Source: Bacteroidaceae bacterium (GTDB lineage: Bacteria; Bacteroidota; Bacteroidia; Bacteroidales; Barnesiellaceae_A). Taken from it: a stretch of DNA of 64,000 nucleotides. Location of the stretch: the NCBI GenBank assembly GCA_017410245.1, contig JAFQRE010000039.1, forward strand, positions 1-64,000, given 5' to 3'. Positions 1 through 64,000 of the stretch are shown here, piece after piece (position 1 is the first letter of the stretch; the number at the start of each line of letters is the position of its first letter). The position numbers and the translations under genes are program-made. The notes under the pieces are model-generated. The model had not been told where the DNA came from, searched no databases, and saw nothing but the letters and a program-made list of their open reading frames with translations.

Positions 1-97
1 CGCCACTTTCTACTTCTCGGACTACCGCCAACTTGAAACTCATCGGATAGTCGCGTTGCGTTCGCTTGATATACAAGCTTTTACTCTTTTCTTCCAT
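1..97 (-). CDS. IS3-family transposase OrfA (helix-turn-helix), N-terminal fragment
   Basis: The first 32 codons of a protein beginning MEEKSKSLYIKRTQRDYP and continuing MSFKLAVVREVESG. This resembles the start of IS3-family OrfA proteins, where a short basic leader precedes the helix-turn-helix that binds the element ends. The ATG is at 95-97 on the minus strand and the rest of the gene lies beyond the window. No frame-shifted OrfB can be seen. The family call rests on a short stretch, but the leader pattern is characteristic. Confidence 0.75.
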   Translation of the reverse strand, partial: MEEKSKSLYIKRTQRDYPMSFKLAVVREVESG

Positions 98-139
98 AGC
101 TTTACTTTTTATTGTGTAACGCTATTTTAGGACGGGACA
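1..139 (-). mobile_element. end of an IS3-family insertion sequence (partial)
   Basis: The window opens inside an insertion sequence whose first ORF starts at 97 and runs leftwards. Read on the minus strand, the DNA just upstream of that ORF begins TGTCCCGTCC at 139, which would fit an IS3-type terminal repeat starting with TG. The opposite end lies outside the window, so neither the inverted repeat nor a target duplication can be confirmed, and the boundary at 139 is an inference. Confidence 0.5.
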
Positions 140-158
140 TAATAGTACATAAAAAAGG

Positions 159-193
159 AAGGCTGCGTTCTCAATTCTCTGGGACGCAGCCTT
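159..193 (-). terminator. rho-independent terminator after cydB
   Basis: A perfect hairpin (AAGGCTGCGT at 159-168 with ACGCAGCCTT at 184-193) lies 46 bases past the cydB stop. On the minus strand it is followed by a short T-rich run, closing the cyd operon before the insertion sequence. Confidence 0.8.
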
Positions 194-238
194 TTGTTGT
201 TTTACCCTTGGGGGTATCTCTCTTTGTTATCTCTCCAA

Positions 239-1381
239 TCAATACTTCTCGCTGTGGTCGAGCTCTTCGGTAGTGAGTGATTGACGATCCATCTTGCGCC
301 AGAAATAGGCTATATAGGCCACCACAAAGGGTATTATGAGCGAAACGATAGCCATGGTGCGTAGGGTGAATTGACTCGAACAACTATTGGCCAATGTGAG
401 CGAACTTTGCAGGTCGGCAGTAGAGGGATAGTAGGCAGTGCCATTGTAGCCGGCAATCATGAAGAGTGCCATTACAGCCAAAACAGTACCGGGAGCTGCC
501 AACCATATGCCTTTGTTGAACTCTTTGCGGAGTAGAGTGAGAAGTACTCCGGCTACCAACAATACGGCTCCGAGTAGCAACATGACAAGTACAACCGGCA
601 TCTCCAACAAGTTGGTGAGGTATTTACCCTTCTCCATCGATACTATGCCATTGGCATCGACGGCAAATCCCTCCATGGTAATGAGTTGTATGACAACGAG
701 CAAGAACATGACAAGGAAGCAAGCAAAGCATACCAACATGCTGCGACGCAGTTGCTTGGCAAGGTCGGTATTGGCTATATTGTTTATCATGTAAAGCGCA
801 CCGAGGGTGATGGCCAAGAACATAACCATCAAGCCAAACTCTACGTTGAATGGATTGGCAACAGCCTCAAGTCCGCGCCAATCGCTGCACCAACGGCTTA
901 TGATGGGAGAACCTATATCGCCTACAGCATTCTTATTGACAATAAATTGTGAACCTGTGAAGAATGTACCCACTGCTGTGCCAATGAGTAGCGGTGCAAG
1001 ACAACCATTGAGGGTGAGGAAGATGCGGAAGGCTTTTTTACCCAATAAATTACCTGCCTTGCTTTGGAACTCGTACGACACTGCTTGAAAAACAAAGGTG
1101 ATGAGTATGAGTATCCACACCCAGTATGCACCACCAAAACTGGTGCTGTAGAATAGAGGGAATGAAGCAAAAAATGCACCGCCAAATGTGACAAGCGTAG
1201 TAAATGTAAGCTCCCACTTACGACCTGTCGAGTTTACGATAAGTTGGCGTTGATCTTCGTTCTTTCCGGCAAAAAAGATGAGCGCATTGCCTCCTTGCAC
1301 AAAGAGCAAGAATACGAGTAAACCACCCAACAGGGCTATCAGAAACCACCAATATTGTTGTAAAAATTCGTATGTAATCAT
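239..1381 (-). CDS. cydB: cytochrome bd ubiquinol oxidase subunit II
   Basis: CydB, 380 residues, is the second integral membrane subunit of cytochrome bd, which oxidises quinol and reduces oxygen to water with high affinity. The sequence shows the usual series of hydrophobic helices, an N-terminal MITYEFLQQYWWFLIALLGG segment and a long central loop near residues 140-180. It follows cydA by 16 bases on the same strand and is the last gene of a DUF4492-cydA-cydB operon, ending at the hairpin at 159-193. In Bacteroidales this oxidase supports growth at nanomolar oxygen. No separate CydX-like peptide is seen. Confidence 0.95.
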   Translation of the reverse strand: MITYEFLQQYWWFLIALLGGLLVFLLFVQGGNALIFFAGKNEDQRQLIVNSTGRKWELTFTTLVTFGGAFFASFPLFYSTSFGGAYWVWILILITFVFQAVSYEFQSKAGNLLGKKAFRIFLTLNGCLAPLLIGTAVGTFFTGSQFIVNKNAVGDIGSPIISRWCSDWRGLEAVANPFNVEFGLMVMFLAITLGALYMINNIANTDLAKQLRRSMLVCFACFLVMFLLVVIQLITMEGFAVDANGIVSMEKGKYLTNLLEMPVVLVMLLLGAVLLVAGVLLTLLRKEFNKGIWLAAPGTVLAVMALFMIAGYNGTAYYPSTADLQSSLTLANSCSSQFTLRTMAIVSLIIPFVVAYIAYFWRKMDRQSLTTEELDHSEKY

Positions 1382-1397
1382 AGTTGTACCTCCTTAT

Positions 1398-2885
1398 TTA
1401 TTCTGTTTCGGTTTTAGGACCTTCCTTGATAGCCTTGAGCATGATGCGTATCTCGATGGCGAGGAAGAGGGTGAAAATGGCAACGAAGAGGAAGAATGTG
1501 GTTTGTACAGCACCTACACTCACGCTCGATACCGCAGCCTTGACCGGTAGCAATCCCTCGATGACCCAAGGTTGGCGACCTACCTCGGCTACTATCCAAC
1601 CTGCTTGTCCGGCCATATATACCAAGGGTATAGATAGGAGCGATACCCATTGTAGCCACTTCATATCCTTGAGACGGCCTTTCCACTCGGCCCACAATAC
1701 AACTATCATGAGCAAGAGCAAGAAGCTACCAAAGCCTACCATCACGCGGAATGCCCAATAGACAAGTGTTACAGGGGGAACCAGCTCCTCGGGTTGATCT
1801 ATATAGCCGTAGCCGAAGTAGTCAATATTCTCTTCCAATACTTTGCGAGCCTCGGCAGCAGTGGCGGGGTCACTATCTTTCGTAGCACGGTACTCGCCAA
1901 AGGCCTCCAACGCTACTTTACCGCGTTCTATCTTGGTTTGTGCCGATGGGTGCTCTACGCCATCGGGGGTAGTATAACCATTGAGCAAGTCGTTGATACC
2001 GGGTACATAGCCATCTAAATCGTGTGTGGCCAGTATCGACAACATACCGGGCACTTCTACTCCGGGTACGATAGAGAATGGGGCGCGTGTGCCACCATCT
2101 TCGAGGCCCTCAGCAGCAGCCAATTTCATGGGTTGGTATTCGGCAACATGAATACCCGACTTGTCGCCACTGAACATTACGGCCACAGTACCTACTATAC
2201 CCACAAGAGCTGCTACACGTATGCTGGCAAGGGCAAAACGTGTTTCACGCTTCTTGAGCAGATACCAACAACTGATGCCTATAACAAAAATAGAACCTGT
2301 CATCCAGCCGCTGAATACCGAGTGGAAGAACTTAGATATAGCAACGGGATTGAGCACCAACGCCCAGAAATCGACCATCTCGTGACGTACAGTATCGGGG
2401 TTAAATTCCATACCTACAGGGTGCTGCATCCATGAGTTGGCTACCAAAATCCATACGGCAGATATGGCAGCTCCTATACCGGTGAGCCAGGTTGCAGCCA
2501 AGTGTGCTTTCTTGCTCACTTTGTCCCAACCAAAGAACATCACTGCAAAGAATGTTGCCTCCATAAAGAATGCCAACATACCCTCAATGGCCAATGGTGC
2601 ACCGAAGATATCGCCTACAAACCATGAGTAATTACTCCAGTTTGTACCAAACTCAAATTCCAAAATGATACCTGTAGCTATACCAACAGCGAAGTTGATA
2701 CCAAACAGCTTCATCCAAAACTTGGCGGTACGTTTCCAAAACTCATCTTTCTTTATCACATAAAGGGTTTCCATGGTGGCCATTATCACAGCCAGACCCA
2801 ATGTGAGTGGGACAAAAATCCAATGGTACCCGGCGGTCAGTGCAAATTGTGCCCTTGACCAATTTACTAATGCGGTTTCTACCAT
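1398..2885 (-). CDS. cydA: cytochrome bd ubiquinol oxidase subunit I
   Basis: CydA, 495 residues, carries the haems and the quinol site of cytochrome bd. Family landmarks are visible: an N-terminal histidine in the AGYHWIFVPLTLGLA helix, the periplasmic Q-loop after about residue 240, and the conserved GRQPW motif near residue 435. It is a little shorter than the roughly 520-residue enterobacterial protein, consistent with a short Q-loop form. The ATG at 2885 is 12 bases from the stop of the upstream DUF4492 gene, so the three genes are almost certainly co-transcribed. Confidence 0.96.
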   Translation of the reverse strand: MVETALVNWSRAQFALTAGYHWIFVPLTLGLAVIMATMETLYVIKKDEFWKRTAKFWMKLFGINFAVGIATGIILEFEFGTNWSNYSWFVGDIFGAPLAIEGMLAFFMEATFFAVMFFGWDKVSKKAHLAATWLTGIGAAISAVWILVANSWMQHPVGMEFNPDTVRHEMVDFWALVLNPVAISKFFHSVFSGWMTGSIFVIGISCWYLLKKRETRFALASIRVAALVGIVGTVAVMFSGDKSGIHVAEYQPMKLAAAEGLEDGGTRAPFSIVPGVEVPGMLSILATHDLDGYVPGINDLLNGYTTPDGVEHPSAQTKIERGKVALEAFGEYRATKDSDPATAAEARKVLEENIDYFGYGYIDQPEELVPPVTLVYWAFRVMVGFGSFLLLLMIVVLWAEWKGRLKDMKWLQWVSLLSIPLVYMAGQAGWIVAEVGRQPWVIEGLLPVKAAVSSVSVGAVQTTFFLFVAIFTLFLAIEIRIMLKAIKEGPKTETE

Positions 2886-2897
2886 AACTTTTATTGT

Positions 2898-3128
2898 TTA
2901 TTTGTTGTTATTTATTGTCGGTTTGATGAGTTCGGTACTCACATGATCTATCTTTTCGGCTTCGCTCTTGCCGGCAAGTATGGGCTCGAAGAAGAACATG
3001 CGCAATACTAAGAACAGAATGATTACTTTGAGAAATATCAAGGCCCACAACGGGCGACCCCAAGTCATACCCTTGAAGCCCTCTACATAGAAATTCCAAA
3101 TGGAAATTATTGTGTTTTTGATTTTCAT
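2898..3128 (-). CDS. DUF4492 small membrane protein of the cyd operon
   Basis: A 76-residue protein with one strongly hydrophobic helix (about residues 28-48) after an amphipathic start (MKIKNTIISIWNFYVEGFKG). DUF4492 proteins are recurrently encoded just before cydAB in Bacteroidetes; an accessory role in oxidase assembly or stability is an inference from that position. A longer reading frame exists upstream, but the ATG at 3128 fits the family N-terminus and lies just downstream of the promoter at 3145-3174. First gene of the operon. Confidence 0.85.
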   Translation of the reverse strand: MKIKNTIISIWNFYVEGFKGMTWGRPLWALIFLKVIILFLVLRMFFFEPILAGKSEAEKIDHVSTELIKPTINNNK

Positions 3129-3144
3129 GGTTTTGTTTTTCTTG

Positions 3145-3174
3145 CAAAAATAAACATACTTTTTCAAAAAGCAA
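3145..3174 (-). promoter_or_regulatory. promoter of the cyd operon
   Basis: On the minus strand, TTG (3172-3174), a 19-base spacer and TATTTTTG (3145-3152) match the Bacteroidetes -33/-7 pattern. The -7 box sits 16 bases before the DUF4492 ATG. Confidence 0.6.
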
Positions 3175-3302
3175 GATATTTGGCTATTAAATTTCGTTTG
3201 ATATAGACAATAGTGCGTGATGTCAACATTTGTTTCGAGGTTGGCAATGGGGTTTATGAGTGATTGTAAGTGAAGAGAAATAGAAAAAAGTATTACCGTT
3301 TG

Positions 3303-3974
3303 CTATATACCTACAAACATTTGCAATATTTTCCCGACAGCTATCATGTGGCATATATCGCCGGCAATGACCATGATGTGAAAGAAAGTGTGCATATACC
3401 GCACCTTGTGTATGCTATAGAGCACAGCTCCGGTTATGTAGCATATACCCTCGGCTATTACCCAACTCACTACGCCCATGCCTACACTCTCATAGAAAGG
3501 TTTGAATGCCACGAGTATGGTGAGTCCCATGAGAACATAACAGGCCGTTTCGATATAGCTGTGAGATTGCATCTTGCGGAAACTTAGTGCTGTACCTGCT
3601 ATGGTGCATAACCAAACAAAGGCAAAGATTACCCAACCCCATGTAGTTGCTCCACTGCCTACCATGGCAATGAGTGCTACGGGAGAGTAGCACCCGGCAA
3701 TGTGCCAATATATGGCGGTGTGGTCGAGTTGTCGTATGAGTGCCTTGCTGTGTGTGCGCGACGTGGGCCATAGATGATATATTACCGAAGTGATATATGA
3801 AAAAAGCACACCTCCGAGATAGAGCCATAGACTCATGACAGTGAGAGCAGAACCATAATTGTAGCCTTGCACAAGAAAGTAAATACCTGCTATAAGCGAT
3901 ATTATGCCACCTGCTATGTGCGATATGCTGTTGGCTTTCTCTTCGCCCGGGGTATATTTGGTGTTGCTATTCAT
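3303..3974 (-). CDS. trhA: hemolysin III / TrhA (PAQR family) membrane protein
   Basis: A 223-residue, seven-helix membrane protein of the hemolysin III family, the bacterial branch of PAQR proteins. The start MNSNTKYTPGEEKANSISH matches the family signature, which is why the ATG at 3974 is preferred to upstream non-ATG starts. Putative metal-site residues are visible: the first His in NSISH, a YHLWP motif near residue 67, and late histidines in HTFFHIMV. Bacterial members are linked to membrane homeostasis; haemolysis is an old name, not a demonstrated role here. A TATCTTTG box ends only 5 bases before the ATG, suggesting a very short or absent leader. Confidence 0.9.
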   Translation of the reverse strand: MNSNTKYTPGEEKANSISHIAGGIISLIAGIYFLVQGYNYGSALTVMSLWLYLGGVLFSYITSVIYHLWPTSRTHSKALIRQLDHTAIYWHIAGCYSPVALIAMVGSGATTWGWVIFAFVWLCTIAGTALSFRKMQSHSYIETACYVLMGLTILVAFKPFYESVGMGVVSWVIAEGICYITGAVLYSIHKVRYMHTFFHIMVIAGDICHMIAVGKILQMFVGI

Positions 3975-3979
3975 GAGAG

Positions 3980-3987
3980 CAAAGATA
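3980..3987 (-). promoter_or_regulatory. -7 element immediately before trhA
   Basis: TATCTTTG on the minus strand, ending 5 bases before the trhA ATG. If used, the transcript would be almost leaderless. No clear -33 TTG is visible at standard spacing. Confidence 0.4.
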
Positions 3988-4076
3988 CAATAAATAGTAG
4001 AATACAGAATAGGTATGAGATGTTTTGCGGTTATATTTTTTCGGCAATGATTATCTGTTTCGCATCGCTTAGCTAT

Positions 4077-4163
4077 TGAGGTGCTACTCAAAGATATTGT
4101 GCATATGCCGTGAAAAATATTGAAGTAAACTTCATATTTCTCGCTCGTTTCTCAGTATCTTTG
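4077..4163 (+). promoter_or_regulatory. duplicated promoter module, copy 1 (upstream of Pmp3-like gene)
   Basis: This module contains, in order, a weak palindrome (4077-4090, TGAGGTGCTACTCA), a perfect 6+2+6 palindrome (4121-4134, TGAAGTAAACTTCA) and a -7 box TATCTTTG (4156-4163), 21 bases before the ATG of the Pmp3-like gene. Positions 4077-4152 match the reverse complement of 34506-34581 at 66 of 76 positions without gaps, including 43 identical bases in a row (4110-4152). The strong palindrome covers the place where the -33 box would be, so it is a likely operator. The cognate regulator is not recognised in this window. Confidence 0.75.
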
Positions 4164-4184
4164 CGATGTCAAAACTCATGTGAT

Positions 4185-4358
4185 ATGAAACGTCTTAAGT
4201 GGATTCTTTTTACCATCTTGTTTCCGCCATTGTCGGTGGTGGGCTATGGTATGAAGCGTATAGCTATAGTATTGCTACTGACGTTGTTGGGGTGGTTGCC
4301 GGGTATAGTGGCTGCATTTATCGTGCAAAGTGGCGATATACCCGAAGATACAATTTAA
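4185..4358 (+). CDS. YqaE/Pmp3 family small membrane protein
   Basis: A 57-residue peptide with two hydrophobic helices (about residues 5-22 and 26-47) and a short acidic tail (GDIPEDTI). This is the size and layout of the Pmp3/YqaE/UPF0057 proteolipid family, with the typical FPPLSVV turn after the first helix and the second-helix pattern GWLPGIVAAF. Members are often induced by membrane, salt or cold stress. The ATG at 4185 is preferred over an upstream in-frame start because it fits the family length and lies just after TATCTTTG. It has a dedicated promoter module that also occurs in front of the YdeI-like gene at 34121. Confidence 0.88.
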   Translation: MKRLKWILFTILFPPLSVVGYGMKRIAIVLLLTLLGWLPGIVAAFIVQSGDIPEDTI

Positions 4359-4371
4359 TGAAACTATATTT

Positions 4372-5268
4372 ATGGATACAAGTAAGTTGATAGGTCATTT
4401 GGCGTGCTTTGTAGCCTACGCAATATTTGGTGTCAATATCATTGTGTGTAAGGATTTGACAAGCAGTCAGCTCATCTCGCCCTTGGCGTTGTTTACATTG
4501 CGGTCGGTGGGAGCGGGTTTATTATTCTGGGTTATATCTTTTTTTATGCCACGTGAGCGAGTGGCGTGGAGCGACCACCCTAAGATTTTGTGTGCTTCGG
4601 TATTGGGATTTCTTCTTACGCAACTTACTTTCCTTATAGCCATACCGCACATCACACCGCTCGACTGCTCTATTACGAGTGCCATGTCTCCTATCTACAC
4701 CATGATTATTGCTGCAATCGTGTTGCGCGAACCCATTACGTGGCAGAAAGTCGGAGGTGTGTTGCTGAGTTTTGCCGGTATCGTATTTTTGCTACTCAAT
4801 AGTGCCACAGCCGGCGGTGCTACCCAAACAACTACTATAGGCTTGTTGTTGATGATAGCCAATTGCATTTGTTTCTCTCTATATTTGGGTATCTTCAAGC
4901 CTCTCATCAGTCGATATTCGGTGGTGACGTTTATGAAGTGGATATTTTTCTATTCTACACTCATGTCGTTGCCGTTCTCATTTACCGAGGTGGTAGGGCT
5001 TAACTATGTTTTGCTCCCTCGTAATATCGTCGCCGAACTTGCATTCTTGATTTTGTGCTCAACATTTATTACCTATTTCCTCATACCTGTAGGGCAACGG
5101 CGCATACGACCTACATTGGTGAGCATGTACTCCTATGTGCAACCAATCATAGCAACTGCTATAAGTATATATATAGGTATGGACACCCTCGACTGGCAGA
5201 AGATTGTAGCAGCTGTAGCAGTCTTTGCCGGCGTGGTGGTAGTGAGCCGTAGTAGGGCTAAGGTGTGA
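4372..5268 (+). CDS. EamA (DMT superfamily) transporter
   Basis: A 298-residue membrane protein with about ten helices in two EamA repeats, each of five helices, as in the drug/metabolite transporter family. Family features include the early AYAIFGVNIIVCKDL helix, PLDCSITSAMSPIYTMI near the end of repeat 1 and PTLVSMYSYVQPIIATAISI in repeat 2. The substrate cannot be predicted. The ATG at 4372 starts 13 bases after the Pmp3-like gene and could share its promoter. Its stop is only 3 bases from the end of the convergent GH18 gene. Confidence 0.9.
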   Translation: MDTSKLIGHLACFVAYAIFGVNIIVCKDLTSSQLISPLALFTLRSVGAGLLFWVISFFMPRERVAWSDHPKILCASVLGFLLTQLTFLIAIPHITPLDCSITSAMSPIYTMIIAAIVLREPITWQKVGGVLLSFAGIVFLLLNSATAGGATQTTTIGLLLMIANCICFSLYLGIFKPLISRYSVVTFMKWIFFYSTLMSLPFSFTEVVGLNYVLLPRNIVAELAFLILCSTFITYFLIPVGQRRIRPTLVSMYSYVQPIIATAISIYIGMDTLDWQKIVAAVAVFAGVVVVSRSRAKV

Positions 5269-5271
5269 AGC

Positions 5272-6915
5272 CTATTGTACAGGGTAGGGTTGTGCGTCGT
5301 AATTGCCTTCGCCTATCTTTTTGTACACGTGAGTGGGGGGCACAACTTCTGAGCTATAGAACACCTCGGCGGCTACGTTAAATTGTGCCATTGAATGTTC
5401 ACGATTGTTCTTGGCACCACTCGATGCCGGGTCAAATCCAAACCACATACACCAGCCGTAACCTTTGTCGAGGGCTGTTTGAGCCGAACTCTCTGTGAGG
5501 GTGCGCTTTTGTGCAAGTTCGATAGAGGCACCACTGCAATGTGCGTATGTGAGGTCGCCGTAGGGTATCCCTCGACTTCCGTAGTTCGATACCACAAAGT
5601 CAATAAATTCGCTCTGTGTATGCTCAATGTTGTCGATAGTGACAGTGGGCAGATTGTATAGCGCACCAAACTCATATATAGATACTTCGGTAGGCCAACT
5701 GCATTTTTCGGCCATTGCCATTTTCAGCTCGTAGGCCAATCTTGCCCCTGCTGCCGCACTGCGCGTGGTAAACCATTTGTTATCGATAATAGGATTTTTG
5801 GAGTATTCGTCATCAAGATTTACGCCATCAAGTTTGTATGTGAGGCATGCATCGGCTATTTCTTGCGCCCATTGTTGGGCTCCCCATGCCGAAAGTTGTG
5901 CCAATCCGGCAGCATCGTGGTTGCCCAATAATCCAAGGTAAACCTTGATACCACGCTCGCGTAGTGGTTGCAAGAATGTGTCGCTATTGTCGAGCAGAGC
6001 TTGCACATTGGGGTTGTTGTGCAGATATACTCGGTCTTCCTCGTTGTTGTAGTTGATATTGGCGGCGAAGAGTATTACTGCATCGAAGAAGGGGGTTCCA
6101 TCGGTGAGGTTGTATTGGAGAAGGTTGAGCGGATTACAGTCATTTACTTCAATGAATACTACCTGCTTGATAGCTCGTTCGCCTATGCGTTTGATGAGAT
6201 AGTTTATTCTGTTGCTGCGAGATGTAAACTTGGCATCGCCGCTGGTAATAGTAGCACGTATGGGTATGAGGTAGTTGATGCCCGGTTTCAACGAGGTTGC
6301 ATCGACCGAGAGGTTGATGATATCCGATGCTGTACTCTCTTGTTTGATGGTCACTTTGTCTTGATATAGTGTGATAGCTTCGGCCGGAACAAGCTGACAG
6401 TTCTTGCCAGTCTCCATGTTGTAGAAGTTTAGATGCTTGTCATCTAAAGCAATATTTAGGGCTATATCTTCGATAGCTGGTCGTGTTGTGATAGCGTTAA
6501 AAGTTGCATTCCACACATTCTCTGTTACGTCAAAATCGGTTGTGTCCATCAGATTGTTGAGCGTGATGGTTGCTTTGTATCCTTCTTGGTATAATGCAAT
6601 TTCCACCGCATTAGTCCCCCCGGCAGTAATGATGAGATTACCTTCGCGGGGTGCTCCGTTGTTCTCGGTTGCGTTGATAATGAGGCTGCTGTCATTCTTT
6701 TTACCAACAACCCATTCGGGGGCTGTGTAACTCCACGATTGTGCTTCGGTAGTAACTGCTAAGGTTATATCGTCGTTGCCCGATGCTGCAAATGTGATGG
6801 GGGTATTGGGTGTAACCGAAAGTCCCAACGGATCGATTTTACTATTATCGCACGATACCGATAGAAGTAGTATTGCAAGTATAGATAATAATTTTACAAT
6901 GTGTGTATGATACAT
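5272..6915 (-). CDS. GH18 endo-beta-N-acetylglucosaminidase-like lipoprotein with BACON domain
   Basis: A 547-residue lipoprotein (lipobox LSVSC, Cys22). Residues about 30-112 form a BACON-like domain, a mucin or glycan-binding fold of Bacteroidetes. Residues about 115-235 resemble DUF1735. From about 248 to the end is a GH18 domain of the Endo H/Endo F kind, with the catalytic motif DGVNLDDEYS at 363-372 (acid Glu370, with Asp368 and Asp369). Such enzymes cut between the two core GlcNAc residues of N-glycans. It lies 20 bases downstream of a phosphoesterase gene on the same strand, suggesting a two-gene glycoprotein-foraging operon. No SusC/SusD pair is nearby, which is unusual for these enzymes. 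Confidence 0.85.
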   Translation of the reverse strand: MYHTHIVKLLSILAILLLSVSCDNSKIDPLGLSVTPNTPITFAASGNDDITLAVTTEAQSWSYTAPEWVVGKKNDSSLIINATENNGAPREGNLIITAGGTNAVEIALYQEGYKATITLNNLMDTTDFDVTENVWNATFNAITTRPAIEDIALNIALDDKHLNFYNMETGKNCQLVPAEAITLYQDKVTIKQESTASDIINLSVDATSLKPGINYLIPIRATITSGDAKFTSRSNRINYLIKRIGERAIKQVVFIEVNDCNPLNLLQYNLTDGTPFFDAVILFAANINYNNEEDRVYLHNNPNVQALLDNSDTFLQPLRERGIKVYLGLLGNHDAAGLAQLSAWGAQQWAQEIADACLTYKLDGVNLDDEYSKNPIIDNKWFTTRSAAAGARLAYELKMAMAEKCSWPTEVSIYEFGALYNLPTVTIDNIEHTQSEFIDFVVSNYGSRGIPYGDLTYAHCSGASIELAQKRTLTESSAQTALDKGYGWCMWFGFDPASSGAKNNREHSMAQFNVAAEVFYSSEVVPPTHVYKKIGEGNYDAQPYPVQ

Positions 6916-6935
6916 TTGGCAGTTAAATTATAAGG

Positions 6936-8087
6936 TTATTTATTAAGAATGATTGTGTCGATGATTGTTCCATTTACATCAATGATGTATATAATCAAGC
7001 TCGTTGCCGATACCTTGCCGACAATAACATTGTCGTGCGAGTTGATGAGAATTGGAAATGGGTTGCTTTCTTTGGCCTCGTGGTATATCAGTTCGTGTTC
7101 ATGACCACACAACATCAAGTCGGGTGCCGAGAGTTTCAACACTTCCATAAATTTGTTTTTCACTTCTATATTGCCATGCCAATCTCCTGTAGGGGGAATG
7201 TGCGATACGATGACTTTTATAGGTGCGTTGATATACTCCTCGCTTGTCACAATGTGGCTCAGCCATTGCGCTTGTTCGTTGCGATAATTGTCGTAATCGA
7301 CCAGCCCGTAGTACTCGATGTCGCTATCGGGTTTGTCCTCTCCGCTATCGAGCATAACAAAAAATACGGGACCTTGGCGAAATGTGTAGTATAGTTTGTC
7401 GTGGCCTGTGGTGAAGTATTGGTGGAAGTGCGAGGCATAAGTACCTCTTGTCTCATGATTGCCACGAACGTAATAGAATGGTATCTCGCTGGCAAACATT
7501 GTGATAGCAGTTTGTGCAAAGTCATCGAATATCTGCTCCTCATTTTCGAACGATGAGGCCATATCGCCATTGAAGATATACATATCGGGCTCCATCAAAC
7601 TACTGTGATTGATGAGTCGTTCCATGCGTTGGTTATCGCCATGAATGTCGTTAATCATGGCAAATCTCATGGTCTCTTTATCGTGGTTGTTTGTTTTAAA
7701 TCGGAGAGGCTCGCGAGAATATACATTGGTGGCTACATAGTCGCCATACATTACGCGATTGCCCTCATGCGATAGTACTGCCTGAGAATATACCCGATAG
7801 CGGTATACGGTGTTGGGCGATAGGTCGTTGAGCGTAACGCTATGTATGGTAGATGTGTTTTTGATGCCATCTTGTGTGTCGTGGTATTGTTGGCGGACGG
7901 TAGAATAGAAACTATCGCTACCATCTTCGGCCAGCTCTACCCAACCTATAGATGTGCTATCTGTGATCCATGTGATAGTAACACTATTGGTATCGAGATT
8001 TTGCAGATATGGACCATACTTGATGCTTATAGCTTGGGTTGGAAGTCCTATCAATAGAGCAATGAAGATGAGAAGCTGTTTTTTCAT
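6936..8087 (-). CDS. secreted metallophosphoesterase with N-terminal FN3-like (purple acid phosphatase type) domain
   Basis: A 383-residue protein with a signal peptide (about residues 1-19). An FN3-like domain (about 21-132, KYGPYLQNLDTNSVTITW) is of the type that precedes purple acid phosphatase catalytic domains. The calcineurin-like domain shows all metal-binding motifs: D147-x-H149, G174-D175, GNH at 209-211, a SHIPP histidine near 295 and GHEHEL near 326. It probably hydrolyses phosphomonoesters or diesters in the periplasm or at the surface. It is first in an operon with the GH18 lipoprotein and may clear phosphate from the same substrates; that link is inferred. Confidence 0.88.
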   Translation of the reverse strand: MKKQLLIFIALLIGLPTQAISIKYGPYLQNLDTNSVTITWITDSTSIGWVELAEDGSDSFYSTVRQQYHDTQDGIKNTSTIHSVTLNDLSPNTVYRYRVYSQAVLSHEGNRVMYGDYVATNVYSREPLRFKTNNHDKETMRFAMINDIHGDNQRMERLINHSSLMEPDMYIFNGDMASSFENEEQIFDDFAQTAITMFASEIPFYYVRGNHETRGTYASHFHQYFTTGHDKLYYTFRQGPVFFVMLDSGEDKPDSDIEYYGLVDYDNYRNEQAQWLSHIVTSEEYINAPIKVIVSHIPPTGDWHGNIEVKNKFMEVLKLSAPDLMLCGHEHELIYHEAKESNPFPILINSHDNVIVGKVSATSLIIYIIDVNGTIIDTIILNK

Positions 8088-8119
8088 AGCAATATCTCTT
8101 GATAAATTAAGAATTATAG

Positions 8120-8127
8120 CAAAGATA
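8120..8127 (-). promoter_or_regulatory. -7 element of the phosphoesterase/GH18 operon
   Basis: TATCTTTG on the minus strand, 32 bases before the phosphoesterase ATG. No convincing -33 box is seen at the usual distance. Confidence 0.5.
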
Positions 8128-8162
8128 CAAATTCGTCTCAGAAAATAGAAGAGTAACTATAT

Positions 8163-8195
8163 AAAAAAAGCAAGTGAATTAATTCACTTGCTTTG
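8163..8195 (-). terminator. terminator of the tRNA gene
   Basis: A perfect 11+11 base inverted repeat (8170-8191, GCAAGTGAATT / AATTCACTTGC), followed on the minus strand by seven Ts. It lies 4 bases past the tRNA 3' end. Confidence 0.88.
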
Positions 8196-8269
8196 TAGCG
8201 GGAACGAGAATTGAACTCGTGACCTCCGGGTTATGAATCCGACGCTCTAACCAACTGAGCTATCCCGCC
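8196..8269 (-). tRNA. tRNA with CAT anticodon, probably elongator tRNA-Met
   Basis: The minus strand folds into a full cloverleaf: acceptor GGCGGGA/TCCCGCT, D-arm GCTC/GAGC, anticodon stem TCGGA/TCCGG with loop TTCATAA (anticodon CAT), and T-arm ACGAG/CTCGT. The 1-72 pair is G-U rather than the C-A mismatch of initiator tRNA, and the anticodon stem lacks three G-C pairs, so this is not tRNA-fMet. A lysidine-modified tRNA-Ile2, which also has CAT, cannot be excluded by eye. The CCA tail is not encoded. The gene stands alone with its own promoter and terminator. Confidence 0.93.
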
Positions 8270-8296
8270 ATCAATTTATTTCCCTTAAATGCGGTG

Positions 8297-8328
8297 CAAA
8301 GATACGACTTATTTTTTATTTGTGCAAT
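8297..8328 (-). promoter_or_regulatory. promoter of the tRNA gene
   Basis: On the minus strand, TTG (8325-8327), a 20-base spacer and TATCTTTG (8297-8304) form a near-ideal Bacteroidetes promoter 27 bases before the tRNA. Confidence 0.7.
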
Positions 8329-8419
8329 AGTTAATGTCAAATTTATTTCTATTTCTTTCAAAAAAAAGAAATTGGTGGTTGTTCTCACCTTTTGTATCTA
8401 TTGTATGATTGTCTTAATC

Positions 8420-9832
8420 TCACTCAATAGCTGTTACGCCGGCCTCTACCATGTTTTCGGGATTGTGCGGACTGCGTATGCGCCACTCTTGAGGATATAG
8501 ATTATTGGCTCTTGTGCCAAGGTTTTTTACCCAACCAAGGGTAAAGCCTTTGTATACAACAGCTACATATCCGCGAGGCACATCGGGTGGTAGTGTGATA
8601 GACTCGCGACGTAAATAGGCGAGAGCTGTCTCCAATGATACTTGGTATGAGGCAAATGCCTCACGATTGAGGAGGGTGGAGAGGGCTAATGTGTGGGCGG
8701 GTATGAGGTCGCGACCCTTTATCGTTGCTATTTCAATACCGGCATGCAATACGTTGAAACTGCGTTGCATGGCTTGCATGTCATCGGCATATCTCAAGGG
8801 GTAGGCATATATAGCCGTTTCGTCGGCTTCGTAATGGAAATCTTGTGTTGCAAGCCATGACTTTGCTTCGGCAGGTATGGTCGGATTGTTTTTTTTCTCT
8901 CCTTTTTTCTTCTTTTTCTCTTTGGGTGCTGTTCCGCAATCGCTATCGGCGTTGCCCGGTTTGCGCAGCAGGGCCATGAATAGGCCTTCGCCTCGGGTGT
9001 GATGTGGCATAAATCGGTAGGCCGGAGCTTCGCCCATCAGCGCATTTGTTATGCCCCACGTTGGGTTGGTCTTCACAGCGAGAGGTTGGGCATCATACAC
9101 TTTGATGAGGTGTTGTATCATTGCCTCGTTTTCCTCAATATTATATGTGCATGTGCTATATATAAGTAGTCCACCGGGTCGCAATGCACTCCACACATCG
9201 GCAAGTATTCCGGCCTGACGTGTGGCGCAGTGTTCAACATTGGCAGGCGACCATTCGGCTATGGCAGTTTCGTCTTTACGGAACATACCTTCGCCCGAGC
9301 AGGGTACATCGGTGGCAATGACATCGATGTAATTGTGCCACGTACCCCAGTCGGCCGGACTATTGTTTGTTACAACTGAGTATGGATTGCCCCACTTGGC
9401 TATATTCTCGGCCAGGACTTGCGCTCGTTGACGCACAATCTCGTTACTGACAACCAAGCTACCCTCGGGAAGAAGCGAAAGGGCCAACGTAGATTTTCCT
9501 CCCGGGGCTGCACATAGGTCGAGGTAGCGTACCGGTTGGTCAATATATTGTTGTATGACTGTTCCTAAAAACATTGAGGAGGCCTCTTGAACGTAGTAGG
9601 CTCCGGCATGAAACAGAGGGTCGAATGTAAACGTGGGGCGTGAGGGTAAGTAGTATCCACTACCCCCCGACCATGGAACGGGAGTAGCTTCGGCCGGGGC
9701 TTGAGCACCTTTGTGTATATTGATGCGTATGCTGGTAGGTTGTTCGGCTTCGGTAAGAGCATGTGCAAATGCCTCATAGTCGTTGCCTAAGAGTTGTTGC
9801 ATTCGCTCAGTGAAGAGGGGTGGTAGTTTCAT
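8420..9832 (-). CDS. RsmF/YebU-type 16S rRNA (cytosine-C5)-methyltransferase
   Basis: A 470-residue SAM-dependent RNA m5C methyltransferase of the Nop2/Sun/RsmF group. The SAM-binding motif LDLCAAPGGKS lies at 105-114. The two cysteines of the mechanism are Cys178 (VPCSGEG) and Cys228 (YSTCTYN). A lysine-rich linker (about 312-325) separates the catalytic domain from a C-terminal RNA-binding region, as in RsmF. The target is expected to be a cytosine in 16S rRNA; the exact position cannot be read from sequence. The ATG is 4 bases before the lptD stop is reached on the upstream side, so it is co-transcribed behind lptD. Confidence 0.9.
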   Translation of the reverse strand: MKLPPLFTERMQQLLGNDYEAFAHALTEAEQPTSIRINIHKGAQAPAEATPVPWSGGSGYYLPSRPTFTFDPLFHAGAYYVQEASSMFLGTVIQQYIDQPVRYLDLCAAPGGKSTLALSLLPEGSLVVSNEIVRQRAQVLAENIAKWGNPYSVVTNNSPADWGTWHNYIDVIATDVPCSGEGMFRKDETAIAEWSPANVEHCATRQAGILADVWSALRPGGLLIYSTCTYNIEENEAMIQHLIKVYDAQPLAVKTNPTWGITNALMGEAPAYRFMPHHTRGEGLFMALLRKPGNADSDCGTAPKEKKKKKGEKKNNPTIPAEAKSWLATQDFHYEADETAIYAYPLRYADDMQAMQRSFNVLHAGIEIATIKGRDLIPAHTLALSTLLNREAFASYQVSLETALAYLRRESITLPPDVPRGYVAVVYKGFTLGWVKNLGTRANNLYPQEWRIRSPHNPENMVEAGVTAIE

Positions 9833-9836
9833 GACA

Positions 9837-12668
9837 TCAATACCAATTGAGTTGATCGTATGCGTGGCTTTGCTTGTCGTATTTGAGGTCTTTGAGTAGC
9901 GATGATTTTACCGCAATATGGAAGTTGTACGATTTGTAAGGGCCTACAGGTACAAAACTTGCCGACATTGTGAAGCAGTGAAGATCGCGAGAGATATTAC
10001 AGTTCATATAGGCGAGTTTCATTGCGTCAAAGTCGAAGCTGGCCGAGAAGTTAAACGACCAACCCTTGGTAAGGTTAAGGTTGCCCGATAGACTCAGATT
10101 TTGTACAAATTTGCCATCATACTCCATCTTTTCTTTATTAAATGCACCATAAGCATAGCTGATAGAGTAGTTGAAGGTAAGACTCCAAGGTATCTTCCAG
10201 CGATAATAACCGTCACTATCATATTCGTCGTTGCCATTCGACTTGTTTCCACTACGACGTTTTGTGTCGCGTTCTTGCTTGGCAGCAGCACTATTGGCCA
10301 ATGGGTCATTTGTTTCGCTCACTTGCTCATCGCCAGTGGGTGGCTTGTCGCGAGTCTCCTTTTTCTTGAATGTATCGTTGTTGAATGTGTAGGAAAAAGA
10401 TGTTCCGGCACTCGAGAGTCGAGCCAATCCTCTGCCTGCTTGTGAACGAAGCACATCTACACGTACGGGGTTACCCGAAGCATTGAGTTGGTAGCAGTAG
10501 GGATCCCATGTGGTGCGTAGGTTGAGGTTGAGGTTCTTGGTAAGTTTTATCAGTACGTTTACGTTGATATTGCTCCATCTCAATGAGTCGGCGGCAAGGT
10601 TGTAGCTGGTTCCTACCGTAAGGTTCTCAATGAGCGAAATCTTCTTTACACCGGTCGAGTCGGCATCACTTTTCACCTTCATTTCAAGGTTGTTGGCAAA
10701 AGAGAGATTGATTACACCTTTCTCGCCACTGGGAGCTGTACCAAAGATTCCTCCTGCGTAGGGTGAGTAGATTTGTTCTACATACTGCCCGCTTTGGTTG
10801 GTATATCGCAATGTATCGTAGAAGCCCCAAAATGGGTCGCTAAAGTCGGGTGCATAGGTAAACGAGATAGATGGCGTAAGTACGTGTCGTATTTGCTTAA
10901 CAGCATCGCCCAAGAACTTCATGGGTGTGTAGAAACCATACAATTTGGTTTGCAGGCTTACACCGGCATTGAAGTCAAAGACGTTGTAGAAGCCATATAC
11001 CGTATCATTGACCACAGCCGACGCCATAGGGTCCCATTCGCGCATCACTTTGTTGGTGTACATGCGGTCGGTAATGTTTACCGATGCCGTCATGTTTATA
11101 TACTTAAACATGGTGAAGGTTGCCGATATGGGTACATTGTGACTCATACCATTGCGCCAGTCTTTGAGAAGACTCTTTTGTAGTATTTCATCTTGTTTGG
11201 CAGTAATGCTGTTCTGCAAGCGTCCGCTATAAGATAGTTGTATCTTCTCATACCATCGTTCGGGGCCGGTTGCATTCTTGCGTTTGAATGGACGTATTTG
11301 GCTCAACGATAGGGTGAGGTTGGGTAGTGATATGTTGAGTGTAGAGTCTTGTGTACGCTGTGTAATGTTGGCCGATGCCGATATGCTCAAAGGGGTATTG
11401 GGTACTCGGTAGGTATAGTTGATAGTAGATGTTGAGGTAGATTGGGTAAACTGGTTGGGATCGTAGTATGAGTTGATATCGTTACGAGTATAACCACTTG
11501 TAGCAAAGTTTACACTGGCCGAGAAAGTTGAATTGGAACTTGCTTTTGCATCTTGCGTATGCGTCCATGCCACTTTGAAGTTGTCTTGGCTTGTATAGTC
11601 GGGCATACCTTTATCGCCTGTAACGGTATTGATAAAACTGATGTCGATACTACCCGAGAACTTGTATTTCTTGATATAGGCCGATCGGGCTTGAATACCC
11701 CATGAGCCTTTGGTGTAAATCTCTCCGGTAAGAGCCAAATCGACATAGTCGTTGATAGCAAAGTAGTATCCGCCATTGCGCATGTAGAAACCGCGATTCA
11801 TCTCCTCACCAAATGTAGGGAAAATGATACCCGACGAATATTTCTTATTGAATGGGAAGAAACCAAAGGGTACGGCCAATGGTAATGGTACGTCTTCCAA
11901 TACCATGTAGGCAGGTCCTGTAACAACGTTTTTCTGAGGACGTACCTTGGCTTGTGTCAATTGCAAGTAGAAGTGTGGGTGCTCATGGTTGTCGCATGTA
12001 GTGTAGCGACCGTTTTCCATATACAACACCTCGTCCTCGGTCTTTTTGGTGCGACCTCCTGTCAAGTAGCCCTCGCCTTGTTCGGTGATTACGTTGGTAA
12101 TGTAGCCTCGTTTACTCTTGAAGTTGTAGCTCATTGTCTCCGACTCATACTCTCCGCTCGTATCTTTGTAAATGGGTTTTCCTGTTGTTTGTCCCAAGCT
12201 GTCGGTGCGACCTTCGGCATACACAGTGTTTTCGCCCAAACTGAGTTCTATGTGTTCGGCATCGAGTTGTATGTCTTGATAATTGACGACACTCTTGCCA
12301 TATAAGAATGCCATATTGCCCGAATCGAAAACGAGAGAGTCTTGTGCAGTGAAATCGACAACGGCATCGAGGGCCGACTTGGTTTTTACGCCTTGACGTA
12401 TCTGTGTAGAGTCTTTTTGTAGCTCTGTAGCCGATATTTCTTGTAGTGAGTCGGCTACCATAGTAGTGGTATCGACAATTGACGCTTGTACGGCAGTCGT
12501 GTCAATCTTTTGTTGAGAACCTATTCTTACAACCTTGTTTTTGGTACTCTTTGTGGTGTCTGATGCCAATGACACATTGCTCTCGTTGCTACGATGTGAA
12601 GATACCGCTGCGAGAGGCGACAACATGCCTATAATAAGCACTACAACAATGGTAATTATATGCTTCAT
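9837..12668 (-). CDS. lptD: LPS-assembly outer membrane protein LptD (Bacteroidetes type)
   Basis: A 943-residue outer-membrane protein. After a signal peptide (MKHIITIVVVLIIGMLSPLAA) and a low-complexity Ser/Thr/Asp linker, residues about 95-230 resemble the OstA/LptA beta-jellyroll that carries lipopolysaccharide. The rest is a long beta-barrel rich in alternating hydrophobic and aromatic residues. A charged linker (about residues 775-830, many Lys, Asp and Arg) interrupts the late barrel. In the family LptD inserts LPS into the outer leaflet together with LptE; no lptE is recognised nearby. The ATG at 12668 gives a clean signal peptide, and an in-frame start 9 bases upstream is possible. 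It leads an operon with the rRNA methyltransferase. Confidence 0.85.
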   Translation of the reverse strand: MKHIITIVVVLIIGMLSPLAAVSSHRSNESNVSLASDTTKSTKNKVVRIGSQQKIDTTAVQASIVDTTTMVADSLQEISATELQKDSTQIRQGVKTKSALDAVVDFTAQDSLVFDSGNMAFLYGKSVVNYQDIQLDAEHIELSLGENTVYAEGRTDSLGQTTGKPIYKDTSGEYESETMSYNFKSKRGYITNVITEQGEGYLTGGRTKKTEDEVLYMENGRYTTCDNHEHPHFYLQLTQAKVRPQKNVVTGPAYMVLEDVPLPLAVPFGFFPFNKKYSSGIIFPTFGEEMNRGFYMRNGGYYFAINDYVDLALTGEIYTKGSWGIQARSAYIKKYKFSGSIDISFINTVTGDKGMPDYTSQDNFKVAWTHTQDAKASSNSTFSASVNFATSGYTRNDINSYYDPNQFTQSTSTSTINYTYRVPNTPLSISASANITQRTQDSTLNISLPNLTLSLSQIRPFKRKNATGPERWYEKIQLSYSGRLQNSITAKQDEILQKSLLKDWRNGMSHNVPISATFTMFKYINMTASVNITDRMYTNKVMREWDPMASAVVNDTVYGFYNVFDFNAGVSLQTKLYGFYTPMKFLGDAVKQIRHVLTPSISFTYAPDFSDPFWGFYDTLRYTNQSGQYVEQIYSPYAGGIFGTAPSGEKGVINLSFANNLEMKVKSDADSTGVKKISLIENLTVGTSYNLAADSLRWSNINVNVLIKLTKNLNLNLRTTWDPYCYQLNASGNPVRVDVLRSQAGRGLARLSSAGTSFSYTFNNDTFKKKETRDKPPTGDEQVSETNDPLANSAAAKQERDTKRRSGNKSNGNDEYDSDGYYRWKIPWSLTFNYSISYAYGAFNKEKMEYDGKFVQNLSLSGNLNLTKGWSFNFSASFDFDAMKLAYMNCNISRDLHCFTMSASFVPVGPYKSYNFHIAVKSSLLKDLKYDKQSHAYDQLNWY

Positions 12669-12701
12669 TTGCACCATTTTCCAAGACGTAATTACAAACT
12701 G

Positions 12702-12709
12702 CAAAGATA
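12702..12709 (-). promoter_or_regulatory. -7 element of lptD
   Basis: TATCTTTG on the minus strand, 33 bases before the lptD ATG. A TTG lies upstream, but with a 23-base spacer, longer than usual. Confidence 0.5.
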
Positions 12710-12898
12710 CACTTTTTCTGCGATTTTTCGACCAATTATCGGCATTTAAGATATTTTAGAGCCTTGTTGAGTAGTTTTTGATGTTTCATGCTGGGAGGGT
12801 GCGGATAGAAATGCTCTATATAATGAGCAGAGCGGGCTGTTTATCGACCCGCATAGCGTAGCGATAAAGATGCGAAGATGCGCACCTATATCGTTTGT

Positions 12899-13456
12899 TT
12901 ATAGATTGTTGGGCTTGTTGCCAAAGAGATGGGCCAGTGCATCGAGACGTTTGAGATTTTCTTCTCCAAATCGGGCTACCCCCGAGCGAACTTGCTCGAG
13001 CGTACGTCTCTTTTCGGGGTGCGATTTTGAGAAGAAATTGTCGGCATAGCATATCAGTTTTTCTTCGATAGTCTCAGGCATGAAGTCGTGATGAGGCAGG
13101 GGTAAATCTTGGGCTATAATATCTTCTCGGGTAAGCCCCACACCTATGTGACGTTCGCACACCCTGGCATGTGCCTCCAGCCCTTGAGCACGCAGCAATT
13201 CTGCTCCTATGATGCCATGTTGCATGTAATGGGCCTCTCCGTAGCAGTGTATAGATGGTGCATGGGTGCGAAATATACCTATGTCGTGAAGCATCGCTGC
13301 TTCGTACAAAAATTGCCGGTCAATATCGAGTTGGGTATTGGTCGCGGCTATTTCTTGTGCCAGTGTGGCTACTTGTTGGCTGTGTTGCCATAGTAGCTCT
13401 GTTATGGCTTTGCCTTGTTGGTAGTAGAGCGAATATATGTAGGCAATATCGAGCAT
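12899..13456 (-). CDS. HD-domain phosphohydrolase
   Basis: A 185-residue protein of the HD/HDIG metal-dependent phosphohydrolase superfamily. Visible metal-site motifs are a first His in LLWQHSQQV (about residue 25), the HD pair in AAMLHDIG (57-58), and later histidines in YMQHG and CERHIG. The substrate is unknown; nucleotide or cyclic-nucleotide hydrolysis are family possibilities. It lies after ilvE on the same strand, but a strong terminator sits between them, so expression would depend on read-through or an unseen promoter. The 230 bases after it hold no recognised gene. Confidence 0.85.
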   Translation of the reverse strand: MLDIAYIYSLYYQQGKAITELLWQHSQQVATLAQEIAATNTQLDIDRQFLYEAAMLHDIGIFRTHAPSIHCYGEAHYMQHGIIGAELLRAQGLEAHARVCERHIGVGLTREDIIAQDLPLPHHDFMPETIEEKLICYADNFFSKSHPEKRRTLEQVRSGVARFGEENLKRLDALAHLFGNKPNNL

Positions 13457-13473
13457 GGGGTATCAATAAAAAA

Positions 13474-13501
13474 CGAGGTGCTATCACAAGATAGCACCTC
13501 G
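13474..13501 (-). terminator. rho-independent terminator of ilvE
   Basis: Perfect 11-base stem (CGAGGTGCTAT / ATAGCACCTCG) with a 6-base loop, followed by six Ts on the minus strand, 17 bases past the ilvE stop. Confidence 0.9.
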
Positions 13502-13518
13502 GTATAGTTGTGAAATGA

Positions 13519-14544
13519 TTAGTCGAGAATATCGTTCCAACCAAAGATGTCTTCAGTCTCACCCTTACGGATAGCGCAAAGGAGGTCGTAAAGTTTACGG
13601 CAGCAAGGACCTACTGTACCATCGGTAGTATAAGTATAGCTTACACCACGAACGGGGTCATCAATTTGAGAAATGGGGCTGATAACGGCAGCTGTACCAC
13701 AAGCTGCAGCCTCCTCAAATGTAGCCAATTCTTCCTCGGGAACGGGACGGCATTCAACCTTCATGCCGAGGTGCTCGGCGAGAGCTTGCAAGCACTTGTT
13801 GGTAATAGAAGGAAGGATTGAGTCGCTCTTAGGAGTGATGTAAGTATTGTCGCGGATACCGAAGAAGTTGGCAGCACCACACTCATCAATATATTTTTTC
13901 TCTTTGGCATCAAGATAGATGGGATTTGAATAACCCTCATCGTGAGCTATCACAGTAGATGAAAGACTGGCTGCATAGTTACCACCTACTTTGTAACGAC
14001 CAGTACCAAGGGGAGCTGCACGGTCATATTCACGCATGATACGCATCTTGGTAGGCTTAATACCCTCTTTGAAATATGGACCTACGGGGGTTACAAAAAC
14101 GATGAGTGTATATTCTTGAGCGGGTTTAACACCAACTTGCGCTGATGATCCGATAATAAGAGGACGAATATACAATGAAGCGTCGCTCTCATAGGGAGGA
14201 ACAAAACGCTCGTTTTTCTTTACTGCCAAACGTACAGCGTCCATGTACAAATCGATGGGCATCTCGGGCATGAGGATACCACGGCAAGAGGTTTGCATAC
14301 GCTCTGCACCTGCTTGGAGGCGGAAGATACGGATTTTACCATCTTTACTGCGGAAGGCTTTCATACCTTCAAAGCACTCTTGACCATAGTGCAAGCAAGT
14401 TGCAGCCATGTGCAAGTCGATAGTTTTTTTGTCTGTTACTGTCAATTCGCCCCACTTACCATCTTTGTAAGTGCAACGTACGTTATAGTCTGTGTCGATA
14501 TAACCGAAACCAAGACTATTCCAATCAAGATTAGCGAGTTCCAT
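13519..14544 (-). CDS. ilvE: branched-chain amino acid aminotransferase
   Basis: A 341-residue PLP enzyme of fold type IV that interconverts leucine, isoleucine and valine with their 2-oxo acids, using glutamate/2-oxoglutarate. The PLP lysine is Lys185 in GRYKVGGNYAASL. ECFEGMKAFR near 57-65 and EEAAACGTAAVISPI near 278-292 are typical of the class II (mitochondrial-like) subgroup, as is the length. It is transcribed alone from a TATCTTTG promoter at 14583-14590 and closed by a strong hairpin. Confidence 0.96.
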   Translation of the reverse strand: MELANLDWNSLGFGYIDTDYNVRCTYKDGKWGELTVTDKKTIDLHMAATCLHYGQECFEGMKAFRSKDGKIRIFRLQAGAERMQTSCRGILMPEMPIDLYMDAVRLAVKKNERFVPPYESDASLYIRPLIIGSSAQVGVKPAQEYTLIVFVTPVGPYFKEGIKPTKMRIMREYDRAAPLGTGRYKVGGNYAASLSSTVIAHDEGYSNPIYLDAKEKKYIDECGAANFFGIRDNTYITPKSDSILPSITNKCLQALAEHLGMKVECRPVPEEELATFEEAAACGTAAVISPISQIDDPVRGVSYTYTTDGTVGPCCRKLYDLLCAIRKGETEDIFGWNDILD

Positions 14545-14582
14545 AATATTTTATTAAGTTTAGGTGTACTTTTTTAGTTGTA

Positions 14583-14590
14583 CAAAGATA
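14583..14590 (-). promoter_or_regulatory. -7 element of ilvE
   Basis: TATCTTTG on the minus strand, 38 bases before the ilvE ATG. A possible -33 TTG lies about 23 bases further upstream. Confidence 0.5.
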
Positions 14591-14679
14591 GTGCTTTTTC
14601 ATATAATGGAGCACAATTTTGCGGTAAAATTATATAATTTATTTTTTTTATCGCAATGTTGGTTGTATCTGTCTGATTA

Positions 14680-14994
14680 TCAAAACGGATATTTTCGCTT
14701 GGGATTTTTAGGAAACCACCCTTTGCGCACTCGTTCTTGCTGTTCAAACAACTCCTTGATTGACCACAATGATGAGAATGCAAAGACTCCTATCAGTGCC
14801 GACCACAATACCTCGCTTACGATTATTGAGAGTATTATGCCCAAGATACCCAATAGCAGAAAAAGCCACCAACACTCTGTTCCCCAATAGTAATGTGCTT
14901 TAATGACAATGGGGTGAAAGAGTCCTATAACCAAGAATGTGCCAATGCCAATTATAAGGCCTAACAGATGGTGGGTTGTTAGAAATTCTATCAT
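14680..14994 (-). CDS. DUF4491 family membrane protein
   Basis: A 104-residue membrane protein starting MIEFLTTHHLLGLIIGIGTF, with about three hydrophobic helices and a basic C-terminal tail (RKGWFPKNPKRKYPF). The HPIVIKAHYYWGTECWW segment after helix 1 and the SSLWSIKELFEQQERV segment are hallmarks of DUF4491, found widely in Bacteroidetes and Firmicutes with unknown function. The ATG at 14994 is chosen because the upstream extension is polar and unlike the family. TATCTTTG at 15018-15025 lies 23 bases before it. Confidence 0.82.
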   Translation of the reverse strand: MIEFLTTHHLLGLIIGIGTFLVIGLFHPIVIKAHYYWGTECWWLFLLLGILGIILSIIVSEVLWSALIGVFAFSSLWSIKELFEQQERVRKGWFPKNPKRKYPF

Positions 14995-15017
14995 ATTATT
15001 TCTTTTTTTTAAGTTCA

Positions 15018-15025
15018 CAAAGATA
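15018..15025 (-). promoter_or_regulatory. -7 element of the DUF4491 gene
   Basis: TATCTTTG on the minus strand, 23 bases upstream of the DUF4491 ATG. Confidence 0.5.
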
Positions 15026-15162
15026 GTATTTCGTATCTTTATTTCCAAATGACATAGTTTTGAATGCATCTCAATTTTAAACTCTTTATATAATTGCGAG
15101 TCATAGAGTATATTGTTATTCTTCAAAGGTAATAATTTGTTTTATTAAAAAAACAGCATACT

Positions 15163-18100
15163 ATGAGATGGATATATGTAGCATTGATGTTGTGGGTGTG
15201 CCATGTTACGGTTATGGCAACCGACCATAGTTATGAGGAGAAATGCAGAGCCTTGCAGGAGTATCCGGGTACTGTGTTGAAAGAGGCTCGAGAGGTAATA
15301 AATAGTACATATAAAGATAAACTATCGCCACAATTTATCGATGCCCTTATGCAGGTGTCGGCGGCGCAATTGCTTATTGATACCGATAGTACAGCAGCTG
15401 TGGTAGATAATATAGAGCAGAAGATAATGCTATGTGATAATGCAGTTGATCGTAGTATTATTGCGCTATATTTGAGCGAATTGTACGCCGATGTGCTGGG
15501 TAGAAGATACTATTATTATGAAAGGCAAAGTTATATCAAAGGTAATGAGGAGATAGCTACTTGGAATACTCGTAACTTCTATGACAAGATTGACTCGTTG
15601 CACACGATAGCCTTGCAGCCCGCACGTCTATTACAAAAGAGCTCTATCGATACTTATCGTCTTATAATAGGTATTGACGGATATGAGGGTAATGATGCGT
15701 GGAAGTGGGTTAAGAAATTCTATCCTACGATGTACGATTTTGTAGTCAGGGTCATATATAGTGATGTGAAGGCTCAGTACCGCAAAGAACAGGATAGTAC
15801 TTTTATACAAGAAGAGTTAGAGAAGATAGTACGTTATCATTCGAGGCATCGTCATGATGCAGCCCGGTTTATGTGGCATTTGACCCAGTTGCAATATGAT
15901 TATCGCGATATGCCACATAACGAGGAGTATTGTGTTGCGTTAGATGCTCTTATTGATCGCTATGCCTCCAAAAGTTTTGTTATAGAGGCTGTCATAGCTC
16001 GATATAGTGTGCCCGATTTTGAAACCTCATCAACTGCGTTGAAGGAGAGATACGATAGGTTGATGTCATGGGTGGAGCGTTATCCTCATTATTATCGTAC
16101 CGATGTGTTGCGCATGATGTGTGCCGAATTGTCGGCGGTATCGGTGTCGGCTATGGTGCAAGAGGTCATTCCTTTGGGCAGTCCGGTAAATATCTCATTG
16201 ATATATAGAAATGTAGAATCTCTTCGATATGAGTTGTCGCGATGTGTTGTGGGTACTCCTATGCAAGACATCAGTGAAGCCGGCAAGTTGCCCAAGGAGT
16301 ATATCTCCCGCAATACGATGGTATGCGAAGGTATAGATTTTGCCGACCATCACAAAGAACTCTGTTTAGATACGCTTGGCACCGGAGTGTATTGTCTGGA
16401 AATTGTATCGGGCAATGAGAGAGACAGCATACTGTTTGTTGTGATGCCATATATGCTTTATACCATCAATGCATTGCCTCAAGCAACGTTTGTCATGTTG
16501 TCGGATATGAATAGTAATCAACCGGTCGCTGGCGAAATGTTGTTGCTGAATAGTACCGCAGGTGGTGTCGTTGATACATTGTTTACCGACGACAATGGTA
16601 TGTGCCGTATCGATCGTAAGAGATATCCCGCATCTTGCTATATTTCGCTTGCCAATATGGCTCACAATCCATTTCGTACACGAATTGATGCTGTACACCA
16701 ATATACCAGCAAGGTAGAGCCACGTGTACAACTATTTACCGACCGAAGTATCTATCGTCCCGGTCAGAAACTTCTCTATTCGGCTCTTGTTTATCTTCGT
16801 GATGATGATAATAGCACTGTCGTCGAAAACAAACTTGTTCCGGTTGAGATACTCGACAATAACTATAATGTTGTAGCGCGAGATACAATCCGTACCGACC
16901 GTTATGGCTCTGTATATGGAGAATTTGCAATACCCGATAAAGCCTCCCCGGGGCGTTGGATACTGCGCGTGCGGGGTAACGGCTTGGTTGCAACACAGTA
17001 TATTGATGTTGCCGAATACAAGCGCCCGCAATTCCGAGTTGAATGCAATGCGATAGAGGGTATTTATAGCTACGGTGATAGTGTGCAAGTAACAGGATTT
17101 GCTACCAATTATATGGGTACTCCGGTGGCTTTTGCTGCGGTCAAGTTTGCCGTCCGTCGCTTTTCATATATGCGAAGTGGTGGAGAGATTGTTGCTCAAG
17201 GTGAGAGCCGAACCGATGCCGATGGTGGTTTTATGTGTTCGTTTTTCACCTCCGAGCCACAAGAGGAATATTGGCGTATGTGGGGTGCAAGATATGTTGT
17301 AGAGGTGGTTGTGACAGCCGATAATGGTGAGAGTCAATCGGGCGAAGCCTATGTGTCGGTATCGGGCTCAAGTGTGATGTTCCGGTTGAATTTCCCCGAG
17401 AAAGTGTGCAGTGACAATAAGCAAGATGTAGAAGTAACGATTGTCAATGGCAATCATACACCGCAGCAGTTGCCTTATAAGGTTGCGCTCTATTCGTTGC
17501 AAGGCCGGAGTGTGGGACAGTCGTTGCAAGCTATGCATCGTTGCGACACAGCCATGTGGACAAAGCATCAATCGGCCGGTGAGAGCAACGTGGTGTTACC
17601 ATACGATATGTTGCAATCGGGAGCATATCGTATCATAACTTCTACTATTGTGAAAGATGGAACAATAGTCAAAGATAGCACCGATTTTGTCTATTATTCA
17701 CCTTGTGAGGTACGCCCGCCCATACCGGTTGCCATGTGGTTGCCTACAAGTTCGTTGGTTGTAGCAGATGGAGATACGGCTCACATTGCTGTTGGCTCTT
17801 CATTTTCACAAGTTGTGTTGTCTTGTTTCATCTCTGATGGCGATAAACAGGTGGAGTATAGACGTTATAATCTTGATGATAGCATTGTTACCATCGATAT
17901 ACCATTCGATGCAAGTTGTCACGATGTTGTACAATTGTTGGTAGTGCTTACTTATGGTAGGGAGGTTTATAGTAACAGTATCGATATAGTTCGCAAGCAA
18001 CCCGATATGCAACTCATCATTACACCTACTACTTTCCGCGATAAAACCATGCCCGGAAGCCATGAAAAATGGCAATTTACGGTGCGCAATGTTCAAGGTG

Positions 18101-20781
18101 AGCCTGTAGATGCGTTGTTTATGGCCGAACTATATGATGCTTCACTCGATGCGCTGAAAGCTCACTCGTGGCATTTCAATCCTTCCTATTACCCCTCGGT
18201 GAAAAACCGTCTGTCGGCTGCATATAGATGGTATTATATGAGAGATAGACAAGCATATATCAATTACTACACCGAGACGGTAGGACAGTATGTAGGAGAA
18301 GTGTTACCAATACTCAATAATTACCTCCATGTAGGTGCTATGTCGTATGGTGTAACGATGCGAGGAGGAGGCAAGTATGTTGCAATGGTAAAAAATAGCG
18401 TTGAGGAGGTTGAGATGGAGTCGGCAAATGTAACCATGGATTATGCCGAAGAGGCTGATGTTCCTGTTGAAGAAGTTGTGGTAGAGAAGCCTACATTACC
18501 GGCTGTAGCAGATTATCGTAGTAATATGGTAGAGACGGCCTTTTTCTATCCGCATCTTGTCACCGATAAAGAGGGTAAGGTGGTTGTCGAATTTACGTTG
18601 CCCGAGAGCAATACTACATGGAATTTCATCTCGCTTGCCGTAACACCCCGGTTGTACAACGGTATGTATAGCAGTACTATTGTCTCTTCAAAGCCCTTGA
18701 TGGTGCAACCCAATATGCCCCGATTTGTTCGACAAGGTGATGAAACAACATTATCTGCCATTGTTTACAATACCACTCAAGATACCTTGCAAGGTGAGGC
18801 TTATTTTACGCTGTATAATCCCGGCAATGAGCAGGTCGTATGGACAATGAGCAAGTCGGTAGTATTGCCTTCCAATGCTACTGCAACGGTTGATTTTAAG
18901 TTTTCCGTACCCGATACTATACCGCTTATGGGTGTGCGCATAGGTGCTACTGCTCAGCACTATAGCGATGGCGAACAACACATGCTGGCTGTGTTGCCGT
19001 CATGGCAATATATTACCGAAGCCAAGCCGTTCTATGTACCGACATCGACACGCGACACAACGATTGTATTTGATGCCATGCAACAACAAATGATGGACAG
19101 TGAGGCTTGTAATAAGCGTGTTACGCTGGAGTATTGTGACAATCCTGCATGGTATGCAGTGACTGCACTTCCGCCTCTTGCTGTATCGCAGGACAAGAGT
19201 GCTACATCTATTATGGCTTCGCTCTATGCCAATGTGGTTGCACAAGGCATAGTAAAGCAGAACGCTCATATCGCTTCGGCTATATCGCAATGGAGCGAAA
19301 GCAACAGCAGTGCCTTGAAGTCGCAACTCGAGAAGAATGAAGAGTTGAAACAGATGTTGCTACAACAGACTCCATGGTTGCTCGAGGCGCAAAACTCGAC
19401 CGAACAGATGCAACAGATAGCTACACTACTCGATGGGCAACGTGCGCAGGAGTTGGCTATGGAGGCTGTGAACGAGTTGCAAGCTATGCAGAGTAGCCAA
19501 GGAGGCTGGGCGTGGTTTGATGGAATGCAACCCTCGTTTGCCATGACGCTCAATATCGTGGCCGGTTTGTCGCGATTGTCGCAGTGGGGCGAGTATGATT
19601 ATACACCTATGGTTGCGTCAATGAAAATCAAGGCCTTGCAATTCTTAGACAATGAGTATGTACGACGCAATGCCCGTAAGGGTAGTCCCGACTATTACGA
19701 TTTGTGTTATCTATATGTGCGCAGTGCCAATATAGATGTGCCTCTTGTAGCCGAGGCTCGTGACATACACCGCGCGCAATTGGATAGCGTGGCTAATACG
19801 TGGTATATGCTCGATGAGATAGAAAAAGCCTATGCTGCAGTAGCATTGTATCGCTATGGATACATACAGCAAGCCGAGGATATTGTCAGATCGTTGCGTG
19901 AATATGCTGTTACCACGCCGGCGCAAGGTATGTATTGGGCCAACAATCGTAGTAGTGTATGGTATCGCAATAGTGCTATACAAGTACACTGTGCCATTTA
20001 TGAGGCTTTTGTATTGATTTCGCCGGTTACTATGGAACTCGATGCTATGCGCCAGTGGCTCTTGATGCAAAAGCAAACACAGTCGTGGGGTAATGTGCCT
20101 TCAACGCTCGATGCAGTGTCGATATTGCTCCTCTCGGGAAGCAATTGGTTGGGCAACGGCTCATCATCGCAATTGTTGTGGGGCGACAAGAAGCTCCCCA
20201 AAGCTCAGCAAGTTGAGCAGATATTGGGCTATGAGAAGTATGTGCGTGAAGGAAAAGATGTTGATGCCAATGATGCGGTATTGCGAATGACTCATCAAGG
20301 TGACAATCCCTCATGGGGTGCTCTCTATTGGCAGTATCAGAGCCCTATTGCTCATGTAGAGGCATATAAATCAGAGTCTGTAACCTTGTTGCGTGAGTAT
20401 TATGTTATGCGTGACGGAGAATGGGTGTCTATAGAGAATACCCAACTGAAAGTAGGTGATGAGGTCACTGTAAGGTTATCGTTTTATATCGACCGCGATA
20501 TGCAGTTTTTGTCGCTTGTCGATTATCGTCCAGCCTGTCTCGAACCCACCGAGCAGTTGGCTCAATATAGGTGGTGTGGGACGACCTATTGCTATTGTTC
20601 GCCTGCCGATGCCTCTATGTCGTTCTATTTCGATTATGTAGCCAAAGGTACGCATGTAGTGGAGTATCGTACCTATGTCGATAGGGTGGGCTTATACAAT
20701 ACCGGAGCAGCCACATTACAGAGCTACTATGCACCGCAATATGTTGCCCATAGCGAGGGTAGGCTGATAGCGGTTGATTGA
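15163..20781 (+). CDS. very large alpha-2-macroglobulin family protein
   Basis: A 1872-residue exported protein with a signal peptide (about residues 1-20). The first 400 residues are mostly helical and of unknown type. Macroglobulin repeats follow: SIYRPGQKLLYSALVY near 528 marks the MG2-like domain. An acidic, bait-like stretch rich in Glu and Val lies at about 1075-1120. The A2M signature (LPESNTTWNFISLAVTPR) is near 1145, and a helical toroid domain spans about 1310-1660. Macroglobulins trap attacking proteases. The region that would carry the CxEQ thioester (near 1335, LPPLAVSQDKSATS) has no such motif, so covalent trapping is not expected. No PBP1c gene, the usual proteobacterial partner, is adjacent. 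It is monocistronic and ends at a strong hairpin. Confidence 0.88.
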   Translation: MRWIYVALMLWVCHVTVMATDHSYEEKCRALQEYPGTVLKEAREVINSTYKDKLSPQFIDALMQVSAAQLLIDTDSTAAVVDNIEQKIMLCDNAVDRSIIALYLSELYADVLGRRYYYYERQSYIKGNEEIATWNTRNFYDKIDSLHTIALQPARLLQKSSIDTYRLIIGIDGYEGNDAWKWVKKFYPTMYDFVVRVIYSDVKAQYRKEQDSTFIQEELEKIVRYHSRHRHDAARFMWHLTQLQYDYRDMPHNEEYCVALDALIDRYASKSFVIEAVIARYSVPDFETSSTALKERYDRLMSWVERYPHYYRTDVLRMMCAELSAVSVSAMVQEVIPLGSPVNISLIYRNVESLRYELSRCVVGTPMQDISEAGKLPKEYISRNTMVCEGIDFADHHKELCLDTLGTGVYCLEIVSGNERDSILFVVMPYMLYTINALPQATFVMLSDMNSNQPVAGEMLLLNSTAGGVVDTLFTDDNGMCRIDRKRYPASCYISLANMAHNPFRTRIDAVHQYTSKVEPRVQLFTDRSIYRPGQKLLYSALVYLRDDDNSTVVENKLVPVEILDNNYNVVARDTIRTDRYGSVYGEFAIPDKASPGRWILRVRGNGLVATQYIDVAEYKRPQFRVECNAIEGIYSYGDSVQVTGFATNYMGTPVAFAAVKFAVRRFSYMRSGGEIVAQGESRTDADGGFMCSFFTSEPQEEYWRMWGARYVVEVVVTADNGESQSGEAYVSVSGSSVMFRLNFPEKVCSDNKQDVEVTIVNGNHTPQQLPYKVALYSLQGRSVGQSLQAMHRCDTAMWTKHQSAGESNVVLPYDMLQSGAYRIITSTIVKDGTIVKDSTDFVYYSPCEVRPPIPVAMWLPTSSLVVADGDTAHIAVGSSFSQVVLSCFISDGDKQVEYRRYNLDDSIVTIDIPFDASCHDVVQLLVVLTYGREVYSNSIDIVRKQPDMQLIITPTTFRDKTMPGSHEKWQFTVRNVQGEPVDALFMAELYDASLDALKAHSWHFNPSYYPSVKNRLSAAYRWYYMRDRQAYINYYTETVGQYVGEVLPILNNYLHVGAMSYGVTMRGGGKYVAMVKNSVEEVEMESANVTMDYAEEADVPVEEVVVEKPTLPAVADYRSNMVETAFFYPHLVTDKEGKVVVEFTLPESNTTWNFISLAVTPRLYNGMYSSTIVSSKPLMVQPNMPRFVRQGDETTLSAIVYNTTQDTLQGEAYFTLYNPGNEQVVWTMSKSVVLPSNATATVDFKFSVPDTIPLMGVRIGATAQHYSDGEQHMLAVLPSWQYITEAKPFYVPTSTRDTTIVFDAMQQQMMDSEACNKRVTLEYCDNPAWYAVTALPPLAVSQDKSATSIMASLYANVVAQGIVKQNAHIASAISQWSESNSSALKSQLEKNEELKQMLLQQTPWLLEAQNSTEQMQQIATLLDGQRAQELAMEAVNELQAMQSSQGGWAWFDGMQPSFAMTLNIVAGLSRLSQWGEYDYTPMVASMKIKALQFLDNEYVRRNARKGSPDYYDLCYLYVRSANIDVPLVAEARDIHRAQLDSVANTWYMLDEIEKAYAAVALYRYGYIQQAEDIVRSLREYAVTTPAQGMYWANNRSSVWYRNSAIQVHCAIYEAFVLISPVTMELDAMRQWLLMQKQTQSWGNVPSTLDAVSILLLSGSNWLGNGSSSQLLWGDKKLPKAQQVEQILGYEKYVREGKDVDANDAVLRMTHQGDNPSWGALYWQYQSPIAHVEAYKSESVTLLREYYVMRDGEWVSIENTQLKVGDEVTVRLSFYIDRDMQFLSLVDYRPACLEPTEQLAQYRWCGTTYCYCSPADASMSFYFDYVAKGTHVVEYRTYVDRVGLYNTGAATLQSYYAPQYVAHSEGRLIAVD

Positions 20782-20802
20782 TAGAGGGTGTGTTGTAATA
20801 TA

Positions 20803-20837
20803 AATTTGTTGCCGGGGAAATGCTTCGGCAACAAATT
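20803..20837 (+). terminator. rho-independent terminator of the macroglobulin gene
   Basis: Perfect 12-base stem (AATTTGTTGCCG at 20803-20814, CGGCAACAAATT at 20826-20837), followed by a T-rich stretch, 22 bases past the stop. Confidence 0.85.
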
Positions 20838-20876
20838 TTATTTTGTGAAAATATGTAATATTTCATAATAAAGATT

Positions 20877-20884
20877 TATATTTG
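20877..20884 (+). promoter_or_regulatory. -7 element upstream of the lipoprotein/DUF5723 operon
   Basis: TATATTTG fits the Bacteroidetes -7 consensus and lies 112 bases before the lipoprotein ATG, giving a moderately long leader. No clear -33 box is visible. Confidence 0.4.
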
Positions 20885-20996
20885 TCATGAAAAACGCAAA
20901 TATACACCTATATAGATGTGTTAGAAGGTAGCAAAATGTTGTGTTTTAGCAATGCTGAATAGAAAAAAAATGTAAAATATAATTTATTCTCACATT

Positions 20997-22808
20997 ATGT
21001 TTAATAAAAAACTTATTGCCCGAATATTCGGTTGGGGCACTTCTTTTGTCGTAGCAACAGCTTTGTTGAGTGGTTGTGACAAGTCGTATGACTTAGACCA
21101 ATTGGGTGGAGACATCACCTTGTTTGAGAATGGAGTTACAGCTCCGGTAGGTAATACCGATAAATTCTACTTGAAAGACTTTATTGAGGAGAATGATTTG
21201 TTGCAAACCGATAGTGTGACAGGCAACTACGTCATACGTTATAGTGGCGAGTCGGCAACTTCGTTGAGTCTTCCCTCTTTCAATATCGATGGTTATAGCG
21301 AGTCATTCCCACCCGTTCACCTCGATTTCTTTGAGTCTGTTAAGAATAATGAGCAACTATCGGGTATTATCGATTTGCTCGAGATGGTGGGCTACTATCA
21401 TGGTGATAAAATCCCCGAGATAACCAATCCGCTTACCGGAGAGCGTGAGCATCTTATCGTACCCAGTGTACATGCCGAGATAGAGCACGATGTGGAGGTT
21501 TTTGAAATAGATGTTCCTGTTCCCGAGGAGTTGATAGATGTGAAGAACATATCACTCGGTGATGGTGCTATAATAGAGATGACTTTCCACGCCGAGGGCT
21601 TCCCTGTGACGCTCGACTCGGTTTTGTTCGACTTTATCGTACACCCACCTCTACAGATGCATATCGAACGCATGGACGAGACCATATTGTTCGACCCGTC
21701 TCACATGACCTATGAGATAAAACATAAGTTGCCATGTGTCAATGGTAAGTTAGATGATAAAGTAACGTTCCGTCTCGTGGAGTTACACTTTGAAGAGCCC
21801 TTGACACGCAACGAAAATGGCGAGTTGGCAATTTTTGCTGAGTTTGAGTATGAAGGCTCTGTCGATATCAATCATGAGTTTGACCTTACCGGTTGGACAC
21901 CTGTGATGGATATGAACGTAGGATTTAGCCTTGGCGAATCTGCTGTAGAAGAGGTAGAGGCCTGTGTGCAAGCCCAAGTCGATCCTATTGCTTTGTCGCA
22001 AGAAATCGAAGGTCTGCCCGAGATATTGACTCGTCCCGAGAATTGCCTCGATTTGCGTTATCTTACATTGCAACTCGATGTCAATAATGGTACACCTGCA
22101 GCCTTGGAGACTCAACTTAAGTTGCAATCTACTTTCCATGACGGTAGCATGACCGAGGAGATAGGACCAGAAAATCCGTTGAGAATAGCTCCCAATGCTT
22201 TGCAAAAGATAATCATATCGAACGAAGAAAAGTATAAAGATGAGCCCGGATATATACCTAACTTGCACAAGTTGATGTATCGCATTCCCAAGATGCTCTC
22301 TCTCGAGGCTGTGCCTTCAATTCCTCCTACCGATGTGAAGATAGATTTGCGTAAAGAGTTTAATGTTGCTATCAATTATGCGCTCTCAGTACCTATCATC
22401 TTTGGTGGTGATTTGGCTTTGCACCTTTCTGGCGATTTTGGCGACTTGGGTGCCGACATAGCAGCTTTGTCGGAGAATGCTGCCAAAGTAGGCCTTTCGG
22501 GCAATATAGAGAATACATTGCCCCTGAATGTAAACTTGGACATCGAGCCTGTAGATGCCGATGGCAATGTACTGCGTGGTGTGACAATAGAGGGAATACC
22601 TATGACTGTGAAGGCCAATGATGTGACTCCCCTTAAGATTGTAGTTAGTGCCGAGGCCGGCAATGACCTCGATGAATTATACACCTTGCGATATGTGCTC
22701 AGTGGCAATGCCGGTGGCGAGAGCAACAGTCTGCGTCCCGACCAATATCTGCAATTCAGCGACATCAAATTGTCGTTGCCCGAAGGTATAACAGTAATGG
22801 TAAAATAA
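20997..22808 (+). CDS. uncharacterised outer-envelope lipoprotein
   Basis: A 603-residue lipoprotein with a lipobox LLSGC (Cys27) after a hydrophobic leader. The mature part is acidic and beta-rich with few cysteines, and shows repeated phrases of the type LPLNVNLDIEPVDADGNVL and YALSVPIIFGGDLAL, suggesting immunoglobulin-like or LEA-like strands. I do not recognise a named family. It is followed after 14 bases by a DUF5723 barrel-like gene, so the pair probably works together in the outer membrane. TATATTTG at 20877-20884 gives a likely promoter, and the shared terminator is at 24227-24261. Confidence 0.8.
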   Translation: MFNKKLIARIFGWGTSFVVATALLSGCDKSYDLDQLGGDITLFENGVTAPVGNTDKFYLKDFIEENDLLQTDSVTGNYVIRYSGESATSLSLPSFNIDGYSESFPPVHLDFFESVKNNEQLSGIIDLLEMVGYYHGDKIPEITNPLTGEREHLIVPSVHAEIEHDVEVFEIDVPVPEELIDVKNISLGDGAIIEMTFHAEGFPVTLDSVLFDFIVHPPLQMHIERMDETILFDPSHMTYEIKHKLPCVNGKLDDKVTFRLVELHFEEPLTRNENGELAIFAEFEYEGSVDINHEFDLTGWTPVMDMNVGFSLGESAVEEVEACVQAQVDPIALSQEIEGLPEILTRPENCLDLRYLTLQLDVNNGTPAALETQLKLQSTFHDGSMTEEIGPENPLRIAPNALQKIIISNEEKYKDEPGYIPNLHKLMYRIPKMLSLEAVPSIPPTDVKIDLRKEFNVAINYALSVPIIFGGDLALHLSGDFGDLGADIAALSENAAKVGLSGNIENTLPLNVNLDIEPVDADGNVLRGVTIEGIPMTVKANDVTPLKIVVSAEAGNDLDELYTLRYVLSGNAGGESNSLRPDQYLQFSDIKLSLPEGITVMVK

Positions 22809-22822
22809 AATAGCAATATACA

Positions 22823-24205
22823 ATGAAACAATCATATATAAAATCTTTGCTTGCTGCAGTATCGGTATGCTGCGCAATGGGTGTGTCGGCTCAAGCACTA
22901 CACTCGAGCTACTTCTTAGATGGTATGGTGCAACGCCATGAGTTGAATGCCGCCTTTGGTGGCGAGGCCAATTTTATTGCCATACCCGGTATTTCGGGTT
23001 TCCAATTGGGAGCTTCTACCAATTTTGGATTGGCCAATTTTGTTTTCCACAATCCTTCGGGCGATGGCTTGTTGTTGGGCTTGTCTAAACAAATTTCGGC
23101 CGAGCAGTTCCTCGGTGGGCTTCCTATCAACAATCAGCTTGATGTGCAATTGGAGATACCTGTCGTTTCGGTAGGTTTCAGAGGAATGGGTGGTTTCAAT
23201 ACCATCACTATAAAGGAACGTACCTTTATAGGTGCCAATATCCCTTCATCGCTCTTCTCATTCTTGAAGTTGGGAGCCGATCCTACAACCGGTATAGCTC
23301 GCTATGATATAGACAATCTTACAATCAATACCAACAACTATGTAGAGTTGGCATTGGGACATTCGCGTAAGCTCGATGCGCTTGAAGGATTTTCTTATGG
23401 AGCCAAACTGAAGTTTTTGGTGGGAGCGTTCGGTGCAACTGTTTCGATGGAACACATCGGTATAGAGATGTCGGCCAATAAGTGGATGGTGCAGACACAA
23501 GGTTATGCTGCGTTGTCGAGCGGATTGCAGTTTGACTATGACGAGAATAATGAACTGTCGGGTATCAATTCAGAGAATTTAGGCTTAGGCGGTTTTGGAA
23601 TGGGTGTAGATTTGGGTGCAGTATATACTCCGGCTGCATTGCCCGACTTAACCGTATCGGTGGGTGTCAATGATATAGGTTTCATATCGTGGAATGACGT
23701 GAGCACCGTTACAACGAAGGGCGAGTTTGAGTACACCGGTTTTGAGACCATAACAACCGACGAGGCTACACTCAACGAGCAGATAGACGACTTGGTAGAT
23801 GACGTGATGGGCTTGATAAAATTGCAACCCGGCGAGACTGTAACTCAGCAAAAGATGTTGCAAACAACCCTCAACGTGGGTGCCGAGTATGCCATTCTCA
23901 ATCGTAAGATTTCGTTTGGTTTGCTCTCATCAACTCGTTTTGGTGCACCCTATACCTATGCCGAGGGTATGGCAGTTGTTAATTTCCGCCCTGCATCGTG
24001 GTTCCAAGCTGCTATTAACGGCTCTATCTCTACTCAAGGTGCGGCAGTGGGTGCATTGCTTACTTTCTGTCCCAATGGTGCTAACATCTTCTTTGGTTGC
24101 GACTATGTTACACCCAACATGAAGTTTAGTGCCGAGGGAATACCTCTATATGCTACCCGTGCCAATCTGCGTACAGGTATCATCGTAACTTTTGGTAAGA
24201 AATAA
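22823..24205 (+). CDS. DUF5723 family outer membrane protein
   Basis: A 460-residue protein with a signal peptide (cut after VSAQA, about residue 25), then the DUF5723 opening SSYFLDGMVQRHELNAAFGG. The rest is a run of amphipathic strands with aromatic girdles (for example ASWFQAAINGSISTQGAAVG) and ends in RANLRTGIIVTFGKK, all consistent with an outer-membrane beta-barrel. The function of DUF5723 is unknown. It is the second gene of a two-gene operon with the preceding lipoprotein, which might be its surface or periplasmic partner. Confidence 0.85.
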   Translation: MKQSYIKSLLAAVSVCCAMGVSAQALHSSYFLDGMVQRHELNAAFGGEANFIAIPGISGFQLGASTNFGLANFVFHNPSGDGLLLGLSKQISAEQFLGGLPINNQLDVQLEIPVVSVGFRGMGGFNTITIKERTFIGANIPSSLFSFLKLGADPTTGIARYDIDNLTINTNNYVELALGHSRKLDALEGFSYGAKLKFLVGAFGATVSMEHIGIEMSANKWMVQTQGYAALSSGLQFDYDENNELSGINSENLGLGGFGMGVDLGAVYTPAALPDLTVSVGVNDIGFISWNDVSTVTTKGEFEYTGFETITTDEATLNEQIDDLVDDVMGLIKLQPGETVTQQKMLQTTLNVGAEYAILNRKISFGLLSSTRFGAPYTYAEGMAVVNFRPASWFQAAINGSISTQGAAVGALLTFCPNGANIFFGCDYVTPNMKFSAEGIPLYATRANLRTGIIVTFGKK

Positions 24206-24226
24206 TCGTGTAAGAGTGAGTATAAG

Positions 24227-24261
24227 ATGACGGTAACATACTTGTTGCCGTCATTTTTTTT
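24227..24261 (+). terminator. terminator of the lipoprotein/DUF5723 operon
   Basis: 10-base stem (ATGACGGTAA with TTGCCGTCAT, one G-T pair) followed by eight Ts, 22 bases past the DUF5723 stop. Confidence 0.9.
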
Positions 24262-24281
24262 AAGACAATCCCAATGTAAGT

Positions 24282-24537
24282 AATTGGGGCCTATGCGACA
24301 ACATCAACTCACCCCTATTTCCCCAATTATTCAAGTAATCAGTGGGCCATGTACCAACACATTGTAAAATGCAATGAGCATTTGGTCGATACTACACCTA
24401 TCGATATTGTAGTCCCCTCTGGTACAGCCATTCAAAATCTACGCAATTATATAATAAATGCCACATTGAGAATCCAATCTTGGTGTGGTATTATTTACAC
24501 CCATGCCACTTCTAATACGATGGTAGAGTCGTTGTAA
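24282..24537 (+). pseudogene. decayed fragment of a DUF4886/SGNH-hydrolase-like gene
   Basis: The 456-base gap before the acyltransferase contains an open stretch whose translation includes AYATTSTHPYFPNY, then NQWAMYQHIV and IVVPSGTAIQNLRNYI. These resemble the C-terminal third of DUF4886 proteins, which are SGNH-hydrolase-like (usual pattern: THP...MYQ.IV...IPTGTAIQNAR). A stop codon lies just upstream in the same frame, there is no full-length start, and the usual catalytic Asp/His tail is not recognisable. It is most simply read as a relic. The resemblance is from memory of the family, not a search. Confidence 0.45.
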
Positions 24538-24661
24538 ATTCTCCTTGTCGATTAGGTTTTTTGGAGTCAATTTTATATTTTTGTGCTTCGATATACTATA
24601 TAAAAAAGTTATTCGGTATAGTTAAGAGATAGTCGCTTGATTATCGCCCGAAAAAATAGAG

Positions 24662-25699
24662 ATGAACAACCAACTGTTACGCCCGCAGATAGTACCGCTG
24701 TTGCGCGATGAGAATAACCTCGATATTGTGCGATACTACTTGTCGTTTGCCGTATTGTTTGCACACTTTGCCGAGCTGACAGGTACAACCAACTACTTCC
24801 CAACATCGAGCTATACGGCAGTAGGTGGCTTCTTTATGCTTAGTGGCTTTCTGGTGTTCTATAGCTATCTGCGCAGTAAGTCGCTCGGGCAGTATTTGGC
24901 ACGACGAGCCCGGCGCATATTGCCTCCTTATGTAGCCATTGTATTGCTATGTGCTGTAGGTGGTGTATTTATCTCCGACCTTTCCATACAACAATATTTC
25001 TCTTCATCGCAGTTTTGGCAATACTTAGGTGCAAACCTCACCTTCGCCAATTTCCTACAACCGGCTTTGCCGGGAGTATTCGTCGGCCATATACATGAGG
25101 CCGTCAATGGCTCGTTGTGGACCATGAAAGTAGAGGTGATGTTGTACCTCTCTATTCCCATAGCGGCATGGCTGATGGCGCGATGCAACAAGGCGTGGGC
25201 CTTGGTGGCAATATATGTTGCCTCGTACCTCTATAAGCTGTATATGGGTGTGCTGTATGAGCAATCGGGCGAGATGATATACCGCATCATGCAACGTCAG
25301 GTAGGTGGTCAGTTGTTATTCTTCTATGCCGGTGTAGCTATATTGCTCTATTTCGACTATTTCCAACGTCATGTGCGTTGGCTCTTTCCCGTAGCATTGG
25401 CAGTGGGTATAGCTTCGAAGTATGTAGCATGGTTTGATGCCATAGAGCCATTGTGTATAGCCATTGTTATTATTGGTTTTGCCTACAATTGTCGATGGTT
25501 TGTGTGGTTGCGCAAGTACGACAATATAGCCTACGACATCTATCTGTTTCACTTCCCTGTCATACAACTTGTTATACATTGGGGCATTCCTCAATGGAAT
25601 ATTTATGTAGCCCTCTTGCTCGTTGTTGTCATGACCATATCGTTGTCGTTGCTGTCGTGGTATTTTATAGAGCGACCTATCATGCGCAACAAGCACTGA
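24662..25699 (+). CDS. acyltransferase 3 (OafA/YrhL) family membrane protein
   Basis: A 345-residue membrane protein with about ten helices. It has the opening of the acyltransferase-3 family (NLDIVRYYLSFAVLFAHFAEL), the RRARRILPPYVAIVL arginine motif near residue 80 and a late YDIYLFHFPVIQLVIHW segment. Such enzymes move acetyl or other acyl groups onto surface polysaccharide, LPS or peptidoglycan. There is no glycosyltransferase cluster beside it, so the acceptor is unknown. A TATTTTTG -7 candidate lies at 24576-24583. Its stop is 53 bases from the end of the convergent cytidylate-kinase-like gene. Confidence 0.88.
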   Translation: MNNQLLRPQIVPLLRDENNLDIVRYYLSFAVLFAHFAELTGTTNYFPTSSYTAVGGFFMLSGFLVFYSYLRSKSLGQYLARRARRILPPYVAIVLLCAVGGVFISDLSIQQYFSSSQFWQYLGANLTFANFLQPALPGVFVGHIHEAVNGSLWTMKVEVMLYLSIPIAAWLMARCNKAWALVAIYVASYLYKLYMGVLYEQSGEMIYRIMQRQVGGQLLFFYAGVAILLYFDYFQRHVRWLFPVALAVGIASKYVAWFDAIEPLCIAIVIIGFAYNCRWFVWLRKYDNIAYDIYLFHFPVIQLVIHWGIPQWNIYVALLLVVVMTISLSLLSWYFIERPIMRNKH

Positions 25700-25752
25700 A
25701 CGGTCTCATGCGACCTTTCATGCGCAATGTTGTATGTATAGTAGGTATAGCC

Positions 25753-26379
25753 TTATTCTATAAGTCCCCGCTGACGAACAAACTCGGCAATGAGTTGCGC
25801 AGCCGCTTTGGTGCCTATGGCCGATGAGTTGATACACATGTCATACGTAGCGCCATCGCCCCACACCTTGTCGGTGTAGAAGTTGTAGTATGCAGCACGT
25901 ATTTTGTTGCGTTTTTGTGCCAAGTCGCGTGCTTCACTCTCGCCCATACCGCTGTTGCGCTCGATGATGCGACGCACGCAGTCCTCCTCCTTGGCATGGA
26001 TAAATACACTCACACAACCCTTGTAGTCGCGCAGAATATAGTCGGCACAGCGACCTACGATGACGGCATTGTGCTTGTCGGCAATATCGCGTATGACATC
26101 GGATTGTACCTTGAAAATCATCTCGTCCGACCAACCTCCCGACGGCATACCGCTGGCACCGCTGAGCCACCCTTTCGATAGCGCGTTGAAGAAACGATTG
26201 GGTGCTTTCTCATCTACACGCTCGAAGCACTCGGTACACAGACCGCTCGCTTTTGAGGCTTCGAGTATCAACTCTTTGTCGTAGTAGTTGAGGTTAAGCA
26301 TCTCGGCAAGGTACTTGCCTATTTCGCGTCCACCGCTACCAAATTGGCGACCGATGGTAATGATGAGGTTGTCTTTCAT
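25753..26379 (-). CDS. cytidylate kinase-like family protein
   Basis: A 208-residue P-loop protein of the cytidylate-kinase-like family, distinct from canonical Cmk. The P-loop region is IGRQFGSGGREIGKYLAE at the N-terminus. NAVIVGRCADYIL near 105 and the basic lid SEARDLAQKRNKIRAAYY near 150-168 match the family. It presumably phosphorylates a nucleotide or related small molecule, but the natural substrate is not established. The ATG at 26379 is chosen over a TTG 15 bases upstream. TAAGTTTG at 26402-26409 is a plausible -7 box. Confidence 0.88.
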   Translation of the reverse strand: MKDNLIITIGRQFGSGGREIGKYLAEMLNLNYYDKELILEASKASGLCTECFERVDEKAPNRFFNALSKGWLSGASGMPSGGWSDEMIFKVQSDVIRDIADKHNAVIVGRCADYILRDYKGCVSVFIHAKEEDCVRRIIERNSGMGESEARDLAQKRNKIRAAYYNFYTDKVWGDGATYDMCINSSAIGTKAAAQLIAEFVRQRGLIE

Positions 26380-26401
26380 ATCTTTGAAATTCAATAAAGT
26401 A

Positions 26402-26409
26402 CAAACTTA
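26402..26409 (-). promoter_or_regulatory. -7 element of the cytidylate-kinase-like gene
   Basis: TAAGTTTG on the minus strand, 22 bases before the ATG at 26379. Confidence 0.4.
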
Positions 26410-26473
26410 AGAAAAATAGTGTCATATATCAACCGGGCGATATTCTGAAATAGTGTGCCGGCTGAGGGCATCG

Positions 26474-27100
26474 CTACTGGGTGCTTACAGTGCGACACAA
26501 CTTGCTTTGTAACGAACTGTCGGTAGCACAAGCCTCGCGTAGTTCTATATGATGCCACACTTCCTCCTTCAGCAGCCGAGAGGTTGATGATTGTGCCCCA
26601 AGGTTCCATGTGAGCAGTATGACACGGCGTTTGAGCGTGCGCAATTTGCGTGCAAGCATCTCATGGTCGGCATCACCGGTTATCAGCACCACGTAGTCGA
26701 AGTTGTGAAGCAACGATAGTTGATAGGCTTCCAAAGCAAACCACACATCGATGCCTTTCTCTATAATGGTAGTCTCATTGCCGTTTCTTATCTCGCGCAG
26801 GTGCTTGTAGTGAAATACGACGTCGTTCTCTATCAAGTCATCTTCAAACTTACGTTCGCTATACAACAGGTGTTTGGCGTTGGCATCTTGCACACGATAA
26901 CGTCCTCGGTAATAGTGGCTTTGTGCTATTACACAATCGTGCTCGGGTATTCCGGCCAATTGCGCAATGCTACCGCGTAGGTAGTCGAACAATTTGCCCA
27001 CAACAATGTTTTGTGATGATTGCTCTTTCAGTGCTTCATTTATCTTGGCATAGTATCCGCCATCGATAAATATGCCTATAGAACACAAGGTATTATTCAT
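26474..27100 (-). CDS. NYN-domain (PIN-like) putative ribonuclease
   Basis: A 208-residue protein of the NYN/LabA-like branch of PIN-fold nucleases. The acidic active-site residues can be seen: Asp in GIFIDGGYY (about residue 13), EKGIDVWFALEAY near 125, and the paired Asp in LITGDADHEMLAR near 150. These domains usually cut RNA with a divalent metal; the target is unknown. The ATG at 27100 follows the DUF2007 stop by 12 bases, so the two are probably one transcript. An in-frame TTG 12 bases upstream is the alternative start. Confidence 0.86.
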   Translation of the reverse strand: MNNTLCSIGIFIDGGYYAKINEALKEQSSQNIVVGKLFDYLRGSIAQLAGIPEHDCVIAQSHYYRGRYRVQDANAKHLLYSERKFEDDLIENDVVFHYKHLREIRNGNETTIIEKGIDVWFALEAYQLSLLHNFDYVVLITGDADHEMLARKLRTLKRRVILLTWNLGAQSSTSRLLKEEVWHHIELREACATDSSLQSKLCRTVSTQ

Positions 27101-27112
27101 TTCGTATATCAA

Positions 27113-27343
27113 TTATTCATTATCTCTATTCTCTACAATGCGCGTAGCCTCGTCGACATCGCGCTCAAACACAAGTAGCTGTATGCCACCCAGCGAAGTG
27201 TGACCAATGGGGTAGATTGACGAAAATGTTTCGTTGGTGAGCATGCACGGAATGCCAGCATTCTCAAGCATATCGCGAGCCATCGATGCCTCTACATGAC
27301 TGGAGTAGTGACGTATCGTTACAAGTTTGTCTTGGTCGTTCAT
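27113..27343 (-). CDS. DUF2007 domain protein
   Basis: A 76-residue protein almost entirely made of DUF2007, a small PII-like fold annotated as putative signal transducing. Typical features are the LVTIRHYSSHVEASMARDML start, the NAGIPCMLTNE turn and GGIQLLVFERDVDEATRIV at the end. No catalytic residues are evident. It precedes the NYN gene by 12 bases on the same strand, so it could be a partner or regulator of that nuclease, but this is inference from position only. Confidence 0.88.
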   Translation of the reverse strand: MNDQDKLVTIRHYSSHVEASMARDMLENAGIPCMLTNETFSSIYPIGHTSLGGIQLLVFERDVDEATRIVENRDNE

Positions 27344-27462
27344 AGCAATGAATATTAAAGGTTATATATCGTTTTGCTAAGATAATGAAAAAAATGAAAC
27401 AATGGTCACTCCTGTCGATATTTTATAGCAAATTAAATTTTTATATGTATATATCATAGAGT

Positions 27463-28200
27463 TTATCCAATCATCAACTCTATGCGTTTAGCAATCTCTT
27501 GAGGGTTGTCAATGAGTAGCTGTCCGTGGTTCATGGCGTTAAATACTTCTACTTTGGCCGATGGGCGCAGGCGTAGTAAATGCTTGGCCTGAGGGCGAGC
27601 CACAAAGGCTTCTTTCGTTCCGTACCAATAGTGAATCTCCTTGCCGTAGATTGCTTGCAGTGTACTTGTATATACCGACTTATAGCCATCAATTACTGCT
27701 CGTGTGCCACCATAAGGGTATATCTTGTGGCATTCGTTGAGGAGTACATCGAAGTAGCGAGAGCGGAACACCCGGCTCCAAAAGCCCTTCCAGTGATAAC
27801 AACTCCACACGTTGGCGCATTGTAAGTATCGGAGTGGCTCTACAAGCCAACGTGGCAGCGCGAGTAGCGGTGCTGCGTCCATGATGGCGTATGCTACTGT
27901 CACTTCGTTGCGTTCCAATATGCGTGATAGTATCTTACCGCCCAACGATAGCCCATAAATGCAGTCTATGCGTCCGTTAAGGTGTTCTTTGATATAATTG
28001 ATAACCTGTGATGCTTGGTCGTCGATAGATGTAAAGGCTGTATGCTCACCCAGTGTGAAACCATCTACCTGTACAGCTACAATGTTGAACCGACTCCTTA
28101 ATAATGCTGTAAGAGGCAAGAAAATCTCATAAGATACCCCTAAGCCCGGTATCAGCATCACCGTAGGTTTCTCCTCATTGTTGTAAGATACAAAATCCAT
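27463..28200 (-). CDS. alpha/beta hydrolase
   Basis: A 245-residue alpha/beta-hydrolase fold protein without a signal peptide. The nucleophile elbow is GLSLGG with Ser85, the oxyanion-hole strand is VMLIPGLG near 14-21, and the catalytic His is in MNHGQ near 225. A cap region rich in Trp and Tyr (about 115-150) would set substrate choice, which cannot be predicted. It stands between the DUF2007 gene and the SF1 helicase gene with gaps of 119 and 50 bases. Confidence 0.88.
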   Translation of the reverse strand: MDFVSYNNEEKPTVMLIPGLGVSYEIFLPLTALLRSRFNIVAVQVDGFTLGEHTAFTSIDDQASQVINYIKEHLNGRIDCIYGLSLGGKILSRILERNEVTVAYAIMDAAPLLALPRWLVEPLRYLQCANVWSCYHWKGFWSRVFRSRYFDVLLNECHKIYPYGGTRAVIDGYKSVYTSTLQAIYGKEIHYWYGTKEAFVARPQAKHLLRLRPSAKVEVFNAMNHGQLLIDNPQEIAKRIELMIG

Positions 28201-28250
28201 GTATTTATGTGTTAGGTGAGTATGTATAATATAGAGGTTTCAAATCAGTT

Positions 28251-31034
28251 CTACTTTCTTGGAGAAAAACAATCTTGCCTATTTCCTCTCAATGTCTCTT
28301 CTACTATCTGCCGTTCGTTACTGCCAATGGTAGATAAGCGCAGTAAAGGAATGCCGTAAGAAGCAAGTATTCGATTTTTCTTTTCATCGCGTACCCATTG
28401 TTCCGTACCCTCCATATGATGACGGTATCCATCGGTTTCTATTGCTAATACAGGTTGCTTGCTCACGCGGTTGAAGAGCAGAAAATCGATATGTGTTTTG
28501 GGGTGTAGTGCATATCTCTTTTCATCGTCGGTGAGCAATGATGTGTCGCGCAACAATTGGCTGAGTGGTTGATGACATACTATACCCAGATGGCTGTACT
28601 CGGGATTTCCCTCAATTATCTGTTCCAACATAGCATAGGTGAGGTTTTCTGAGTCGTATTCCGAAATGCGTTTATGCTTTTTCAAGTAAGCCAACCGAGC
28701 CTCGGCGTATTGGCTGTATAGTAAATCGAAAATCGAGTGTATATTGCTATGTGTAATAGTGCAGTTATTGTACTCGATGTATGCCAGCAAGTCGGCAATA
28801 TTACAATCCTTCGGTTGTTCATTGCCCGATACGACAAGGCAGAACTTTTGTTTGGCGCGTGATATGGCTACGTTAAGCAGATTAGGGTCGTCCGAAAATT
28901 GGGTTATGGTATCGTCAACCATAGACATAACAATAGCATCTTTTTCTCGGCCTTGGAATTTGTGCACAGTAGCTACATCAATGCGAAAATCGACCATTGG
29001 CGTTATCAGATCTACTTGTGCATTATATGGTGTGACAACGCCAATATCCTCATCTTCGCCATATTGTATGGTGGGTAAAACTTCACATGCAATTACTTCA
29101 GCCTCTCGTCGATTTATCTTGCCACGACAATGGTTGCCTATAGCTGTGCGCTTGGCCGAGATGACATCTTCCTCACCATTATCTTGGGTCATAATTATCA
29201 GCTTTCCCCCATAGAACTTTTGGTTGCAGAAATTGATGATTTTGGGGTGGCAACGGTAGTGCTCTCGAAGCAATGTCTGTGGTGCATCGGGAAGAACCTT
29301 GCATACCGACTGCAAGAAACTATTATGGGCACAATCGTATCGCTCGTCTATATTATAACTCAAGGCAATAGCTTGCAAACGCAATCTATTCTCTTCGGTA
29401 ATCACATTGGGCAATTGCATCGAATCGCCTACAATAATAGCCCTCTTGGCGCACATAAGAGCCAAGGCTCCCGTTTCAGCCGAGATTTGCGATGCCTCGT
29501 CCATTATCACATAATCAAAAACGGTGTCTTGCTGGAAATTGGTGCGTGACGAAAAAGTAGTACTTAACACCAATGGGTACTCGTCGATCAACTCGGGGAC
29601 TATCTTATTAAATATGGGTCGCTCGTGCTCTTTACCATACTTGTGGTATAATGAGTTGCGCAAGTAGCACATCGATTGCTCCTGCAATTGCGTCATGATT
29701 ACTGTCGCATCGCACAACGATAGACCCTGCTCCAGTGAGGCTATCTCGGCAATCAATTCAGCGTGTTTTACTTCGTAGAATTTAAGTTGTACGATTGGGA
29801 GGAGCGATGCAACGTTGTCCAACGTTTTCATATTGGCAACTCCACTGAAAACCTTCTGCAATTTGTGTTTAAACCTATAATCGAGAATGGCATTTACAAT
29901 TTTGGCAAATACGCCCGTATATCTTTCTCCCTCAACAATGGCTTGTATTTCGTTCCACAAAACCATAAGTTGAGCCGATGATAACTGCTTGCGCATGGTT
30001 ATTGCCGTATTGCGTTTCACCTCTTGCTCAAAATGAGTTTGCTCAACTATTAGTGCATCTAATTCTTGACGGGCAAGAGCCAATCGCTCCTGCATTGCAA
30101 ATATTTCTGTTAAAGCTTTTGATTGGCTGTCGAGCCGGTGTAAATACTCCGGAAAGTCAGCCTCTGCGGTGTGCCATTGCTCTATATTTTCGGGAATATC
30201 TTTTACTGATTCTTGTGTCGCTAAGAATGTTTCTTTATTTGTGTGACTACCCAGCAGTGCCGTAATAAAGCCCATTTGGTAGCGCTCCATCTTTTCAACC
30301 ACATTCTCGATGGCCGAGTTGTTGTTCGACACAACCATTACTCTCTTGCCTTGCACGATAATGTTGGCAACGATGTTGAGAATGGTCTGTGTTTTACCTG
30401 TCCCGGGTGGGCCTTGAATAATGCTTATTTGGTTTTCAAAAGCCGTTTGAACAGCCTTCTGCTGACTTGCATTGCAACCGAAAGGGAAAATCAATGGCAG
30501 AGTTGCATATTTTTGAGGTTGATACTTGTCGGGGTTGAGATATGGGGCTACTGCACGATTATCGTCAAGAAAGTCTATACCTTGGTATTGTTTTAATAAC
30601 AATGGTGTATCGTCATCTTCCGATTTTAGGGGATTGACAGCAGCTACGCTGCGTAAATACTCCAATATACTAAGGGATTGCCGGTCTTCCAAGCACGATT
30701 TTATAAAACTAATCTCCTCTTCTAAGTAGTTGGCATATGAGCCATTGTGAAACTCCACATACCAATACTTCGAGCTACCTCTCCTGAATACGGCAATAAA
30801 AGTCAATGGGCATAGTTGTTGCCCATTGTGGTATATATGACAATGCTGAGGCTCGATAACAACCGGGTTGGTGAGCCATACAGCCCTATTACTACCGTAT
30901 GAGAATGTCTTATTAGGGTTGTTGTTGAATGTAATGTTGTATCTATCTCCGCTGTTGCTTATGGTACATCGTGCTATTTGACGGGTCTTTATTAGACCGT
31001 CAATGACAACCATATTTTCGCGAGGATTTAGCAT
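28251..31034 (-). CDS. SF1 (UPF1-like) helicase with C-terminal DUF2726 nuclease-like domain
   Basis: A 927-residue protein. Residues 1-170 are an uncharacterised N-terminal region. The helicase core begins with a Q-motif-like CNASQQKAV (187-195) and Walker A GPPGTGKT (208-215). Walker B DEAS lies near 530, REHYRCHPKIINFCN near 615, and the last motif VAISRAKQKFCLVV near 750. The C-terminus (about 820-910) has HIDFLLFNRVSKQPVLAIETDG and KNRILASYGIPLLRL, the pattern of DUF2726, a restriction-endonuclease-like fold. So it is probably a helicase-nuclease acting on nucleic acid. A role in repair, RNA metabolism or phage defence are all possible; no partner defence genes are adjacent. ATG at 31034, with a TTG 9 bases upstream as an alternative. 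Confidence 0.88.
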   Translation of the reverse strand: MLNPRENMVVIDGLIKTRQIARCTISNSGDRYNITFNNNPNKTFSYGSNRAVWLTNPVVIEPQHCHIYHNGQQLCPLTFIAVFRRGSSKYWYVEFHNGSYANYLEEEISFIKSCLEDRQSLSILEYLRSVAAVNPLKSEDDDTPLLLKQYQGIDFLDDNRAVAPYLNPDKYQPQKYATLPLIFPFGCNASQQKAVQTAFENQISIIQGPPGTGKTQTILNIVANIIVQGKRVMVVSNNNSAIENVVEKMERYQMGFITALLGSHTNKETFLATQESVKDIPENIEQWHTAEADFPEYLHRLDSQSKALTEIFAMQERLALARQELDALIVEQTHFEQEVKRNTAITMRKQLSSAQLMVLWNEIQAIVEGERYTGVFAKIVNAILDYRFKHKLQKVFSGVANMKTLDNVASLLPIVQLKFYEVKHAELIAEIASLEQGLSLCDATVIMTQLQEQSMCYLRNSLYHKYGKEHERPIFNKIVPELIDEYPLVLSTTFSSRTNFQQDTVFDYVIMDEASQISAETGALALMCAKRAIIVGDSMQLPNVITEENRLRLQAIALSYNIDERYDCAHNSFLQSVCKVLPDAPQTLLREHYRCHPKIINFCNQKFYGGKLIIMTQDNGEEDVISAKRTAIGNHCRGKINRREAEVIACEVLPTIQYGEDEDIGVVTPYNAQVDLITPMVDFRIDVATVHKFQGREKDAIVMSMVDDTITQFSDDPNLLNVAISRAKQKFCLVVSGNEQPKDCNIADLLAYIEYNNCTITHSNIHSIFDLLYSQYAEARLAYLKKHKRISEYDSENLTYAMLEQIIEGNPEYSHLGIVCHQPLSQLLRDTSLLTDDEKRYALHPKTHIDFLLFNRVSKQPVLAIETDGYRHHMEGTEQWVRDEKKNRILASYGIPLLRLSTIGSNERQIVEETLRGNRQDCFSPRK

Positions 31035-31085
31035 CTTATTCAATTTTCACATCAATGATGTGACTTATTCCTTACTGTATATTTA

Positions 31086-31718
31086 TCACTCAGCCATTTG
31101 GCGGCCTGCATCGTATGCCTTTTGCAAGTCCTCCTCCCAGTGAGCTTCGCGCCATGTACGCTTTGCCTCCTCCGAGAAGCCTCCAAGTTCGTAGTTGTCA
31201 TATTTCGCTACTTGACAAGTGTTGTAGCCAACAATGTGCTGTGGCCGGCCAAGAGCCGTTGTGATGCAGTACTCCATTGTGCCATAGCCGTTGCTATTAT
31301 TGCGGTCGGGTGTGCCGTTCATCGTCTCAATGAGCACTACGGGCATACGCTTGGGTGCCGTAAGGCTGTAATCGTTGTACGATAGCCATGGGAAGGTAAG
31401 GCGTTCCAAGAAGGCGCGCATCTGTCCCGTCACTTCTCCAAAGTATATAGGCGATCCAAGTACAAGTCCATCGGCTTGTGCAATCTCCTCCAAAATGGGT
31501 GTCAGGGCATCTTTAAATCGGCAGATGTTAGAAGCCTTCCCTTTCAACTTGCATGCCATACACGACATACAGCCTTTATAGTCGAGGTCATACAAGCGTA
31601 TGGTTTTCAATTCTATATCCTTGCCTACCGATTGTGCTCCTTCGGCCAGTCGTTGCAACATTTTTGCAGTGTTCATATTGCGACGTGGTCCACCATCGAT
31701 GATTATTATTCTTTTCAT
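31086..31718 (-). CDS. flavodoxin/NADPH-dependent FMN reductase family protein
   Basis: A 210-residue flavoprotein of the NADPH-dependent FMN reductase/iron-sulfur flavoprotein-like family. The FMN phosphate loop is in IIIDGGPRRNMNTAKML at the N-terminus. A CMSCMACK cysteine cluster lies at about 50-56, with a further Cys in SNICRFKD, and GLVLGSPIYFGEVTGQMRAFLER near 85-106 binds the isoalloxazine. The cysteines could hold an iron-sulfur cluster, but they do not form a full ISF motif and may be structural. The electron partner is unknown. Transcribed toward the SF1 helicase gene with a 51-base gap. Confidence 0.88.
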   Translation of the reverse strand: MKRIIIIDGGPRRNMNTAKMLQRLAEGAQSVGKDIELKTIRLYDLDYKGCMSCMACKLKGKASNICRFKDALTPILEEIAQADGLVLGSPIYFGEVTGQMRAFLERLTFPWLSYNDYSLTAPKRMPVVLIETMNGTPDRNNSNGYGTMEYCITTALGRPQHIVGYNTCQVAKYDNYELGGFSEEAKRTWREAHWEEDLQKAYDAGRQMAE

Positions 31719-31804
31719 TTGTAGTTGTGTTTTTTAGTTACTTTTGTTATCTCTATAACACTATCGGTGGCTGTTTTGCTCAACCTCATTGGGCTATGGG
31801 GGGA

Positions 31805-32995
31805 TTATGCTTCTGTAATTCCGAGTTGATATTTGTAGTTATTGATATCACCTTTGCTACCTATCGCCTTGCCGGCAACATCGCTCAGTTTAACGCACCC
31901 ATATATAGGTTGTCGTGCATTGATACGGCACTCCTTTAGTTTCATAACGATATTCATAGGTCTTACATTGGGAATGTCGCAGGTGAGGTTGGTGCCTATG
32001 CCGAATGTAACCTTGATGCGACCGGCAAAGTACTCTTTGATGTCGGCCGCGGCTTCAAAATCGAGGCCATCGGAAAATACAATCGTCTTGCTCATAGGGT
32101 CTATACCATACGATTTGTACTTCTCGATAATCTTGTCGCCAAATAGTTTGGGGTCGCCGCTATCGTGACGTACACCATCGTATAGTTTGGCAAGTTTCAT
32201 AGAGAAATTGCGTAGAAAAACATCGAAAGTATAGGTGTCGGTAAGTACTGTCCCCAGATTGCCGTCATACACCTTCACCCATTGTTCCATCACCTCATAG
32301 TTGGCCTCTTTGGGTGTGTGTATGGCTGCTTGAAGCATAAAACACTCGTGAGCCATGGTGCCAATAGGTTTTATGTTGTACTTCATAGCAAGCGATACCG
32401 TAGAAGTACCGGCGAAGGTGGGACAATGTTCTTTCATATACTCTATTACAATCTCCTCCGATAGTGTGTTGAAACGCCGGCGCATGCCGAAGTCGGCAAA
32501 ATAGAGATTGTGTTGCGAAGCTATAGCCACTTTTTTCTCCATCTTGGGTATCATTACCTCGGCGAGTGCGTGGCGTGTCTGGTAGCCATCGCCAATATAT
32601 TGGTGATATAGCTCCGATACAATAGCGAGAATAGGAATTTCGTAGAAAGTAACTTTGTACATCAAGTCCGATACCTCTATGTGCAGATGATGCTCCTCGT
32701 CGAGCCAAGTATCGATTTTGGCCGGCTCAAATCGGAAATAGCGTAGCCACTCCCAGTAACACTGCGGAATATAGTGGATAGTCTCTACAGCCCAGTCAAA
32801 CTCACTTGCTTGCAAAGAGAGTGTGCCCAGATTGTCAAACTCCTTCTTCAGGGCATCGACAAACTCATCGGTATATAGGGTGTTGTTTCGGTCGTGAAAA
32901 GTGAAAGTTCCCCATGCATTGGGAAAATGCACCTGATAGTAGTATGACATAGAGAACTTATAGAGGTCATTCTCGAGTACTGAATTGATTATCAT
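31805..32995 (-). CDS. pncB: nicotinate phosphoribosyltransferase
   Basis: PncB, 396 residues, joins nicotinate to PRPP with ATP hydrolysis to give nicotinate mononucleotide, the entry of the NAD salvage pathway. The family opening LENDLYKFSMSYYYQVHFP, the GTMAHEC histidine near 228 and RHDSGDP near 278 are all present. nadE, which completes NAD synthesis, is in this window at 49645-51576. The ATG is at 32995 and a TAACTTTG -7 candidate lies at 33074-33081. The 86 bases after the stop hold no clear terminator. Confidence 0.95.
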   Translation of the reverse strand: MIINSVLENDLYKFSMSYYYQVHFPNAWGTFTFHDRNNTLYTDEFVDALKKEFDNLGTLSLQASEFDWAVETIHYIPQCYWEWLRYFRFEPAKIDTWLDEEHHLHIEVSDLMYKVTFYEIPILAIVSELYHQYIGDGYQTRHALAEVMIPKMEKKVAIASQHNLYFADFGMRRRFNTLSEEIVIEYMKEHCPTFAGTSTVSLAMKYNIKPIGTMAHECFMLQAAIHTPKEANYEVMEQWVKVYDGNLGTVLTDTYTFDVFLRNFSMKLAKLYDGVRHDSGDPKLFGDKIIEKYKSYGIDPMSKTIVFSDGLDFEAAADIKEYFAGRIKVTFGIGTNLTCDIPNVRPMNIVMKLKECRINARQPIYGCVKLSDVAGKAIGSKGDINNYKYQLGITEA

Positions 32996-33073
32996 AACCG
33001 TGTCTTTAATATCTTGTATCTATGCGCTGCAAAATTTGCTTGTCTATATCTTCACATCGCAATTATTTTACTC

Positions 33074-33081
33074 CAAAGTTA
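33074..33081 (-). promoter_or_regulatory. possible -7 element of pncB
   Basis: TAACTTTG on the minus strand, 78 bases before the pncB ATG. No matching -33 box was noted, so this is tentative. Confidence 0.35.
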
Positions 33082-33189
33082 CATAAATTTTTCTACCGTT
33101 ATATCTTTTGAGCCTTTTTATATGTACTGTAAATATGATTTATAGCATCAAAAACATATCGAAGAGTAGTATTCTATGTGTTTTGTATG

Positions 33190-33197
33190 TATCTTTG
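33190..33197 (+). promoter_or_regulatory. -7 element of the second EamA gene
   Basis: TATCTTTG, 20 bases before the ATG at 33218. No standard -33 box is evident. Confidence 0.5.
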
Positions 33198-33217
33198 CGC
33201 CTTGAAATATATCGAGT

Positions 33218-34108
33218 ATGAAAAAGTTAAGCAAGAACGCAATTATAGGCTATCCTGCCGGCATCATTACCGGCATTACCTATGGACTCAATCCGATGTT
33301 TGCCATGCCATTGATGAACAAGGGGGCAGCCATCGAGTCAATACTGTTTTTCCGATATTTGTTTGCTGTAGTACTGCTCGGAGCATTCCTCTTGTTTACA
33401 AGACAGAGTTTCAAGGTGTCGGCTAAGCAGGCGGGTGTGTTGCTTATCCTCGGACTTCTATACACATCGAGTAGTCTGTTTCTCTTTGGGGCATATAACT
33501 ACATTGCCTCGGGTTTGGCTACAACATTGATATTTCTCTATCCCGTATTGGTAGCCATCATTATGGTGTTTCTGCGAGTGGTGCCATCGTGGCCGGTATG
33601 GCTTGCTATTGCGGCAACTTTTGGCGGGGTGCTCATTATGACGCAAGGCAGTGGCGGTGAGGCTGTCAATCCTGTTGGGGTTGCCTTGTCATTGGGCTCG
33701 GCTACGGTATATGCGCTCTTTATAGTCATTATCAATCGTAGCAAGGCGATTGCTCAAATATCCAACTCGTTGCTCACGTTCTATGCTCTTACAGTAGGAG
33801 CTATTGTGTTTTTGGGAAAGATAGCCTTCTCCGATACTGCAATCACAGCTGGAATTTCTACCGGGGGCGATTGGCTCAATCTATTGGGATTGGCCATATT
33901 GCCAACCATTGTTTCTACCGCTACTCTTGCCATAGCTACCCGTAATATAGGTGCTACCAAAGCATCGGTCTTGGGTGTCTTTGAACCCATTACAGCCATA
34001 CTTGTAGGTACGTTGATGTTTGGCGAGCCATTGACCACAAACATACTGTTGGGTATAGGCATTGCTATAGTAGCTGTCACCTTTATGATATCGGTAACAA
34101 AGCGGTAG
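33218..34108 (+). CDS. EamA (DMT superfamily) transporter
   Basis: A 296-residue membrane protein with ten predicted helices arranged as two EamA repeats. It starts GYPAGIITGITYGLNPMFAMPLM, has ASGLATTLIFLYPVLVAIIMVF in repeat 1 and ATKASVLGVFEPITAILVGTLMFGE in repeat 2, the last being a strong DMT hallmark. It is not a close copy of the EamA protein at 4372. The exported substrate is unknown. It is convergent with the YdeI-like gene, with a 12-base gap and no visible terminator. Confidence 0.92.
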   Translation: MKKLSKNAIIGYPAGIITGITYGLNPMFAMPLMNKGAAIESILFFRYLFAVVLLGAFLLFTRQSFKVSAKQAGVLLILGLLYTSSSLFLFGAYNYIASGLATTLIFLYPVLVAIIMVFLRVVPSWPVWLAIAATFGGVLIMTQGSGGEAVNPVGVALSLGSATVYALFIVIINRSKAIAQISNSLLTFYALTVGAIVFLGKIAFSDTAITAGISTGGDWLNLLGLAILPTIVSTATLAIATRNIGATKASVLGVFEPITAILVGTLMFGEPLTTNILLGIGIAIVAVTFMISVTKR

Positions 34109-34120
34109 TTTCTATAGTAT

Positions 34121-34462
34121 CTATTTTGCTATCTTCCACACTTTACGTCCGGCGTCAGTCATGAGTCCGCGTTGTTCAAGGTCGGCACAACGCTGTTTGT
34201 TGAGTTCGGTCCAATGGCTGCCTCGTCGGCGTGGAGTGAGTCGTTGCGCTAAACGGCCATCGGGCAGGCGTTTCTGTGTTGAGTCAATCCACCCAAAACA
34301 CAATGCCTCTTCGACAACTTCAGCGTAGGGTATAATACCCTTTTCGGGGTGTTTGGAACGAGATGTAACTACCCAGCACACCACCTCGGTTGAGTGATTC
34401 TGCTCAAACCACAGCCTCAACTCCTCTCGTTCTGTAAAATGTAATAGATTTATAACCTCCAT
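34121..34462 (-). CDS. YdeI/OmpD-associated family protein, short form
   Basis: A 113-residue protein matching the N-terminal half of the YdeI family: FTEREELRLWFEQNH, then EEALCFGWIDSTQKRL near 52-67 and QRLTPRRRGSHWTELNKQR near 73-91. Family members are often near 190 residues, so this one lacks the usual C-terminal segment; whether this is a natural short form or a truncation cannot be told by eye. Function is unclear. The name reflects an old association with porin expression. It is driven by a promoter module that duplicates the one upstream of the Pmp3-like gene at 4185, implying shared control. Confidence 0.82.
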   Translation of the reverse strand: MEVINLLHFTEREELRLWFEQNHSTEVVCWVVTSRSKHPEKGIIPYAEVVEEALCFGWIDSTQKRLPDGRLAQRLTPRRRGSHWTELNKQRCADLEQRGLMTDAGRKVWKIAK

Positions 34463-34493
34463 GTCAATAACCCTATATTGTTGTCTATTGCTA

Positions 34494-34581
34494 CAAAGAT
34501 AGGGAAGAAACGAGCGAGAAATATGAAGTTTACTTCAATATTTTTCACAGCGAGTGCAAAATATCTTTGAGGTTTACGTCA
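34494..34581 (-). promoter_or_regulatory. duplicated promoter module, copy 2 (upstream of YdeI-like gene)
   Basis: Read toward the YdeI-like gene, this contains a weak palindrome (34568-34581, TGACGTAAACCTCA), the perfect palindrome (34524-34537, TGAAGTAAACTTCA) and TATCTTTG (34494-34501), 31 bases before the ATG. 34506-34548 is identical over 43 bases to 4110-4152 in reverse orientation, and the match extends through the weak palindrome. In both copies the two palindromes are exactly 44 bases apart, centre to centre. Confidence 0.75.
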
Positions 34582-34634
34582 AAGGTAGATAAAATATTTT
34601 TCTCATGCTGAGCAAGCAGTCTTTTTAGGCTCTG

Positions 34635-34665
34635 TTGCAATTATATAATAGTTTTACTATATTTG
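34635..34665 (+). promoter_or_regulatory. promoter of the CotH gene
   Basis: TTG (34635-34637), a 20-base spacer and TATATTTG (34658-34665) match the Bacteroidetes consensus. The ATG follows 87 bases later. Confidence 0.65.
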
Positions 34666-34752
34666 CAAAAAACATGCGGGTTTATAGGTATAATTATAGA
34701 GAGTATGCCCCGATTTTGGTAAAAGAGTGTTTAATCAATTTTGTTTTTTGTT

Positions 34753-36354
34753 ATGCGAGGTAAATTACTTTTATCATTAGTAATGATGATTTCATCATCG
34801 TCGTTATTATGTGGATATTGTGCTTCGGAGAGAGCTGTAAGTGAATGTTTGGTGTCATCTTTTCGAGATGATTATGAGCCGATTACTGACCTGCCAACCA
34901 TTTTTATCGATACCGAGAATGGTGTTGGTGTTACCAGTAAAGAGGAGTATGTAAACGCTGTTGTTACTGTGCGTGGTGCTGTCAATGACGAGGATAATAT
35001 TACCGAAGTTGCTGCCGAAATAAAGGGTAGAGGTAACTCTACATGGGGTATGGACAAGAAGCCTTATCGTCTGAAATTTAATGAGAAGATAAAACTCTTG
35101 GGCAATGTTGCTAAAGAGAAGAACTGGGTGCTTTTGGCCAACTATGCCGATAAAACGTTGATGCGCAATGCATTGGCTTTCGATACAGCTCGTAAGTTCT
35201 TTAATTTCCAGTTTGTACCATCTGTAACTTTTGTCGATGTGGTGCTTGATGGTGTGAATATTGGTAGTTATATGCTCACCGACCAAGTGGAGGTGAAGAG
35301 CAAACGTGTCGATGTAATGGAACAAGAGACTACGGTGTTGGCCTCCGATCCCGAAATTACAGGCGGTTATCTTGTCGAGGTTGATGGTTTTGCCGATAGA
35401 GAAATCTCGTGGTTCAAGACAGCTCATCAGATGAAAGTTACCATCAAGTATCCTAAAGATGATGAAATAAATATGTCGCAAAAGAATTACATCGCTACTT
35501 ATACACAGCGTATGGAGAATGCGCTGTTTTCCTCTCAGTTTGACGATGAAGAGAAGGGCTGGAGAAAATATGTAGATGATGTATCTTGGGTAGATTGGTA
35601 CATAGCTTGCGAGCTCTTTGGTAACTCCGACTCGTGGTGGAGTACTTATATGTATAAAGAGCGTGACGAGAAGTTTAAGTTTGGCCCATTGTGGGATTTC
35701 GATATTGCTTTCAACAACGACTATAGAATAGGCGATGCTACCGAAAAGTATATGCGAGAGTCGGCTTGTGAGCCTAAGACTTGGATAACAAGATGGTGGG
35801 AAGATGAGTCGCTTCATGAGGCTGTAAAGGTGCGTTGGCGCGAGATTGTTGCCGGTGGTTTACGCTCGTTTATGACCGACTATATTGTCAGTACTGCCGC
35901 ATACTTGGAGGAGTCGCAGAAGAACAATTATGAGATATGGCCTACACTCAACCAACGTGTACACTATGAATATGATGTGCGAGGATCGTATGATGCCGAG
36001 GTGTATTCGTTGAAAAAATATGTCAATAGCCGAATAAGTTTTCTCGATTCGGCATGGGGCGTTCCTGCAGCCACCGACCTGTTGAAGGTGTGCGATAAAA
36101 AGATGCTGATTGCCCCCAATCCTGTTGTTCAAGGTGATGTGATAAAGATAGTATTTGAAGAGGCTGTAGTGGGAGATGTGTTGGTTGTTTCTGCAGTATC
36201 GCTCGATGGCAAGGTGGTATATACTTCACGTATGAGTGTTGATGCAAACCGAACCATCGCAATAGATAGTGAACATATTGGGACTGGTATCTATATAGTT
36301 GTTGTGGAGGCCTCAAATGGCGACTTATACCGAGGTCGATTGATTGTCAGATAA
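34753..36354 (+). CDS. secreted CotH-like kinase-fold protein with T9SS sorting domain
   Basis: A 533-residue exported protein. A signal peptide (about residues 1-25) is followed by a CotH domain (about 45-390) with the family motifs KGRGNSTWGMDKKPYRLKF near 95-113, YADKTLMRNALAFD near 132 and GPLWDFDIAFNND near 310-322. CotH proteins are atypical protein kinases of spore coats and cell surfaces, and the acidic WDFD motif is expected to bind metal. Residues about 450-533 (LIAPNPVVQGD ... GTGIYIVVVEASNGDLYRGRLIVR) form a type A T9SS sorting domain. The ATG at 34753 is preferred to a TTG 12 bases upstream. The substrate is unknown. Confidence 0.88.
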   Translation: MRGKLLLSLVMMISSSSLLCGYCASERAVSECLVSSFRDDYEPITDLPTIFIDTENGVGVTSKEEYVNAVVTVRGAVNDEDNITEVAAEIKGRGNSTWGMDKKPYRLKFNEKIKLLGNVAKEKNWVLLANYADKTLMRNALAFDTARKFFNFQFVPSVTFVDVVLDGVNIGSYMLTDQVEVKSKRVDVMEQETTVLASDPEITGGYLVEVDGFADREISWFKTAHQMKVTIKYPKDDEINMSQKNYIATYTQRMENALFSSQFDDEEKGWRKYVDDVSWVDWYIACELFGNSDSWWSTYMYKERDEKFKFGPLWDFDIAFNNDYRIGDATEKYMRESACEPKTWITRWWEDESLHEAVKVRWREIVAGGLRSFMTDYIVSTAAYLEESQKNNYEIWPTLNQRVHYEYDVRGSYDAEVYSLKKYVNSRISFLDSAWGVPAATDLLKVCDKKMLIAPNPVVQGDVIKIVFEEAVVGDVLVVSAVSLDGKVVYTSRMSVDANRTIAIDSEHIGTGIYIVVVEASNGDLYRGRLIVR

Positions 36355-36375
36355 TACAATTTCCGATTGCCGGTA

Positions 36376-37323
36376 TTACAGCGCTATATTGTCGGTAATC
36401 CAAGTGTCGAATAGTTGAGCTACAGCTGTGGTGTATCGTTGCGGTGAGGTGGATTTGAGTATAGCCTTTCGCGCCTTGTGCGGTGCGTGAGGAAGGAAGT
36501 ATTGCCATAGTGCATGGGTGCGTTGCAGTAGTTGGCTATCGCCTTGAGATGTCTGCTGTAACTCGTTGTAGAGAGTATCATGAAACAATTGCGTGCGCTT
36601 GATGATGTTGTGCGCATCGGGAGTGGTATTGTTGAGTAGTTGGGGCAGATAGGGTCGAGCCAGCAATCCACGTCCTATCATTATACCTTGCAGGCGAGGA
36701 TATTGCTGTGCAAGGTGTGTGATGTTGTCAATAGTCTCTATATCGCCATTATATACAATGGGCAGTGTGCATTGATTGTAAAAGGTATCGAAAGCTTCCA
36801 TATCGACACTGCCTTTGTATTGTTGCTTGCCTATGCGAGGGTGTATGGTGATGTGTGTGAGAGGTGCATCGTTGAGAATGTCGGCAACAGCTTGCCATTC
36901 GTCATTGTGTTGCCAGCCAAGTCGCATTTTTACAGAGAACTGCATCTCGGGGTATTGCTGTGTGGCTTGTAATATACGTTGTACATCGTCATGTCGAGCT
37001 ATCAGTCCGGCTCCTCGTCCATGCAGAGCGACGGGTGGAAATGGGCAACCCATATTTATATCGGCTCGATTGTAGCCATTTTTCAAGAATAGCTCGGTGA
37101 GGCGATGCATCTCTTCAACATCGCGGAGCAGCATCTGTGGCACAACGGGTACACCTTCATTATTCTCAGGGGCAATGTCGGAGATATCGCGACGACGAAA
37201 ATCTCCTTTCTCTATACGCACAAATGGGGTGTAGTAGTATGCAATACCTCCCCACATGGTATGATGCAGGCGGCGATATAGCGCAGTAGTATAACCTTGT
37301 AGTGGTGCAAAGTGTAGTTGCAT
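36376..37323 (-). CDS. tRNA-dihydrouridine synthase family protein
   Basis: A 315-residue FMN enzyme that reduces uridine in tRNA D-loops. The TIM-barrel signatures are PLQGYTTALYRRLHH at the N-terminus, RADINMGCPFPPVALHGRGAGLI near 88-110 with the catalytic Cys in GCP, SVKMRLGW near 130, HITIHPRIGKQQYKGSVD near 157-174 and GIMIGRGLLARPYL near 213. It is somewhat shorter than DusB and the exact subfamily and target position are uncertain. A hairpin separates it from dnaJ upstream, and its 52-base separation from dnaJ suggests its own expression. Confidence 0.9.
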   Translation of the reverse strand: MQLHFAPLQGYTTALYRRLHHTMWGGIAYYYTPFVRIEKGDFRRRDISDIAPENNEGVPVVPQMLLRDVEEMHRLTELFLKNGYNRADINMGCPFPPVALHGRGAGLIARHDDVQRILQATQQYPEMQFSVKMRLGWQHNDEWQAVADILNDAPLTHITIHPRIGKQQYKGSVDMEAFDTFYNQCTLPIVYNGDIETIDNITHLAQQYPRLQGIMIGRGLLARPYLPQLLNNTTPDAHNIIKRTQLFHDTLYNELQQTSQGDSQLLQRTHALWQYFLPHAPHKARKAILKSTSPQRYTTAVAQLFDTWITDNIAL

Positions 37324-37339
37324 ACATTATTATAGCAAA

Positions 37340-37372
37340 AGAGGTTGTCGGTACTTGTGTGCGACAACCTCT
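37340..37372 (-). terminator. probable terminator of dnaJ
   Basis: Perfect 11-base stem (AGAGGTTGTCG / CGACAACCTCT) 10 bases past the dnaJ stop, with only a short T run on the minus strand. Confidence 0.7.
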
Positions 37373-37382
37373 CTGTTGAATA

Positions 37383-38582
37383 TCAAATCTCAAAAATGTT
37401 TTTCGATTGCTCCCAAACACGAGCTTTGGCCTCGGCCGTAGGCTTGATGTCGTTCATATCGCGCATGGCCTCAATGCGTTGTTTCTCATCGCGCGAGAGT
37501 TTCTCGGGGATATATACCGACACATTGACTACCAATGAGCCCAGTCCATGACGATTGTAAGTGGGCAAACCTTTACCTCGCAGGCCATAGCGTTTGCCGG
37601 GCTGCGTGCCGGGTTCTATTTTTATCTTGGCAGTACCATCGAGAGTGGGTATCTCAACCGTTCCTCCTAAGGCAGCTGTAGGATAATCGAGCAGCAAGTT
37701 ATATACGATGTCGTTGCCACGACGCTCAAAGTCGGGGTGCTTCTCCTCCGAGAAGAACAGATACAAATCGCCATATTCGCCTCCACGACGAGGTGCATTA
37801 CCCTTGCCCTCTATAGGCATTTGCATGCCACCTACCACACCGGCCGGAATGTGTACGGTTGTAATCTCTTCTTTGCGAACAATACCTTCGCCGTTGCAAT
37901 GCGGACATTTGGTAGTGATACGTTTACCCTCTCCCTCACAATCGGGGCAGGTCGATATCACTTGTTGCACACCACCAAACATGGTGCGTTGGGCGTGCAT
38001 TACACGACCTTTACCCTTACAAGTAGTACAGGTTGAGAAGGCGTTGCCATCTTTGGCACCTGTGCCATTGCAATGCTGGCAAGCTACGTAGCGGGTATAT
38101 TTCAACTTTTTATCGCAACCGTTGGCTATATCGTTAAGCGTAAGTTTTACATTCATGCGCAAGTTGCCACCTACACGTCGTGGAGCAGAGCTTTCGCCAT
38201 AACTGCTACCGCCACCGCCAAAGAAACTGTCGAAAATGCTTCCTCCGCCAAATCCTCCGAAACCACCAAAGAGGTCGTTCAGGTGCGAAAGAATATCGTC
38301 CATAGAGCCGTTGTAGCTGTAGCCACCACCACCGGGGCCACCCAGTCCTTGGTGACCAAATTGGTCGTATCGGGCACGCTTGTTCTCGTCGCTCAGTACG
38401 TCATAAGCCTCGGCCGCCTCTTTAAATTTTTCCTCAGCATCTTTCTTTTCTTGCTCCGATGCTGTTGACCATTTGTCGGGGTGATATTGAATGGCTTTCT
38501 TGCGATAGGCCTTTTTTATTTCTTCGGCTGTTGCCGATTTGGCAACACCAAGTACTTCGTAATAATCTCTTTTTTCAGCCAT
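37383..38582 (-). CDS. dnaJ: chaperone DnaJ
   Basis: DnaJ, 399 residues, delivers substrates to DnaK and stimulates its ATPase. The J-domain (1-75) has the HPD triad in IQYHPDKW. A glycine-rich linker (about 80-135) precedes the zinc domain with four CxxCxGxG repeats ([32 protein letters not shown]), and the substrate-binding C-terminal domains follow. It lies 14 bases after grpE on the same strand, the usual grpE-dnaJ order. dnaK is not in this window. Confidence 0.97.
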
Positions 38583-38596
38583 AATGTGTTGCTATA

Positions 38597-39205
38597 TTAT
38601 TGAGCTACAACTACTTTTGGGAAGCGGATAACCACGTCGTTGAGTGTGTAACCCTTTTGTGTACAATCTATAATTTTACCTTTTTGCTCGGGAGTGGCTG
38701 CCGGAATTTGTGCTATAGCCTCATGTTTGTCGGCATCAAATTCTACACCTATGGTTTCCATCTCTTTCACTCCATTTTGGTCGAGGTAAGAGCGGAATTT
38801 GTTGTAAATCAAATCAACACCCTCTTTTAGAGCCTCTACGTCGTTGCTGTTATTTACTGCTTGCAATGCACGCTCAAAGTCATCGATGACAGGAAGAATG
38901 GCTTTCATGCAACTCTCGCCACCAGTCTTTATCAGATCGGCTTTCTCGCGAAGTGTGCGACGACGATAGTTGTCAAATTCGGCCATCAGTCGCAGAAAGT
39001 CATCTTTCTGTTTGGCTACCTCGGCCTTCAAGTCATCAATCTCGGCTGTCAGTTTGGCAGTCTCATCTACTTCTTCTTCGGGCAACTCTTCACTCTCTTG
39101 CTCGGGTTGCACATTGTTGTCTATATTGGTGTTTTCTGCCTCAATGTTGTTAATTTCAACATTATCAGTCTTTTGTGACTTGTTTTCTTTTGTTTTCTTG
39201 GTCAT
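38597..39205 (-). CDS. grpE: nucleotide exchange factor GrpE
   Basis: GrpE, 202 residues, releases ADP from DnaK. An acidic, low-complexity N-terminal tail (about 1-55) precedes a long coiled coil (about 52-95) and the conserved beta domain, which includes EALKEGVDLIYNKF and the C-terminal GYTLNDVVIRFPKVVVAQ. It leads the grpE-dnaJ operon. No CIRCE-type inverted repeat is visible in the 120 bases before it, so heat control through HrcA is not supported by sequence. Confidence 0.96.
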   Translation of the reverse strand: MTKKTKENKSQKTDNVEINNIEAENTNIDNNVQPEQESEELPEEEVDETAKLTAEIDDLKAEVAKQKDDFLRLMAEFDNYRRRTLREKADLIKTGGESCMKAILPVIDDFERALQAVNNSNDVEALKEGVDLIYNKFRSYLDQNGVKEMETIGVEFDADKHEAIAQIPAATPEQKGKIIDCTQKGYTLNDVVIRFPKVVVAQ

Positions 39206-39325
39206 ATCTTATAGAAATTTTTACTCAACAATTATTGTTTGCGACTGTATGGTAGCAGTCACATTATTAAATAACAAAAATGTTGCCAAATTGGCTTTCG
39301 GACTTTGTTTGTGTCATAAAGTCAG

Positions 39326-40144
39326 TTACACCTTGCAAGTGCCTTGCCATACAAAACAGCCGGCCAAAGCGTCGGTACACGCAGGAGGGGTGTCGAAAAT
39401 ACCGAAAACCGATGACCCCGATCCTGACATTGATGCGTAGGTGGCACCCATATCGTATAGGCGTTGCTTGATGGCTGCTATGCGGGGGTGGATAGGGAAT
39501 ACACTCTTTTCAAAATCATTGCTTATCACGTCGTGCCACTTGTCGATGGGTTGTGCCACTTGTTCCGACAGCGATTGTGAGGGTGTATTGGGGGTTACGT
39601 GAGCATAGGCTTCGGCTGTAGATACAGCGATAGGCGGTTTTACCAATACAATGTATTTCCCCTGCATACTGAAGTTGGTTGATGAAAAGCAATCGCCTAT
39701 ACCAGTGGCAATTAGAGGCCGGTTGTAAATGAAAAAGGGGCAATCGGCACCCAACTTCGATGCCATCTTGGCCAAGTTATCGTCGCTCAGTGGAAGTGCA
39801 AACATATCGCGTAGCATTCGCAATGTGTAAGATGCATCGGACGATCCTCCTCCAAGACCGGCTCCAAAGGGTATTACCTTGTGCAAGTGTATCTCTACGG
39901 CCGGTAGGTCGTATTGCGACTGCAACAGGCGATAGGCTCGCATTACCAAGTTTTTCTCTACATCGCCATCTACCGGTATTCCGGTGATAGTGAGGGTGGT
40001 ATTATCATCTTGAGCCGGAACAATCTCCAATATATCGCACAAGTCGATAGGATAGAACAATGTTTCGAGATCGTGATATCCATCGGGACGGCGACGGGTT
40101 ATGTAGAGCCCTACGTTTATCTTGGCATTGGGAAATGTTATCAT
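39326..40144 (-). CDS. ispE: 4-diphosphocytidyl-2-C-methyl-D-erythritol kinase
   Basis: IspE, 272 residues, phosphorylates CDP-methylerythritol in the non-mevalonate isoprenoid pathway. It is a GHMP kinase: the N-terminal FPNAKINVGLYITRRRPDGYHDLET is the substrate-binding signature, the ATP loop is PFGAGLGGGSSDASYTL near 91-107, and the C-terminal motif is SMSGSGSSVFGIF near 237. It has its own promoter (40170-40200). The gap to grpE downstream is 120 bases, so joint transcription is possible but not shown. Confidence 0.95.
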   Translation of the reverse strand: MITFPNAKINVGLYITRRRPDGYHDLETLFYPIDLCDILEIVPAQDDNTTLTITGIPVDGDVEKNLVMRAYRLLQSQYDLPAVEIHLHKVIPFGAGLGGGSSDASYTLRMLRDMFALPLSDDNLAKMASKLGADCPFFIYNRPLIATGIGDCFSSTNFSMQGKYIVLVKPPIAVSTAEAYAHVTPNTPSQSLSEQVAQPIDKWHDVISNDFEKSVFPIHPRIAAIKQRLYDMGATYASMSGSGSSVFGIFDTPPACTDALAGCFVWQGTCKV

Positions 40145-40169
40145 AATGAGTTCTATTGGTTTTGAGCTA

Positions 40170-40200
40170 CAAAGATACGCTTATTGGCCATCATTTGCAA
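40170..40200 (-). promoter_or_regulatory. promoter of ispE
   Basis: On the minus strand, TTG (40198-40200), a 20-base spacer and TATCTTTG (40170-40177), 25 bases before the ispE ATG. Confidence 0.7.
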
Positions 40201-40347
40201 TTTTTTTTCTTTGGCTCTGAGTCCGGGATACATTATCCACATGAGTTGTTGATAACGACTTGATAAAAAAGCCCTCTATTTCTATGCCATGTATAGCTAA
40301 TTTTTTCTATTTTTGTAATCACGAAAATTGTAAAATGAATATTGCCT

Positions 40348-41925
40348 ATGGCCCCAATGAAACGCTATACATCGCGTAGTACCAAGAAAGAAGCCAACTA
40401 TATGCCTCAAATGTCGGAGTTGGGCAAGTTGCCACCGCAAGATACCGAGGTAGAGGAGGCAGTGCTTGGTGCCTTGATGCTCGAGAAAGATGCCTATACC
40501 CGCATATGTGATATGCTTAAGCCAGAGTGTTTTTATGACCCGGCTAACCAGAAAATATACAAGGCAATAGCCGATTTGGCAGCTTATCAGCGTCCTATCG
40601 ATATGCTCACCGTTACCGACCAATTGCGTACCAACGGCACGCTCGATGAGGTAGGAGGGGCTTTGCGCATCAGTGAACTTACCGGTCGTGTTGTATCGGC
40701 ATCGCACGTCGAGTATCACGCCCGCATTGTATCGCAAAAGTATCTGGCTCGTGAGTTGATTGCTTTTTCGAGCGAAGTGCAAGCTAAGGCTTTTGATGAT
40801 ACGCAAGATGTCGATGACCTCATGCAGTTGGCCGAGGAGAAGCTGTTCCGTATCTCACAAAACAATCTCAAGAAAGATGTGGTGCAGATACGACCCGTTA
40901 TCGAAATGGCTATTAAGCAGATTGAGGAGGCCAAGAAACGCGACAATAATATGAGTGGATTGGCAACGGGATTTCACGACCTCGACAAGATTACATCGGG
41001 TTGGCAAAACTCCGACCTCATTATTATTGCAGCACGTCCTGCTATGGGTAAAACGGCTTTTGTACTCTCTATGGCCAAGAATATGGCCGTCAATTATAAT
41101 TCGCCCGTTGCAGTCTTTTCGCTTGAGATGTCCAATTTGCAATTGGTCAATCGTCTCATCGTCAATACCTGCGAGATACCGGCCGACAACATCAAGCGTG
41201 GTAACTTGGAGAGCTGGCAATGGGATCAACTTCTCACCAAAGTAAATATCTTGTACGAAGCTCCTCTTTATATTGACGATACTCCCAGCCTCTCAGTATT
41301 TGAGTTGCGCACCAAGGCACGTCGATTGGTGCGTGAGCATGGTGTAAAGATTATCATCATCGACTACTTGCAGTTGATGAATGCCAGTGGTATGGAGTAT
41401 GGTAGCCGCGAGCAAGAGGTAAGTACCATATCACGTTCGCTCAAGCAACTTGCCAAGGAGTTGAATATTCCCATCATCGCGCTGTCGCAGCTCAATCGTA
41501 GTGTTGAGAGTCGTGGTACGGGCAACGATGCTACAGGTAAGCGGCCGCAACTATCCGACCTTCGTGAGTCGGGAGCCATCGAGCAAGATGCCGATATGGT
41601 GTGCTTTATTCACCGCCCCGAGTACTATCTCAAGACCAGCGAAGATGGTGCTAACAACGATATTCGTGGCTTGGCCGAAATAATCATTGCCAAGCACCGT
41701 AATGGTGCTACCGATACCGTCAAGTTGCGTTTCCGTGGTGAGCTGGCTCGTTTTGAGAATTGGGACGAGAAAGACCGCATTCTCGACTCGGCATTCAATC
41801 GCACAACAAGCGATGACACACCCAAGCAAGTCCCTACACAGCCTCTCATGGCATCTGATGCACTGAGTAATATACAGATGACACAGGAAGAGTTCCTCAG
41901 TCGTCGCAATGAAGATGTGTTGTAG
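40348..41925 (+). CDS. dnaB: replicative DNA helicase DnaB
   Basis: DnaB, 525 residues, unwinds DNA at the replication fork as a hexamer. The N-terminal domain starts at LPPQDTEVEEAVLGALMLEKDA. The RecA-like domain has Walker A ARPAMGKTAF near 232, Walker B IIIIDYLQLM near 337 and the C-terminal signature SDLRESGAIEQDADMVCFIHRPEYY near 405. No intein or insertion is present. The ATG at 40348 is chosen; a nearby ATG at 40335 is out of frame. TATTTTTG at 40308-40315 is a plausible -7 box. Confidence 0.95.
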   Translation: MAPMKRYTSRSTKKEANYMPQMSELGKLPPQDTEVEEAVLGALMLEKDAYTRICDMLKPECFYDPANQKIYKAIADLAAYQRPIDMLTVTDQLRTNGTLDEVGGALRISELTGRVVSASHVEYHARIVSQKYLARELIAFSSEVQAKAFDDTQDVDDLMQLAEEKLFRISQNNLKKDVVQIRPVIEMAIKQIEEAKKRDNNMSGLATGFHDLDKITSGWQNSDLIIIAARPAMGKTAFVLSMAKNMAVNYNSPVAVFSLEMSNLQLVNRLIVNTCEIPADNIKRGNLESWQWDQLLTKVNILYEAPLYIDDTPSLSVFELRTKARRLVREHGVKIIIIDYLQLMNASGMEYGSREQEVSTISRSLKQLAKELNIPIIALSQLNRSVESRGTGNDATGKRPQLSDLRESGAIEQDADMVCFIHRPEYYLKTSEDGANNDIRGLAEIIIAKHRNGATDTVKLRFRGELARFENWDEKDRILDSAFNRTTSDDTPKQVPTQPLMASDALSNIQMTQEEFLSRRNEDVL

Positions 41926-41971
41926 ATACTTGTAAACGATTTATATCAGTCACTAAATAAACAATAACGAT

Positions 41972-43984
41972 ATGAAACTTCTACCCTTAATAGAGAAAGA
42001 CCCATGGCTCGAACCTTATGCCCAAGCCATCGTGGGTCGTCACAACAGAGTTGAAGAAGTGAAGAACAAACTTACCCGCCGAGGCAAGATACAACTCTCG
42101 GAGTTTGCATCGGGCTACCTATATTACGGTTTGCATCGCCTCGATGATGGTAGTTGGATATTTCGTGAGTGGGCACCCAATGCTACCGAGATGTATCTTA
42201 TTGGCGATTTTTCCGATTGGCAAGAGCGTCCCGAGTATCGACTCAAATCGTTGCACAACGGTTCGTGGGAGATAAAACTGCGTCCCGAGTTGTTGTATCA
42301 TGGTGCATTGTATAAGTTGTCTATCCATTGGAAGGGCGGACAAGGCGAACGCATACCCGCATGGGCCAAACGTGTGGTACAAGACCCTACAACCTATATC
42401 TTCTCGGCTCAAGTATGGGCCCCCGACAAACCTTATAAATTCTCGAAGCGTGCCTTCAAGCCCTCAACATCGCCACTACTCATTTATGAGTGTCACATAG
42501 GTATGGCGCAGAATGAGGAGAAGGTGGGTAGTTACAACGAATTTCGTGAAAAGATACTGCCTCGCATAGCTGCCGATGGATATAATGCCATACAGATAAT
42601 GGCCATACAGGAGCACCCATACTATGGCTCTTTTGGCTATCATGTATCTAATTTCTTTGCCCCTTCATCGCGTTTTGGTACGCCCGATGAGTTGAAGCAA
42701 CTCATCGACGAAGCTCATAAGTTGGGCATTGCTGTTATAATGGACATTGTTCACTCTCATGCTGTGAAAAATGAGTTAGAGGGTCTGGGGCGTTTCGATG
42801 GCTCATATACACAATACTTTCACGAGGGTAGTCGCCGGGAGCATTCGGCGTGGGATTCGCTTTGCTTTGACTATGGCAAGCATGAGGTGTTGCACTTCCT
42901 CCTATCCAATTGCAAATATTGGCTCGAAGAGTTCCATTTCGATGGTTTCCGTTTCGATGGTGTTACATCGATGCTCTATTATAGCCATGGTTTAGGTCAA
43001 TCCTTTGGCGGATATGAAGACTACTATGATGGCAGTCAGGACGACGATGCTATAGTATATCTCACCCTTGCCAACCTACTCATTCATGAGGTAAATCCTC
43101 GTGCCATAACAATTGCCGAGGAGATGAGCGGTATGCCCGGCCTTGCAGCCCCATATAGCGATGGCGGTATGGGATTTGACTATCGCATGGCGATGGGAAT
43201 ACCCGACTATTGGATAAAAACCATCAAAGAGAAGAAAGACGAAGATTGGCACCCCACATCTATATTCTGGGAACTTACCAATCGCCGTGCCGATGAAAAG
43301 ACAATATCGTATGCCGAGAGTCACGACCAAGCGTTGGTGGGCGACAAGACTATCATTTTCCGTCTTATAGACAAGGATATGTATTGGCACATGTCGGTCG
43401 ATGACAATAACTATATGGTCAATCGTGGTATAGCTCTGCACAAGATGATACGTATGGTTACGCTGGCAACCATCAATGGAGGTTACCTCAACTTCATGGG
43501 TAATGAATTTGGTCACCCCGAGTGGATTGATTTTCCTCGCGAAGGTAATGGCTGGTCGCACAAGTATGCTCGTCGTCAATGGGACTTGGTAGATCGTGAG
43601 GACTTGAAGTATAAGTATCTCAACCGTTTCGACAATGCTATGATAGATGTGGTAACATCACAACGCCGTTTTGAGTCGGCACCTATTGTCAAGGTGTGGG
43701 AGAATGATGGCGATCAAGTATTGGCATTTGCGCGCAAAGATCTGTTGTTTGTATTCAACTTCCACCCATATAAGTCATTTGCCGACTATGGAATGCTTGT
43801 CAAGCCCGGCAGTTATGAGATTGTACTCAATAGTGATAGAGCCGAGTTTGGTGGTTTCAACCAGATAGATGAGAGCGTAGAGCATTTTACGCATCACGAC
43901 CCCTTGTACAAGAAGGCGCGTAAAGAGTGGCTCAAGCTATATCTCCCCTCACGTACCGTATTGGTATTGCGTCGCAAGAAATAG
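41972..43984 (+). CDS. glgB: 1,4-alpha-glucan branching enzyme, eukaryote-like GH13 subfamily
   Basis: A 670-residue branching enzyme that introduces alpha-1,6 branches into glycogen. A CBM48 module (about 50-150, FREWAPNATEMYLIGDFSDW) precedes the GH13 barrel. Catalytic regions are DIVHSHA near 252, GFRFDGVTSMLY with the nucleophile Asp near 329, IAEEMSGMPG with the acid Glu near 383, and YAESHDQ near 450. The sequence pattern (for example WIDFPREGNGWSHKYARRQWDL) resembles the eukaryotic/Bacteroidetes type rather than the E. coli GlgB type. A glycogen debranching gene begins at 63762. It lies 46 bases after dnaB and ends at a bidirectional hairpin. Confidence 0.93.
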   Translation: MKLLPLIEKDPWLEPYAQAIVGRHNRVEEVKNKLTRRGKIQLSEFASGYLYYGLHRLDDGSWIFREWAPNATEMYLIGDFSDWQERPEYRLKSLHNGSWEIKLRPELLYHGALYKLSIHWKGGQGERIPAWAKRVVQDPTTYIFSAQVWAPDKPYKFSKRAFKPSTSPLLIYECHIGMAQNEEKVGSYNEFREKILPRIAADGYNAIQIMAIQEHPYYGSFGYHVSNFFAPSSRFGTPDELKQLIDEAHKLGIAVIMDIVHSHAVKNELEGLGRFDGSYTQYFHEGSRREHSAWDSLCFDYGKHEVLHFLLSNCKYWLEEFHFDGFRFDGVTSMLYYSHGLGQSFGGYEDYYDGSQDDDAIVYLTLANLLIHEVNPRAITIAEEMSGMPGLAAPYSDGGMGFDYRMAMGIPDYWIKTIKEKKDEDWHPTSIFWELTNRRADEKTISYAESHDQALVGDKTIIFRLIDKDMYWHMSVDDNNYMVNRGIALHKMIRMVTLATINGGYLNFMGNEFGHPEWIDFPREGNGWSHKYARRQWDLVDREDLKYKYLNRFDNAMIDVVTSQRRFESAPIVKVWENDGDQVLAFARKDLLFVFNFHPYKSFADYGMLVKPGSYEIVLNSDRAEFGGFNQIDESVEHFTHHDPLYKKARKEWLKLYLPSRTVLVLRRKK

Positions 43985-44012
43985 ACATTGCGGTAAAGAG
44001 AATATAATAAAG

Positions 44013-44054
44013 CAACACCCCGAAAGATTTAGAAAAACATCTTTCGGGGTGTTG
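44013..44054. terminator. bidirectional terminator between glgB and the GAF-domain gene
   Basis: Perfect 16-base stem (44013-44028 with 44039-44054, core CACCCCGAAAGAT) between convergent genes. Ts and As flank the stem, so it can serve both strands. Confidence 0.88.
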
Positions 44055-44072
44055 TTGTATTGTGAGTTGCCG

Positions 44073-44546
44073 TTAAGCAATGAGCGATGCTATCTTTTCG
44101 AGCCAATGCTTGTCACACTCGTCAAATGTTGCAAGCCTTTCGCTATCGATGTCGAGTACACCTATAACATTGTTGTCGCTGTCGATGATAGGTACTACGA
44201 TTTCGCTTTTAGATGCACTGCTGCAAGCTATATGCCCCGGAAACAACTCCACATCGGGAACAATGAGAGTCGTGCGTTCTTTCCATGCAGTGCCACAAAC
44301 GCCCCGTCCAAGGGCAATGCGGGTACAAGCCATAGGGCCTTGAAACGGGCCCAACACCAATACTCCATCTATGACGCGATAGAATCCTGTCCACCAGAAA
44401 CCGAATGTGGCATGTATCATGGCAGCAACATTGGCCATGCGGGCTATCATATCGGCCTCGGCCGATACGACCGACTCTATCTGTGTATAGAGTACATTGT
44501 ATTTTTCCTCTTTGCTTCCTTGAGCTATATCCAAGTGTTCGGCCAT
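44073..44546 (-). CDS. free methionine-(R)-sulfoxide reductase (GAF domain)
   Basis: A 157-residue single GAF-domain protein of the fRMsr type, which reduces free L-methionine-(R)-sulfoxide. The three family cysteines are present: Cys74 (MACTRI), Cys84 (GVCGTA) and Cys108 (HIACSSAS). VPDVELFPGHIA and SEIVVPI complete the signature. Its start is 6 bases after the stop of the GH53 gene, so the two are co-transcribed, an unexpected pairing of an oxidative-repair enzyme with a pectin-side-chain hydrolase. It ends at the shared hairpin. Confidence 0.92.
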   Translation of the reverse strand: MAEHLDIAQGSKEEKYNVLYTQIESVVSAEADMIARMANVAAMIHATFGFWWTGFYRVIDGVLVLGPFQGPMACTRIALGRGVCGTAWKERTTLIVPDVELFPGHIACSSASKSEIVVPIIDSDNNVIGVLDIDSERLATFDECDKHWLEKIASLIA

Positions 44547-44552
44547 ACTCTT

Positions 44553-45674
44553 TTATTCATTCCAGTTGGTAAAAGACTTCATGATTTCGGTAGGGTGTCC
44601 GTCTTCGGTAAATGCGCCCAAACGGTATTGTGAGGGTTTGCACTCAGGCTCCCAATAGAACACGCCTTTGCATCGACCGTTGGTCTCGTTGATGCTCTCG
44701 CGTATCACGCGAGCCAGTTGGCGACGGCCCGCCTCTATGACCTCGGGTTGTTCTTCATCTACATAGAAACCGGTCTCTACAATCATCACATCGCAACCAA
44801 ATTTCTCACTGACGTGGCGTATGTTGGCAATGCAGTCGGTTATTGTAGTCTCGGCATCATCGCGATAGCCTCCCTCCATAGCCCAGTAGGGATATAGCGA
44901 CATACCTATCATATCGAACTTGGCTCCGTTGTCAACAAGTACACCCAAGTTCCAGTCGTATAGCTCTTGGTCGAAGCCATTATCGAGGTGTGCTATGACT
45001 ATAGCTTCGGGGAATACCTTTTTGCAAGCCTCGTAGCCGGTGGCAAAAAATCCTGCATATTGCTCGGGATTGTTGATGGCGTGTCCCATCGACTCGGTAA
45101 TGGTTGCTTGGCCATTCTCATCGAGTTCGGGCCAACCCCATTCGTTCGATTTTACGCTCCATAAGAACCCGAAACGTGTTTCATTACCCACTTGTATCCA
45201 TTTGGGTTCTATGCCGTTGTCTTTGAGGTATTGCAATACCTCGATGGTGTGATTGGCAAGGTCTTGTTTCATCTCTTCGTATGAGTGTCCGCTCCACGAT
45301 GCAGGTATGTTTTGTTTGTTGGGGTCGGCCCACCAGTCGCTGTAGTGAAAATCGACCATGATGGCCATGCCTTGCTCTTTGGCACGTTGGCATTTCACAA
45401 GAAGGTCCTCCTTGTTGCACCAGTTGCCATGAGCCGACGGATCTACCCAAACACGTAGGCGTACTGCATTCAATCCCAGCTCTTTCATCAGTGCGGTACA
45501 CTCGCGCTCTTCGCCATCGAAGTTATAGAACTTGTGACCATTGGCTTCCATCTCGGTAGCCCAACTGATGTCGGCTCCTAACCAGAACTCTTGTTCTTGT
45601 TGCACTTCTTGCCGGCAAGAGCTTAGCAATGCAATTGTTGCTATGACACTTAGTAGTGCAATTACTTTTTTCAT
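44553..45674 (-). CDS. GH53 arabinogalactan endo-beta-1,4-galactanase lipoprotein
   Basis: A 373-residue lipoprotein (lipobox LLSSC, Cys20) of glycoside hydrolase family 53, which cuts beta-1,4-galactan side chains of pectin. The barrel starts at FWLGADISWATEMEANG. The acid Glu is in WIQVGNETRFG near 178 and the nucleophile Glu in MIVETGFYVDEE near 288. LRVWVDPSAHGNW and VDFHYSDWWADPNKQ are strong family motifs. No SusC/SusD pair or galactosidase is adjacent. Downstream gene: fRMsr. Confidence 0.93.
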   Translation of the reverse strand: MKKVIALLSVIATIALLSSCRQEVQQEQEFWLGADISWATEMEANGHKFYNFDGEERECTALMKELGLNAVRLRVWVDPSAHGNWCNKEDLLVKCQRAKEQGMAIMVDFHYSDWWADPNKQNIPASWSGHSYEEMKQDLANHTIEVLQYLKDNGIEPKWIQVGNETRFGFLWSVKSNEWGWPELDENGQATITESMGHAINNPEQYAGFFATGYEACKKVFPEAIVIAHLDNGFDQELYDWNLGVLVDNGAKFDMIGMSLYPYWAMEGGYRDDAETTITDCIANIRHVSEKFGCDVMIVETGFYVDEEQPEVIEAGRRQLARVIRESINETNGRCKGVFYWEPECKPSQYRLGAFTEDGHPTEIMKSFTNWNE

Positions 45675-45739
45675 TCTCTTTATCTATTTAATTTTTATAC
45701 CAATTGATATGTGTAGTAATACACATTTTATAAACCTAA

Positions 45740-45777
45740 TGAGGGTGAGCCAAAATTTTCATTTTGACACACCCTCA
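45740..45777 (-). terminator. possible terminator of the M16 peptidase gene
   Basis: Stem TGAGGGTG / CACCCTCA with an inner CAAAAT/ATTTTG stem, 21 bases past the peptidase stop. The T run on the minus strand is weak. Confidence 0.5.
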
Positions 45778-45798
45778 ATATTATTGTCGCACTGCAAC

Positions 45799-48621
45799 TT
45801 ATTTAGCTTCGCCGCACATTACTACCTCTACAAGATTTTCGTTGTCGAGGAAGATGTTGCGAATGAAATAGTTAAGTTCGTCAGCTGTGATAGTCTCAAG
45901 AGCTTGCTTGTAACCAGTGATGATGTTGTTGTCGAACACGTGTTGTACAAGCACTTGTTTCCAATAGTTGTTTTCGCGTTGGTTGTTGTCGTATTGTTTC
46001 AACATATACTCTTTCACTTTGTTGAAGTCGGCCTCGCGAACGCCATTGGTAACTACCTTCATCAACTCTTCTTTAGCGCGGTTCTTCAAGTACTCTTGTT
46101 GCTCAACGTTGGTGTCGAAAGCAAAGAGGAACATCCACTCATTGTTCAAGTCGTTGATAGTACCTTGTGTACCTACACCATATGTACCACCTTCTTGCTC
46201 ACGAATAGTCTCGGTGTAAACGATGTCCATGATTTGGCTGAACATATCCATCAAGATGTCGCGACGCATGTTGTAGTCGTAGATACCCGAGTAGATAACA
46301 TATACGCTGGCTGCGGGATTTTCCATAGGCAATGAGAAGTGGTTGATGTTTTGACCCTTAGCAACGAAAGGTTTAGCATCTACTTTCTCACGAGTAGTGT
46401 TGGCAGGAAGAGTTGCAATGTACTTCTCAACGAGAGGACGCAATACTTCGGGATCGAACGAACCTACAAAGTTGAATGTAAAGTCGGCAGCATTGGCAGT
46501 ACGCTCTTTGGCAATCTCGAGCATACGGTCGTAGTTGGCATTTACAAAGTCCTCAGCGTCCATCATGCTCAACATGGGGTTGTGGTTGTACATGGTGTTG
46601 TACAAAGAGTCGCTACAGATAAACTTGGGATTAGAAGCATAGTTGGCATACATGCTGATGTATTGGTTCTTGATAACATCGTATGTCTCTTGATCCTTGC
46701 GAATGTCGGTGAACATGAGGTGAACGAGTTGCAACATAGTCTCAACATCTTTTACCGAGCTGAAGCCCTCTACAGTTTCGCTGTAGTTGCCGAGGTTGAG
46801 GCCTGCACCTGCATTCTTACCGGCAAGAGCTTTGCGCAAGTTGGTTGAAGAGAAGTTGCCAAGACCACCGGCCTCATAGAGGTAGGGGAATACCTTCAAT
46901 GTAGCAGCATCTTCGGCACCATACATCATCTTACCACCACGGCTTACAGCTGTCATAGTGATTTCGTCGTCCTTGAAGTTGGTTTGTTTCAAGATAACTC
47001 TTGCACCATTAGAGAGAATCCACTCGGTAGTACCGGGAATAATACCATTCAACTCAGCTACTACGCGACCGGGAGTGAGCTCTTTCGAGATGAGAGGCTC
47101 GTTAGATACCTCATCAACATAAGCGGCAATCTCTTCAGCTTGTACAGCCTTGATAGCTGCGATAGCCTCATCGGCAGTGGGATATGTAACGCCCTCTTTG
47201 TCGGGACCGATTACACAGATAACAATGTTGTTGTCGGTGATAGCCTCAGCGATGTATTGGTTTACTGCCTCAACGGGAATTTGAGGAGCCAAGCCTTGCA
47301 AGAGTTGATATTCCAACTCGATGCCGGGGATATAACCACCATCGATGTAGTGGCGAATGTACTCGTTGGCGTATTGTATGTTGCGACGAGTGTTGCGCTC
47401 GTTGTATTGGTTCTCGTAGTTAGAGATAAGGTCGGCTTTGGCACGATCGTACTCGGTAGCTGTAAATCCGTAGCGACCTGCACGCTCTGCCTCGCGGATA
47501 AGACCTTGGATACCCTCGATTACCTTACCCTCTTCAACACCGGCTGTCAATGTGAAAGCGTCTTTGGTAGAAGCAAGACCAAAGAACTTGCTATCATAAC
47601 CACTTGCATAGAGGAAGGGAGCGTTGGGCTTGTTGGTAATCTCGCTGAAGCGGTTGCGCAACATGATGCCTGCAATGTTCTCGATGTAGTCTTGTACTAC
47701 ACCTATCATAGTACCACGATATTCGCGGGGCAGGGGATCGTGTTTGAAGTAAATATCTACTCCGGTCGAAGTTGCCTCAACGTCGCTACCTACTACGTAG
47801 ATAGGCTCTTCGTTGTTGGGTACTTCGTGGTAGATACGCTCTGCAGCGTTTTCGGGCATCTTGATGCTACCGAACAACTCTTTCACGCGAGCCTCCATTT
47901 GGTTTACATCGAAGTCACCAATAACAATGATGGCTTGGTTGTCGGGGCGATACCATTTGTGGTAGTAGTCGCGAAGGTCTTGGTAGGGGAAGTTCATTAC
48001 CACTTCCATAGTACCTATAGGCAAGCGGTTGGCATATTGGCTGCCTTCAAACATTACGGGGATAACCTTCTCCATGATACGCCAGTTGGCATCGTTGCGA
48101 GTACGCCACTCTTCGTGAATAACACCACGCTCGTTGTCAATCTCGGCCTCTTGCAAGAGAATGTCGCATGCCCAGTCGTGAAGAACGAGCAAACAAGAAT
48201 CTACCAAGCCGGGGTTGGTGGTAGGAACGTTAGATACGCGATACACTGTTTCATCAAGACCGGTATAGGCGTTGATGTCTACACCAAACTTGATACCGTT
48301 TTGCTCGAGGTAGTTGAGCATATTCTTACCGGGGAAGTTGCCTGTTCCGTTGAAAGCCATGTGCTCGAGGAAGTGGGCAAGACCGCGTTGGTTCTCTTCT
48401 TCAAGAACCGAACCTACACGTTGTGCAATGTGAAACTCTGCACGATTTTTGGGTGTCTCGTTGTGACGAATGTAGTAAGTGAGTCCATTGTCAAGAACAC
48501 CATAACGTACTTCTGCATCGATGGGCAATGGTTGAGCCATCGGATTTTCTTGTGCTACAGCGGGCATTACAAATGCTACGATAGCTGCTACAAGAAGCGT
48601 CTTAAAAGCTTTTACGTTCAT
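45799..48621 (-). CDS. M16 family (pitrilysin-like) zinc metallopeptidase
   Basis: A 940-residue exported peptidase with a signal peptide (about residues 1-23, ending PAVAQ). The inverted zinc motif HFLEH lies at 83-87, with the third ligand expected in EIDNERGVIHEEW near 160. The protein has the full two-part M16 repeat architecture: the second half carries ELNGIIPGTTEWILSNGARVILKQTNFKDDE and no zinc site. Such periplasmic enzymes degrade short peptides. The ATG at 48621 follows an in-frame TTG by 9 bases. It lies 30 bases after an XRE regulator gene and may be transcribed with it. The antisense strand is open over a long stretch here, reflecting codon bias and not a gene. Confidence 0.94.
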   Translation of the reverse strand: MNVKAFKTLLVAAIVAFVMPAVAQENPMAQPLPIDAEVRYGVLDNGLTYYIRHNETPKNRAEFHIAQRVGSVLEEENQRGLAHFLEHMAFNGTGNFPGKNMLNYLEQNGIKFGVDINAYTGLDETVYRVSNVPTTNPGLVDSCLLVLHDWACDILLQEAEIDNERGVIHEEWRTRNDANWRIMEKVIPVMFEGSQYANRLPIGTMEVVMNFPYQDLRDYYHKWYRPDNQAIIVIGDFDVNQMEARVKELFGSIKMPENAAERIYHEVPNNEEPIYVVGSDVEATSTGVDIYFKHDPLPREYRGTMIGVVQDYIENIAGIMLRNRFSEITNKPNAPFLYASGYDSKFFGLASTKDAFTLTAGVEEGKVIEGIQGLIREAERAGRYGFTATEYDRAKADLISNYENQYNERNTRRNIQYANEYIRHYIDGGYIPGIELEYQLLQGLAPQIPVEAVNQYIAEAITDNNIVICVIGPDKEGVTYPTADEAIAAIKAVQAEEIAAYVDEVSNEPLISKELTPGRVVAELNGIIPGTTEWILSNGARVILKQTNFKDDEITMTAVSRGGKMMYGAEDAATLKVFPYLYEAGGLGNFSSTNLRKALAGKNAGAGLNLGNYSETVEGFSSVKDVETMLQLVHLMFTDIRKDQETYDVIKNQYISMYANYASNPKFICSDSLYNTMYNHNPMLSMMDAEDFVNANYDRMLEIAKERTANAADFTFNFVGSFDPEVLRPLVEKYIATLPANTTREKVDAKPFVAKGQNINHFSLPMENPAASVYVIYSGIYDYNMRRDILMDMFSQIMDIVYTETIREQEGGTYGVGTQGTINDLNNEWMFLFAFDTNVEQQEYLKNRAKEELMKVVTNGVREADFNKVKEYMLKQYDNNQRENNYWKQVLVQHVFDNNIITGYKQALETITADELNYFIRNIFLDNENLVEVVMCGEAK

Positions 48622-48651
48622 TGTTGTCAATTTTAAAGGGTTTTATTTAGG

Positions 48652-48879
48652 TTAAAAATTATTGTCATTGACATCATCATCGCGATACTCCAGTATGTCG
48701 CCCGGTTGGCATTGCAACTCTCGACATATAGCTTCGAGTGTCGAGAAACGTATAGCCTTGGCTTTGCCTGTCTTCAATATAGAGAGGTTGGCCGGAGTTA
48801 TATCTATGCGTTCCGACAATTCGTTGAGCGATACTTTTCGCTTAGCCATCATTACATCGAGGTTTACTATTATTGCCAT
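48652..48879 (-). CDS. XRE/Cro-CI family helix-turn-helix regulator
   Basis: A 75-residue DNA-binding protein, nearly all helix-turn-helix: MAKRKVSLNELSERIDITPANLSILKTGKAKAIRFSTLEAICRELQCQPGDILEY. This is the short YozG-like form commonly paired with a DUF2975 membrane protein, as here (12-base gap). The pair probably acts as a small regulatory unit, possibly sensing the membrane. Its DNA targets are unknown; no palindrome is obvious next to the pair. Confidence 0.93.
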   Translation of the reverse strand: MAIIVNLDVMMAKRKVSLNELSERIDITPANLSILKTGKAKAIRFSTLEAICRELQCQPGDILEYRDDDVNDNNF

Positions 48880-48891
48880 ATCGCGTTGTTG

Positions 48892-49521
48892 TCAGATGGT
48901 TAAGTCTTGCTCCTCTTTCAGTCGCAAAGTAATATTCAATATTTCCGATATAAGTATAAAGATGATTGCTATGACAATACCTTGACTCATGCGTGGATAG
49001 GTCATGCTATAGCCAATCAAATCTAAATGCTGCGAGTAGTACCATGTGGGAAGTATGGTGGTAATGGTAAATAGTATGTATGCTGCCAACATACTATACG
49101 ATACCCTACGCAATTGCTTTAGTGCAACATTGTTCATGATGCCCTGCCTTGCGAGTGTTGTTGCCAATTTTACCATATATACTATAAAATATATGGCGCA
49201 TACAATGGCTATGAAAGAGAGTATGGCAGTGACTATATTGATACCTGTCGATACTTTCTCTATGGGGATAAAGAGTAGCATCTCGCGTTTGAAGTCGATG
49301 CTTCCCAACATACCATCGGTGCTATTTATGGCTTGTATGCTACTGACTCCGTCAGGTATTACCTCTACACCTATGGGGTAGCCTTTGTAAGTGAGGTGCT
49401 CGCCTATCTCGGGTGTCACAAAACCCAATACAAAACCACTCACCATATCCCAACAAAGGGGTACTGTGAGTAGCAACGCTATGATAGCAGTCAGTATTTG
49501 AATTTTTCGTAGAGCCTTCAT
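48892..49521 (-). CDS. DUF2975 family membrane protein
   Basis: A 209-residue membrane protein with four predicted helices and an extracytoplasmic loop after helix 1 (about residues 30-80). The layout and the partner helix-turn-helix gene 12 bases downstream are typical of DUF2975. Function is unknown. The ATG at 49521 (MKALRKIQILTAI) is chosen because an upstream in-frame TTG would add only polar residues. It leads a likely DUF2975-XRE transcript that might continue into the M16 peptidase gene. Confidence 0.85.
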   Translation of the reverse strand: MKALRKIQILTAIIALLLTVPLCWDMVSGFVLGFVTPEIGEHLTYKGYPIGVEVIPDGVSSIQAINSTDGMLGSIDFKREMLLFIPIEKVSTGINIVTAILSFIAIVCAIYFIVYMVKLATTLARQGIMNNVALKQLRRVSYSMLAAYILFTITTILPTWYYSQHLDLIGYSMTYPRMSQGIVIAIIFILISEILNITLRLKEEQDLTI

Positions 49522-49579
49522 CGTTACTTTGTCGGTTTCATTTTTCGACTGCAAATAAAGATATTTTTTATTAAAAAAG

Positions 49580-49637
49580 CAAGGGAAACAATATTTATTT
49601 ATCGAAAAGCAATAATTGTATCCCCTCGCTTTATGAT
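49580..49637 (-). terminator. possible terminator of nadE
   Basis: An imperfect stem with arms containing AAGCAAGGG and CCCTCGCTT lies past the nadE stop, with a T run on the minus strand. Several mismatches lower confidence. Confidence 0.4.
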
Positions 49638-49644
49638 TTTTTAA

Positions 49645-51576
49645 TTATAATGCATCGCATTCGGCCAGCCATATTGCCGATGAGGTATCGCTGGGCATAC
49701 GCCAACTACCGCGTGGCGATAGGCTTACCGAGCATACTTTAGGACCATCGGGCATACAACTGCGCTTGAACTGGTTGTTGAAGAAGCGGCGATAGAAGTT
49801 GCGTAGCCAATGCTTGATGGTGTCGTCGTCGTATTCGCCCTTGAAAGCATGGCGTGCCAAGAAGTACACTTTTGACGGACTGAAACCATGTTGCAATGTG
49901 TAGTAGATAAAGAAGTCGTGCAACTCGTATGGGCCTACCAAATCCTCTGTCTTTTGTTTTATATTACCATCGTTGTCGGCAGGAGTCAGCTCGGGGCTGA
50001 TAGGAGTTGCAACAATATCGAGTAGCGACTTGCGTATCTTTTCGTTCGACTCTTTGCCGGCAGCCCATTCAACCAAGGCTCGAACAAGTGTCTTGGGTAC
50101 GCCGGCCGATACACCATACATCGACATGTGGTCGCCGTTGTATGTAGCCCAACCAAGTGCCAACTCGGACAAGTCGCCGGTACCTATCACTAAGCCATTG
50201 GTTTGGTTGGCAACGTCCATGAGTATCTGAGTGCGCTCGCGTGCTTGCGAATTTTCGTATGTAATATCGTGTACGTTGATGTCGTGGCCTAAATCTATAA
50301 AGTGTTGCTTTACAGCTGGTACAATCGATATTTCGCGCATTGTTATTCCCAACTCTTGCATCAAGATGAGGGCGTTGTCGTGTGTGCGGTCGCTTGTTCC
50401 AAAACCGGGCATTGTGATACCCACGATGTGGCTCATAGGACGATTTAATCGGCGCAAAGCCTCGGCGCAAACGAGCAGTGCAAGGGTAGAGTCGAGACCT
50501 CCCGATACGCCCAATACAAGGCTCTTGGTTTGTGTGTGCAATATGCGTTTGGTTATGGCCGATACTTGTATATTAAATGCCTCTTGGCAGGCCTCATCGA
50601 GAGCTATGGGATCGGAGGGAACAAAAGGAGACGGTGCTATGGGGCGTGTAAGTGAGATACTCTTCTTGTTCATGTTGGGTATGATAGTCTCTCGGTAGGG
50701 CTGTATCTGTCGCAATGCTGCTGCACCACCCATGAAACTTGTTGTGGCTTGACGCTCGCTATTGAGACGATTGACATCTATCTCGCTGATGGCAAGTTGT
50801 GGGTTGATACAGAAACGCTCGGCTGTTGCCAACATGGTTCCTGCCTCAAAGATAAGCGCATTACCGGCAAACACGAGGTCGGCTGTCGATTCGCCAAATC
50901 CCGACGATGCATAAATGTAACCACTGCAACAACGGGCACTCTGTTGCGAAACAAGTGAGCGCAGATATTTGTTCTTGCCTATCTGCTCGTTGCTGGCCGA
51001 GAGGTTTACCAATATGTTGGCTCCGTTTTGTGCGTGGTGACAGCTGGGGGGAACGGGTGTCCACACGTCCTCGCATATCTCTATGGCAAATTTGGCCTCT
51101 CCTATGGTGAAGAGTTGTCGGGCTCCCAATGGTGCTCTTTGGCCACATACGGTCACTGTATCGCTATATGCATCGGCTGCCGTAGCAAACCAGCGTTCTT
51201 CGTTAAACTCCTTGTAGCCGGGCAGATAGCTCTTGGGTACAACACCATGTATCTTGCCATGTGACGATACAATGGCACAGTTGAACAATTGGTTGTCACA
51301 ACGTACAGGTGCGCCTATTACGCATACCATGTCAAGCTCCTTGGTCTCTTCGATAAAATAGGCTATGGCTTTCTCGGCCTCGTCAAGAAGAAGGCGTTGG
51401 CCAAAAAGGTCGCCACAGGTATATGCTGTTATACATAATTCGGGAAAAACTATCCATTCAACATCTTGGCTGGCTGCTTGTCGTGCCAATTCTACCATGC
51501 CTCGTGCATTGCTATGGCAATCGGCTACGGTAACAGGAGGTATTGCAGCAGCTACTTTTATAAATCCGTACTTCAT
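49645..51576 (-). CDS. nadE: glutamine-dependent NAD+ synthetase
   Basis: A 643-residue two-domain NAD synthetase. The N-terminal nitrilase-like glutaminase domain has the triad regions FPELCITAYTCGDLF (Glu), VPKSYLPGYKEFNEERWF (Lys) and AIEICEDVWTP (Cys). The C-terminal ATP-pyrophosphatase domain has the P-loop LVLGVSGGLDST near 365. It amidates nicotinate adenine dinucleotide with glutamine-derived ammonia, the last step of NAD synthesis, and is functionally linked to pncB at 31805. ATG at 51576. TATCTTTG at 51607-51614 is a likely -7 box. Confidence 0.96.
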   Translation of the reverse strand: MKYGFIKVAAAIPPVTVADCHSNARGMVELARQAASQDVEWIVFPELCITAYTCGDLFGQRLLLDEAEKAIAYFIEETKELDMVCVIGAPVRCDNQLFNCAIVSSHGKIHGVVPKSYLPGYKEFNEERWFATAADAYSDTVTVCGQRAPLGARQLFTIGEAKFAIEICEDVWTPVPPSCHHAQNGANILVNLSASNEQIGKNKYLRSLVSQQSARCCSGYIYASSGFGESTADLVFAGNALIFEAGTMLATAERFCINPQLAISEIDVNRLNSERQATTSFMGGAAALRQIQPYRETIIPNMNKKSISLTRPIAPSPFVPSDPIALDEACQEAFNIQVSAITKRILHTQTKSLVLGVSGGLDSTLALLVCAEALRRLNRPMSHIVGITMPGFGTSDRTHDNALILMQELGITMREISIVPAVKQHFIDLGHDINVHDITYENSQARERTQILMDVANQTNGLVIGTGDLSELALGWATYNGDHMSMYGVSAGVPKTLVRALVEWAAGKESNEKIRKSLLDIVATPISPELTPADNDGNIKQKTEDLVGPYELHDFFIYYTLQHGFSPSKVYFLARHAFKGEYDDDTIKHWLRNFYRRFFNNQFKRSCMPDGPKVCSVSLSPRGSWRMPSDTSSAIWLAECDAL

Positions 51577-51606
51577 AATTATAAAGTGTGTTAATATATA
51601 CTCTTG

Positions 51607-51614
51607 CAAAGATA
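51607..51614 (-). promoter_or_regulatory. -7 element of nadE
   Basis: TATCTTTG on the minus strand, 30 bases before the nadE ATG. No -33 box at standard spacing. Confidence 0.45.
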
Positions 51615-51653
51615 AAAAAAATGCTACATAAAAATAATCTCAAAGCTAAATAT

Positions 51654-51661
51654 TACCTTTG
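51654..51661 (+). promoter_or_regulatory. -7 element of the small membrane protein gene
   Basis: TACCTTTG, 23 bases before the ATG at 51685 and divergent from the nadE promoter. Confidence 0.4.
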
Positions 51662-51684
51662 CAAGGTCAAAAATTAATACTTTT

Positions 51685-51972
51685 ATGAAGCGCAATCATA
51701 TTTTTTCTTTTATAATTTCATTCTTGCTGTTTTGGGCTATCTGTTATGTATTCAATTCTGTGGCCCTCATTGGCAAGTTGGTTGTTGCTAAGGCTTTTAT
51801 CAGTCCGTGGCTTACTTATACGAGTGTGATGAAGTATATGAGTATAGGTATGGGCATTGAAGAGTGGATAGCCTATACATTGGCTGCATTATTGTTGTTG
51901 TTCTTGTGGATATCAATCTATTTCTTTGTATTTTCGCTTCTTCGCGCTATTCAACTTAAGGCTAAGCGTTGA
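51685..51972 (+). CDS. small membrane protein of unknown function
   Basis: A 95-residue protein with an N-terminal hydrophobic helix (about residues 7-33), a middle segment with SPWLTYTSVMKYMSIGMG, and a second long helix (about 60-85) followed by a basic tail (RAIQLKAKR), so both ends may face the cytoplasm. I do not recognise a family. Evidence that it is real is the -7 box at 51654-51661, clear membrane composition and a strong shared terminator 22 bases past its stop. Confidence 0.65.
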   Translation: MKRNHIFSFIISFLLFWAICYVFNSVALIGKLVVAKAFISPWLTYTSVMKYMSIGMGIEEWIAYTLAALLLLFLWISIYFFVFSLLRAIQLKAKR

Positions 51973-51993
51973 TAAATATGGGTTTATAAAACG

Positions 51994-52035
51994 ACAAGAG
52001 ACTGTACCTTATTGCTCACAGGTACAGTCTCTTGT
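51994..52035. terminator. bidirectional terminator
   Basis: Perfect 15-base stem (51994-52008 with 52021-52035, core GAGACTGTACC) between the convergent small membrane gene and the T9SS cargo gene. Confidence 0.88.
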
Positions 52036-52052
52036 TCTATTTATGGGTAGTC

Positions 52053-53807
52053 TTATCTAACTACTACCTTGCTTACTTGAGTATCTTCGCTACCGGTCAC
52101 TTTCACGATGTAGATGCCCGGAGTCAAGTTGAGTTGCCATCTTTCGCCGGGATTTTCTACTTGAAGCACATTCATGCCATTGATGTCATACACAGCTAAA
52201 TGTTGTGTATTGCAGGGCATATATAGTGTGTTGTCGGCTATGTATATAGGCTCAGTGTCATTTCTTATACCCTCTACGTTGTCGAGGTTGTTGAGATTGA
52301 TAGTATAAGAAAACTCTCGGAAAGATACGTTCTCGCCCCATTCGTCATACATGAAAGAGGTGAAGATTGTACCTTCACTGTTGCAGTGTACCGATCCGGA
52401 AACAATACTATCTTCTACAACCTCATAATCCATGGGATAACCCTCCGAATCATAGCTTGTAACGACGAGGACATCGAATGTGGTTATGTTCTTTACCCAT
52501 TGACCTACTTCGGCCGACAATCCATTGATGTAATCGACAAAGGGAATTTTTACATTACCATCGGGCGATACTATATAAGAGTTGCGACCATAAGCCATCT
52601 TGGGGTTTTGAGCAATCCAACGTCCGTCGTTGAGAGCACTCGATGCTATCATGTCGGTAACTCCGGCAATGGGAGTCATAGTGTCGCCATTTTCGAGATC
52701 GATGCGTTGGGGTACAAATACGCTCTTGGGATTGAGCGGGTTGCTTGTATCTAAACTCTCTATTGTAGTGGTGTAGTAGCGGCCGTTGCCCGATACATAT
52801 ACATTGTTGAATACAAAACATTTATTATACATTTTGTCCATCAAGTCCATCTCGAAGGCATTGGCTTTGCGATAATAGTCGTTGAGTATGTTTTCAAACT
52901 CGCGCATGGCATTCTTGTACTCATCGATGCGCTCTTTTATATAATCGCCAGCATTGGGCTCGGCAGGATATTCGTCAATTTCGCCATTTTGAAATTTATC
53001 GTATTCAATCCAGAATGCGTTCCACGCAGCATTCCATGCAGCCAATTCCTCTTCATTCATGAACTCTTCACCATTAGGCGCTTCGGGCTCTTCACCGGGC
53101 CACTCCATAAATTCTGTTCCCTCGGCATACAATACACCTTCATCGATAGTGCGGTAGCTCCATGTGCCATCGGTAGCTTGAGTGTATATGATGGGGTAAA
53201 TGTAGAAACCGGACCAATCTACAATTTGGCCTACTATAGTCTTGCCATCGTCACTTATTGATATGGCTGTAACGTACTGAGGTATGCGTCCGCAGAAGTC
53301 GGTCTCGGGTTGGGGTAGTTCTACATACATGTCGTAGCTGCCTTCGCTGTTACGATCCCAATATACGGGCTTTATCATTTGTACGCTATACATGTTCAGG
53401 CCGGAATTGCCTACAAATCCAACGATACGGTTGCCATCGGGTGTAATGCCATTGGCAAGGTTGAGTGCCGTATTCTCGGGCTTGAGAGGCAGAGGTGTCC
53501 ATTTTTCATTTTGCCAGTATGCGCATATGGCATCGTTAGTGCCTCCCACTATTATACCGTCGTTGCTTATACAATTGCCTATACCGGTAGCATAATATTC
53601 GGTTACTGCATCTTCCGATGCAGTATATTCAAGATAGGTGTCGCTATCTTGGATATACATAAATACAGTACCTAAGTTTTGAGTGGCAAGCCACTTGCCG
53701 TTAGGCGACATTTTGTCGAAGTAGAAACCTTCGTGATAGGTGGTAACTTGTGCCATAGCTGTGAGAGTAGCTATGGCCAAAATCATGGTAAGTAGAGCTT
53801 TTTTCAT
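52053..53807 (-). CDS. secreted T9SS-sorted protein of unknown function with beta-propeller-like repeats
   Basis: A 584-residue exported protein with a signal peptide (1-19, ending AMA). Repeated phrases (SPNGKWLATQN, NDGIIVGGTND, PDGNRIVGFVGN, DDGKTIVGQIVDW, SGNGRYYTTT) suggest HAF/beta-propeller-like blades. An odd acidic, alanine/tryptophan-rich and probably helical insertion (about 233-325, including EEELAAWNAAWNAFWIEYDKF) interrupts them. Residues about 510-584 form a type A T9SS sorting domain (NTLYMPCNTQHLAVYDINGM ... GIYIVKVTGSEDTQVSKVVVR). The function is unknown. TACTTTTG at 53833-53840 is a possible -7 box. Confidence 0.85.
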   Translation of the reverse strand: MKKALLTMILAIATLTAMAQVTTYHEGFYFDKMSPNGKWLATQNLGTVFMYIQDSDTYLEYTASEDAVTEYYATGIGNCISNDGIIVGGTNDAICAYWQNEKWTPLPLKPENTALNLANGITPDGNRIVGFVGNSGLNMYSVQMIKPVYWDRNSEGSYDMYVELPQPETDFCGRIPQYVTAISISDDGKTIVGQIVDWSGFYIYPIIYTQATDGTWSYRTIDEGVLYAEGTEFMEWPGEEPEAPNGEEFMNEEELAAWNAAWNAFWIEYDKFQNGEIDEYPAEPNAGDYIKERIDEYKNAMREFENILNDYYRKANAFEMDLMDKMYNKCFVFNNVYVSGNGRYYTTTIESLDTSNPLNPKSVFVPQRIDLENGDTMTPIAGVTDMIASSALNDGRWIAQNPKMAYGRNSYIVSPDGNVKIPFVDYINGLSAEVGQWVKNITTFDVLVVTSYDSEGYPMDYEVVEDSIVSGSVHCNSEGTIFTSFMYDEWGENVSFREFSYTINLNNLDNVEGIRNDTEPIYIADNTLYMPCNTQHLAVYDINGMNVLQVENPGERWQLNLTPGIYIVKVTGSEDTQVSKVVVR

Positions 53808-53832
53808 ATGTAGTTATTTAAGATTAATGTGT

Positions 53833-53840
53833 CAAAAGTA
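53833..53840 (-). promoter_or_regulatory. -7 element of the T9SS cargo gene
   Basis: TACTTTTG on the minus strand, 25 bases before the ATG at 53807. Confidence 0.35.
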
Positions 53841-53936
53841 GTAAATATTGTTGATACGAACAATCTATTATTGGCCTTTTATGTAATAAATAATTAATTC
53901 TTGTCATAAGAATACCCATAGCCTTGGTTAAATAAT

Positions 53937-53944
53937 TAACTTTG
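53937..53944 (+). promoter_or_regulatory. -7 element of the DUF5686 operon
   Basis: TAACTTTG, 61 bases before the ATG at 54006. No -33 box at standard spacing. Confidence 0.4.
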
Positions 53945-54005
53945 CATGGCAATTTGTATCTACCCTTGCAGTATTGTATGGTAGGTATTAATTTGCCCGT
54001 TTTTT

Positions 54006-56573
54006 ATGGAATGCCTCAAACACATATACCGCATAGTTGTATTGGTAATACTATTATGTATTGCTACCGCTGTTGTTGCGCAGAAACCAACAGTGTTGCG
54101 AGGTATTGTTATAGACTCACTTACCAGCGAGCCTTTGTCCAATGTGTCAGTGACGCTTGTAGGTAGCGATAGAGGGGCTACCACCGATGTTGCGGGAAGG
54201 TTCGATATTACAACGCAGAGCCACTTTGAGTGTGTGCGGTTTTCGTTGTTGGGTTATAAAACGGTAGATAAGCAAGTGCGCAAAGGTCGCAATAATAAGT
54301 TGCATGTAGCTCTGTCGCCTATGTCGATACCGCTCGATGAGGTATTGGTGCAACCGAGCAAAGAGAAGTATAGCAAGAAGAATAATCCGGCAGTAGATCT
54401 GGCACGACGGCTTATTGCTATGCGTGCTGCCGAAGATTCGCTTCGGCCGGCCTTCTTTTCGCAACAGAAGTACGAAAAGACGACCTTTGCATTCAATAAC
54501 TTCGATGAACGAATGCGTGCCAATCCTCTCTTCCGCTCCATACCCTTTCTTACGGCGCATGTCGATACTTCCGATGTGACACATCGTCCTATACTCAACG
54601 TGGCTATTCAGGAGCGCATTATCGACTACTATTCGCGTAGTGCTCCTCGAGCTACTCGTGAGGTTGTGACGGCTGTCAATCGTGCCGGACTTGAGGGTTT
54701 TATCGATGCCGAGAATATGCACTCGTTTGCTTCCGAGATGTTTCGTGAGATAGACTTGTATGATAACGATATAAAGTTGCTCAATCAGCAGTTTGTCAGT
54801 CCGTTGTCGCAGTATGCTGTATCGTTCTATAAGTACTATCTGCTCGACACCTTGTATGTCGATGGCGAGAAGTGTATTGATCTTGGTTTTGCTTCATACA
54901 ATCCTCAATCCTTTGGTTTTGCCGGACACTTGTATGTGGTGATAGATGACTCAAGCTATTTTGTCAAACGTGCCCATTATACCATTCCGCGCGATATTAA
55001 CCTCAATTATGTGAGCCGTATGATATTGCAGCAAGACTATGTGCGCGACACTTTGGGGCGTAGGGTGAAGGTCTATGATGATGTTGTAACGGAGTTTAGT
55101 ATGGCTCCCGGTATGCCGGGATTGTATGCTCGTCGCTCTATCTACTACTCTCGGCAACAATATGGCGAGCCTCAACTTGATGGTATATTTGATGGCTTAC
55201 AGCAAGAGGTGGTACTTGAGAGTGCCACCAAGCGTGACCAAACTTTCTGGTTGCACAACCGTCCGGTACCTCTTGCGCCTCAAGAAGATGCCATAGGTGA
55301 GGTGACACGTAGGCTCAAGGAGATTCCGGCAGTAAAGACAGTTGCCAAGATTACCCATTCGCTTTTTACGGGTTATGTGGCAACACATAAACACGATGAA
55401 GAGAGTCGATTTGATATAGGTCCTATCAACACATTTATCAGTGGCAATAGTATAGAGGGTGTGCGACTGAAGGTAGGTGGTACGACTACAGCCAAGTTGC
55501 ACCCTCGTCTTTTTGCCTCGGGATATGTGGCTTATGGATTTGATGATGATAAGTGGAAGTATGGTGCTGCGTTGGAGTACTCTTTCAACAACAAGCGACA
55601 CTCGCCGCTCGAGTATCCCATTCGCTCGTTGAAGGTGCATTATAACAACGATCTCAACTACTTGGCACAGCGTTACCTGCATACATCGCGCGACAACTTT
55701 GTGTTGTCGTTGCGCCGTGCGCCCGACTACAATGCTACTTATTTGCAGTCGTATGGTATCACGTATAAGCACGAGTTTGCCGGTGGTTTGTCGTTGCAAT
55801 TGGCTCTGCGCAATGAACAGCAACATAGCACTCCTTATATGTCATTTGATGTAGAAAGGGGAGGAACTGTTACACCGGTTTCCTCGCTTGAACAGACATT
55901 GGGCGAGGTGTGCCTGCAATATGCTCCTACCGAGAAGTTCCTTACCTCGTATGGAGAGCGACAGACTATCGATAATGATGCCGTACAGCTCACTCTGCGT
56001 CACCTTTTTGCCATAAAAGGTTTGGGAAGTGATTATACCTATCATCACACCGAAGCTGCTGTCTCGAAACGTTTCCGCATGTCGAAACTGGGTTTTGCCG
56101 ATGTCATTCTCAAGGCCGGCAAGGTATGGAATGATGTGCCATATCCGCTACTCATCATACCTTATGCCAACATGTCATATACCATACAGCCCGAGTCTTA
56201 TTCGTTGCTGTCGCCTATGGAGTTTATTTTCGACCAATATGCCTCATGGGATATTACCTATCATGCCAATGGGTTGCTATTCAACAATATACCATATATA
56301 AATAGGCTCGGATTGCGCGAGGTAGTTACATTCCGAGGTATTTATGGTAGTATTAAAGATACCAATTACTACCCCGAGCAGACAGGGTTGTTTCTTTTCA
56401 ATCCCGATTGGAATGTACAACGTATGCAAGGCACACCTTATATGGAGCTGGGTGTGGGTATAGAGAATATACTCACAATCTTGCGAGTTGAATATGTATT
56501 CAGGCTAACCTATCGTGATACACCGGGAGTAGATCGTGGTGGTGTGCGTGTAGGTTTGCACTTTACTTTCTGA
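54006..56573 (+). CDS. DUF5686 outer membrane protein with carboxypeptidase-like regulatory domain
   Basis: An 855-residue outer-membrane protein. A signal peptide (about residues 1-25, ending VVAQ) is followed by a CarboxypepD_reg-like domain (about 30-105, VLRGIVIDSLTSEPLSNVSVTLVG), the same plug-proximal domain found on SusC-type proteins. The long DUF5686 region after it is rich in amphipathic strands and ends RVGLHFTF, with a C-terminal Phe typical of barrels. There is no TonB box or plug, so it is not a classic TonB-dependent transporter. Its function is unknown. The GNAT gene starts on the last base of its stop codon. Confidence 0.88.
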   Translation: MECLKHIYRIVVLVILLCIATAVVAQKPTVLRGIVIDSLTSEPLSNVSVTLVGSDRGATTDVAGRFDITTQSHFECVRFSLLGYKTVDKQVRKGRNNKLHVALSPMSIPLDEVLVQPSKEKYSKKNNPAVDLARRLIAMRAAEDSLRPAFFSQQKYEKTTFAFNNFDERMRANPLFRSIPFLTAHVDTSDVTHRPILNVAIQERIIDYYSRSAPRATREVVTAVNRAGLEGFIDAENMHSFASEMFREIDLYDNDIKLLNQQFVSPLSQYAVSFYKYYLLDTLYVDGEKCIDLGFASYNPQSFGFAGHLYVVIDDSSYFVKRAHYTIPRDINLNYVSRMILQQDYVRDTLGRRVKVYDDVVTEFSMAPGMPGLYARRSIYYSRQQYGEPQLDGIFDGLQQEVVLESATKRDQTFWLHNRPVPLAPQEDAIGEVTRRLKEIPAVKTVAKITHSLFTGYVATHKHDEESRFDIGPINTFISGNSIEGVRLKVGGTTTAKLHPRLFASGYVAYGFDDDKWKYGAALEYSFNNKRHSPLEYPIRSLKVHYNNDLNYLAQRYLHTSRDNFVLSLRRAPDYNATYLQSYGITYKHEFAGGLSLQLALRNEQQHSTPYMSFDVERGGTVTPVSSLEQTLGEVCLQYAPTEKFLTSYGERQTIDNDAVQLTLRHLFAIKGLGSDYTYHHTEAAVSKRFRMSKLGFADVILKAGKVWNDVPYPLLIIPYANMSYTIQPESYSLLSPMEFIFDQYASWDITYHANGLLFNNIPYINRLGLREVVTFRGIYGSIKDTNYYPEQTGLFLFNPDWNVQRMQGTPYMELGVGIENILTILRVEYVFRLTYRDTPGVDRGGVRVGLHFTF

Positions 56574-57103
56574 TGTTAAATCAAATAAATAGCAATATGT
56601 TTAGTTACCGACACGCAACAATCAATGATGTATCACTTATACGCTCGCTTGCCGATGGCGTATGGCAGGCAACCTATGCCTCTATTCTGTCGCCCGAACA
56701 GATAGAGTATATGTTTGAAATGATGTATAGTCACGAAAATCTCACTATGCAGATGCGTGATAAGCATCATCACTTCATAATTATTATGCGCGATGAAGAG
56801 CCTTGCGCTTATATATCTATAGAACCATTGGGGGAGGGAAGATATAATTTCCAAAAGATATATGCCCGCCTCGAGGTACATGGCCTGGGAGTGGGACGAT
56901 ATATGATAGAACAAGGAGTAGAGTGGGTAAAAGAATGTGAGCGAGGCCACAACAATGATATTGTAATTGAACTCTTTGTCAATAGAGCCAATCCGGCTGT
57001 AGGTTTTTATCGACACATGGGATTTGAGATTGTCAATACCCGTGACCATGATATTGGCAATGGTTTCTTTATGAACGACTATATTATGGAGCGAACTGTT
57101 TAA
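56573..57103 (+). CDS. GNAT family N-acetyltransferase
   Basis: A 176-residue acetyltransferase with the GNAT fold: FSYRHATINDVSLIRSLADGVW at the N-terminus, the acetyl-CoA loop region KIYARLEVHGLGVGRYMIEQG near 100-120 and VNRANPAVGFYRHMGFEIVN near 140-159, the usual motif B. The acceptor is unknown. Its ATG overlaps the DUF5686 stop by one base (TGATG), indicating translational coupling; an ATG at 56597 is an alternative start that would remove eight residues. It ends at a bidirectional hairpin. Confidence 0.9.
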   Translation: MLNQINSNMFSYRHATINDVSLIRSLADGVWQATYASILSPEQIEYMFEMMYSHENLTMQMRDKHHHFIIIMRDEEPCAYISIEPLGEGRYNFQKIYARLEVHGLGVGRYMIEQGVEWVKECERGHNNDIVIELFVNRANPAVGFYRHMGFEIVNTRDHDIGNGFFMNDYIMERTV

Positions 57104-57127
57104 TCACGCACATATAGCCCTAAAAGA

Positions 57128-57163
57128 ACGGCAGGTTGCATTGTGAACATTGCAACCTGCCGT
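57128..57163. terminator. bidirectional terminator between the GNAT and M6 genes
   Basis: Perfect 13-base stem (ACGGCAGGTTGCA / TGCAACCTGCCGT, 57128-57140 and 57151-57163) between convergent genes. Confidence 0.87.
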
Positions 57164-57185
57164 TTCTATCTTGTTGAGGTAATAC

Positions 57186-59798
57186 TTATCTTACCACTAC
57201 CTTTTGTACCTCTTGGCCACAGCGTACCAAGTATATACCTTGTGTAGCGGGTGCAAATGTAGCTTGACCATTGTTTATGGCAAGAGTTGTCACAACAGCA
57301 CCTTGCATATTGTATATAGTAGCTGTTTTCTCTTGGCTGCCATCGATGTGTATAATACCATGCGTAGCATAGATGCGACTATCGCTTGTCACAGCCTCTA
57401 CGGCATCGGGTATTGTGTCATCTATTATTACCTCAATAATATTCGACCACGAACTCTCTTCGTTACCGGCCACAGCCTTTACCTTGTAGCGATACACACC
57501 GGCATAGATGTTATTGACAACTTTATTTACAGTGTAATTGGTTGCTGTAATGCCCTTGAATACGGTGTTCTCGGTTACCTCCGATGCTCGTAACATAGCC
57601 GCCTGTGTATTTCCTGAAACTGTCTCAGCGATGGCATCAAATCTCAATTCGGCGCGACCGGGAGTCTTGCTCTCTATTCCGTTTGTTGCCGATACGTTGT
57701 CGATGTAGATGCGCTTGTCACTTTCAATAGTCAGTTTCTGCCCTTTGCCACCTGTACGACAAGCTATTTTTAGGGTCACAAATTGGTCGGTATAGAGTTG
57801 TGAAAGAGCTACATCGCAGTACGACCTGCTTGAGCCATCGATTGATACTTTCATGGTACCGCTCAGCGCATCGGTGTTGTAAACACGTACATCGAGGCGA
57901 ACGGTATATTCCTCCTCAGTATTGTATGAGGGCGATACCAATGAGCCTCCTTGTGAGCTATTGCCCAACTTGGCCGAGCCATCGTTGCAGAACACCTTTG
58001 AGCCTGTCCAACCCTTTGCCATTGTATAATCGTCGAGAATTGTCTCGATGTTTATACTGTTATTGGCTGTGAATTTGTCGAAGTTTTCCTCAAGAGGTAT
58101 TGCAGGAGTTTCTATCTCGTCAAGTCGCTCAACATATAATGTGTAGCTCTCGGCGCCTGATACCGGTGACCAGTAGGCGGTAAAACTATTATTTGAGACA
58201 TTTCCGGCCGAAGTGGCAACAGGTGCATCTAAGCTGCTTGTATTGCCACCTTTAAAGTCGAATGTTGTTATGCCATTCTCATAAGCTATGTTGGTGATGG
58301 GCTTGTCGTTGATAGAGGTTGTATATACCTTCATCTTGGGATATGACGTAGATGATAGCTCGGTATTGCCATTGTAGGGATACAAGTCGCCATACAAGCT
58401 GCTTTCGTTCCATTTGTTATCGGCAGGAATGAGTTTAAATCGTTGTCTTGAAGGATTGTCATTGGGGGCATTCTTGTTCCATACGCTTTCATCATAATCG
58501 ACAGCTATTACCATCATACCCTCGGCAGGCAGTCCTGCGTCCCAACCCTTTTTTTGTCGGCTCTCTAAGGTTATGTATTGATTGGGGTTGGTTGAGGCTA
58601 TCATGAAGGCCGAGTTCTTGTCGGTATTCAAGTCATACATTGTAACAGTGGCGGCTTCGGTAAGCTCGTTCAGTTCCAACCAACCACAATACCAACGTTC
58701 GTAGGCGTTGTAGCTGATGGGTACATATCCATCGCCGGCATAACAACCGCTATCCATAATACTCCAATCTGACATACCCATACCACCCGAGTAGTCGATG
58801 TCGTACCAGTCGGGCAACCCCAAAGTGTGGCTATATTCGTGACAGAAAGAGCCTATACCTTCGGGTTGAGTGCCCGATATACCATAAAGCTCGGCCGAGC
58901 AGGCGTAGGCATCAAGATACACATCGTCTATCTTGACCTTGCGACCTGCACCTTGATAGATATACCAAGCATGAGGCCACATAAAGTCGGGGTCGGCACC
59001 CGAAATATTCTCGCCATATCCGGCAAATATAACATATACAAGATCTACCCAGTTGTCGCCATCGAGGTCATAGTCCGACATGTTTACCAATCCTTGGCTA
59101 TTGGCTATCTCGCAAGCCTCCGATACCATAACATCGGGACGTAAATCTACACCATACGAGTCGTTACCTCCGTAGTAGGCCGAGTTCTCACTCAGAGTGA
59201 TAGGGCCTATAACGTCAAATTGAGGGTGAAACTTGCCGTAACTTTGCGTCTTGAAGTAGTCGCGGGCCGAGCCTATCGAACCATACTCATCGCTATAGTT
59301 CTCCTTGTTCATCATGTCGTTGATGTAGCTCTTGCCGGTTGTGAATTTCACATCTTTAAACTCAACCAGCAAGATCAAGCCTCTTACGGTCTTGTCTTCA
59401 TTGGTTGCATTTTGTACTATCTGACGCATAGGAGCTCTACGGGCAATGGCGTTGCCACTTCTCATGGAGCGTTGCGACAAGCCCAATTGTGCATGACGCT
59501 CTGATAGTGCAACGCGTGATACAATAGGTTCTCCTTGACCCACAATAGTATTGCCTGCGATAAGATTGTTGTTGGCATCGAGAGTGGTATAACGCACATA
59601 GCCATCATCGCATATTGTTACATAATCGCCTTCGGGAGTCATGTAGTAGTGATGAAATTCATCACCGCACAACTTCAATGTTATTATACTTCCATCGGGT
59701 TGTGTGTATTCACTCACAGCTTTTCTTACAGGTGCCGCATAAACACTGCTCATAAAAGCGAGAGTCAAAGTCAGTATTGTCAATAGTACCTTTTTCAT
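57186..59798 (-). CDS. secreted M6-family metalloprotease with FN3-like and T9SS sorting domains
   Basis: An 870-residue exported protease. A signal peptide (about 1-21) and a propeptide with a QPDGS/GDEFHHYYMT motif precede the M6 catalytic domain (about 135-420). The zinc site is HEYSHTLGLPD (His320, Glu321, His324, Asp330), with a calcium-like loop DYDLDGDNWVD at 243-252. An FN3-like segment (SFTAYWSPVSGAESYTLYV, about 545) and a jelly-roll-like region follow, then a T9SS type A domain ending QEVQKVVVR. M6 enzymes include immune inhibitor A. The ATG at 59798 gives a proper signal peptide. It is a paralogue of the protease encoded upstream on the same strand. Confidence 0.92.
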   Translation of the reverse strand: MKKVLLTILTLTLAFMSSVYAAPVRKAVSEYTQPDGSIITLKLCGDEFHHYYMTPEGDYVTICDDGYVRYTTLDANNNLIAGNTIVGQGEPIVSRVALSERHAQLGLSQRSMRSGNAIARRAPMRQIVQNATNEDKTVRGLILLVEFKDVKFTTGKSYINDMMNKENYSDEYGSIGSARDYFKTQSYGKFHPQFDVIGPITLSENSAYYGGNDSYGVDLRPDVMVSEACEIANSQGLVNMSDYDLDGDNWVDLVYVIFAGYGENISGADPDFMWPHAWYIYQGAGRKVKIDDVYLDAYACSAELYGISGTQPEGIGSFCHEYSHTLGLPDWYDIDYSGGMGMSDWSIMDSGCYAGDGYVPISYNAYERWYCGWLELNELTEAATVTMYDLNTDKNSAFMIASTNPNQYITLESRQKKGWDAGLPAEGMMVIAVDYDESVWNKNAPNDNPSRQRFKLIPADNKWNESSLYGDLYPYNGNTELSSTSYPKMKVYTTSINDKPITNIAYENGITTFDFKGGNTSSLDAPVATSAGNVSNNSFTAYWSPVSGAESYTLYVERLDEIETPAIPLEENFDKFTANNSINIETILDDYTMAKGWTGSKVFCNDGSAKLGNSSQGGSLVSPSYNTEEEYTVRLDVRVYNTDALSGTMKVSIDGSSRSYCDVALSQLYTDQFVTLKIACRTGGKGQKLTIESDKRIYIDNVSATNGIESKTPGRAELRFDAIAETVSGNTQAAMLRASEVTENTVFKGITATNYTVNKVVNNIYAGVYRYKVKAVAGNEESSWSNIIEVIIDDTIPDAVEAVTSDSRIYATHGIIHIDGSQEKTATIYNMQGAVVTTLAINNGQATFAPATQGIYLVRCGQEVQKVVVR

Positions 59799-59876
59799 TC
59801 TTATATATGTTATGTGATTGATAAATAATCTCAAACGATATTTATAGTTATTCTTAAATTAGATATTTCAGTTATA

Positions 59877-61715
59877 TTATTGTACGTTTACTTTGTAGCT
59901 GTTGTTGCCACAACGCACTACATACATGCCATTGTTATTGGGGGTATAGATTGCATTGCCATCAGTTACATTGATAGTAGCAATGAGCATACCTTGTATA
60001 TTATATATGTGAGCTACTTGAGCCGAGTTGCTACATATCACAATGTCGCTACCATTGTAGTAAGCGCAGTTGTCGGTTGAAGTAATACCATTTACGCCCG
60101 AGTCGCCACCTTTGAAGTCAAATGTGCTTATCTTGGTGGTGGTGTCGAATGTAATGTTGGTAACAGGCTTATTCTTGATAGTAGTAAGGTGGATTTTCAT
60201 CTTCGGAGATGTCGATTCTGTAAAGGCGTTTTGTCCACCATTGGGCCACAAGTCTCCTTCAAAGTTCTCTGTACTCACTTCGTTGTCGGCAGGAACAAAT
60301 TGGAAACGTTGGCGTTGTGCCGATGTATTTACCGAGTTGCTTTGCAAGTCCCAAACATCGGCGTCATAATCTACCTTGATAATGAGCATACCTTCGCTGG
60401 GCAAATGTTGGTCCCAACCCTCTTTAACACGAGTCTCGAGTGTAAAGTAGCGGTCGCTGTTGTTATCGGCTACAATTTTATAGGCGGTTGCCGATGTGGC
60501 TACATTCTCCATTTGAATGCTACATTTGTTGGTGAGTTCTGTTATATTCATCCAACCGCAGAATTCACGTTCATAAGCGTTATAACCACAAGGAATGCGA
60601 CCTCCGGCATTGTGACAACCTTGGTCCATGATACTCCATTTGTTCATACCGAAACCACCATAACCTTTAGTGTCGTACCAGTCGGGGAGTCCCAATGTGT
60701 GGCTAAACTCGTGGCATATAGCACCAATACCATACAAGTCGGTACCCTCTACACCGGCAAGTTCCGATGTACAAGCGTATGCGTCAATCTTTATGCCATT
60801 GTAGTCGCGCTCTTTGGCAGCTGTAGTGTTACCTACCCATGCGGCATGAGGCCAAATAGTGTTCTTGTCGGCACCACTACTCTCGGCATAACCGGCATAT
60901 ACTACAAACACGAGGTCGATGTAACCATCGTTGTCGCTATCGTAGTCGGCAAAGTTGCAGAGGTTTTGCTCAAATACGACATCGCAAGCGTGCAAAGGCA
61001 AATAATATACTTTGGCGCCACTGTCACCACCACTATAGCCATCATCAGGAGCACCATAGTATGCCTCGTTCTCGGGGAGTGTGATAGGGCCTATAACATC
61101 AAACGTGGGCTCAAACTTACCAAAACTTTGTGCCAAGAAGTAGTCGCGAGCCGAACCTATTGCACCGAGGTAGTTGTTACCCTCTTCGTTCATCAAGGCG
61201 CTGATGTTCTCTTTGGTACCGTTCTCGCTGAATTTTACATCTTGAAATTCGGCCAAGATAACAAGTCCGCGTACTTTGGTAGTTTCGTCGTCGGTTGTAG
61301 ATTGTACTATCTTGCGTAGCGGAGCACCTTGAGGACGAGCCTCGTAGCTCATCTTTTGGCGTTTTTCCTCGGCGCCACGACGAATGTGGCTGTTGATAGC
61401 TTCGTGGTCAATCTCTTGCAAGAATGCTTGTACTTGGGCATTGCTGTTATCGCTGTCGCGGGCTATCATGTCGGTAGCTATACATTTAGTTCCTTCCATT
61501 TGTGAATAGCGGAAGAATCCATCGTCGCAACGTTGTATGATGTTACCCTCCAATGTGGTTATATAGCTGCCATACTCATCGCCATGCATCACAATGGTGA
61601 TGGTAGTTCCGTCGGGTTGGGTTATTACACGAGGTGTGTTGTCGGCGGGAAGTGCCATGCTGTTCAGTGCCATACCTAAGGCAATTGTTGCGCTGAGCAA
61701 AAATCTCTTTTTCAT
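59877..61715 (-). CDS. secreted M6-family metalloprotease with T9SS sorting domain
   Basis: A 612-residue exported protease lacking the FN3-like region of its paralogue at 57186. Signal peptide about residues 1-21 (LNSMA). The propeptide has QPDGTTITIVMHGDEYGS, closely parallel to the paralogue. The zinc site is HEFSHTLGLPD (His335, Glu336, His339, Asp345), with a calcium-like loop DYDSDNDGYID near 258-267. The end (TDGNAIYTPNNNGMYVVRCGNNSYKVNVQ) is a short T9SS type A domain. The gap to the paralogue is 78 bases. A promoter is proposed at 61770-61801, and the two may form one transcript. Confidence 0.92.
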   Translation of the reverse strand: MKKRFLLSATIALGMALNSMALPADNTPRVITQPDGTTITIVMHGDEYGSYITTLEGNIIQRCDDGFFRYSQMEGTKCIATDMIARDSDNSNAQVQAFLQEIDHEAINSHIRRGAEEKRQKMSYEARPQGAPLRKIVQSTTDDETTKVRGLVILAEFQDVKFSENGTKENISALMNEEGNNYLGAIGSARDYFLAQSFGKFEPTFDVIGPITLPENEAYYGAPDDGYSGGDSGAKVYYLPLHACDVVFEQNLCNFADYDSDNDGYIDLVFVVYAGYAESSGADKNTIWPHAAWVGNTTAAKERDYNGIKIDAYACTSELAGVEGTDLYGIGAICHEFSHTLGLPDWYDTKGYGGFGMNKWSIMDQGCHNAGGRIPCGYNAYEREFCGWMNITELTNKCSIQMENVATSATAYKIVADNNSDRYFTLETRVKEGWDQHLPSEGMLIIKVDYDADVWDLQSNSVNTSAQRQRFQFVPADNEVSTENFEGDLWPNGGQNAFTESTSPKMKIHLTTIKNKPVTNITFDTTTKISTFDFKGGDSGVNGITSTDNCAYYNGSDIVICSNSAQVAHIYNIQGMLIATINVTDGNAIYTPNNNGMYVVRCGNNSYKVNVQ

Positions 61716-61769
61716 AGTTTCTATTTATATGGTAGTTGTTAAAATTTTCTTGTCCTTATTTACAAACTG

Positions 61770-61801
61770 CAAATATAACTATTTTTATCATTAACCTGCA
61801 A
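61770..61801 (-). promoter_or_regulatory. promoter of the M6 protease gene(s)
   Basis: On the minus strand, TTG (61799-61801), a 21-base spacer and TATATTTG (61770-61777), 54 bases before the ATG at 61715. Confidence 0.55.
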
Positions 61802-61873
61802 GCATATAAGGCTTTTATAGTTAATTTGACTTGTTTGAAGTTGTGTAGTTTAAAATGTTTCTACGGAAAATTT

Positions 61874-61909
61874 AGAGCCAATGACTTCTTAAAATGAAGC
61901 ATTGGCTCT
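61874..61909 (-). terminator. probable terminator of the Crp/Fnr regulator gene
   Basis: Stem AGAGCCAATG / CATTGGCTCT with an inner CTTC/GAAG stem and one bulged base, 68 bases past the regulator stop. The T run on the minus strand is short. Confidence 0.6.
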
Positions 61910-61977
61910 TTGCGATATTATGTAGTTCTATTGTAGATATTACAGTACAGATGTGGCCAAGATTGTGTGTTACAAAA

Positions 61978-62676
61978 TTATTCTTCAAGAAACTCAATAC
62001 CTTCAAGCAGAATGTCGCGCATAGCTACTCGGTCGAGAATTGTTACCTCATTGGTTGTATAGTCTATTATTTTTTCTTGTTTCAGCTCGGCAAGTGTATT
62101 GAGCAACGCAGTACGTTGCACCCCGAAATAGCCGTAAAGGTCGCGTTGTCGTGCGCTGATGCGAATGTCGGTAGAATTGCGTGATGTGAGGTTGAGAATC
62201 CAATGGGCCAGTCGCTCACGAAGGTCGCCGGTGCTGATTGATAAAATGGTCTCTTTGCTCTTTTGGCATCGACGTGACAATATATTGAGTAGGTTGATGA
62301 TGAAAATGGGCTCTTCGTGCATAAAAGACATGAATGTCGATTTGTCTATCTGCATCATACCTACAGCATCTACAGCGTAGTAGTGTGCCGGATAGTGCGT
62401 GTTGCGACCAAAGATGTGGTCGGGGGCAATGATATCGGGCGCATGCACAACATGACTCAGTCTCACCTTGCCATCGTATGTGTTCATTTCGCAACGCAAG
62501 CTACCCGATAGCAGAAACTTGAGGTGGGTGCAAGGCTCCGAGCGTTTTATCACACACTCACCGGCTTCATATTTGAGAAAATGAAAACGAGTTTTCTCTA
62601 CCAATTCCGATAGCTTAGCGCGGCTTACTCCTTGAAATAGAGGCAATTGCATGAGTGTTTGATAAATGCTTTCCAT
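61978..62676 (-). CDS. Crp/Fnr family transcriptional regulator
   Basis: A 232-residue regulator with an N-terminal cyclic-nucleotide-binding-like beta-roll (about 12-120) and a C-terminal winged helix (about 165-215, DLYGYFGVQRTALLNTLAELKQEKIID). No cysteine cluster of the Fnr type is present and the cAMP-binding arginine motif is not clear, so its signal is unknown. It faces away from marC, with 222 bases between. TATTTTTG on the minus strand at 62764-62771 is a possible -7 box. Confidence 0.9.
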   Translation of the reverse strand: MESIYQTLMQLPLFQGVSRAKLSELVEKTRFHFLKYEAGECVIKRSEPCTHLKFLLSGSLRCEMNTYDGKVRLSHVVHAPDIIAPDHIFGRNTHYPAHYYAVDAVGMMQIDKSTFMSFMHEEPIFIINLLNILSRRCQKSKETILSISTGDLRERLAHWILNLTSRNSTDIRISARQRDLYGYFGVQRTALLNTLAELKQEKIIDYTTNEVTILDRVAMRDILLEGIEFLEE

Positions 62677-62849
62677 ATTGCGTTATAAATATCCTGATTT
62701 CTAAAGTCGTTTTTTTTATAGATTATTATTGAGTGTATCGATAGATGACCAATACTCAACTCACAAAAATAGAAAATAATTTTTATATCTATCTACTCGA
62801 TAAGAAAAAATAACTTTTGCATTTTATCTCTAAAACATCGAAAAATCAT

Positions 62850-62857
62850 TACCTTTG
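62850..62857 (+). promoter_or_regulatory. -7 element of the MarC family gene
   Basis: TACCTTTG, 41 bases before the ATG at 62899. No standard -33 box. Confidence 0.45.
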
Positions 62858-62898
62858 TCCCCGAATTTTAGATTTGAATAATTTAATACAATTTTGCT

Positions 62899-63519
62899 AT
62901 GCAAGACGTAATGATCTTTTTAAAAGATTTTTTTAGTAGTTTCTCTATAGAAGAGACTATCAGTTCGTTTATTATCATGTTTATGGTTATCGATATGGTG
63001 GGTCTTACGCCAATAATTATCGATATGCGTACCAAAGGTCGCGAAATCAATGCCGAGAAGGCTGCAATTTGGTCATTGGCCATGTTCCTCGCATTCTTGT
63101 TTTTAGGATCTTCAATTCTCAGGTTGTTCCATGTCGATATTTATTCGTTTGCCATTGGTGGTTCTATAGTACTTTTCCTCATGGCAGTAGAGATGGTGCT
63201 CGATGTTGAGATATTCCGCAATAATGGCCCTGCCGGTTCTTCTACGATGGTACCATTGGTATTCCCGCTCATTGCTGGTGCCGGTTCGTTCACAACCTTG
63301 TTATCGTTGCAATCACTTTATGGATTGGTAAATATTCTTATCGGTCTGTTGATGAATATTGTTATCGTCTATCTTGTGTTGCGCAATGTATATTTCTTGG
63401 AGCGCATTTTGGGTAAGAGTGGTGTGTATGTTACACGCAAGTTCTTTGGTGTAATGTTGCTTGCTGTATCTATTAAGATGTTCCTCGATAACCTTGTCCT
63501 TTTTATAGGTCGTGTATAA
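62899..63519 (+). CDS. MarC family (UPF0056) integral membrane protein
   Basis: A 206-residue membrane protein with six predicted helices. It has the MarC/UPF0056 layout: an IIMFMVIDMVGLTPIII helix near 25-42, IGGSIVLFLMAVEMVLD near 90-107 and PLVFPLIAGAGSFTTLLSL near 118-136. The family was once tied to multiple antibiotic resistance, but that role was not supported and its function remains unknown. Monocistronic, with a good terminator after it. Confidence 0.9.
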   Translation: MQDVMIFLKDFFSSFSIEETISSFIIMFMVIDMVGLTPIIIDMRTKGREINAEKAAIWSLAMFLAFLFLGSSILRLFHVDIYSFAIGGSIVLFLMAVEMVLDVEIFRNNGPAGSSTMVPLVFPLIAGAGSFTTLLSLQSLYGLVNILIGLLMNIVIVYLVLRNVYFLERILGKSGVYVTRKFFGVMLLAVSIKMFLDNLVLFIGRV

Positions 63520-63542
63520 TGAATTTAACAAAAAGCTACATA

Positions 63543-63568
63543 AACGTCCCAAATCGGGGCGTTTTTTT
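63543..63568 (+). terminator. terminator of the MarC family gene
   Basis: 8-base stem (AACGTCCC / GGGGCGTT, one G-T pair) followed by a T run, 23 bases past the stop. Confidence 0.8.
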
Positions 63569-63761
63569 TATGAACTTATGTTTTGGTGGCATGTGCGCAA
63601 CTTCTTGATTATTGCATAATTAAGTTGTGGTGATGAAAATAATATTTTTTTTATGCATAGCGAACTTGCATTTCTTGTATAAATTTAATAAATTCGTGGG
63701 TCGAATATATGCTATATAATATGTGTAGCACTATCAATTTGTTAACCTGATCTATATAAAT

Positions 63762-64000
63762 ATGAGCTATTTGAAGTTTGACAAAAGGCTGATGATAAAC
63801 TTGGAGCAGTCGTTGCGTAAAGAACTCTTGCGTACCAATCGCTCGGGAGCTTATCATTGTACTACAATTGTCGATTGCAATACCCGCAAGCAACATGGCT
63901 TGTTGGTGATACCTATTCCCGAGTTTGACGATCAAAACTACGTGTTGCTGTCATCACTCGATGAGACTGTTATACAACATGGCGCACCTTTTAACTTGGG
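63762..64000 (+). CDS. glycogen debranching enzyme, N-terminal fragment
   Basis: The first 79 codons, running off the window, begin MSYLKFDKRLMINLEQSLRK and continue ELLRTNRSGAYHCTTIVDCN and LLSSLDETVIQHGAPFNLG. This is the N-terminal domain of the amylo-alpha-1,6-glucosidase (glycogen debranching) family of Bacteroidetes, where it usually precedes a GT4 glycosyltransferase and a GH57 amylase. Catalytic motifs lie outside the window. It complements glgB at 41972. The 242 bases before it after marC hold only the marC terminator and AT-rich DNA; no clear promoter was found. Confidence 0.85.
   Translation, partial: MSYLKFDKRLMINLEQSLRKELLRTNRSGAYHCTTIVDCNTRKQHGLLVIPIPEFDDQNYVLLSSLDETVIQHGAPFNL

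What the first reader, a model, noticed from the sequence alone, without database searches (positions are those of the whole stretch)
4077..4163. A promoter module of about 88 bp occurs twice, upstream of a Pmp3-like gene and a YdeI-like gene
Positions 4077-4152 and the reverse complement of 34506-34581 align without gaps with 66 of 76 identical bases, including 43 in a row (4110-4152 = 34506-34548). Both copies are followed 3-4 bases later by TATCTTTG and then by the ATG of a small gene in the same orientation. The downstream genes are unrelated (a Pmp3/YqaE membrane peptide and a YdeI-like protein), so the conserved DNA is not a remnant of gene duplication. This suggests a small shared regulon, or a mobile promoter, not known to me.
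Basis: partly seen in the sequence, partly recalled or inferred. Interest (0 to 1): 0.75.

Follow-up and report, generated by a model that had tools for sequence, protein, structure and literature searches.

The report
Mobile mini-promoters that target promoters
The two matching promoter stretches are copies of an ~85-letter mobile DNA element that slips in exactly behind the start signal of gut-bacterium genes and brings a fresh copy of that signal, so it can spread and stack up in front of essential genes apparently without breaking them.

Summary
In detail: 66/76 identical bases, 43 in a row. But the two copies are not a pair. The same genome holds about 32 units, single or in tandem (84-86 bp period), each ending in the Bacteroidetes -7 box TATCTTTG just upstream of a gene. 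The genes behind them are unrelated housekeeping genes, so this is not a regulon. Comparing occupied and empty orthologous promoters in eight congeners shows a clean insertion of 83-86 bp immediately 3' of the native -7 box. The element's last 8 bases are a new TATCTTTG, so the promoter and mRNA leader are re-formed, there is no true target duplication, and a new target exists for the next copy. Each unit has two hairpins whose arms covary strongly. Older, upstream units decay and the gene-proximal one stays intact. Related units of different sequence but the same layout occur in about ten of ~120 sampled Bacteroidales families. It works like an IS200/IS605-type single-strand element (insertion 3' of a short target, end hairpins), but no mobilising enzyme was found, and Y1 transposases are absent from most carriers. 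So: a mobile promoter, supported; its enzyme, unknown. A new variant of a known kind.

The parts
4071..4078 (+). left junction: (T)AGCTATTG, apparently the decayed older -7 box behind which copy 1 inserted
   Evidence: alignment of 29 units; in other copies this position is TATCTTTG/TACCTTTG/TAACTTTG
4079..4163 (+). element copy 1 (85 bp), ends in the -7 box it carries
   Evidence: unit HMM score 78; blastn 88% to consensus, E=1.8e-25; coordinates
4071..4096 (+). hairpin P1 (left arm = left -7 box)
   Evidence: covariation of the apical pairs over up to 166 units; ssDNA fold of the consensus
4110..4144 (+). hairpin P2 (GTGAAAAATATT-GAAGTAAACTTC-ATATTTCTCGC); apical stem 4122-4133
   Evidence: covariation, fold
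4156..4163 (+). TATCTTTG, -7 box carried by copy 1 and predicted to drive pmp3
   Evidence: matches TAnnTTTG consensus (PMC7366714); 148 of 161 arrays end in exactly this
4185..4358 (+). downstream gene, Pmp3 family
   Evidence: PF01679 E=1.7e-8
34580..34587 (-). left junction of copy 2: TACCTTTG, apparently the native -7 box
34494..34579 (-). element copy 2 (86 bp), ends in the -7 box it carries
   Evidence: blastn 93% to consensus, E=5.4e-33; CM R1 97 bits
34562..34587 (-). hairpin P1 of copy 2 (TACCTTTGACGTAAACCTCAAAGATA)
34514..34548 (-). hairpin P2 of copy 2; apical stem 34525-34536
34494..34501 (-). TATCTTTG, -7 box carried by copy 2

Best explanation
The two stretches are copies of a non-autonomous mobile element of about 85 bp. 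SHOWN: (1) it sits immediately 3' of a pre-existing -7 promoter box (TAnnTTTG) and ends in its own TATCTTTG, so the insertion recreates the -7 box in front of the unchanged leader and gene; (2) because its right end is itself a target, further copies, also of other families, stack in tandem, the gene-proximal one being best preserved; (3) each unit has two hairpins with strongly covarying arms: P1 at the left end, using the target box as its left arm, and P2 about 23 nt before the right-hand -7 box; (4) species carry their own homogenised families with this layout across several Bacteroidales families. INFERRED: the unit now supplies the promoter of the gene behind it. It spreads as hairpin-folded single-stranded DNA in the manner of IS200/IS605 elements (cut and join 3' of a short target next to end hairpins, no target duplication), moved in trans by an unidentified enzyme; the melted, single-stranded -7 region of an active promoter would be a natural target. 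I put the mobile, -7-box-targeted, promoter-recreating element at about 0.8, and the HUH/IS200-like chemistry at about 0.35.
For: Copy number 29-32 in one 2.5-Mb genome versus 0 reversed controls. Occupied versus empty orthologous sites: tgt in the own genome reads TAACTTTG[85 bp ... TATCTTTG]TAGCTTAAA, empty G003 reads TAACTTTG-TAGCTTAAA (z=5.7 against unrelated promoters); pcrA (G005 vs G002 z=7.2; G000 vs G002 z=3.5), dapB (z 5.9-7.9), parE; inserts 83-85, 169 and 173 bp. The left box follows the native one while the right box is TATCTTTG whatever the left one is, hence element-borne and not a duplication. 118 of 128 arrays precede an ORF in the same direction, 27 in the opposite one; median distance from box to start codon 27 nt. 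59 of 161 arrays are tandem, period mostly 84-86; last unit better than first 46:6, p=1e-8; -7 box intact in 57/59 last versus 57/79 inner units, p=2e-4. Mixed-family stacks (L379; GNAT promoter of G006; gltX promoters). Covariation: P2 pair 51-62 is G-C 95, C-G 51, A-T 12 (163/166 paired, shuffled 84); P1 pair 8-17 is A-T 86, C-G 39, T-A 9. The consensus folds as ssDNA into exactly P1 and P2, z=-3.1. Species-specific families and wider distribution. IS608 precedent: insertion precisely 3' of TTAC, kept as left flank, subterminal imperfect palindromes (PMC5934647).
Against: No enzyme or autonomous copy was found; left-half-only and right-half-only matches are just degraded units. Y1 transposase (PF01797) is absent from the own genome (99% complete) and from 8 of 9 genomes of another carrier family; where present in the own genus it sits among different GC-rich palindromes. 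No expression data: promoter activity is inferred from position and box conservation. Some tandem neighbours are near-identical (L006), so plain tandem duplication also occurs. Some 'empty' relatives carry another family at that promoter rather than nothing. Left boxes are degenerate in many old copies, including window copy 1.
Confidence: 0.75

Rival explanations
1. A regulon: a DNA-binding protein recognises the palindromes and the repeats are conserved operator-promoters of co-regulated genes.
For: Palindrome P2 is centred about 31 bp upstream of the -7 box, where a class II activator would bind, and the units are always promoter-oriented.
Against: Downstream genes are unrelated and differ between species; orthologous promoters mostly lack the unit; palindrome arms flip between G-C, C-G and A-T while keeping pairing, unlike an operator with fixed bases; conservation covers 43 contiguous bases including the spacer.
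Confidence: 0.07
2. REPIN-like element moved by a REP-associated Y1 transposase (RAYT).
For: Two hairpins per ~85-bp unit, many intergenic copies, tandem arrays, as in REPINs (PMC3116915); Y1 genes occur in G001, G003, G004 and G005.
Against: Those Y1 genes are flanked by other GC-rich palindromes, not by these units; no Y1 in G000, G002, G006, G007 or in 8 of 9 genomes of another carrier family; no GTAG motif; REPINs are not tied to promoter boxes.
Confidence: 0.12
3. Site-specific insertion by a tyrosine recombinase acting on a folded or double-stranded core site (integron attC-like): the P1 site recombines with the -7 box.
For: P1 has the shape of a recombinase core site (two arms round a short centre), the junction is at one fixed arm end, and there is no duplication.
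Against: The targets share only one arm (TAnnTTTG); integron core sequences (GTTRRRY/RYYYAAC, from general knowledge) are not seen; no dedicated integrase was looked for or identified.
Confidence: 0.15
4. No transposase: promoter modules are copied between loci by microhomology or gene conversion at the shared TATCTTTG and kept because they are good promoters.
For: TATCTTTG offers 8 bp of identity at each site; no enzyme found; species-wide homogenisation resembles conversion; related to the 'mobile promoter' idea of Matus-Garcia et al. 2012 (cited in PMC4596501).
Against: The junction is always at the same place, unit length is nearly constant, and both hairpins are maintained by covariation, all of which ask for a specific recogniser.
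Confidence: 0.2

Closest known systems
IS200/IS605 insertion sequences (IS608, ISDra2) and their non-autonomous derivatives
   Same: Insertion precisely 3' of a short fixed target that stays as left flank; no target duplication; imperfect hairpins near both ends; fixed orientation relative to the target (PMC5934647)
   Different: No Y1 transposase found in the own genome; the target is the 8-bp promoter -7 box and the right end repeats that box; the target box is itself an arm of the left hairpin; only 85 bp
REPINs / REP-BIMEs with RAYTs
   Same: Small non-autonomous hairpin elements in intergenic DNA, tandem clusters, conserved stems, lineage-specific families (PMC3116915, PMC8266576)
   Different: Not GTAG-headed, always oriented with a gene, inserted at promoters, carries a -7 box, no associated RAYT
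Promoter-bearing MITEs (Correia, BrickBuilt of Porphyromonas gingivalis)
   Same: Short mobile repeats upstream of genes that carry promoters (PMC10969869, PMC4596501)
   Different: No terminal inverted repeats plus target duplication; here the insertion point is the promoter box itself and promoter geometry is restored
Putative mobile promoters (Matus-Garcia, Nijveen and van Passel 2012)
   Same: The same promoter sequence reused in front of unrelated genes
   Different: Here an element with defined ends, empty sites, hairpins and a target rule; the original paper could not be read here, known from its citation in PMC4596501

Membership tests
IS200/IS605-type element (non-autonomous) | insertion immediately 3' of a short specific target retained at the left, no target duplication | tested here: met
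   occupied/empty junctions, left/right box table
IS200/IS605-type element (non-autonomous) | subterminal imperfect hairpins at both ends | tested here: met
   covariation, ssDNA fold
IS200/IS605-type element (non-autonomous) | guide sequence 5' of each hairpin pairing with the cleavage sites | tested here: inconclusive
   a complement of the box (CGAAGATA) exists but lies 3' of the P1 loop; the few box variants scored are too few to prove covariation
IS200/IS605-type element (non-autonomous) | mobilised by a Y1 HUH transposase (TnpA, PF01797) | tested here: not met
   none in G000, 1 of 9 in another carrier family; a very divergent or lost enzyme is not excluded
REPIN/REP | linked RAYT gene flanked by the same repeats | tested here: not met
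   Y1 genes sit among other GC-rich palindromes
MITE | terminal inverted repeats with target-site duplication | tested here: not met
   right box does not follow left box; left end AGGTAAACC and right end TATCTTTG are not inverted repeats
Bacteroidetes housekeeping promoter | -7 box TAnnTTTG | tested here: met
   148 of 161 arrays end in TATCTTTG; consensus from PMC7366714
Bacteroidetes housekeeping promoter | -33 TTTG motif | tested here: not met
   that region is P2 right arm / ATATTTCTCGCTCG
Regulon promoter | shared by functionally related genes and conserved at orthologues | tested here: not met
Known structured RNA | match to an Rfam family | tested here: not met
   only one sub-threshold chance match, outside the units

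The most novel reading that the evidence does not exclude
A so far unrecognised class of transposable element whose target is the core promoter box itself. It is recognised in or near the melted transcription bubble, inserts between the -7 box and the start site, and regenerates the promoter, so that it can colonise essential genes at little cost, stack in dated layers, and replace the upstream region of many promoters in a lineage.
Probability: 0.4. Interest if true: 0.9.

Novelty: new variant of a known kind. Interest (0 to 1): 0.75.

Why it matters
Mobile promoters have mostly been inferred from sequence reuse; here there are defined ends, empty sites and a target rule, so the idea becomes testable. 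An element that hits the -7 box yet restores it shows a way to insert in front of essential genes (parE-like, polA, gltX, glmS, dapB, cdsA) apparently without harm, and would mean that the upstream parts of many Bacteroidales promoters are recycled mobile DNA. That affects promoter annotation, regulon prediction and the design of expression parts in gut bacteria. The missing enzyme is a concrete target for discovery.

Tried and rejected
Divergent-promoter idea (CAAAGATA on the reverse strand at 4089-4096 and 34562-34569): dropped, because nearly all other copies read CGAAGATA there. Operator/regulon idea: rejected. Y1/RAYT as the mover: the genes lie among other repeats and are absent from most carriers. 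Reverse transcriptase as the mover: PF00078 only in G003 and G008. Autonomous long version: half-matches in the own genome are degraded units. Phage or plasmid carriage of the window's type: none in viral contigs, plasmids or phages; a related type occurs once on a Phocaeicola record and on unverified human-faecal 'phage' scaffolds, weak evidence because such scaffolds may be bacterial. An attempt to show box/guide covariation in other families gave too few units. A single alignment of all types aligned P1 poorly and was not used for pair counts.

Full report
OBSERVATION. The reported match is exact: 66 of 76 identical bases, 43 consecutive, the only inverted match of 20 bases or more between distant places in the window. 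TATCTTTG follows 3 and 4 bases later, then a gene. One downstream gene is Pmp3 (PF01679); the other, called YdeI-like, has no Pfam match.

NOT A PAIR BUT A FAMILY. The 22-mer core GAAGTAAACTTCATATTTCTCG has 29 hits with up to 3 mismatches in the window's genome and 0 for the reversed control; the full unit has 32 matches at E<1e-7. Aligned, the unit is TATCTTTG|AGGTAAACCTCGAAGATAnnGTGCACTCGCTGTGAAAAATATTGAAGTAAACTTCATATTTCTCGCTCGTTTCTnnnTATCTTTG. Several loci carry two or more units head to tail with a period of 84-86 bp. Eight of nine genomes of the genus have it, with species-specific versions. A second family, B (GGGATAAAAAATAAGTAAACTTATTTTGTTCTCCTCTCGCTTATC...TATCTTTG), with the same layout, is in six of them but not in the window's genome.

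GENES BEHIND IT. In the own genome the downstream genes include parE/gyrB-like, mrp, cdsA, polA, dapB, ygiQ-like, tgt, glmS, gltX, a pcrA-like helicase gene, an acyl-ACP thioesterase gene, DUF2027, DUF4286 and DUF1599 (names not backed by Pfam rest on my reading of the sequence). Over 161 distinct arrays from many genomes, 159 have an ORF downstream, median distance 27 nt, and the largest cluster of similar proteins has 4 members. 118 of 128 arrays with enough flank have a >=100-aa ORF starting within 120 nt downstream; on the reverse strand 27. So the copies are gene-oriented but functionally incoherent.

EMPTY SITES. One joint protein query located the orthologues of 19 downstream genes in eight congeners, and their upstream regions were fetched. 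Most lack the A unit; some carry family B or another variant instead. Where leaders are conserved, the joined flanks of the occupied site match the empty site across the junction: tgt (empty TAACTTTG-TAGCTTAAA; occupied TAACTTTG-[85 bp]-TAGCTTAAA; z=5.7 against unrelated promoters), pcrA in two species, dapB, parE. At DUF4286 the same picture can be read by eye. The insert lies immediately 3' of the native -7 box. The right-hand box is TATCTTTG whatever the left one is (TACCTTTG, TAACTTTG, TATCTTTA...), so it belongs to the element and is not a target duplication.

STACKING. Because the right end is a new -7 box, it is a new target. Tandem arrays (59 of 161), arrays mixing families A and B (L379; the GNAT-gene promoter of G006) and the preservation gradient fit this: the gene-proximal unit scores better than the first in 46 cases versus 6, and its -7 box is intact in 57/59 against 57/79 for inner units. 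Part of that gradient may be selection on the working promoter rather than age. Some neighbours are near-identical and probably plain duplications.

STRUCTURE. Over up to 166 distinct units the apical pairs of both palindromes change together: P2 pair 51-62 is G-C, C-G, A-T or T-G in nearly all of 166 (163 paired; shuffled expectation 84); P1 pair 8-17 is A-T, C-G or T-A in most of 146 (135 paired, expected 73); P1 partners slid by 1-2 columns do not pair. Bases change while pairing stays, as expected of a hairpin rather than a protein operator. P2 has an extra unpaired T. Folding the consensus as single-stranded DNA returns P1 and P2 and little else (z=-3.1). Pair changes do not clearly favour one strand.

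BREADTH. A covariance model of family A found related units in other families of the order, and a pattern for the general layout (CTCGGC ... CTC[GA][CG]CTT ... TATCTTTG) found more, with zero reversed-control hits in all 295 genomes; it also hits G008, the congener without A or B units. Together about ten of ~120 sampled families carry the type. In one, all nine genomes have 17-68 matches to the tail motif TGCNCTCGCCTTTCACTATCTTTG, many in 83-87 bp tandems. Sequences differ between families; the order box, hairpin, hairpin, box is constant. Named MAGs with the window's type come mostly from herbivore gut samples.

MECHANISM. The known system whose insertion logic fits best is IS200/IS605: IS608 inserts exactly 3' of TTAC, keeps that as left flank, has imperfect palindromes near both ends and moves as single-stranded DNA (PMC5934647). 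Here the target would be TAnnTTTG, and the CGAAGATA arm of P1 can pair with it. The -7 region is unwound in the open promoter complex (general knowledge), which would expose it to a single-strand enzyme; this is inference. Membership is not claimed: the Y1 transposase that defines the family is absent from the own genome and from most carriers, and the Y1 genes present in four congeners are surrounded by different repeats where inspected. A reverse transcriptase is also unlikely. No autonomous copy was found.

VERDICT. The finding is real and larger than described. 'Regulon' is not supported; 'mobile promoter' is, with a specific insertion rule. Promoter function and the enzyme remain to be shown by experiment. 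In the library searches made here I found no report of this element; the library lacks most subscription journals, so novelty is judged with that limit.

Noticed in passing
L361 (G005) and L363 (G001), around the Y1 gene at about 1480-1930: Y1 (REP-associated-type) transposase genes embedded in GC-rich palindromic repeats (e.g. AACCCCCAACGAA...GAAGTTGGGGG with GTCTGAAAGACGT), an apparently ordinary REP/RAYT system separate from the -7-box elements.
   Followed up: partly
window 4089-4096 (-) and 34562-34569 (+): In the two window copies, unlike nearly all others, the right arm of P1 reads CAAAGATA, giving a full TATCTTTG on the opposite strand that faces the HlyIII gene and the secreted-protein gene at 34741; it could make these two promoters divergent.
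   Followed up: partly
window 8167-8194: A perfect 28-bp palindrome around GCAAGTGAATTAATTCACTTGC followed by a T run (on the minus strand), just after what looks like a tRNA 3' end; probably a terminator.
   Followed up: no
G000:C13:190749 (locus L023), gltX promoter: A third element variant (AAGAAAAACCCAAGTAAACATGGTCTTTCTTCGCTCACC...TATATTTG) lies gene-proximal to a decayed family-A unit; a related variant is at gltX in G007 and dapB in G005.
   Followed up: partly
L467 (OY726013.1, Phocaeicola massiliensis plasmid record) and L468 (MT835658.1, human faecal scaffold): Units of a related family, in L468 stacked in tandem before an ORF, occur in human-gut sequences, so the type is not confined to herbivore MAGs.
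   Followed up: partly
window 34121-34462 (-): The 113-aa protein called YdeI-like has no Pfam match even at E=10, although orthologues are found in three congeners, in two of them (G001, G004) right after what looks like an Ogt/MGMT-like coding sequence.
   Followed up: no
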